Made by a program: the position numbers and the translations under genes. A DNA stretch of 35,031 nucleotides from an uncultured Caldisericota bacterium. Its GTDB lineage: Bacteria; Caldisericota; Caldisericia; Caldisericales; Caldisericaceae. Shown here piece after piece: positions 1 to 35,031 of the stretch. Location of the stretch: contig CAJXKN010000005.1 of assembly GCA_913055585.1 (NCBI GenBank), forward strand, positions 1-35,031, read 5' to 3'. Positions within the stretch are counted from its first letter, which is position 1, and the number at the start of each line of letters is the position of its first letter. Below the pieces are notes generated by a model, which was not told the origin of the DNA, did not search any database, and was given only the letters and a program-made list of their open reading frames with translations.

Positions 1-168
1 ATTCTTTCACCGATTCGTCCGCCTTCCCCTATTGAAATGAGCAACTATTTTTTGCATGAATACCACAAATTGCATTCTTACAAAAAGCTTTATGAGAAAT
101 TCATTACAAGAAGGCCCGTTGTTTTAGGGAGGCTATTTGCGTTGTTCAGAGTATTAAAAAATGGCTAA
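1..168 (+). CDS. C-terminal end of an unidentified protein (5' truncated by window)
   Basis: Frame 1 is open from base 1 to TAA at 166-168: ILSPIRPPSPIEMSNYFLHEYHKLHSYKKLYEKFITRRPVVLGRLFALFRVLKNG*. No family recognised. Confidence 0.6.
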   Translation: MLSPIRPPSPIEMSNYFLHEYHKLHSYKKLYEKFITRRPVVLGRLFALFRVLKNG

Positions 169-297
169 AATTTATAATCTATGCTGAAAGCGTAAAAAAG
201 CCTGGAATATACACACTTTCCGAAATTTTGGGATAGTTTAACTATTAAAATTTTAGGTAAAATAACATAAAAATATACATTTTCCCTTACAAACCTC

Positions 298-326
298 TTG
301 ACAAGAATGTTTTTTATATATAAAAT
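298..326 (+). promoter_or_regulatory. sigma70-type promoter for the HU gene
   Basis: TTGACA (298-303), 17-nt spacer, TAAAAT (321-326), upstream of the HU RBS. Confidence 0.65.
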
Positions 327-373
327 GAAAGAAATAAGTAAATATGCCATTTTTAGGAAAGGAGGTGAGACAG

Positions 374-649
374 ATGAATAAGCCTGAACTTATTGATGCA
401 ATTGCAAAGAAGACGGGTTTGAAAAAGAATGAAACAGAAGCTTTTATCAGTGCTTTTGTTGATGTAGTTATGGATTCTTTGAAGAAGGGAGACAAGGTTG
501 CACTTGTTGGCTTTGGTTCTTTTAACACAAGGAAAAGAGCAAAGAGAAATGGTGTTAACCCAAGAACAAGGAAGAAAATTAGGATTCCCGCAAAAGTTGT
601 TCCTTACTTCAAACCAGGGAAAAAGCTAAAAGATGTAGTAGCAAAGTAG
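374..649 (+). CDS. hup: HU family DNA-binding protein
   Basis: MNKPELIDAIAKKTGLKKNETEAF...ALVGFGSFNTRKRAKRNGVNPRTRKKIRIPAKVVPYFKPGKKLKDVV is classic HU. RBS AGGAAAGGAGGTGA supports ATG 374 over the longer ORF start at 344. Confidence 0.97.
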   Translation: MNKPELIDAIAKKTGLKKNETEAFISAFVDVVMDSLKKGDKVALVGFGSFNTRKRAKRNGVNPRTRKKIRIPAKVVPYFKPGKKLKDVVAK

Positions 650-663
650 CATCTTAGTTGCTT

Positions 664-693
664 GGGCAGAGAGAAATCTCTGCCCAGCTTTTA
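664..693 (+). terminator. Rho-independent terminator after HU
   Basis: GGGCAGAGA-GAAA-TCTCTGCCC hairpin followed by a T-rich stretch (agcttttatt). Confidence 0.75.
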
Positions 694-762
694 TTCTGAG
701 AAAGTACGGATAGAATATAACTTCTTGATCATTGTTTTCTATTAATCTATATAGTATATCTT

Positions 763-930
763 GATGCAATGGAGCGATTTGCTACGCCTACATATCTATT
801 ACCTGAACAGGTCTTTGAGGATGGAACACCAACCGAATCTGCTACACCCCTTGCCTGGGCTCATGCGGCATACATCATCCTTTATAATCTTATTAATGCA
901 CTCTCTTCTAATAAAAAAGGAATTATTTAG
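763..930 (+). pseudogene. C-terminal remnant of a GH15 glucoamylase-like gene
   Basis: Frame opening after the stop at 718-720 reads ...DAMERFATPTYLLPEQVFEDGTPTESATPLAWAHAAYIILYNLINALSSNKKGII*. LPEQV...(P)TxSATPLAWAHAxYI is the GH15 C-terminal signature. No catalytic (alpha/alpha)6 barrel precedes it. Confidence 0.72.
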
Positions 931-931
931 C

Positions 932-1342
932 TCAAAGATCTTGGAATATTCGTGCTGTTGAAAGACCTGGTGCAGAAACATTTAAATCGAGAAAATAGCC
1001 AAATGGTGTTTGATGTACCTCATACCCTACATTTTCAAGTCTCTCTTTTGCTTTGTTCAATATTTCCTGAGCTATCTTTGGATCCGCTTTGCTCTTTGAC
1101 AAATGTGCAAAAGAATGCAGAATAATACGCTTTGTCTTGTTTTTTCCTGCAGCCCACTTCAAGCTCTTGATAAGCTTCTTGACTTTTTTATTTACCTCTT
1201 CCTCATCTTCCTTTTCTGCTTGAATAAAACCTACAAGTACATTATCAAAACTTTCCGTTCGCCTGTCATCTGCGAATGATTCGAGCGTCTTTGTCGTAGT
1301 TTTATAGCTGAATTTGTCCATATAAATTATTAGTAGTTTCAT
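932..1342 (-). CDS. stand-alone archaeal-type threonyl-tRNA synthetase editing-domain protein
   Basis: MKLLIIYMDKFSYKTTTK...TKRIILHSFAHLSKSKADPKIAQEILNKAKERLENVGYEVHQTPFGYFLDLNVSAPGLS. FAHLS and (x)PFGY motifs match the archaeal ThrRS N-terminal editing domain (tRNA-Thr_ED). RBS GGAGGTGCAT supports the start at 1342. Confidence 0.8.
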   Translation of the reverse strand: MKLLIIYMDKFSYKTTTKTLESFADDRRTESFDNVLVGFIQAEKEDEEEVNKKVKKLIKSLKWAAGKNKTKRIILHSFAHLSKSKADPKIAQEILNKAKERLENVGYEVHQTPFGYFLDLNVSAPGLSTARIFQDL

Positions 1343-1478
1343 ATGCACCTCCAATAAACAATATAGCATATTTTATAATCTTGTGAATATACATAAAAAC
1401 TTTTTCATTTGCAAAATAGTTTGAATATATTTATAGTATAATAAAATACTTCATATAAACTAATTGGAGGTATAAAAA

Positions 1479-1631
1479 ATGAAGAATTATTATGGTATGG
1501 ATTTAGGAGAAATAGCAAGCCCTGGAGAAAAAATAAGCGGACTTATTATCTTTCTTTCGGTATGGGTTATCTCTTTGTACCTTATAAAAAGATGGATTGC
1601 TTTAAGAAAAGATAGCGTCATTGAAAGATAA
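1479..1631 (+). CDS. small single-TM membrane protein, 50 aa (putative)
   Basis: MKNYYGMDLGEIASPGEKISGLIIFLSVWVISLYLIKRWIALRKDSVIER*. Strong RBS (TTGGAGGTATAAAAAATG), one TM segment, positive C-terminal tail. Below the track's length cutoff. Confidence 0.6.
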   Translation: MKNYYGMDLGEIASPGEKISGLIIFLSVWVISLYLIKRWIALRKDSVIER

Positions 1632-1669
1632 AGTAAGTAACATAGTTTACAATTACTTAGTTTGAGAAT

Positions 1670-2545
1670 ATGACAAAATTAGAAAAGAAAGCAATTCTTG
1701 TAATTGTTTTAATGACGTTAGTTTGGGGCGGAACATTTCCTTTAGTTAAAGTTTTACTCAATTTTCTTTCGCCCGTTAATCTGCTTATGTACAGATTTTT
1801 ATTCGCTGCTCTCATTGCATTCCCTTTCCTTCTAAGAGACATTAAAAAGAATAGAAAATACATTTTAAAACTAATAATACTTAGCATTCTTCTCTATATT
1901 GCATACTACGCTCAAACTGTAGGCTTAAAGTATACTACTTCCTCAAAAAGCGCTTTCATAACAGGTTTGTATGTTATTTTCACGCCAATCTTTGCTTTAT
2001 TTTTTACAAAGGAAAAATTAACCCTTAAGCTGTCAATATCACTGCTACTATCTTTGATGGGGCTTGCTCTTCTCTCCAATATCACCTTTATGCATTTTGA
2101 AATAAATATTGGAGACCTTATTACAATAATCTCTGCTGTAACATTTGCTATTCAGATTGTACTCACTAATATCTATGCGAAAGAAATTGATATTTTATTT
2201 ATTACTTCTTTTCAGATGGTTTTTATGTTTGCAATGGGGATTCCCTTTGCTGGTAATTTCTTAAAAGTTGCTATGCCTCTCTGGGTCCTTTTAAGTCTTA
2301 TATTCTTAGGGTGTTTTGCAGGTTTTCTTGCAGTTCTTGCAGAAACGTATAGTTTAAAGTACCTTGACCCTGACAGAGCAGCAATTCTGTTTACCCTTGA
2401 ACCTGTATTTGCAGGTATATTCTCGTTTATATTTCTTAACGAAAGGCTTTCTCGAAACGGAATAATAGGTGCTTTTCTTATTCTCATCGCTATGTGGCTT
2501 GCTGCTACAAGCAAAGTAAAGAAAGGTCTATCTTCTAAAGAATAA
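1670..2545 (+). CDS. EamA/DMT-family transporter
   Basis: About 10 TM segments; TLVWGGTFPLVKVLL and the repeat-2 motif TLEPVFAGIFSFIFLNERLSRNGIIGAFLILIAM. Confidence 0.9.
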   Translation: MTKLEKKAILVIVLMTLVWGGTFPLVKVLLNFLSPVNLLMYRFLFAALIAFPFLLRDIKKNRKYILKLIILSILLYIAYYAQTVGLKYTTSSKSAFITGLYVIFTPIFALFFTKEKLTLKLSISLLLSLMGLALLSNITFMHFEINIGDLITIISAVTFAIQIVLTNIYAKEIDILFITSFQMVFMFAMGIPFAGNFLKVAMPLWVLLSLIFLGCFAGFLAVLAETYSLKYLDPDRAAILFTLEPVFAGIFSFIFLNERLSRNGIIGAFLILIAMWLAATSKVKKGLSSKE

Positions 2546-2740
2546 GTTCAGTAGTACTGTGAGAATTATGCTTATAACGATGCTTGTTACTATTGGAAAA
2601 TAGAATGTGAAATTTTTACGCTGGATAACGATATCTCCGGGGAGTTTGATAAAACCAAACCTTTCGACTAAAAAAAGAATTCCAGCTATCACTAAAAACA
2701 GTATACCAAGCTCAAAGAAAATTTTACTAAAACGCATCAT
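2528..2740 (-). CDS. DUF2905 family small membrane protein
   Basis: GFIKLPGDIVIQRKNFTFYFPIVTSIVISIILTVLLNLFFRR matches DUF2905. RBS gaggtgat favours MMRF as start. Overlaps the EamA gene tail-to-tail. Confidence 0.88.
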   Translation of the reverse strand: MMRFSKIFFELGILFLVIAGILFLVERFGFIKLPGDIVIQRKNFTFYFPIVTSIVISIILTVLLNLFFRR

Positions 2741-2771
2741 ATACATCACCTCTCTATTTTCAATATTATAC

Positions 2772-3371
2772 TCATAAATCGTAATTCTCTACAGAGTCTA
2801 TTGTTAAATAATACGTAACTACTGCCTTTCCATATTTTTTCTCTTTGAACTTTCTAAACAAATGCTCTCCTTTAATTTCGTCAGTAAGTATTTCCTCTGG
2901 AGAATGCTCTGCAATAATAATTGAATTTTCATTAAGCAGTGGAAAATAAGCAAGTGCTTTTATTACCTTTTCTGAAAGCAACGATGCATATGGAGGGTCG
3001 AGAAATACAATATCAAATTTCCCCTGTACTCTTTTCTCAATTTTTTTATAGTTTTTAATAGCAGAAAGTACGTCCTTTTTCATTATGGATACGTTTTTTT
3101 TCACATCAAGCAAAGAAACATTTTTCTTGAGTGTTTGTATGGAAATACTTTCTTTATCGACAAACAGAACAAATTTTGCTCCCTCACTTAGTGCTTCAAA
3201 TCCCATTGCCCCTGAGCCTGCAAAAAGGTCCAAAAAAATACTATTTTTTACTTTATCTCTTATCGTATTAAATATTGATTCCCTTACCTTATCGCTTGTA
3301 GGCCTGAGAAGTGCATTCTTAGGCGGCGAGAAAAGAACCTTCCCTCTGAACTTTCCTGTTATTATTCTCAT
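2772..3371 (-). CDS. rsmD: 16S rRNA (guanine(966)-N(2))-methyltransferase RsmD
   Basis: [17 protein letters not shown]...RPTSDKVRESIFNTI, LDLFAGSGAMGFEALSEGA and IVFLDPPY (DPPY) motifs. Confidence 0.95.
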   Translation of the reverse strand: MRIITGKFRGKVLFSPPKNALLRPTSDKVRESIFNTIRDKVKNSIFLDLFAGSGAMGFEALSEGAKFVLFVDKESISIQTLKKNVSLLDVKKNVSIMKKDVLSAIKNYKKIEKRVQGKFDIVFLDPPYASLLSEKVIKALAYFPLLNENSIIIAEHSPEEILTDEIKGEHLFRKFKEKKYGKAVVTYYLTIDSVENYDL

Positions 3372-5692
3372 TAAGCAATACCTGCAAGTTCTATCTTATC
3401 AGAAAACTTATGCTTAAGCACTTTCATTAATTCTGCTTTTTTCTCTTTGTCCCACTGAATTTTATTTTCTATGGTAAGCTCTGCTTGTTTGCGTGCAATT
3501 TCAAGTAGTTTCATATCCTTTTCTCTTAAAAGTGATGTGATTTTGAATTCTGGCAAACCGTGCTGCTTCAACCCAAGAAGTTCTCCTGGACCTCTTAGCC
3601 TCAAATCCGCTTCGGATACTTCAAAGCCATCCAATGTTTTCTCAAGCACACGCAATCTGTTTAGAGCTTCTTCCCTCTTACTTTTAGTTATAAGGAAACA
3701 GTAAGACTGCAAATTGCTCCTTCCTACTCTTCCCCTCAATTGATGGAGTGTTGCAAGCCCAAAATGGTCCGCATCTTCTACAATGATAACAGTTGCATCA
3801 GGCACATCTACCCCTACTTCAATTACAGTGGTCGATACAAGTACGGGTATCTTGCCTGATTTGAAGGAAGTCATTACTGATGCTTTTTCTTTGGAGCTCA
3901 TTGCACCGTGGAGGATGCCCACATCAAAATTCTTTAGATACGTTTCTTTTAGTTCTTTCACTTTCTCCTGTACAGATTGCAATTCACTTTTTTCTGATTC
4001 TTCTATAAGAGGACAAACGATGTATCCCTTTCTTCCTGCTTTTAATTCAGCTACAAGCGTATTATATGCTTCGCTCCCGTTTCCTATAAATACTTTTGTT
4101 AATACAGGCTTTCTTCCCTTAGGCATTTCTCTTATCTGCGTAATATCTAAGTCGCCATAAAGAGTTAGTGCAAGCGTTCTGGGAATCGGTGTTGCACTCA
4201 TTACGAGTGTATGAGGAAGCAGAGCTTTGTTTTTAAGGCTGCCTCTTTGTAAAACACCAAAACGGTGTTGCTCATCCACAACTGCAATAGCAAGATTTTT
4301 AAATTTCACATCATTTTGAATTAAAGCATGAGTTCCTATTAGGACGTTTATTTTGCCTTCTTTCACATCATTTAGTATTTTCTCTCGTTCTTTACGTCTT
4401 GTGCCTGAAGTGAGAAGTGCAACACTTATATTTGCTTTACATAGAATCTTCTCTGCTACACTAAACGTTTGCTGTGCAAGTACTTCCGTTGGAGACATCA
4501 TTGCCCCTTGATATCCATTTTTTACTGCAACAAATAATGCAAATAGAGCAACAACCGTTTTGCCTGAGCCAACATCACCGTGTAAAAGTCTGTTCATTGG
4601 TCTTCCAGATGAAAGATCAAAAGCAATATCTGCCATTGCTTTTAGTTGTGCATCTGTCAGCTGAAAAGGGAGGAGGTTTTGAAAAGCTTCTATGTCAGTA
4701 GGTTCTACTTTTAATTTTATGCCTTCTAAACTTTCTATTTTCTTTTTCCGTAGTCCTAACATTAGCTGCAACATAAATAATTCATCAAATATTAATCTAT
4801 CCTTTGCTCTTTCAAGAAGCTCAAAGCTCTTTGGAAAGTGTATGTTGTACAGTGCTTCACTGATAGAGAGTAAATTCAACTTTTTAATAATATGCGGATC
4901 CATATAATCTGAAAGAAAAGGTAGATACGTATCAAGCGCTTTTTTAATCTTGTTCCTTAAAGTCTTTTGATAAAGACCTTCCGTTAAGGGATACACAGGG
5001 ATTATGCGCATTGAATGAATTGTTTCTTTTCCCTGCTGAATAACCTCATATGTTGGTGAGGGCATCTCCCATTTACCATACATAAACTGCACCTTTCCAG
5101 ATAGAATAACGGCCATCCCTTCTTTTAATACACCCTTTAGATATGGCTGGTTAAACCATACGGCAGTAATATAGCCTGTACCGTCCGTAATAATGGCAGA
5201 GAAAATTTTGATCCTCCGTACCATCTCAGATGTCTTTACGATTCTTCCTTTAATCAGAGCATTTGTCCCTGATTGGAGATAAGCAATTTTGTTTACATGC
5301 CTCAAGTCAATGTATTCTCTTGGAAAGTAATACAAAAGATCAATTACATCTCTTATGTTAAGTTTCTTAAGAGATGAAGCAAGGTGCGGGCCTATCCCCT
5401 TCATATACTGTACAGGGATATGTAAGTCTGAAAGAGAGACAAAATGTTCTTCTTTTACTTTTGTACCATAGAGAATAGAAATTGCTTGCTTTATTGTATT
5501 TTCTCTTTGTTCTGATGAGAGCTCTGCATAACGAGCAAATAGCTTCTTTATTTTTTCTTTTTTGCTCTCACTTAAATTTAGCTCTTGAATCTTACTGAGG
5601 ATAAATTTGTCCAATCCGCCTATCACGGCATCATTTTTGAAACCTCGTTTGACTTCAAGATTCAGCGGTCCTTCTATTAAATTATTGTTCAT
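3371..5692 (-). CDS. recG: ATP-dependent DNA helicase RecG
   Basis: OB/wedge domain; Walker [50 protein letters not shown]. Confidence 0.97.
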
Positions 5693-6861
5693 TCTAAAAT
5701 AATTTCTTTTGCAAAGCTCTCCCCATTAATATGTTCTAAACCGAAGATTTCAGAAATTGTGTCTCCCATATCAGAGAAAGAATTTCTCAGTCCAAGATAG
5801 TAATTTCTCCTCACTTTCTTTCCGTATACAATAATGGGTACAAACTCTCTTGTATGGTCCGTATGTGCTTTGAATGTGGGGTCGCATCCATGGTCTGCTG
5901 TAATGAATAAGATATCTGTATCTTTCATACTGTTTAAGATATCAGGCAGAGCCTCATCGAAGTCTTTCAGCCCATTACCATATGCCACGTAATTTCTTCT
6001 ATGGCCCCAATGTGAATCAAACTCAACTAAATTTGTGAAGAGCAATCCTTCAAAGTCCTCTCGTATCAAATCAATTGTTTTTATTATCCCATCAATGTTG
6101 TTGCTTGTATGAATACTTTTCGTAAGACCAACGCCCGCAAACAGGTCATGAATTTTCCCCACACCTACTACCTCTCTTCCGCTTGCTTTCATTGTATCAA
6201 GTACGGTTTTTCCCTGTGGCTTCAACGCATAATCTCTTCGCTCAGAAGTGCGCACCAAACCGTGCTCAGGGTCGCCAATAAAAGGCCGTGCAATAACTCT
6301 TGCTACAGCGTTTTCGCCAACGCACACTTCTTTTCTTGCAATCTCGCACATTTTGTATAATTCTTCAAGAGGGATAACACTCTTATGTGCAGCAATTTGA
6401 AAAACAGAGTCAGCAGAAGTATACACAATGGGATAACCGGTTTTTACGTGTTCATCGTATAACTCTTTAATAATAGCAGTACCTGATGCCGGTTTATTGC
6501 CAAGTACTTTTCTCCCTATGAGTTTTTCAAATTTTTCAATCATCTCTTTTGGGAAACCATTAGGATATGTAGGAAAAGCTTTGTTAAGAATGATGCCCAT
6601 CATTTCTCCATGACCGCTGATTGAATCCTTACCCTTTGATTGTTCCTTCATCCTCCCATACGCTGAGATATAATCACCCTTTTTCCCTAAAAGGAGTCCT
6701 TTTAATCCCAGCTTCTCCATATTTGGTAGCCTCAAACCCTTGTTGTACTGCAGTACGTGAAGCAGGGTATTTGCTCCCCAATCGCCGTATTCAATGGCAT
6801 CATCTGCTTCACCTGCACCTACACTGTCCAGAACAACTACAATTGCTCTTTTTATGTTCAT
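5689..6861 (-). CDS. deoB: phosphopentomutase
   Basis: [22 protein letters not shown]...[13 protein letters not shown]...[11 protein letters not shown]...DHTREFVPI, an alkaline-phosphatase-superfamily phosphopentomutase. Confidence 0.96.
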
Positions 6862-6906
6862 TATTTACCTCCTTGCATTATAAATGTTAAATACTATCTA
6901 TTTTTA

Positions 6907-6934
6907 GTTATATGCATATTTTCATTTTTGTCAA
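6907..6934 (-). promoter_or_regulatory. promoter for the deoB-recG-rsmD unit
   Basis: Minus strand: TTGACA, 16 nt, TATAAC. Confidence 0.55.
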
Positions 6935-6986
6935 AGATAAGTGCAAACTTTACAGAGAAACCAATCTTTTATGCAGGATAATAAAT

Positions 6987-7015
6987 TTGACAGCCCTGCA
7001 TGAATATGATACAAT
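6987..7015 (+). promoter_or_regulatory. promoter for the OsmC gene
   Basis: TTGACA (6987-6992), 17 nt, TACAAT (7010-7015). Confidence 0.6.
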
Positions 7016-7089
7016 ACAAACTAAATAATAATGTTATAAGACAAGGATATTGATAAATGCTTATAATAAAAAATAAGGAGGTTAATAGT

Positions 7090-7521
7090 ATGAGCGAAGA
7101 TAATATTACTAAGGTGGAATTAAAAAAAGCGTACGGGCTTACCGTGATTGCAAGGAGTAATTCCAATCATTGGATTGTGATGGATGGTCCCGAAAAATTC
7201 AAGGGGCATAGTGCTGCTGCAAGACCGATGGAAGTATTACTTATGGGAGCCGCTGGATGCACATCACAGGATGTCATTTCAATCCTTGACAAGATGCAGG
7301 TAAAGTACAGAGATTTTAAATTGGAAGTGACGGCAGAGAGGGCACCAGATCATCCAAAAGTTTTTACAAAGATTTATTTGAAATACATGATCTGGGGTGA
7401 CGTTCCTGAGGAGAAATTTAAAAAAGCAATTGAGCTTTCAGAGAATAAATACTGTTCAGCTTCAGCAATGCTGAGGAAAGCATCAGAACTTCATACGGAG
7501 TATAAAATCTTTAAAGAATGA
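7090..7521 (+). CDS. OsmC family protein
   Basis: LLMGAAGCTSQDVISILDKMQ...KYCSASAMLRKASE, with the two conserved Cys of OsmC/Ohr. RBS AAGGAGG supports ATG 7090. Confidence 0.92.
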   Translation: MSEDNITKVELKKAYGLTVIARSNSNHWIVMDGPEKFKGHSAAARPMEVLLMGAAGCTSQDVISILDKMQVKYRDFKLEVTAERAPDHPKVFTKIYLKYMIWGDVPEEKFKKAIELSENKYCSASAMLRKASELHTEYKIFKE

Positions 7522-7525
7522 GCTA

Positions 7526-8215
7526 ATGAGGATAAGGGTAAATTTTGAAAAACCCGAAGATATCTGTTATATAGGGCATATAGATTTTACAAAGGTAGTA
7601 ACAAGAGGATTGAGGCGAACACTCCTTCCTCTAAAATTTACGGAGGGTTTTAACTCACGTGTTAAAGTAGAAATGGGTTTTCCTTTGAGTGTAGGTATGA
7701 TAGGCGAAGATGAATATTTTGACTTTTATTTAAGAAAAGATGTTGATATGGAACTCGTACAATCTAAGCTTGAGGAAGCATTCAAGGATATTATAAAGAT
7801 TAAGCGCATCAAGCCGGTGCAAGATAACATTCCGGCTATTACATCACTTCCCGCTATACTTGTACACTTCATATATGGTACACTGGAGGAAGTAATTTCC
7901 GAAAATGTTGTTGAAGAAAAGCTTATGTCTATTTCTGAGATGCAAGAAATCATTGTTTTGCGAAAAAAGCATAATGCAGATAAAAAGAAAAACATAAGGC
8001 CATTTATAAAAGAGTTCAAACTACTGAAAATGGAACAAAAAAATATTGTTTTTCTCCTCTCAGCATATTTTTCTTCTAATGGCAGCGTAAAGATAAGTGA
8101 AATTGAGCAGATTCTGAATGAAAACGGGATAAAGGTAAAGTTTGACTATATGATAAGGAAAAAAACAAGCGTAAAATACAAAGGAAAGCTTATGTCTCCA
8201 TTTGATATTGAATGA
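7526..8215 (+). CDS. DUF2344/TIGR03936 family protein
   Basis: RIRVNFEKPEDICYIGHIDFTKVVTRGLRRTLLPLKFTEGFNSRVKVEMGFPLSVGM matches the family usually adjacent or fused to a radical-SAM protein. Confidence 0.88.
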   Translation: MRIRVNFEKPEDICYIGHIDFTKVVTRGLRRTLLPLKFTEGFNSRVKVEMGFPLSVGMIGEDEYFDFYLRKDVDMELVQSKLEEAFKDIIKIKRIKPVQDNIPAITSLPAILVHFIYGTLEEVISENVVEEKLMSISEMQEIIVLRKKHNADKKKNIRPFIKEFKLLKMEQKNIVFLLSAYFSSNGSVKISEIEQILNENGIKVKFDYMIRKKTSVKYKGKLMSPFDIE

Positions 8216-8348
8216 ATCACTTATGTAAAATTAGTATAATAATCCTAAGAAATTTTTGGTATGGAGTTAAATAAAGTGTGTTGACTTAATGCAACTTTTT
8301 GATAGACTTTTATTGGAATTATTTATAAGCAAGAAAGGAGATGAAACA

Positions 8349-9656
8349 ATGGGTAGTATTTTAATCAAAACAGAAATTCCAGGACCAAAAAGTAAAGAGA
8401 TCGCTAAAAAAAGGGAACGATACGTTGCTTCCCCAATGAATCCTTCCCTTGCACCTTTTTACATCAAAAAAGGGCATGGTGCAGTTGTAGAGGATGTTGA
8501 TGGTAACAGATTCCTTGATTTTACAGGTGGATGGGGGTGCCTCATCGTAGGGCACACACCTGAAAGGATTGTAAACGCCATTAAAAGTCAAGCAGAGAAG
8601 TATATTCATACGGATTTTACAGCAATTCCTTATGAACCGTTTGCAGAGCTTGCAAAAATGATCTCCGAACGTGCACCAGGTGACTTTGAAAAACAGGTTG
8701 CATTTTTTAATGGTGGTGCAGAGGCAGTGGAGAATGCAGTAAAAATTGCAAGAGGTGCAACAAAGAGAAAAGCAATTGTTGTATTTGATTATGCGTTTCA
8801 CGGAAGGACACTTCTTACGATGACAATGACGCATAGAGTAATGCCTTATAAATATATATTTGGGCCATTTGCATCAGAGGTATATAGACTGCCCTTCCCA
8901 AATCCACACTACAACAATCTCAAAGTAGGTGATTTTGAACAGGAGCTTAAAGATACAGTTTATCCTGAAGATGTAGCAGCGGTTGTGATTGAGCCAGTAC
9001 AGGGAGAAGGTGGTTTTAATGTACCTCCTGAAGGTTTCCTTGAAGAGATAAGAAGAGTAACGGAAAAGTATGGTATTCTTTTTGTTGCAGATGAAGTACA
9101 GAGTGGTTATGGAAGAACAGGTAAACTCCTCGCTATAGAGAATTGGAATGTTGTGCCAGACCTTATTACTCTTGGAAAATCCATTGCAGCAGGCTTACCA
9201 CTTTCAGCAGTTGTAGGCAATAAAAAGTACTTTGATGCATTACCAAAAGGCTCTATTGGCAGTACATTTGGTGGAAACCCTGTTGCCTGTGCCGCAGGTA
9301 TCGAAGTGTTGAAGATGATTGAAGAAGAAAATTTACTAAAGAGAGCAATACACCTTGGAGAGATTATTGATAAAAGATTTAAGGAAATGAAAAACAAATA
9401 CCCGGTTATTGGCGAAACAAGAGGTGTCGGTGCAATGCGTGCAATAGAATTTGTAAAGGACAGAAAAACCTGGGCACCGGACAGTGAGACAGCTTCAAAA
9501 GTAATTCAGGAATCGCTGAGAAATGGTGTAGTTCTTGCAGGCGCAGGAATTCATAGGAACGTGATTCGTTTGCTTATACCTCTTGTAATGACAGATGAAC
9601 AGCTAAATGAAGGGCTTGATGTAATTGACAGGGCGATACAAGCAGTAACTGGTTAA
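8349..9656 (+). CDS. class III aminotransferase (4-aminobutyrate aminotransferase-like)
   Basis: FLDFTGGWGCLIVGHTPERIVNAI; FNGGAEAVENAVKIAR; FVADEVQSGYGRTGKLLAIENW; LITLGKSIAAGLPLSAVVG (PLP Lys). RBS AAAGGAG supports ATG 8349. Confidence 0.93.
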   Translation: MGSILIKTEIPGPKSKEIAKKRERYVASPMNPSLAPFYIKKGHGAVVEDVDGNRFLDFTGGWGCLIVGHTPERIVNAIKSQAEKYIHTDFTAIPYEPFAELAKMISERAPGDFEKQVAFFNGGAEAVENAVKIARGATKRKAIVVFDYAFHGRTLLTMTMTHRVMPYKYIFGPFASEVYRLPFPNPHYNNLKVGDFEQELKDTVYPEDVAAVVIEPVQGEGGFNVPPEGFLEEIRRVTEKYGILFVADEVQSGYGRTGKLLAIENWNVVPDLITLGKSIAAGLPLSAVVGNKKYFDALPKGSIGSTFGGNPVACAAGIEVLKMIEEENLLKRAIHLGEIIDKRFKEMKNKYPVIGETRGVGAMRAIEFVKDRKTWAPDSETASKVIQESLRNGVVLAGAGIHRNVIRLLIPLVMTDEQLNEGLDVIDRAIQAVTG

Positions 9657-9740
9657 ATATGCTTTAGTGTGGGCCTTTCTCAGAGATTTGTGTTACATTA
9701 AATATCAACCAAATGTTGAGGAAACTTACTATATGAATAT

Positions 9741-9768
9741 TTGACAAAATCTATCAAAGCTGTAAAAT
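9741..9768 (+). promoter_or_regulatory. promoter for the PLP-enzyme gene
   Basis: TTGACA (9741-9746), 16 nt, TAAAAT (9763-9768). Confidence 0.55.
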
Positions 9769-9793
9769 AATTTTTTAATAGGAGGTTAATAAT

Positions 9794-11269
9794 ATGGATA
9801 AAGAAGTTGTAAATGAAGAAGTCTTAGAAAAAACGATTCGACGTGCAAGGGAAAGAAATATCATTATTCCTACTTATGAAGAGATGAGAGACCCGGAAAA
9901 AGTTCCAGAGGGTATCAAAGAGGAATTAAAGCATATAGGTCTGTGGGATCTTAATCCAAGAAATCTCTTCAGGATTACATGGAAAAATGAGCCTGTAAAA
10001 TTTGGAGGAGGGTTTGATGGCGTAAACTATGTGGAGATTCCTAAAGAACTTTCAGGTGTTGATGCAAGAATTCTTGTTTTAATAGGTAAGTTTTTCCCTA
10101 CTGGCTCGCATAAAGTTGGTGCAACGTTTGGTCCGCTTGTAGAGAAGCTTGTAAGAGGGGCATTTGATCCTACAAGCCAGAAAGCATTGTGGCCATCTAC
10201 AGGCAATTACTGCCGCGGTGGTGCATACGATTCTTATCTTTTATCCTGTCCAAGCATTGCAGTACTACCAGAGGGAATGTCAAAAGAACGGTTTGAATGG
10301 CTGAAGAAAGTAGGGGCAGAGATATATGCAACGCCAGGTGTAGAAAGTAATGTAAAAGAAGTATTTGATAAGACAAAAGAGCTTAAAGCAGAGAGGCCTG
10401 ATGAAATTGTTGTTTTAAACCAGTTTGAAGAGATTGGTAACGCTATCTGGCATTATGCTGTGACAGGACCTGCAATGGAGGAAGTGTACAATAAAGAGAA
10501 AAAAGAGAATCAAAAGCTCAGAGCTTTGTTCCTTACGCAGGGTTCAGCAGGTACACTGGGAAGCGGTAATTACCTAAGGGAAAAGTTTCCAACGATTAAG
10601 ATAGGTGCAGGCGAAGCAAAACAGTGTCCTACGCTTCTGTACAATGGATTTGGTGGCCATAGGATTGAGGGTATCGGTGATAAACATGTCCCCTGGATCT
10701 TTGACGTGAAAAACATTGATATGGTAGTTGATATTGATGATGAAGCCTGTATGCATATTGTAAGGTTATTCAATGAACCAGCAGGAAGAGAATACCTTAA
10801 AAAGCAAGGTGTAGATTCTGATATTGTATCCAAACTTGATCTTTTTGGTATATCATCCATTGCAAATATCCTTGGAGCAATTAAAATGGCAAAGTATTAT
10901 GAGATGACAGGAGACGATATTATTATTACAGTTGCGACGGATTCAATGGAACTATACGGCTCACGAATTAAGGAGCTACAAGAGCAGTATGGTACATACA
11001 AAGAGATTGATGCAGCAAAGGATTACGAGAGATATTTAATGGGTGCTACAACGGATTGGATGCTTGAACTTTCATATTGGGACAAAAAGAGGATGCATAA
11101 TCTCAAGTATTTTACCTGGATTGAGCAACAGGGGAAGAAAGTAGAAGAGCTAAATGAGCAGTGGTATAACGATAACTATTGGAAGGAAAAGTTTAATTCA
11201 TTCAGAAAGTGGGATGAATTAATTAAAGAATTCAACGAAAGAGTAGGATTAATTAAAAAATATCGTTAA
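9794..11269 (+). CDS. fold-type II PLP-dependent enzyme (cysteine synthase/TrpB-like superfamily, 'subunit beta' annotation type)
   Basis: FPTGSHKVGATFGPL (Schiff-base Lys context), STGNYCRGGAYDSYLL, LTQGSAGTLGSGNYLREKFP (glycine-rich phosphate loop). Specificity not assignable. Confidence 0.85.
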   Translation: MDKEVVNEEVLEKTIRRARERNIIIPTYEEMRDPEKVPEGIKEELKHIGLWDLNPRNLFRITWKNEPVKFGGGFDGVNYVEIPKELSGVDARILVLIGKFFPTGSHKVGATFGPLVEKLVRGAFDPTSQKALWPSTGNYCRGGAYDSYLLSCPSIAVLPEGMSKERFEWLKKVGAEIYATPGVESNVKEVFDKTKELKAERPDEIVVLNQFEEIGNAIWHYAVTGPAMEEVYNKEKKENQKLRALFLTQGSAGTLGSGNYLREKFPTIKIGAGEAKQCPTLLYNGFGGHRIEGIGDKHVPWIFDVKNIDMVVDIDDEACMHIVRLFNEPAGREYLKKQGVDSDIVSKLDLFGISSIANILGAIKMAKYYEMTGDDIIITVATDSMELYGSRIKELQEQYGTYKEIDAAKDYERYLMGATTDWMLELSYWDKKRMHNLKYFTWIEQQGKKVEELNEQWYNDNYWKEKFNSFRKWDELIKEFNERVGLIKKYR

Positions 11270-11274
11270 ATTTA

Positions 11275-11309
11275 TACAAGGGGGTAGCTTTTGTTACCCC
11301 CTTGTTTTT
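11275..11309 (+). terminator. Rho-independent terminator
   Basis: ACAAGGGGGTA-gcttttgt-TACCCCCTTGT followed by TTTT. Confidence 0.88.
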
Positions 11310-11339
11310 ACTTAAGATAATAAGAGGAAAATAAAATTT

Positions 11340-12350
11340 ATGAATAGGCAGAATAGATATTTTTATTTTTTGCTATTAGCATTTCTTATTGTTCTATTTC
11401 TTATATATGGTTATATTTTTCCAAATCTCTCTCCTGTATCTTTCCCAAAGAAGCAAAATTCAAGTCTCCTCACTGCAAAAGATGTACAACTATTCACAGA
11501 ACCAGACGATGGAAGGGGACCGATACTAAGTGCTATAAACAGTGCTAAGAAGAGCATAGATTTAGAGGTTTACATTCTGTCGGATAAAACTATTATTCGC
11601 TCATTGATTAGTGCAGAAAAAAGAGGAGTAGAGGTAAGGGTAATTCTGGAAGAACATCCATACAAAGGGTACGGAGCAAATAAAGAGACAAAAGATAAAC
11701 TTTCTCATTACGGAATTAGTACGAAGTGGTCAAATAGAGTGTACAGGTTCACTCATTCAAAATTTTTTGTTGTGGATGAAACGATAGGGTACATAATGAC
11801 ATTAAACCTCTCAAAAAGTTCCTTTACGAAAAATAGAGAATTTGGAATAATAACTAAAGATCCATTATACGTGAAAGAGCTTGAAAGGATTTTTCAATCC
11901 GATTGGCAGAGGAAGCCATATAGGCCTTTAAAATCTGCCCTTGTTGTAAGTCCTGAGAATTCCAGAATGAAACTCACAGATCTTGTAAAAAGTGCAAAAA
12001 AGGAAATTCTTATCTATGCAGAAGAGATAGAGGATAAAGATTTTGAGGATCTACTTGTTAAAAAAGCGAAAAGTGGGGTAAAGGTATATATTGTACTGGC
12101 AAATCCTGAATACATTGAAACAAATAGAGAAGCAGAAAAATATCTTTCAGCTTATCACATCCAATTGTCAACACCTTCCACTCCATTCATTCATGCAAAA
12201 GCTATTATAGTGGACAATTCTATAGCGTATGTGGGGTCTATTAATTTTTCTTCTACTTCTATGGATAAAAACAGGGAAGTTGGCATTATTACTTCCTCAA
12301 AAGATGCTGTTAATAAATTGATAGATACGTTTTTTGATGATTTTAGATAG
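11340..12350 (+). CDS. membrane-anchored/secreted phospholipase D-like protein
   Basis: N-terminal hydrophobic segment; two PLD HxK motifs: HSKFFVVDETIGYIMTLNLS and HAKAIIVDNSIAYVGSINFSSTSMDKNREVGI. Confidence 0.9.
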   Translation: MNRQNRYFYFLLLAFLIVLFLIYGYIFPNLSPVSFPKKQNSSLLTAKDVQLFTEPDDGRGPILSAINSAKKSIDLEVYILSDKTIIRSLISAEKRGVEVRVILEEHPYKGYGANKETKDKLSHYGISTKWSNRVYRFTHSKFFVVDETIGYIMTLNLSKSSFTKNREFGIITKDPLYVKELERIFQSDWQRKPYRPLKSALVVSPENSRMKLTDLVKSAKKEILIYAEEIEDKDFEDLLVKKAKSGVKVYIVLANPEYIETNREAEKYLSAYHIQLSTPSTPFIHAKAIIVDNSIAYVGSINFSSTSMDKNREVGIITSSKDAVNKLIDTFFDDFR

Positions 12351-12359
12351 GAGGGATTT

Positions 12360-13211
12360 ATGCTTAAATTAAAGAATGTTCGGCAGTGTTTTATGCCTGA
12401 TTCTCTTCAGGAAGCAGTAGATATTCTGAGAGATTCTCAAGGCAAAGCGGCAATTGTAGGTGGGGGATTGGATATTACAGTATTTCCTCGACCTTACATA
12501 GAGAAACTCATATTTTTGGACAAACTTCATTTAAATTACATAAAAGAAAAAAATAGTGAGATTAGAGTCGGGGCAACTGTCACTATTACAGATATGGAAA
12601 GGTCTTTATTGATAAAAAATTATTTAAGAGGCAGGGTAAAGGAAATACTCGGCGAAGTTGCAAGCCAGCTTTTAAGAAATCAAATTACCATTGGAGGTTC
12701 AATAGCAAGAGGGCATCCTTATTCTGATATTATTCCTCTTGTTTATGCTCTGAGAGGAAGAATTGTGCTGTCAGATGGGAAGGATGATGAAGAGCTACTC
12801 ATTGATGATTTTTACAGAGAAAACTTCAGGGAATTATTGAAAAACAAAATTGTTACAGAGATACGTTTGAAAAAATATGATGATTCGTATAGATTCGGAA
12901 TGAAAAGATTTGTGAGGAATGCAACGGACATTCCTTTGCTTAACGTTGCTCTGCTTATAAAGGTTGAAAAAAATATTATAAAAGATGCATCTATTTCTTT
13001 AGGTTCACGTCCTGGAATTGCATATCGTTTTATTAAAGGAGAAGAGTTTTTAAAGGGCAAAAAAATTACAAAAGAACTCGCAGAGGATTTTCAAGAATTT
13101 ACTGAGGAGAATGTGGATGTTGGTGGAGATGCACGACTCAGTAAAACATACAGAAAACACCTTGCAGGTGTCTATTCAAAAAATATACTGTTGAATTTAA
13201 TGGAGGTGTAA
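12360..13211 (+). CDS. molybdenum hydroxylase FAD-binding subunit (XDH/CO-DH family, medium)
   Basis: FMPDSLQEAVDILRD...AAIVGGGLDITVFPR; LLRNQITIGGSIARGHPYSDIIP matches FAD_binding_5. RBS GGAGGG. Confidence 0.92.
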   Translation: MLKLKNVRQCFMPDSLQEAVDILRDSQGKAAIVGGGLDITVFPRPYIEKLIFLDKLHLNYIKEKNSEIRVGATVTITDMERSLLIKNYLRGRVKEILGEVASQLLRNQITIGGSIARGHPYSDIIPLVYALRGRIVLSDGKDDEELLIDDFYRENFRELLKNKIVTEIRLKKYDDSYRFGMKRFVRNATDIPLLNVALLIKVEKNIIKDASISLGSRPGIAYRFIKGEEFLKGKKITKELAEDFQEFTEENVDVGGDARLSKTYRKHLAGVYSKNILLNLMEV

Positions 13212-13212
13212 A

Positions 13213-13680
13213 ATGAAAGTACACTATACGATAAATGGAGAAAAAAAGATATTTGAAATTAAGCCAGGTGAGGTACTTTTGGATGTGCTCCGGAGAAACG
13301 GATACTCTGAAGTAAAGGGTAACTGTTATATGGGGACCTGTGGAGCTTGTACCGTACTGATTGATGGTGTTCCGCATACAAGCTGTACTATACTTGCAGC
13401 AAAAGTTGATAATAAGAGCATTACAACGATAAAAGGCGTAGGCACTCTTCAACATCCGCATCCTCTGCAAAAAGCGTTTGTGGAAAAAGGTGCAGTACAG
13501 TGTGGTTTCTGTACGCCGGGTGCAATTCTTTCTGCCTATGCATTACTTAAAGAAAACCCTAATCCTACGGATGAAGAGATAAAAAAAGCGCTTGATGGGA
13601 ATGTATGCAGGTGTACGGGTTATGTGCAGCAGGTAGAGGCAGTAAAATTTAGCATAAAATTGCTTAAGGAGGAGAAATGA
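13213..13680 (+). CDS. molybdenum hydroxylase 2Fe-2S subunit (small)
   Basis: GNCYMGTCGACTVLIDGVPHTSC and QCGFCTPGAILSAYALL...GNVCRCTGYVQ, both 2Fe-2S cluster motifs. Confidence 0.96.
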   Translation: MKVHYTINGEKKIFEIKPGEVLLDVLRRNGYSEVKGNCYMGTCGACTVLIDGVPHTSCTILAAKVDNKSITTIKGVGTLQHPHPLQKAFVEKGAVQCGFCTPGAILSAYALLKENPNPTDEEIKKALDGNVCRCTGYVQQVEAVKFSIKLLKEEK

Positions 13681-16037
13681 AGGAATTTAAATATATTGGA
13701 AAGAATACGGATAAAAGAGATGCACTGTCGCTTGCAACAGGGCAACCGATGTTCGTAGATGATATAAGCTTGCCAAATATGCTTCAGGTAAAATTCCTCT
13801 ATTCTACCTATGCACATGCCATTATTGAGGATATTGATACAACAGAGGCTGAAAATTATCCCGGCGTAAAAATGGTACTCACATATAAAAATACACCTCA
13901 CATCATTCATACAACAGCTGGGCAGGGTTGGCCAGAACCTTCTCCTTATGATACGTATATGTTTAACAAAAAGGTGCGTTTTGTAGGTGATAGAGTTGCA
14001 GCAGTAGCGGCAGAAACAGAAGAGGAGGCAGCTGAAGCAATAAAATTAATAAAAGTAAAATACAGAGTCTTGCCTGCAGTTCTTGATATGAAGGATGCAA
14101 TGAAAGAAGGGGCTCCGATTATTCATGATGAAGAGGAAATAAAAGGTGCATACGATCCAAAACACAATCTTGCAGCACATATTTTTGTAAAAGCAGGTGA
14201 TATAGAAAAGGGTTTTAAAGAATCAGATGTTATAGTAGAGGAAACATTTGAAACGCAGTATGCACAGCACTGCCCTATTGAGCCGCATATAACAATTACG
14301 TATCTGGATGAATATGGGAGGATTGTTATCAGGACTTCTACACAGGTGCCCTTTCATGTAAGAAGGATTGTTGCACAGGCTTTGAATATTCCCGTACAAA
14401 AGATTAGGGTAATCAAGCCACGTATCGGCGGGGGCTTTGGTACAAAACAGGAAATCATTCTTGAGGAAGTATGTGCTTATATTACAATGAAAACAGGCAG
14501 ACCTGCACGTGCACTTTTTTCAAGAGAGGAAGAATTTATTTCTTCACGTACCAGGCATCCTATGCAGGTAAATGTAAAAATTGGCGCAAAGAAAGATGGT
14601 ACGTTTAATGCAATAAAGATGTATGTATTAAGCAATACTGGTGCGTATGGTACGCACGGTTTGACTGTTGCTTCTAACGCAGGCTCAAAAACACTTCCTC
14701 TGTACAATAAAGCTCCTAATGTAGAATTTACTGCTGATGTTGTATATACAAACCTGCCTGTCTCTGGTGCATACAGGGGGTATGGAGCAACACAGGGGTA
14801 TGCTGCGTTAGAGCAAGCTGTAGATGAAGTTGCATATAAATTAAAAATGGACCCTCTAAAAATAAGGAAAAAGAATCATATAAGGAGCGGTGAAACATCT
14901 CCTATTTTTAGAGCGCTTGGTGAGGGCAGGGAAGGTGTAACTCAATATATTCAGAGTTGTGCATTGGACGAGCTTATAGATAAAGGTGCTAAAGAGATTG
15001 GGTGGTTTGATAAATTTGGAAAACCAAAAAGAAAAGGAAATAAGGTAAGAGGTGTAGGTATGTCCATTCATATGCAGGGTTCCGGTATTCCTTTGATTGA
15101 TATGGGTGCTGCAACGCTCAAAATGAATGAGGATGGTTCATTTAATCTCACATATGGCGGTACGGACCTTGGCACAGGGTTGGATACTGTAGCTGCACAA
15201 ATTGTTGCAGAAACTTTGGGTATAAAACCGGAACAAGTCATTGTATATGCATCAGACACAGACCTTACTCCATTTGATGTAGGTGCATATGCATCAAGTG
15301 GTACGTTTGTGTCAGGTGGAGCTGTACTCAATGCAGCAATGAAAGTAAGAGAGCAAATATTTGATGTAGCAAAAGAAATGTTTGGTGAGTTTGATACAAA
15401 GAATTTTGTTTTGGAGAATGGGAAAGTTATAAGCAAAGCAACAGGTAAATCTGTTACTCTTTCCGAAATTGCATATCATACGCTCTATGTAAAGAATCAG
15501 CATCAGATTGCAGCAACAGGCTCATTTGTTTCTCCTTATTCACCGCCTCCGTTTGCAGCACATTTTGTTGAAATAGAAGTGGATGAAGAAACAGGCATTA
15601 TTACACCTATCAAATATGTGGCAGCAGTGGATTGTGGTGTACCTATCAATCCGGAGCTTGTAAGGGGACAGATTATTGGTGCTATAGTTAATGGATTGGG
15701 TTATGCACTGACAGAGGAATATAAATTTACGGATTCAGGGCGTATGGTAAACCCCAATTTTATGGAATACAAAATACCTTCTGCAAGAGATATTCCGGAG
15801 ATTGTTACAATTATTAATGAAACATATGAACCAACAGGCCCTTATGGTGCGAAATCTGTAGCAGAGATAAATATCAATGGACCTATTCCTGCTATCGGTA
15901 ATGCATTGTATAATGCATTGGGGATAAGATTGCACCAGACGCCGTATACACCTGAAAGAGTTCTTGAAGCGATAGAGGCAAAAAAACTATTGGATAAGGG
16001 AAAAGTATCTGAACCTATTGACCCTGAACAAGAGTAG
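13677..16037 (+). CDS. molybdenum hydroxylase molybdopterin-binding subunit (large)
   Basis: PRIGGGFGTKQEIILEEVCAY; SGAYRGYGATQGYAALEQAVDEVAYKL; GGTDLGTGLDTVAAQIVAETLG; YGAKSVAEININGPIPAIGNAL. Substrate not assignable. Confidence 0.94.
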   Translation: MKEFKYIGKNTDKRDALSLATGQPMFVDDISLPNMLQVKFLYSTYAHAIIEDIDTTEAENYPGVKMVLTYKNTPHIIHTTAGQGWPEPSPYDTYMFNKKVRFVGDRVAAVAAETEEEAAEAIKLIKVKYRVLPAVLDMKDAMKEGAPIIHDEEEIKGAYDPKHNLAAHIFVKAGDIEKGFKESDVIVEETFETQYAQHCPIEPHITITYLDEYGRIVIRTSTQVPFHVRRIVAQALNIPVQKIRVIKPRIGGGFGTKQEIILEEVCAYITMKTGRPARALFSREEEFISSRTRHPMQVNVKIGAKKDGTFNAIKMYVLSNTGAYGTHGLTVASNAGSKTLPLYNKAPNVEFTADVVYTNLPVSGAYRGYGATQGYAALEQAVDEVAYKLKMDPLKIRKKNHIRSGETSPIFRALGEGREGVTQYIQSCALDELIDKGAKEIGWFDKFGKPKRKGNKVRGVGMSIHMQGSGIPLIDMGAATLKMNEDGSFNLTYGGTDLGTGLDTVAAQIVAETLGIKPEQVIVYASDTDLTPFDVGAYASSGTFVSGGAVLNAAMKVREQIFDVAKEMFGEFDTKNFVLENGKVISKATGKSVTLSEIAYHTLYVKNQHQIAATGSFVSPYSPPPFAAHFVEIEVDEETGIITPIKYVAAVDCGVPINPELVRGQIIGAIVNGLGYALTEEYKFTDSGRMVNPNFMEYKIPSARDIPEIVTIINETYEPTGPYGAKSVAEININGPIPAIGNALYNALGIRLHQTPYTPERVLEAIEAKKLLDKGKVSEPIDPEQE

Positions 16038-16039
16038 TT

Positions 16040-16068
16040 ACAGGCACCGTTTGGTGCCTGTATTTTTT
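16040..16068. terminator. probably bidirectional terminator between the Mo-hydroxylase operon and pckA
   Basis: ACAGGCACC-gttt-GGTGCCTGT followed by ATTTTTT; it sits between converging genes and the T-tract overlaps the pckA stop codon. Confidence 0.75.
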
Positions 16069-17650
16069 AAATTTTTGGACCTGCCTGCTTTACTTCTTTT
16101 GGCACGTAACCTTCAAATTTCTCAAAGTTCTTTCTAAAGTTTTCTGCAAGTTTTGTAGCTGTTTCATCATAACTACTCTTGTCCTTCCAGGTATCTCTTG
16201 GGAATAGAATTTCTTTTGGGACAATGGAGTGAGGAATTTCTTCTGGAATCTTTAACCCAAAGAATGGCTCCTCTATGTATTTTACATTATCCAATTTTCC
16301 TTCTAAAGCTGCTCTTATCATTGCACGTGTATATGCAAGTTTTATTCTGCTCCCTGTACCGTATGGTCCACCACTCCAGCCTGTATTTACAAGAAAAACG
16401 TTTGTATGATGTTTTTCAATCCTTTCACCTAACATTTTTGCATAAACTGATGGATGTCTCATCATAAATGGTGCGCCAAAGCAAGCAGAGAAAGTAGGTA
16501 AGGGTTCAACAATGCCTGTTTCAGTGCCTGCAATCTTTGCTGTATAGCCGCTCATAAAATGATACATTGCTTGTTCTTTTGTTAACTTTGATATGGGAGG
16601 GACAACGCCAAATGCATCTGCAGTGAGGAAAAAAATGGTAGATGGAATAGGCCCTATGGCATCCAATTTTGCTCCATCTATATAGGAAAGAGGGATTGCT
16701 GCTCTTGTATTTTCCGTGTATTTTTTATCAGCATAGTCTGGTACTCTGTTATCTTTTACTACAACATTTTCCATCAATACACCAAAGCGTATAGCATTAA
16801 AAATGCGTGGTTCTTTTTCGGGCGTAATATTGATAACTTTTGCATACGATCCACCCTCTATATTAAATATACCCTTATCTGTCCAGCCATGCTCATCATC
16901 TCCTATCAATGTCCTTTCCGGGTCCATAGATATCGTTGTCTTTCCTGTACCTGATAATCCGAAGTATAGAGCTGACTTTCCATCCTTCCCTACATTTGCA
17001 GAGCAATGCATAGGAAAAATATTCTTTGCTGGAAGTAGGAAATTCATTATAGAGAACATTACCTTCTTTACTTCGCCGCCATACTTTGAACCTATCACCA
17101 GAGCAATCCTTTTATCAAAGTTAAACACAATAGCAACATCGGTGCGTACTCCATCAACCTGAGGAGATGCTTTACAGATAGGTACAGCAATTAATGTGAA
17201 ATCAGGAGGATTTTTTAGGTTTACATCCTTTTCTCCTGAAACAAACATATTCTCAGATAGCAAAGCGGTAGATGCAAAGTCCGTAATCACTCTAAGTGAT
17301 AAGCGTGCATTTTTATCATGGCCTACAAATCCGTCGTAAATGAAAATATCTTTGTTCTGCAAATATGTAGTGGCTCTTACGTATAATTTGTTGAATACAT
17401 CCTCCGTTGTTGGGATATTAATGTCACCCCAATCAATCTGATTATGGATGGACTGTTGATCAACAATGAACCTATCCTTGGGTGAGCGCCCCGTATTTTT
17501 ACCTGTAAGAATGTTTAGTGCGCCTTTATCCGTAAGAATCCCTTCTCCATTGCGGAGTGCAAATTCCACAAGTTCTGCACGGGTTAGATTTCTATACACA
17601 TTGCGTGTATTCACAATGCCCAGTTTCTCAATGCCAAATGTTTCTTTCAT
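16067..17650 (-). CDS. pckA: phosphoenolpyruvate carboxykinase (ATP)
   Basis: NILTGKNTGRSPKDRFIVD; YFGLSGTGKTTISMDPERTLIGDDEHGW; NTGWSGGPYGTGSRIKLAYTRAMI. Confidence 0.97.
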   Translation of the reverse strand: MKETFGIEKLGIVNTRNVYRNLTRAELVEFALRNGEGILTDKGALNILTGKNTGRSPKDRFIVDQQSIHNQIDWGDINIPTTEDVFNKLYVRATTYLQNKDIFIYDGFVGHDKNARLSLRVITDFASTALLSENMFVSGEKDVNLKNPPDFTLIAVPICKASPQVDGVRTDVAIVFNFDKRIALVIGSKYGGEVKKVMFSIMNFLLPAKNIFPMHCSANVGKDGKSALYFGLSGTGKTTISMDPERTLIGDDEHGWTDKGIFNIEGGSYAKVINITPEKEPRIFNAIRFGVLMENVVVKDNRVPDYADKKYTENTRAAIPLSYIDGAKLDAIGPIPSTIFFLTADAFGVVPPISKLTKEQAMYHFMSGYTAKIAGTETGIVEPLPTFSACFGAPFMMRHPSVYAKMLGERIEKHHTNVFLVNTGWSGGPYGTGSRIKLAYTRAMIRAALEGKLDNVKYIEEPFFGLKIPEEIPHSIVPKEILFPRDTWKDKSSYDETATKLAENFRKNFEKFEGYVPKEVKQAGPKI

Positions 17651-17688
17651 ATCACTCTCCTTCCATTCTGTTAAATTGGTTTATGTAT

Positions 17689-20600
17689 TTAACCGCTGTA
17701 GGTAATTTTGACAGTTCTTGTGTTTTTGTCCCACTCTACTGTACAGCCAAGATTTTCTGCAACGAATCGTATAGGTACGAATGTTCTATCATTTACAATG
17801 ATTGGACACACGGTATGATTTTTAGTATCTATCCATTCCGGCACATTATTCACCATTGCCATTGGTTTGTTAATCCATAGATTAATTACTGTGCCATTAA
17901 ATTGAATGGTCACTTCTCTTTCCTTGTCATTCCATAGGACTTCTCCACCTAAGGCTTCAACGATTACACGTATTGGCACAACGGTTCTATCCCATCCTTT
18001 TATGATAACGGGATATGTTCCCCTGCCAGGATCTATCTCCTGTTTAACACCGTTTACTGTCATATAAGGGTTTCCTATTTGTAATTCTATCACTATTCGC
18101 CTTTTTCCACTGAAATACACGACTTTTTTTACTACTGTTTCTTCTCCATCTTTTCCTATAGCTACTGCTTCAATAATGTTTTTTTTGGCGTTCAATATAA
18201 CAGTGCTATGAAATGTACCATCCGGGTTTGTATGAGTCAATATGCCATTGATTTTAAGCGTAGAACCTGGGGAAACTTTACCCGTAAATGAGAATGTTTG
18301 GTTCGTAGCGGTTATGCCATTTGCAAAATTCAGTAAGAGGTAAGGCTTCACGATAAATATTCCTTTACCGATTGAAACATTTATTTTTTCATCTAAAACA
18401 TTCTCTACGATTACGTTTTGAAGGATTAAATTATTTATGGAAACATTTTTGCCATTCAGTGTAATTACTGCAACGTCTCCACTCCCCGAGGTATAGGCTC
18501 TTCCTTTTTCCGAAACAGCAACGAGTATCTTTCCGTTAGCTTTTTTATATATCATTAAACCATCATTGAATAAATGACCTTTTTCTATTTTAATAAAAGA
18601 AATGTTATCTGGGTTATACATTAATGTAAAAGATATTCCTCGGATATCCTTTGCACCATTTATTACCACCTTTACAGATGCATTTTCTCCCTGTTTTACA
18701 TAGGCATCAGTAATGCTCAGTTCAGGTGGCAAATTTGTTGAAACTGTAATATTTGCTGAAACAAATTTAGCAATATTATGCAAAGAAGATATTTCTATCG
18801 TTACTTTAGATGTTCCTATTTCTTTCCCAGTATATACGGAGAGTATTACTTTTTTCTCCTCGTTAGGTGATAGTGCTACTGTTGTAGTAGATAATGATGC
18901 ACTCCACTGTAATGGTATATCTTTTATGGAGATATTATACGTATCACTTTTTGCTCCTGTGTTTACTATATCAATAGTAAGATTAATCTTGCTGTTTGGC
19001 CTTACTGTTTCCTTATTTGGATACAAAGATACGGAAAAATCGTAGTTTGTGCTGGTTGTTTCTTCTAAAAGTACACGGACAATATTATGGAAGCAGTCGG
19101 TCACAAGAAAGGTATCGTCCTCTATTTCGATAGATGCTATTTCATAGAATATTCTTTCGCTCTGGTAGAGTAAGGTTCCTCCTTTACTGAATACAGATAT
19201 CCTACCATTTTCTGTATCTGTAACGACAATATCATCATTTTTATCAACTCCTACATCTTCTGGAACATAGAATTGCATTTTTCCCCTTCCTCCGCCTTCG
19301 CCAATCGTAGAAAACTCAACAAATTTATTATTGTAGCAATGAATTTTGTTATCATAAATAGAGCTTATATAGAAATTTCCCTTTGTATCTTCTGCAATAC
19401 CTGAAGGAAGTTTACATACAGGAATGATTTTAATAATGTTTCCGTTGCTATCGAATTTTACTATACTATCCTTATTGAACATCGTAGCGTAAAAATATCC
19501 ATCTTTTCCTTCTATAATTTTTCTAATTTCTCCGAGACGACCATCGTATATCATATTTTTTAAGCTGCCATTCTCGTTAAGAATTGCAATTCCTCCGTTC
19601 AATCCTACGTATAATTTGCCTTTTTTATCAGATAGTATACTAAATGCTTCAGGAAATGCTTTTCCATTTAACTCTTTGATACGCTTAATGAATGTCCCTG
19701 AAGGTGAGAATTGCGCAAGCTCGCTTGAGTCAAAACCTCCATAATTTACTACCCAAATGTTTCCTTTTCCATCCAATGTTGCACTGGTGGGATTTGTAAG
19801 CCTTGCTTTTGCATCCTGTGGAAAATCTTTTTTTTCTAAAAAGATGCCTGTTTCACTGAATACAGTGAGCCTCTCGCCTGTAGGTTGACCAAATGGTGCT
19901 TCTGAATCACTATCCCAGTAATAATAACCTGCATCCATTACGTATATATTATAAGATCTGTCTACTGCAATACCTGCAGGTGTAAGCAAGGCACCATCTT
20001 TCTGATTGGGATAAGTCTTAGCTACTCTCCCTATTGTTTTTATGTATGCACCATTAGATGCATACTCAACAATTTTACCCTGTTCATTCTGTCCTCTTGA
20101 AAGCCCCCTATCGGAAACAAAGATATTACCATCCATATCTACCGCAACATCCGAAGGAAATAACAGTTCTTTTCCATCAATTGTAAGTAATATTCTCAAA
20201 TTTTTATCAAATTTATATATCGTTTTATTACTCATACTTACTGCGTAGATGTTGTCTTTACTGTCCGATGTGAGACCTCCTGGGTAATCGATGCTTACTG
20301 ATTTTATAATATTCCCGTTCGTATCCATCTTGTATATTCGACCTGCAAAATAGTCTGATACAAAGATGTATCCGCTTGATACGGCAACACCAGTAGGTGT
20401 ATTAAGACTACCTTTGCCAAGCGTTTTCATAAATGAGCCGTTACTTCCGAAAACCTGTACATCTCCGCCCAATGCATCTGATACATAAAAAATACCGTTT
20501 TCGTAAGCAATATCCGTGGGGTAGATAAGTCTCTTTAAAGAGCCAAATGTAAAAACATTATCCAATGCACTGTCAAGTATATGTATTCTGCCATAAGAAT

Positions 20601-20853
20601 TATCTATTACAGCAATTTTCCCATTAGTAACGGTGCAAATGCCTTGCATTGGAAAAAGATACTTTGAATTGTAATCCTCTTCATAAAGATTTGCCTCTGC
20701 AAGGGATAGTGAGCCAATAAAATCATCATTTGGGATTGCTATGTCCTGTATAACAGTAATATTTTTTATACTACTTGCATTGGTTTTTGCCGTGGGAATA
20801 CTCAATAAAAAAAGTATAATAACAACTAAAATTATACAAGTTTTCTTCATCAT
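17689..20853 (-). CDS. secreted NHL-repeat protein with NEW3/CARDB-like, cohesin-like and C-terminal copper-amine-oxidase-N-type stalk domains
   Basis: Signal peptide MMKKTCIILVVIILFLLSIPTAKTNAS; repeated NHL-type strands (PTGVAVSSGYIFVSDYFAGRIYKMD etc.); LSITDAYVKQGENASVKVVINGAKDIRGISFTLMYNPDNISFIKIEKG is cohesin-like; VVPIRVIVEALGGEVLWNDKEREVTI...DRTFVPIRFVAENLGCTVEWDKNTRTVKI is stalk-domain-like. Confidence 0.85.
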   Translation of the reverse strand: MMKKTCIILVVIILFLLSIPTAKTNASSIKNITVIQDIAIPNDDFIGSLSLAEANLYEEDYNSKYLFPMQGICTVTNGKIAVIDNSYGRIHILDSALDNVFTFGSLKRLIYPTDIAYENGIFYVSDALGGDVQVFGSNGSFMKTLGKGSLNTPTGVAVSSGYIFVSDYFAGRIYKMDTNGNIIKSVSIDYPGGLTSDSKDNIYAVSMSNKTIYKFDKNLRILLTIDGKELLFPSDVAVDMDGNIFVSDRGLSRGQNEQGKIVEYASNGAYIKTIGRVAKTYPNQKDGALLTPAGIAVDRSYNIYVMDAGYYYWDSDSEAPFGQPTGERLTVFSETGIFLEKKDFPQDAKARLTNPTSATLDGKGNIWVVNYGGFDSSELAQFSPSGTFIKRIKELNGKAFPEAFSILSDKKGKLYVGLNGGIAILNENGSLKNMIYDGRLGEIRKIIEGKDGYFYATMFNKDSIVKFDSNGNIIKIIPVCKLPSGIAEDTKGNFYISSIYDNKIHCYNNKFVEFSTIGEGGGRGKMQFYVPEDVGVDKNDDIVVTDTENGRISVFSKGGTLLYQSERIFYEIASIEIEDDTFLVTDCFHNIVRVLLEETTSTNYDFSVSLYPNKETVRPNSKINLTIDIVNTGAKSDTYNISIKDIPLQWSASLSTTTVALSPNEEKKVILSVYTGKEIGTSKVTIEISSLHNIAKFVSANITVSTNLPPELSITDAYVKQGENASVKVVINGAKDIRGISFTLMYNPDNISFIKIEKGHLFNDGLMIYKKANGKILVAVSEKGRAYTSGSGDVAVITLNGKNVSINNLILQNVIVENVLDEKINVSIGKGIFIVKPYLLLNFANGITATNQTFSFTGKVSPGSTLKINGILTHTNPDGTFHSTVILNAKKNIIEAVAIGKDGEETVVKKVVYFSGKRRIVIELQIGNPYMTVNGVKQEIDPGRGTYPVIIKGWDRTVVPIRVIVEALGGEVLWNDKEREVTIQFNGTVINLWINKPMAMVNNVPEWIDTKNHTVCPIIVNDRTFVPIRFVAENLGCTVEWDKNTRTVKITYSG

Positions 20854-20859
20854 TCTCTC

Positions 20860-23838
20860 CTATGGATAGATTTCTCCGTAATGTTTGGTTAAAATCAAGA
20901 AATCTTCTCCGTTTACGATATTATCCTTATTAAAGTCCAGCGCATCGTTGAATCCTGTATCTTCACTATTTGTTCCAAAACCCTTCTTAAATATTGCAAC
21001 ATCAGCATCATCTACTTTTTTATCATTATTTAAATCCCACATTCTTGAATAGTCTGATACTATATATTTTAGAGGTTTCATATTGAGGTATCCATCTGTG
21101 GAAGCAGGGTAAATTAGACCAGTGCCATCTTCAATTGCCTTGAAATGTATTCTTGCTATTTTGCCACTCTGTATATTACCGGATAGTGCTATATGCAGAT
21201 CGCCAGGTTGCTCAAAGCTAAAGTTTATTTGATTATCTAAAACTGATGCTCCTTTTTTAACCTCCAAAATTTTTAACATAGCAGAGTCATATTTGTAATT
21301 TATAGATAAGTTGTTGAGTGGATTTTTCAACTGAAGTTTGATATCTACCCAGAAATCTTCGCCCTTTTTTAGAAGCAATGTCTCATTATTTTCTGGTACA
21401 ATATCAATCGTATTTGCAGAAATATTTGAAACCGTAAAACTGCCACTCTTCTCACTTTTTATTATGATTGGCTTAATAGCTTTTGTTGCTTCGTCATCGT
21501 TTGCTTTTAGGTACATAATCTTATAATAATACTTTCCATTATTGAGAAAATTGTTACCAAAAATATCTCTTCCGTTAAAGATTAAACTATAATCGCCGAT
21601 GTATGCTATTGATTTATCAAATATTGTATCCAAAAACTTCCCCTCTTTATCGTAGACGTTAATTTTTATCTCGTCTGCAATATTTTCCCTGAAAGGGACA
21701 GATGTACTATTATCTTCTGTGCCCATTCCTACGGTAAAATTTATCCTGATAGGTGTATTCTCTGTAAGTAGATCACCATTTTGAGAAACATTTTCAAGAT
21801 ATGCAGGCTCCTTAAAAGAGGGAATATATACAAAAGGAATATGTAGATGAGTATCACCACTGTCTATGTATAAAAAGCCATATGCACTTTCCTCACTGTT
21901 TTTATTTGCATTAAACGTAACAGTAAAACTTTTTTCAGAGAAAGGTCCAACATAAACGTTATTCGGGTGTATAACTGTTATAGAACTATTTGAGAAACAC
22001 ATAGATGAAATGGAGAAAGATAAACTATCGTCTGAGATATTCTTGATGGTAAACTTAGCGTTTTTTTCTGTAACACCATTGCCAAACATAAATGATGCAG
22101 GTTCAACAAAAGCTTTAGAGGTAACAGCTTTCTCTACATTAATCCTTCCTGAGCCTTGCATTAGTGGAGAATATGGTTTTAGAGAATCAGGATTTGTAAG
22201 TATTTCCGCAGTATTCATCAGGAGTGCTTTAATTTCGTTTGGTTTAAGGAAACCTCTTGCCTGTTTTATTAAGGCTACGCTTCCTGTGACAAAGGGGGCT
22301 GCCATAGATGTTCCGCTCATAATAGTGGTTTTATTACCCAAAATAGTTGAGCTAATACTTACGCCTGGCGCAACAATATCCGGTTTCAAATGAAAGTCTA
22401 TAGTTGGCCCATTTGATGAAAAAGTAGACATTCTTCCCAATCCATATTTATTAACTATTTTGATGGAGTTTGTTTGCTGTTTAATATATATCCCGTCAGT
22501 ATAAGAAACGAATAAGAAAGGTATAAAATCTGTTTCATTAGGATTTGATTTGGATACAAGTGCGATAGAAGGCAAACCACTTACGTTATTAAATACAATT
22601 ACCCCCTTTGCTCCTGCCTTTTTTGCATTCAAGTCCTTATCCCCAAAATAAATTTTTCCTCTCTGTATCAACGCAATCTTTCCTTTTAAATCCTTTCCTG
22701 AGAAATCTTTTTCTTCGCCGTATCCACAGTAAACTATTCCGTAATTACCATCATTGAAAATGGGTGATTTGTCAGGGTATGTGCCTACGATAGTTTTATA
22801 TTTTAACAAGATAACACCATGCATTGCATCGTCGCTTGCTCCTACGCCAATTACATCTTTATTAGAAGCAGGAGCACTCATAGGGAATGGTACTAATTCT
22901 GACCTGCAACCTGTGTTTCCTGCTGCAGCTACAACTGTTACACCACTGGAAACGGCGTTTTCTACTGCAATTGATTCAGGGTCCGAACCATTTCCTTCAC
23001 CCCCAGGGGTTCCTATGGATATATTTATTACATTACATTTATCTTTAACAGCTTGCTCTATGCCTGCAATGATTATTGACGTGGAAGTTGTTTCATCATT
23101 TCCTTTGAATACTTTATAAGCACGGATTTTTGCATCAGGAGCAACACCGTAATGTGAACCTGCAATAATGCCTGCAACGTGTGTGCCGTGCCCATCCGTA
23201 TCCATTGGATCACTATTCATATCAGCAAAATTGTATCCTCCTATAACCTTTGAGTTAGGAAAACCTCCTCCTCCAAGTTCTTTATCATTATAATCTACAC
23301 CTGTATCAACGATACCTACTACAACACCCTTTCCTGTAATGTAGTTATTAGAAGAGTCTGTCATTCTGTTTACAATATCCGACTTTATTACTTTTGTAGC
23401 ATACGTTCTCTCAAGATATGCTTTCTTATCCTTAAAAATTCTTTTTACATTTCGCATTTGTGCAATGCTGTTGATATATTTTCCTTTTACGGTGCAAGAA
23501 AATCCATTGAAAAGATACGTATACTTAAATTTCACTTTTGCATTAAAATTCTTTATATAACTTATTGTTTGTATTTGATTTTTTTCAATCTTTTTGGCAT
23601 ATTTTTCCAGTTCATCTTTTACAAACAGAGAGAGAATTCTATATCTCACTGTTCTTTTATATAAGGCTACAGGTAGAGAGTTTAATTCAATAATAATAGG
23701 AACTTCTTCTTCCGGTGAATACGTTAAAGATGGAGAGATTTTATCATTAACAGTGCCTGTTGCTTTTACAGCAAAAAAAGCAAGACCAATTGTTAAAATT
23801 AAACTCACTGCTATGAACTTTTTAAGCTTTATCATCAT
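20860..23838 (-). CDS. secreted subtilisin-like serine protease (S8) with PA insert, cohesin-like region and C-terminal dockerin-like module
   Basis: Signal peptide; VVVGIVDTGVDYND (Asp), DTDGHGTHVAGIIAG (His), IMSGTSMAAPFVTGSVALI (Ser); C-terminus MWDLNNDKKVDDADVAIFKKGF...DALDFNKDNIVNGEDFLILTKHYG has paired Ca-binding dockerin-like loops. Start taken at MMIKLKK after an AAGAGG RBS. Confidence 0.92.
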   Translation of the reverse strand: MMIKLKKFIAVSLILTIGLAFFAVKATGTVNDKISPSLTYSPEEEVPIIIELNSLPVALYKRTVRYRILSLFVKDELEKYAKKIEKNQIQTISYIKNFNAKVKFKYTYLFNGFSCTVKGKYINSIAQMRNVKRIFKDKKAYLERTYATKVIKSDIVNRMTDSSNNYITGKGVVVGIVDTGVDYNDKELGGGGFPNSKVIGGYNFADMNSDPMDTDGHGTHVAGIIAGSHYGVAPDAKIRAYKVFKGNDETTSTSIIIAGIEQAVKDKCNVINISIGTPGGEGNGSDPESIAVENAVSSGVTVVAAAGNTGCRSELVPFPMSAPASNKDVIGVGASDDAMHGVILLKYKTIVGTYPDKSPIFNDGNYGIVYCGYGEEKDFSGKDLKGKIALIQRGKIYFGDKDLNAKKAGAKGVIVFNNVSGLPSIALVSKSNPNETDFIPFLFVSYTDGIYIKQQTNSIKIVNKYGLGRMSTFSSNGPTIDFHLKPDIVAPGVSISSTILGNKTTIMSGTSMAAPFVTGSVALIKQARGFLKPNEIKALLMNTAEILTNPDSLKPYSPLMQGSGRINVEKAVTSKAFVEPASFMFGNGVTEKNAKFTIKNISDDSLSFSISSMCFSNSSITVIHPNNVYVGPFSEKSFTVTFNANKNSEESAYGFLYIDSGDTHLHIPFVYIPSFKEPAYLENVSQNGDLLTENTPIRINFTVGMGTEDNSTSVPFRENIADEIKINVYDKEGKFLDTIFDKSIAYIGDYSLIFNGRDIFGNNFLNNGKYYYKIMYLKANDDEATKAIKPIIIKSEKSGSFTVSNISANTIDIVPENNETLLLKKGEDFWVDIKLQLKNPLNNLSINYKYDSAMLKILEVKKGASVLDNQINFSFEQPGDLHIALSGNIQSGKIARIHFKAIEDGTGLIYPASTDGYLNMKPLKYIVSDYSRMWDLNNDKKVDDADVAIFKKGFGTNSEDTGFNDALDFNKDNIVNGEDFLILTKHYGEIYP

Positions 23839-23865
23839 TATACCTCTTAAGAAATTATACAACTA

Positions 23866-23894
23866 TTGACAAAAAATCAAAGCACTTATATATT
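23866..23894 (+). promoter_or_regulatory. promoter for the HAD hydrolase gene
   Basis: TTGACA (23866-23871), 17 nt, TATATT (23889-23894); ATG at 23907 is only about 13 nt downstream of the -10. Confidence 0.6.
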
Positions 23895-23906
23895 TATATA
23901 GGATAA

Positions 23907-24551
23907 ATGATGAAAATAGACCTTATTGTTTTTGATTTTGATGGAACACTCTTTGATTCAAGCAAAGACTTAGCAAAAGCAATGAACTTTGCACTAAGAA
24001 AAGTAAACTTACCTCCTGTAAGTAAAGAAAAAGTTTGGAGCTTCACTGGAGATGGTACACCTTTGCTTATAAAAAGAATCTTAGGCAAAGAAAACGAAGG
24101 CCTGTACGATAGAGTATTTGCCTATTTTATGAACTATTATTCTCTGCATTATGCAGACTATACAAGACCTTTAGATGGCGTAGAACATTTACTTAAAAAG
24201 TTCGAAGGAAAGAAAATAGCAATACTTACAAATAAATACAAAAAATTTGTTGATAAGATACTGGATAAATTCGGGATGAGAAAGTATTTTCTTGCTGTCT
24301 ATGGGAAGGAGAGTTTTCATAAAAGTAAACCTGACCCTTATCCATTGGTTTACATAATGAATGAGCTGCAGGTAACGAATGATAAAACTATATTCGTTGG
24401 CGATAGCTTAAATGACATACTAATCTCTAAAAGTACAAATGTGAAATGCTTTATTATACCTTCAGGGGTAACACCTATGGAAAGAATTAAAGCACTTAAG
24501 CCCTTTAAAATACTTAAGAATATTAAAGAGCTTGAAAATTTTATAGAATAA
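23907..24551 (+). CDS. HAD family hydrolase (phosphoglycolate phosphatase-like)
   Basis: IVFDFDGTLFDSSKDL; IAILTNKY; KPDPYPL; IFVGDSLNDILISKS. Confidence 0.92.
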   Translation: MMKIDLIVFDFDGTLFDSSKDLAKAMNFALRKVNLPPVSKEKVWSFTGDGTPLLIKRILGKENEGLYDRVFAYFMNYYSLHYADYTRPLDGVEHLLKKFEGKKIAILTNKYKKFVDKILDKFGMRKYFLAVYGKESFHKSKPDPYPLVYIMNELQVTNDKTIFVGDSLNDILISKSTNVKCFIIPSGVTPMERIKALKPFKILKNIKELENFIE

Positions 24552-24580
24552 CATAAAATAATAAAAAGGAGGTTTTCTAT

Positions 24581-24982
24581 ATGGCATATTTACTTGTAGT
24601 AGTTTTGAATAAAACAGAGAAATTGGAAAACATACTTGAGCGTTTTGTAGATGTAGATGTAAGAGGAGCCACAATTATTGACTCTACAGGTATGGGAAGG
24701 ACTCTCGAAACAGAGATTCCTATATTTGGTACACTTCAGGAAATTTTAAATGCAGGTAAAGGAAGACGTCCAGAAAACAAAACTCTATTTACCGTCATTA
24801 AAGAGGAGAAAACATTGAGGGATGCGGAACGGGTTGTGAAAGAGGAGTTATCTGAATTTAAGGAAGCCGGCACTGGCATTATGTTTGCTCTTCCTGTATT
24901 AGATTTTACGGGTCTTTCTCCGTCGCTGAAGGAAGAGAAAAAAGCTCTGGAGGAACATCGAAAAATAGAGAAGATTATTTAG
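24581..24982 (+). CDS. PII-like (nitrogen regulatory protein P-II fold) protein
   Basis: MAYLLVVVLNKTEKLENILERFVDVDVRGATIIDSTGMGR...LFTVIKEEKTLRDAERVVKEELSEFKEAGTGIMFALPVLDFTG resembles uncharacterised PII-like proteins. Strong RBS AAAAGGAGG. Confidence 0.65.
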   Translation: MAYLLVVVLNKTEKLENILERFVDVDVRGATIIDSTGMGRTLETEIPIFGTLQEILNAGKGRRPENKTLFTVIKEEKTLRDAERVVKEELSEFKEAGTGIMFALPVLDFTGLSPSLKEEKKALEEHRKIEKII

Positions 24983-25569
24983 AAAATAGTTTTTCTGAGG
25001 GCATATCTTCGTATGTAAAAGTAAGTCAGTAACACAAGAGAACCTGCAATAATGTGGATGTTTTCATGATAAAATAGTTCAAAAGGAAAAAGGAAAAGAA
25101 ATGCTATGAATTGAGCAATTCCCTTTTTCCTTTTCTTTTTTGAGAGGATTATTAAAATTAACAAAGCAAACCATATTATTAATACCCAGATTGTTTCTCT
25201 CCAGCAGATAACACCCAGTACACCAATAGTAGAAGCAATACCCATCCCTCCTTTAAATTTATAGTATATAGGAAAGGAGTGACCTACTACTACAGCTATA
25301 CCAGCAAGAATAGCCACATCCACTGCATCCGGCATTTTAAATACAAAGGGAAGGAGCGTCAAAAGAAATCCTTTTCCTACGTCAATAATGCCCACGGCAA
25401 TACCCCACTTCATTCCCAATATTTTGGAAGTGTTGAGAGTACCAGGGTTTTTATCGCCTAATTTCCTTATATCAGTTTTCTTAACAAGATATGTAAATGT
25501 ATAAGCGGGAGAGAATGAGCCTATAAGATAAGCAATTAAAATGTAAAAAATATTTAGTGTAATAGCCAC
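24979..25569 (-). CDS. plsY: glycerol-3-phosphate acyltransferase PlsY
   Basis: YLIGSFSPAYTFTYLVKKTDIRKLGDKNPGTLNTSKILG, VVGHSFPIYYKFKGGMGIAST, five TM segments. Confidence 0.92.
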   Translation of the reverse strand: MAITLNIFYILIAYLIGSFSPAYTFTYLVKKTDIRKLGDKNPGTLNTSKILGMKWGIAVGIIDVGKGFLLTLLPFVFKMPDAVDVAILAGIAVVVGHSFPIYYKFKGGMGIASTIGVLGVICWRETIWVLIIWFALLILIILSKKKRKKGIAQFIAFLFLFPFELFYHENIHIIAGSLVLLTYFYIRRYALRKTIF

Positions 25570-26150
25570 ATTACCACCCCACTAAATATAGGAATTGTAA
25601 GATTATCATTTATTTTTAGTGAGATAAGCTCTGTAACTGTTCCTGTCAAAGCACCCAAAGTACCAGATAGAAGTGGTAATTGGAGCTTTATATGTGCCCA
25701 TATTACAACGAGAAACATTACAGAAAAGCAAGCGACAGAGCCTTCGAGACTTTTCTTTCCATTCATAATTTTTATATGCCCAAATTTTTTTCCTACCATC
25801 GTTGCAGCCATATCACCAAAAGTGTTAAACAAAATAGCTGGAATACCTATGTATCGTGGAAAGAAAGTAACAATAATTGTACACCCCATCAAGGAATATG
25901 TAGTTCCTGTGAGATCTCTTAACTCTTCTTTTTTTGCAATGAAACGCATAAATCGCGCAAAAGGCTTAAAAATGCTCTTTACTACTTCGTTTGCTTTAGG
26001 AGAAACAAGGCGGATAATATCTAATGCAAGAGAAAAGAGAAAAGCTAAAGATACAGCTAATACAACATATTTCTTTGGCCAGTAGTAATAAATAATAACT
26101 ACAGCCAGTAACGCAAGGCGATAAGTCTTTCTAAGAAAAAGTCTCTTCAT
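25554..26150 (-). CDS. diacylglycerol/dolichol/phytol kinase-like (CTP-transferase fold) membrane protein
   Basis: ELRDLTGTTYSLMGCTIIVTFFP...FNTFGDMAATMVGKKFGHIKI-NGKKSLEGSVACF matches the SEC59/DGK1/VTE5-like membrane family. Overlaps plsY. Confidence 0.8.
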   Translation of the reverse strand: MKRLFLRKTYRLALLAVVIIYYYWPKKYVVLAVSLAFLFSLALDIIRLVSPKANEVVKSIFKPFARFMRFIAKKEELRDLTGTTYSLMGCTIIVTFFPRYIGIPAILFNTFGDMAATMVGKKFGHIKIMNGKKSLEGSVACFSVMFLVVIWAHIKLQLPLLSGTLGALTGTVTELISLKINDNLTIPIFSGVVMWLLH

Positions 26151-26163
26151 TTTCTATCCCTTA

Positions 26164-26514
26164 TGGTGGAGGTGGCGGGAGTTGAACCCGCGTCCGAATA
26201 AACACATTATACTGCCAAGCTACAGGCTTAGTTGCTTTTTAATTTCTGCTTTTGTGTTAAAGCAACAAAAGCACAAAAGCATAGCCTCACTTGTTACACT
26301 GCAACTTTGGCTTGGGCGTACCTCATTGCAGGACCTGTATGCCTACGTTTTAAGCGCCCTACAGGCAAAAGCTACTTAGAACGTTAGCAGCAACTAAGCT
26401 GCTAAAGCGTAATTATAGTCAGCGTTTATTTTTTGGTGGATGTTTAAAGAGGCCAACCACCATCCTCTGCCTGCGCCAGTATAACTTGTTTATTCGTCGA
26501 ACCCCAGCACCCCC
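26164..26514 (-). ncRNA. ssrA: transfer-messenger RNA (tmRNA)
   Basis: 5' GGGGGUGCUGGGGUUCGACGAAU and 3' CGGACGCGGGUUCAACUCCCGCCACCUCCACCA; GGGGGUG pairs with CACCUCC; encoded CCA; internal tag frame complement(26394..26423) reads (N)ADYNYALAA* (GCT GAC TAT AAT TAC GCT TTA GCA GCT TAG). Confidence 0.96.
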
Positions 26515-26526
26515 AATGGCAATTAC

Positions 26527-26554
26527 ATTATATAATTTTTTGCGTTTTTTTCAA
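26527..26554 (-). promoter_or_regulatory. promoter for ssrA
   Basis: Minus strand: TTGAAA, 16 nt, TATAAT, 12 nt upstream of the tmRNA 5' end. Confidence 0.65.
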
Positions 26555-26556
26555 GT

Positions 26557-27951
26557 TTATCTGTGTAGTTTGATATCCCACCAGGGTGTTTCAGAAATCC
26601 TGATTTCGTTTTGCTCTATTTGAATAGCAGAGAAAAAAGAAGTGCTATTTAACAAATACTTATTATTTACTTCTATATCTAATGTGAGCTCTTTAGATTT
26701 GCCTCTCAAATTATCAGATGAAGTGAAGATTCTTTTTCCGTTGTTAGTAAGTTGCACAGAGAGTTTTTTAGTAATATTTCTTGTAATTGCAATTTTGTAC
26801 TTCGGAGCATTTGAAAAAGTCATATCAGTACGTTCTGGATACAAAAATATGTAGAGCTTGCTAAACCAAGGGATTCCTCTGTAAAGCCTTATATAGAAGT
26901 CTGTGTATTTCTCTCCTTTACTAATTTTTGCTGACTCTATAAAAGGTGTGATATGAAACTTTTCCATTTCTTCTCTTGTCCACAACGGCAAAGGAGAATC
27001 AGTTTTTTCTTCATTAAATTTAAGAAAAATTTCATTCTTTCGTACAAATGAATACATAAAATCAGGATTTGTTTCTACTTGGCTTTTATGATTTTTAATT
27101 GCTTTTTCTTTTTTTAATTCTTCTCTTTTATTCAAACTAACGATATACCAATTTTTATTAATGTTTCTTACATACGTCGGTGGAGTAAGATACAGATTAT
27201 AATGAAGCCCCTTTGGTACTGGCCAGCTCTCTGAATGCACAAAGTATGTATATTCTTCCGGATGAATAGCATTTCTTAAATTAAACAGTGCTGCTTCAGT
27301 AAATAATCCTGTAGCTCTGTGGTCTGAATTTAAGTCAGAAGTTGGAGGGAAGAATATTTTTGTTGGCTTAAAAGAGGAAATAATATTTTCAAGCAAAGCC
27401 AACTCATTTGTTGCTGTAAAAGGAATACCTGTTTCGTATGCAGTCTTGTAAAATGTATCGCTATGCATTGTAATACCTGAAAAATACGGACGGTTATTGA
27501 AATGATCCGTCCAGATTTTCAATGTGCCAAAGTCTGGAAATCCCAAAAAGATTAAGTCGTTTCTCTTTAATCCTAAAGATTCCATTGCATTAACCGCTTC
27601 ATAGTATCTTGTCTTCCCTAATGCTATTGCTCCGGCAGGAGTAGGTGCGTGAATGAGCTGTTTTTTGATCATAGTACTTGTATTGTGTGAGCCGTACGTG
27701 GCGTAAATAATTTTTACTTTTGCTCCTTTTTCTATACATTTTTCTATCACGCCGCTTGCAGCAAGTGCTGCATCATCTGGATGTGGGGAGATAATAAGTA
27801 CTCTATCATTTTTGCTAAACTGTATTTCTGGAAAACTTGAAACATTTTTGTACAAGGGTGCAAGTGTCTTGGATGGAAAGGAAAATAGAGAAAAGGCTTC
27901 TGCTGCGTAGAATATAATGATATATATAATAATTTTTTTTAGTTTTTTCAT
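26557..27951 (-). CDS. PIG-L/LmbE-type deacetylase family protein with N-terminal signal/anchor and C-terminal extension
   Basis: RVLIISPHPDDAALAASGVIEKCIEKGAKVKIIYATYG (HPDD); FPPTSDLNSDHRATGLFTEAAL; N-terminal KKLKKIIIYIIIFYAAEAFSLFSF. Confidence 0.9.
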   Translation of the reverse strand: MKKLKKIIIYIIIFYAAEAFSLFSFPSKTLAPLYKNVSSFPEIQFSKNDRVLIISPHPDDAALAASGVIEKCIEKGAKVKIIYATYGSHNTSTMIKKQLIHAPTPAGAIALGKTRYYEAVNAMESLGLKRNDLIFLGFPDFGTLKIWTDHFNNRPYFSGITMHSDTFYKTAYETGIPFTATNELALLENIISSFKPTKIFFPPTSDLNSDHRATGLFTEAALFNLRNAIHPEEYTYFVHSESWPVPKGLHYNLYLTPPTYVRNINKNWYIVSLNKREELKKEKAIKNHKSQVETNPDFMYSFVRKNEIFLKFNEEKTDSPLPLWTREEMEKFHITPFIESAKISKGEKYTDFYIRLYRGIPWFSKLYIFLYPERTDMTFSNAPKYKIAITRNITKKLSVQLTNNGKRIFTSSDNLRGKSKELTLDIEVNNKYLLNSTSFFSAIQIEQNEIRISETPWWDIKLHR

Positions 27952-27967
27952 TTATATTGATGGAAAA

Positions 27968-28675
27968 TTATACAAGAAGAACTGCTAAAATCCCTGTAAG
28001 AAAGATTCCATCAAATGTACCAGCACCCCCAATACTTGCGATAGGAGCACCAAGATCATTTATTCTACTGATATTCATAAGGTCAGCACCAATTAATGTA
28101 CCCATTGTGCCGCCAATGTAAGCTACTATTGAAGGGTTATGCCAGGCAAGTATCAATGCGGTGAGTGCCGCAATGATAGGAGGAATGAAGGTAGGAATTG
28201 CAATGCCCAGTCCTTTTACGGGCCGTGCGAAGCGATAGCAAACTGCTGCTACAATGGTAACAGCAATAAGGGAAGCAAAAAATAACCAGATTCTACCCAT
28301 AGCAAGTAAACGGATAAGTTCATAGAGAGAAACAGAAGCTGGAACAAGTGCACCTCCAACGTTCATTGCAACAACCGTTTCCTTTTTATCAATAATAGGA
28401 ATTCTGTATCTAATACCATAAAAAGAGACTTCTTTTTCACTGACGAATTCGTTACTTGAGCCGATCTTTTTCACGGGAATATTTATCATACTTCCGATAA
28501 GCGCAAGGAATAAAAGTGAGTATCCAGCAAAAGGAGAAAGTCCAAGTTTTGCAAATGCCCCTACTATACCTCCTACGTATAAAAAGGAAAGGACTGGCAA
28601 AAGCAATATAACCAATAGAAAAAGAACTAAGTAAAAAGGTAAGTCTATCGGTAAGAAATTATAATTTCTATTCAT
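27968..28675 (-). CDS. DUF1614 family membrane protein
   Basis: LPFYLVLFLLVILLLPVLSFLYVGGIVGAFAKLGLSPFAGYSLLFLALIGSMINIPVKKI...GGTMGTLIGADLMNI...GAPIASIGGAGTFDGIFLTGILAVLL. Confidence 0.85.
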   Translation of the reverse strand: MNRNYNFLPIDLPFYLVLFLLVILLLPVLSFLYVGGIVGAFAKLGLSPFAGYSLLFLALIGSMINIPVKKIGSSNEFVSEKEVSFYGIRYRIPIIDKKETVVAMNVGGALVPASVSLYELIRLLAMGRIWLFFASLIAVTIVAAVCYRFARPVKGLGIAIPTFIPPIIAALTALILAWHNPSIVAYIGGTMGTLIGADLMNISRINDLGAPIASIGGAGTFDGIFLTGILAVLLV

Positions 28676-28763
28676 ATATTCACTCCTATTTTTTTAAATA
28701 TTATAAAACAAAAATAAAATTTTAAAAGTTACCTGTTGTAGAATGATAAAATAGTTCCTAAAT

Positions 28764-29156
28764 TTAACGAATGCGCTCTGTGTTATTTTGGAAACTCTTC
28801 ATAAATTTTTTGAGTTTATCTTTTGTTTCATCCGAGATACAATGCTCTACAAGGCAAGCTTCTCTAAAGGCCTTGTCCTGTGGTACTTTAAGTATATCTT
28901 TCAAAAATTTAAACAAAATTTGATGTTTCTCCCAGGTATTTTTTCCTACGTACTCTCCTTTTTTTGTAAGTATAACGTCTTCGTAAGGAGTATGTACTGC
29001 ATATTCATCTTTTACTAATCTATTTATAGCTTCTGTTACAGATGGTAGTTTTACAGATAAGAACTTCGCAATGTCTTTTATACGTACAGGCTTATTTTTC
29101 AGGGAAAGTACGTATATTGCTTCAAGATAGTCTTCAATACTTTTTGTTGTTTTCAT
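28764..29156 (-). CDS. DtxR/MntR-family metal-dependent transcriptional regulator
   Basis: [18 protein letters not shown]...RIKDIAKFLSVKLPSVTEAINRL winged HTH; KHQILFKFLKDILKV; EACLVEHCIS (C-x-x-E-H metal motif). Confidence 0.93.
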   Translation of the reverse strand: MKTTKSIEDYLEAIYVLSLKNKPVRIKDIAKFLSVKLPSVTEAINRLVKDEYAVHTPYEDVILTKKGEYVGKNTWEKHQILFKFLKDILKVPQDKAFREACLVEHCISDETKDKLKKFMKSFQNNTERIR

Positions 29157-31087
29157 CTCATAAACAATTTTAAAATTTGGTTTAAAATACCGCCTAACGC
29201 AATTGCCCCTAAAAATTCACCAATTGTCACGTATGTTGCTCTTTTCCATCCAAATTCTCTTTTTAGTGCAGCAATCGTTGCAACGCAAGGAATGTAAATC
29301 ATCGTAACAAAACCAAAAACAAATATCTCTCTCGGTGTAAGTACTGCAGCAAAATTTGTTGTATGGTACAGTGTGGCAAGCATAACGAGAGTAAGCTCTT
29401 TCCTTAAAATACCGAACAGAAATGTAATTCCAGCCAGCGGAGGTAATCCCAGCCAATCCGTCATAAGTGGCTTTAGGAAATTTGCAACAGGAGTAACCCA
29501 ATGCAGTTCAGAAAATACTTCCATTATTACATTTGCTACTATAATGATAGGAAATGCAATATACACAAAATCTTTTAACCTTATCCATGTTTGCTTTAAA
29601 ATGATTTTTGTTACGGGCTTTCTATATGGTGGCATCTCCATAATAAGTCCTGAAGGGGTACCCTTAATATATCTATTCAGTATCCTTCCTACGATATATA
29701 TCAATATAAAATCCAATGCATATATAATGATTGCATAGATAGGTCCTAAAAATGCAGCAACAAGCCCCAATATGATAACTGTTCTTGCAGAACAAGGAAC
29801 GAGCGTTGCTAAGATCGCCGCAAGGAATCTATCTCTATCTCTTTCCATAATACGTGTACCAAGTACGGCAGGTACATTACATCCAAAACCCTCTATAAGT
29901 GGCATAAATGCTTTACCGTGTAATCCTAATTTGTGCATTACATTATCTGTGAGAAATGCAATACGTGCTAAATAACCACTATCTTCCAAAAGTGCAAGAA
30001 TCAAGTAGAAAGGTGCAATGTATGGCAGCACAATACCTATGCCTGCAATGATTCCTTCCATAATGCCGTTCCAGAGAATTTTATTTGTGGTTAAAGAAAA
30101 TGGTAGTTGCATAAAAGTAGGTTTAAATGACTCAAACCAATTGGTCAGAAGGTCTGAGAAGTAACTTCCAAACTTAAAAACACCATAAAAAGTAAGTAGT
30201 AATAGCCCTATAAGCAATATGTAGCCTGTTACTTTGTTCAATGCAATTTTGTCTATGTTATCTCTAATGTTTAGCCGTGCCTTTCCTTTCTTTTCTATTA
30301 CACTTTCAGCAATACGTGATGCTACTGCATACCGCTCAGAGATAATAATTGTTTCAGGTGTTTCTCCATGAATATTCTTAAGCTCTTTTTTGAATTTCTC
30401 TGCAAGTGTAATGATGTTATCGTCTTTTACTTCTTTCTTGATGAGAGAGTCATTTTCAAGAAGTTTTATTGCGACAAAACGTGCAGGATAAGTAGTGTGA
30501 ATTTTTTTGTTTATCTCCTGGGCAAGGGCTTCGATACGCACTTCTACTTCTTTTCCATAAGGAATCGGTTTTGTCTTTTTTACTCCTTTTTCAAGCATTT
30601 CCTTTGATTGTTCAAATAACTCTCTTAATCCTTTGTTTCTTACCGCAATAGTGGGAATTACTGGTACGCCAAGGAGCCTTGAAAGCTTTTCGAAATCAAT
30701 ACTTAATCCTTTGCTTTCTAATATGTCATACTGATTTAGGGCAATAATTAAAGGTGATTCTAACTCAATGAGTTGCAACGTGAAGAAAAGATTTCTCTCA
30801 AGGTTTGATGCGTCCACTACGTTTATTACCAGATCCGGCTTTTCTTTTGCTATAAATTCTCTGGAAACAATTTCCTCTTCCGAATACGTAGAGAGTGAAT
30901 ATATGCCTGGTAAATCTACTACGCGTATTTTTATTCCTTCCTGTTCAATGAACCCCTCTGCTTTTTCTACCGTTTTGCCAGGCCAGTTTCCTATAATCTG
31001 GTTTCCACCTGTAAGCTGATTGAATATGACACTTTTCCCTACGTTTGCATTACCTGCCAGGGCAACGGTATAGGTACGTTTCTTCAC
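29153..31087 (-). CDS. feoB: ferrous iron transport protein B
   Basis: [53 protein letters not shown]-terminal Gate and FeoB_C membrane regions. Confidence 0.97.
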
Positions 31088-31365
31088 AGCTTCTCCACAT
31101 ATATTCTTGATGCAATACTTCTTCCGATTGCAAGGTGTGTACCCATAACAGATACTTCCACGGGGCCTACGGGCGTATTTCTTATTACTTCTATTGTACT
31201 GCCCGGTATGATGCCCATTTCTTGCAACCTTCTTGCAAATGCCTGCCCCATTCCTCTACCAAATCTTGCTCCGAAGCCTCCTCCACGTCCCAGAGCAAAG
31301 CTAATTACTTTAGCTTTTGTTCCTTCCCTCAATTGTATAAGAGTAACTACTTTTCGCATATTCAT
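31084..31365 (-). CDS. feoA: ferrous iron transport protein A (FeoA)
   Basis: Small SH3-like protein: ARRLQEMGIIPGSTIEVIRNTPVGPVEVSVMGTHLAIGRSIASRIYV. Start overlaps feoB by 4 nt. Confidence 0.92.
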   Translation of the reverse strand: MNMRKVVTLIQLREGTKAKVISFALGRGGGFGARFGRGMGQAFARRLQEMGIIPGSTIEVIRNTPVGPVEVSVMGTHLAIGRSIASRIYVEKL

Positions 31366-31381
31366 CTCCTATTATCCTATA

Positions 31382-31395
31382 TTAGGTTTGCCTAA
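31382..31395. promoter_or_regulatory. DtxR/IdeR-type operator palindrome
   Basis: TTAGG-TTTG-CCTAA inverted repeat between the feoA promoter and feoA start. Confidence 0.75.
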
Positions 31396-31405
31396 CTTTA
31401 GAGAT

Positions 31406-31433
31406 ATTGTAATACTTTTTATTAAATTGTCAA
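31406..31433 (-). promoter_or_regulatory. promoter for feoA-feoB-dtxR
   Basis: Minus strand: TTGACA, 16 nt, TACAAT, with the operator palindrome 10 nt downstream. Confidence 0.65.
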
Positions 31434-31548
31434 CAGCACCAAATATTCTTGTTATCTATGGAGCAAATCATCATATTAAAGAATCCTTTAAAAAATCTGT
31501 TTTTTATTCCATAGATGTTTTTACAGTAATGCTTTGAGATACCTTAAT

Positions 31549-31851
31549 TCAATTTATATCTCCGCCCGAAAGCACGGCAAGGAACCATATCATAATAAAT
31601 GAAAACCGTGCAAAATTGGAATAAGGTACAAACAGCCATATGATGAAAAATATATAAGCAATTGTGGTTAACGTAATGTGCAATACAGGTACTCTATGAG
31701 TTTCTGAAAATCGCATCCACCCTGTGAAAAGTGGTAGCCAGTCAAAAAAAGCTGCAATAAGGCCGTATAGAGGTTTGTTTAGAATAGTAGCGGGAAGAAA
31801 AATGAGCCCTGCAATAGCAACGCATATTAAAGTAAGTTTCTTTTTATCCAT
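31549..31851 (-). CDS. small integral membrane protein, unknown function
   Basis: 100 aa, three hydrophobic segments, RBS AAGGAGATAGGA before the ATG, own divergent TTGACA promoter. No family recognised. Confidence 0.7.
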   Translation of the reverse strand: MDKKKLTLICVAIAGLIFLPATILNKPLYGLIAAFFDWLPLFTGWMRFSETHRVPVLHITLTTIAYIFFIIWLFVPYSNFARFSFIMIWFLAVLSGGDIN

Positions 31852-31938
31852 TCCTATCTCCTTTTTTAATCTACTTTACTAAATTTTTCTTGTTTGTCAA
31901 TATCTACCTGAAACCAAAAAAAGTAATTGATGAAATTC

Positions 31939-31966
31939 TTGACTCTATGCTATAACTTCTTATACT
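31939..31966 (+). promoter_or_regulatory. promoter for ileS
   Basis: TTGACT (31939-31944), 16 nt, TATACT (31961-31966). Confidence 0.55.
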
Positions 31967-31996
31967 TGTTTGTAATGTGTGAAAGGAGAATGTTCT

Positions 31997-34900
31997 ATGT
32001 TTAAAAAAATTGCTAAGGTAACAGAAATACCTGAAGAAGAGGAAAAAATTATAGAATTCTGGAAGGCAAATAAGATTTTTGAAAAGAGCCTTGAAATAAG
32101 AAAAGGTAATAAAAGGTTCGTTTTCTATGAAGGGCCACCTACAGCTAACGGGAAACCCGGAGTACATCACGGCCTATCCAGAATATACAAAGATACTGTA
32201 TTGAGATATAAATCCCTCCAAGGTTTCTATGTGCCAAGGAGAGGTGGTTGGGATACACAGGGTTTACCTGTGGAGATTGAAATAGAAAAGAAACTTGGCA
32301 TTCATACAAAAAGGGAAATTGAATCATATGGCGTAGAAAAATTCAATAAACTCTGCAAAGAAAGTGTAATGCAGTATAAAGAAGATTGGGAAAATATAAC
32401 GGATAGAATCGGTTTCTGGCTGGATATGAAAAACGCATACATTACATATAAAAATGAATACATTGAGTCTGTTTGGTGGATTCTCAAGCAGATTTTTGAT
32501 AAAGGATTGCTCTATGAAGGGCACAAGGTTGTACCGTACTGTCCAAGGTGTGGAACAACACTTTCTTCGCATGAGGTAGCGCTCGGTTATAGAAAAGTAA
32601 AGGATCCTTCTGTTTTTGTACGGTTTAAGGTACAAGACAAGAGCTTTCCGAACACTGCTCTACTTGTATGGACAACAACGCCGTGGACGCTTCCATCAAA
32701 CCTTGCTACTGCAATAAACCCTGCTTTTACATATGTACTTGTGGATTATAAAGGAGAAAAACTCATTCTTGCAGAAAACAGACTGAAAGCAGTATTAAAA
32801 GAAGATTATAAAATATTAAAAAGATTTAATGCAAATGAATTAGAAGGGTTAAAATATGATCCTCCATATCACGATGCGGAGCTTACTGAAGAAGAAAAGG
32901 ATAGAGCCTTTAAAGTTGTGTTAGCAGATTTTGTAACAGCAGAAGATGGCACAGGCATTGTTCACATAGCACCGGCATTTGGCGAAGATGACCTTGAAGT
33001 AGGGAAGAAATATAACTTGCCTTTTGTGCAATTGGTGGACCTTGAAGGAAAGCCTACAAAAGGCAAATGGAAAGGTATGTTTTTCAAGAAGGCGGATCCT
33101 CTTATCATTGAAGATCTTAAGGAAAGAGGTTTACTTTTTAAAAAGGAAAGGTATGAGCATGATTATCCGTTCTGCTGGCGGTGTGGGACACCACTTTTGT
33201 ACTATGCTAAAAAATCATGGTTCATTAATATAAGTAAAGTAAGAGATCAGCTCATTAAAAATAACGAAACAATAAATTGGTTTCCAAAGCACATAAAATA
33301 CGGTAGGTTTGGTAACTGGCTTGAAAATATAAAGGATTGGGCTCTATCAAGAGAGAGATACTGGGGTACACCATTAAACATATGGGTTTGCGATAAATGT
33401 GGACATAAAGAAGCAATAGGTAGTATTAAAGAATTGAGGGAAAAAGCAATTGAAGATGTACCGGAGAATATTGAATTGCACAAGCCTTATGTAGATAACA
33501 TTCATATTCGCTGCCCAAAATGTGGTGGCGTAATGCATAGAGTGCCGGAAGTTATTGATGTATGGTTTGACTCGGGTTCAATGCCTTATGCACAGTGGCA
33601 TTATCCATTTGAGCATAAGAAAGAATTTGAGGAAAACTTTCCTGCAGATTTTATTACGGAAGCAATTGATCAAACAAGAGGATGGTTTTATTCACTGCTT
33701 GCAATTTCCACTTTAATAAAGAACGTTTCTCCTTATAAGAATGTAATGTGCCTGGAGCTCATATTGGACGAAAAAGGGCAGAAGATGAGTAAAAGTAAGG
33801 GTAACGTTATTGATCCATGGACAATTTTAAATAAACAAGGCGCAGATGCGTTCAGATGGGCAATATACACGGCATCGCCGCCATGGACTCCGAGGCGATT
33901 TGGGCCGAACGTGGTGGACGAAGCTTTGAAAAATTTTATCATTCCTTTAAGAAATGTGTACTCATTCTTCTCGCTTTATGCAAATATAGATCATTTCAAT
34001 CCCAATAAAACTCAATACATTCCTGTTGAAAAGAGAAATATTTTAGATAAATGGATCATTGCAGAACTTGAAAGACTCAACAAAGAGATTGTAGAAAAAA
34101 TGGAAGTATTTGAAATTACGTATTTAACGAGGAAAATTCAGTCGTTTGTTGATGAGTTATCCAACTGGTACGTAAGACGCTCAAGGAGAAGGTTCTGGAA
34201 AAGCGAGAATGATTCGGATAAACTTGCTGCGTATTTTACTCTGTATGAAGTACTTAAGAAGCTCTCACTACTTCTTGCTCCATTTACTCCATTTCTCTCA
34301 GAAACTTTGTACGGGGCTCTTGTAAAGGGTATTGCATATGATACAAAGGAGAGCGTCCATTTAGAAAATTATCCCATTCCGAATGAAGGTCTTGTAGATG
34401 AGAAGCTCATTAATGATATGGAACTTCTTATAGATATTACATCATTGGGGCATGCTGCGAGAAAGAAATCCAAGATACGTGTAAGGCAACCCTTATCCAG
34501 GATTATAGTGTTTGCAAAAAATGATGAAGAAAGAATGCTCTTAAAGGATAATAGCGTAATAAAGGAAGAACTAAACATTAAAAATGTAGAGGTAACTCAA
34601 GATATCTCTAAATACTGTACTATAAATCTCAAGCCAAATCTTCCCGTGCTTGGGAAAAAATATGGCAAGAAACTTATAGAGATATCAAAGCAGTTGAATA
34701 ACCCGGAGAAAGGAATAGAATTTGCAAGAGAAGGAAAAGTAACTATTAATCTGGATGGTAAAAACGTCGAGCTTACAGGTAATGAAATAATACCTGATGT
34801 GGAAGGTAAAGGAGATTATGTTGCAGTATTAAATAAAGGGTACTTTGTATTCCTTGATACTACTATCTCTGAAGGTCTTCGAAGGGAAGGTATTGCAAGG

Positions 34901-35031
34901 GAAATCGTCCATACAATACAGAGAATGAGAAAGGAAGCTGAATTTAATATATCTGATAGAATTAATCTTTCAATAGAGCCTAAAGATGATGCAGTTAGGG
35001 AATTTATTGATTATATAAAAAATGAAACACT
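31997..35031 (+). CDS. ileS: isoleucyl-tRNA synthetase (3' truncated by window), eukaryote-like/type 2 features
   Basis: MFKKIAKVTEIPEEEEKIIEFWKANKIF...FYEGPPTANGKPGVHHGLSRIYKDTVLRYKSLQGFYVPRRGGWDTQGLPVEIEIEKKLGI; KMSKSKGNVIDPW; WFDSGSMPYAQWHYP. RBS AAAGGAGAA. Absent from the ORF track because no stop occurs before the window end. Confidence 0.96.
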   Translation, partial: MFKKIAKVTEIPEEEEKIIEFWKANKIFEKSLEIRKGNKRFVFYEGPPTANGKPGVHHGLSRIYKDTVLRYKSLQGFYVPRRGGWDTQGLPVEIEIEKKLGIHTKREIESYGVEKFNKLCKESVMQYKEDWENITDRIGFWLDMKNAYITYKNEYIESVWWILKQIFDKGLLYEGHKVVPYCPRCGTTLSSHEVALGYRKVKDPSVFVRFKVQDKSFPNTALLVWTTTPWTLPSNLATAINPAFTYVLVDYKGEKLILAENRLKAVLKEDYKILKRFNANELEGLKYDPPYHDAELTEEEKDRAFKVVLADFVTAEDGTGIVHIAPAFGEDDLEVGKKYNLPFVQLVDLEGKPTKGKWKGMFFKKADPLIIEDLKERGLLFKKERYEHDYPFCWRCGTPLLYYAKKSWFINISKVRDQLIKNNETINWFPKHIKYGRFGNWLENIKDWALSRERYWGTPLNIWVCDKCGHKEAIGSIKELREKAIEDVPENIELHKPYVDNIHIRCPKCGGVMHRVPEVIDVWFDSGSMPYAQWHYPFEHKKEFEENFPADFITEAIDQTRGWFYSLLAISTLIKNVSPYKNVMCLELILDEKGQKMSKSKGNVIDPWTILNKQGADAFRWAIYTASPPWTPRRFGPNVVDEALKNFIIPLRNVYSFFSLYANIDHFNPNKTQYIPVEKRNILDKWIIAELERLNKEIVEKMEVFEITYLTRKIQSFVDELSNWYVRRSRRRFWKSENDSDKLAAYFTLYEVLKKLSLLLAPFTPFLSETLYGALVKGIAYDTKESVHLENYPIPNEGLVDEKLINDMELLIDITSLGHAARKKSKIRVRQPLSRIIVFAKNDEERMLLKDNSVIKEELNIKNVEVTQDISKYCTINLKPNLPVLGKKYGKKLIEISKQLNNPEKGIEFAREGKVTINLDGKNVELTGNEIIPDVEGKGDYVAVLNKGYFVFLDTTISEGLRREGIAREIVHTIQRMRKEAEFNISDRINLSIEPKDDAVREFIDYIKNET

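Follow-up and report, generated by a model that had tools for sequence, protein, structure and literature searches.

A gene for a stand-alone archaeal-type ThrRS editing domain (tRNA-Thr_ED/DTD fold; positions 932–1342, minus strand) has been characterized in the window, that is, the whole 35,031-nt stretch of DNA from an uncultured Caldisericota bacterium. The 136-aa protein belongs to a broad, deep and distinct bacterial clade with a systematically altered amino-acid pocket. We propose, with a probability of about 0.5, that it acts in trans as a ribose-ester deacylase whose acyl specificity has changed.

Gene and genomic context

The gene is complete, with the ATG at 1342 and TAA at 934–932. 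The sequence reveals a Shine-Dalgarno box GGAGG (1348–1352, minus strand) with a 5-nt spacer to the start codon, and a promoter-like site (1360–1387, minus strand) comprised of TTCACA and TATATT separated by 16 nt, with TG preceding TATATT; the latter is a consensus match only, sites of this type being observed 11 times with 4.8 expected. A longer, 145-aa version starting at 1369 is disfavored, as ortholog alignments begin at the ATG at 1342. Seven additional genomes from the family of the studied bacterium carry orthologs with 71–77% identity, and an eighth one contains a contig-end fragment (65%). In comparisons with orthologs dN is 0.15–0.21 and dS is saturated, and for a close pair of loci (L070 and L071) dN is 0.009 and dS, 0.127. 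Hence, the gene is under strong purifying selection, and the existence of orthologs together with low dN at saturated synonymous sites confirms that the ORF is not a chance frame. The complete ORF of the original prediction, with its FAHLS and PFGY motifs, is thus retained. The copy in genome G001 was considered as a possible broken gene, and this was rejected, as the in-frame TAA falls at the second codon of the aligned start and a GTG is located just downstream.

Two convergent features, a short remnant of a glycoside-hydrolase gene and an HU gene, flank the gene on one side, and on the other side it is divergent from a 50-aa ORF and a gene for an EamA transporter; within the window we see no evident operon partner. 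Just past the HU gene (344–649) we observe a terminator-like hairpin (662–687, plus strand) of 11 pairs with a T-rich tail. The remnant (763–930, plus strand, 55 codons), which separates the editing-domain gene from the HU gene, matches the C-terminus of a GH15 glucoamylase (PDB 1lf6, E = 2.6e-8; positions 386–425 of 427 in the PF00723 profile, just below the cut-off), and, lacking the upstream part, is likely a decayed gene. In five loci from other Caldisericota (L067, L068, L070–L072) the editing-domain gene is found upstream of genes for an Orn/Lys/Arg decarboxylase and an apparent V-type ATPase, in the first two of them directly after ruvB; the location in the window differs from all of these. 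Other recurrent neighbors across the loci are a class I methyltransferase, MFS, Oxidored_FMN and Nitro_FeMo-Co.

Domain family and fold

The protein consists of a single PF08915 (tRNA-Thr_ED) domain and has neither a catalytic nor an anticodon-binding domain: residues 1–134 match positions 1–135 of the 137-position profile with 138 bits (E = 2.7e-40, cut-off 30.2), and NCBIfam models of ThrRS and Ser-tRNA(Thr) hydrolase match partially, well below their cut-offs. The nearest sequences with solved structures are archaeal ThrRS editing domains. The AF2 model built on an 80-row alignment (mean pLDDT 93.5) has archaeal ThrRS editing domains with substrate analogues as its top fold matches, with TM of 0.91 to the Pyrococcus domain 1y2q, followed by DTD with TM of about 0.65. 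Both the profile search and the structure prediction, which could have given an unrelated fold, agree with the predicted ThrRS-editing/DTD fold and with a stand-alone domain encoded in a bacterial genome.

Distribution and phylogeny

Half of the genomes from the window's family (9 of 18) contain the gene, which was not found in the other searched genomes of the class and phylum. Scanning of GTDB species genomes yielded 543 confirmed relatives, the best 80 of which come from Caldisericota (the relatives of the studied bacterium), Bacteroidota, Cloacimonadota, Atribacterota, Chlorobiota, Calditrichota, Fermentibacterota and others. The occurrence is patchy, with a clear member in 12 out of 99 Cloacimonadota genomes. 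No match to the gene was found in the searched phage and plasmid records, and a role in defence was rejected, as PADLOC matches are weak only.

The phylogenetic tree (64 rows) contains 48 rows of the stand-alone clade, including the distant members L056, L057, L059 and L062, while its canonical side is formed by two sequences from archaea and eleven ThrRS domains that are of archaeal type but come from bacteria. The branch between the stand-alone clade and canonical ThrRS domains has a length of 1.45 changes per site and full support (SH-aLRT 100), and the seven Caldisericota rows cluster together with support 99. The window protein is thus part of the broad bacterial clade, and this tree with two archaeal sequences gives no indication of a recent transfer from archaea, so that acquisition from archaea as a local event, suggested originally, is not supported. 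Archaeal-type long ThrRS frames with a canonical editing domain are encoded in bacterial genomes at eleven loci (L040–L044, L046, L048, L052, L055, L058, L066), and one genome (G309) has an additional separate 151-aa copy besides the archaeal-type ThrRS.

Active-site residues and clade signature

In the archaeal domain PabNTD, seven side chains are located at most 6 Å from the scissile bond, namely, P80, F81, A82, H83, Y120, K121, and E134 of the other monomer (PMC4491819). Here, Pab numbering is used for archaeal positions, and residue counts refer to the alignment A2 of 80 homologs. The clade retains three of these side chains (F81, A82, H83) and changes four (P80S, Y120F, K121L, E134R). In HSFAHLS (residues 76–82; 1097–1117, minus strand), F78, A79 and H80 correspond to Pab F81, A82 and H83, while H76 and S77 replace Y79 and P80; F78, H80 and the serine in the P80 position are found in all 80 homologs, and A79, in 78. 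The TPFGYFLD motif (residues 112–119; 986–1009, minus strand) has F117 in place of Y120 and L118 in place of K121. Here, G115 and F117 are invariant (80/80), and L118 is present in 76 homologs, the remainder having methionine (three) or isoleucine (one). In PGxSxARIF (residues 125–133; 944–970, minus strand), R131 replaces E134, again in 80 of 80 homologs, and the canonical GHP is lost; distant clade members have either arginine or lysine in the E134 position. Hence, instead of the archaeal set Tyr120/Lys121/Glu134, the window protein and its clade have phenylalanine, leucine and arginine, whereas K121 is conserved in 13 of 13, and E134, in 12 of 13 canonical domains. Invariant in both groups are E43, D46, H80 and G115, and F78–A79 and P113–F114 are nearly so.

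Moreover, comparison of the alignments reveals a clade signature Kx[LI]KWxAxKN (residues 59–68; 1139–1168, minus strand), in which K62, W63, K67 and N68 are each conserved in all 80 homologs; canonical domains have neither W63 nor the complete motif.

Three other bacterial stand-alone tRNA-Thr_ED proteins (L051, L060 and L061) fall outside the main clade; two of them, L051 and L060, retain GHP, yet have arginine in the E134 position and asparagine in the K121 position.

Candidate substrate and comparison with tRNA-editing systems

In the archaeal enzyme, the alpha-NH2 group is held by Glu134 from the other monomer, and K121M is severely compromised, methionine being natural in this position in DTD (PMC4491819). 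As the residue holding the amino group and the one whose substitution leaves the enzyme nearly inactive are both replaced, Ser-tRNA(Thr) is unlikely to be the main substrate, and changed acyl specificity seems to be the simplest interpretation of the residue changes. On the other hand, the Y120A/E134A archaeal enzyme is still active (PMC4491819), so the replacements need not change the substrate.

We suggest that the protein is probably a dimer that likely accommodates the ribose of a terminal adenosine, in the way A76 of tRNA is bound by the archaeal ThrRS editing domain, and that it would hydrolyze an acyl ester on the 2'- or 3'-OH with assistance of the neighboring hydroxyl. The amino-acid pocket has been rebuilt, with the cross-subunit amino-group Glu changed to Arg, the water-positioning Lys to Leu, and Tyr to Phe. 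The substrate, acted upon in trans, would most likely be an acylated or aminoacylated tRNA different from L-seryl-tRNA(Thr), the acyl group being, for example, N-blocked, hydroxy- or acidic.

The ThrRS of the window's genome is bacterial, with the intact N2 editing site (HSTAH, DLCRGPH; tRNA_SAD, PF07973), and in the 42 genomes carrying the family, ThrRS, where found, is of the bacterial kind and mostly full-length. The genome also encodes a canonical DTD (at a separate locus, C105), and so do most relatives. Together with the altered pocket, these two findings weaken the original suggestion of Ser-tRNA(Thr) or D-aminoacyl-tRNA proofreading. A redundant Ser-tRNA(Thr) hydrolase acting in trans as a backup for N2 editing seems doubtful to us. 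It would agree with the common fold family, with the dispensability of pocket side chains for serine discrimination in archaeal enzymes (PMC4491819), and with U73 of tRNA-Thr(CGU) in the window's genome, a determinant reported for the archaeal domain (PMC8762117). However, N2 is intact in the same genome, K121 is lost and E134 is inverted to arginine, and relatives lacking the gene have U73 as well, which makes it uninformative as a correlate of the gene, while the tRNA-Thr examined in one carrier (G390) has A73.

Comparison with known systems shows the same mixture of likeness and difference. With archaeal N-terminal editing domains (P. abyssi 1y2q/4rrq, M. jannaschii 4rrf) the protein shares the fold over the full domain length, as well as E46, D49, F81–A82–H83 and PFG (Pab numbering); in contrast to them, it is stand-alone, bacterial and encoded beside an N2-containing ThrRS, has the four substitutions and no GHP, and features the added KWxAxKN. 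The crenarchaeal ThrRS-2/Ser-tRNA(Thr) hydrolase (A. pernix 4rr6) is likewise encoded apart from the catalytic domain and acts in trans, but it retains the canonical Tyr/Lys/Glu as well as an anticodon-binding domain (PMC4491819), and its ThrRS partner lacks editing. Thus, neither archaeal arrangement, fusion to ThrRS or an anticodon-binding domain combined with an editing-less partner, is observed here. Stand-alone tRNA-Thr-ED beside archaeal SepCysS and N-terminal fusions to some bacterial SepRS are also known (PMC5424206, PMC8762117); compared by description, they resemble the studied protein in being outside ThrRS, as a small stand-alone homolog, and in occurring in bacteria. In the bacterial fusions the serine motif is reported as fully conserved (PMC5424206, PMC8762117), whereas in the window protein it is lost, and none of 57 genomes has SepRS above the TIGR00470 cut-off. 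On the basis of this SepRS search, a partner role in the Sep-tRNA(Cys) pathway was rejected, the weak matches being mostly in PheRS-alpha-sized frames.

Association with sirtuins

A Sir2-family gene, confirmed by Pfam as SIR2, is found in 20 of the 80 loci from several phyla, always on the same strand and in 16 cases directly downstream, often with a gap of 0–1 nt. In the evenly drawn Cloacimonadota sample a sirtuin directly follows the gene in 10 out of 12 carriers. The linked subtype, defined by at least 65% identity to the L077 query, is present in 10 of 12 carriers vs. 2 of 87 non-carriers among the 99 genomes (Fisher p = 2.7e-10, ignoring shared ancestry). Still, the coupling, common in parts of the clade, is not obligatory: three carriers (G012, G387, G478) have no sirtuin match, and the only sirtuin of the window's genome (on C4) is unlinked and belongs to another subtype, so the linkage was rejected as an explanation for this genome.

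O-acyl-ADP-ribose is the product of sirtuins and a substrate of macrodomains. The repeated linkage could point to a non-tRNA substrate, and the domain might have been recruited to hydrolyze the acyl-ribose ester made by the sirtuin, which we regard as unlikely. This product chemically resembles the 2'/3'-acyl ester on the terminal ribose of tRNA, crystal structures of DTD with ADP exist, the loss of the amino-group ligand fits an acyl group without an alpha-amine, and the co-occurrence in Cloacimonadota is pronounced; however, the related gene pairs are not independent, and the genomes with an unlinked or missing sirtuin do not fit. In its broader form, with a bacterial tRNA-proofreading domain repurposed as a partner enzyme of the sirtuin to remove, in place of mischarged tRNA, O-acyl-ADP-ribose or else a related acyl-ribose ester that is not a tRNA, the idea is likewise improbable.

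DTD (PF02580) and ATD are trans-acting ribose-ester deacylases of the same superfold, and are distant from the window protein (about 9–17% identity); PF02580 is not among its Pfam matches up to E = 1. That the protein is a second proofreader, chiral or for glycine, with DTD-like action is very improbable, since, despite the DTD-like fold and the methionine in the K121 position of three homologs, a true DTD is already encoded separately, the Gly-cisPro motif is not evident, and sequence and fold are much nearer to the ThrRS domain.

Implications

The proposed deacylase with altered acyl specificity represents a clade for which we found no description in the literature searched, although few subscription papers were covered and an earlier description is possible. 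The domain is labelled archaea-specific by Pfam, yet the bacterial clade is conserved in hundreds of species, and the single known activity of the domain is linked to the pocket that this clade has replaced. The mechanism proposed for the archaeal enzyme, independent of side chains, has been argued to restrict the functional diversification of the fold (PMC4491819), and a direct test of this idea is provided by a clade in which the pocket is rewired and a new operon partner recurs.
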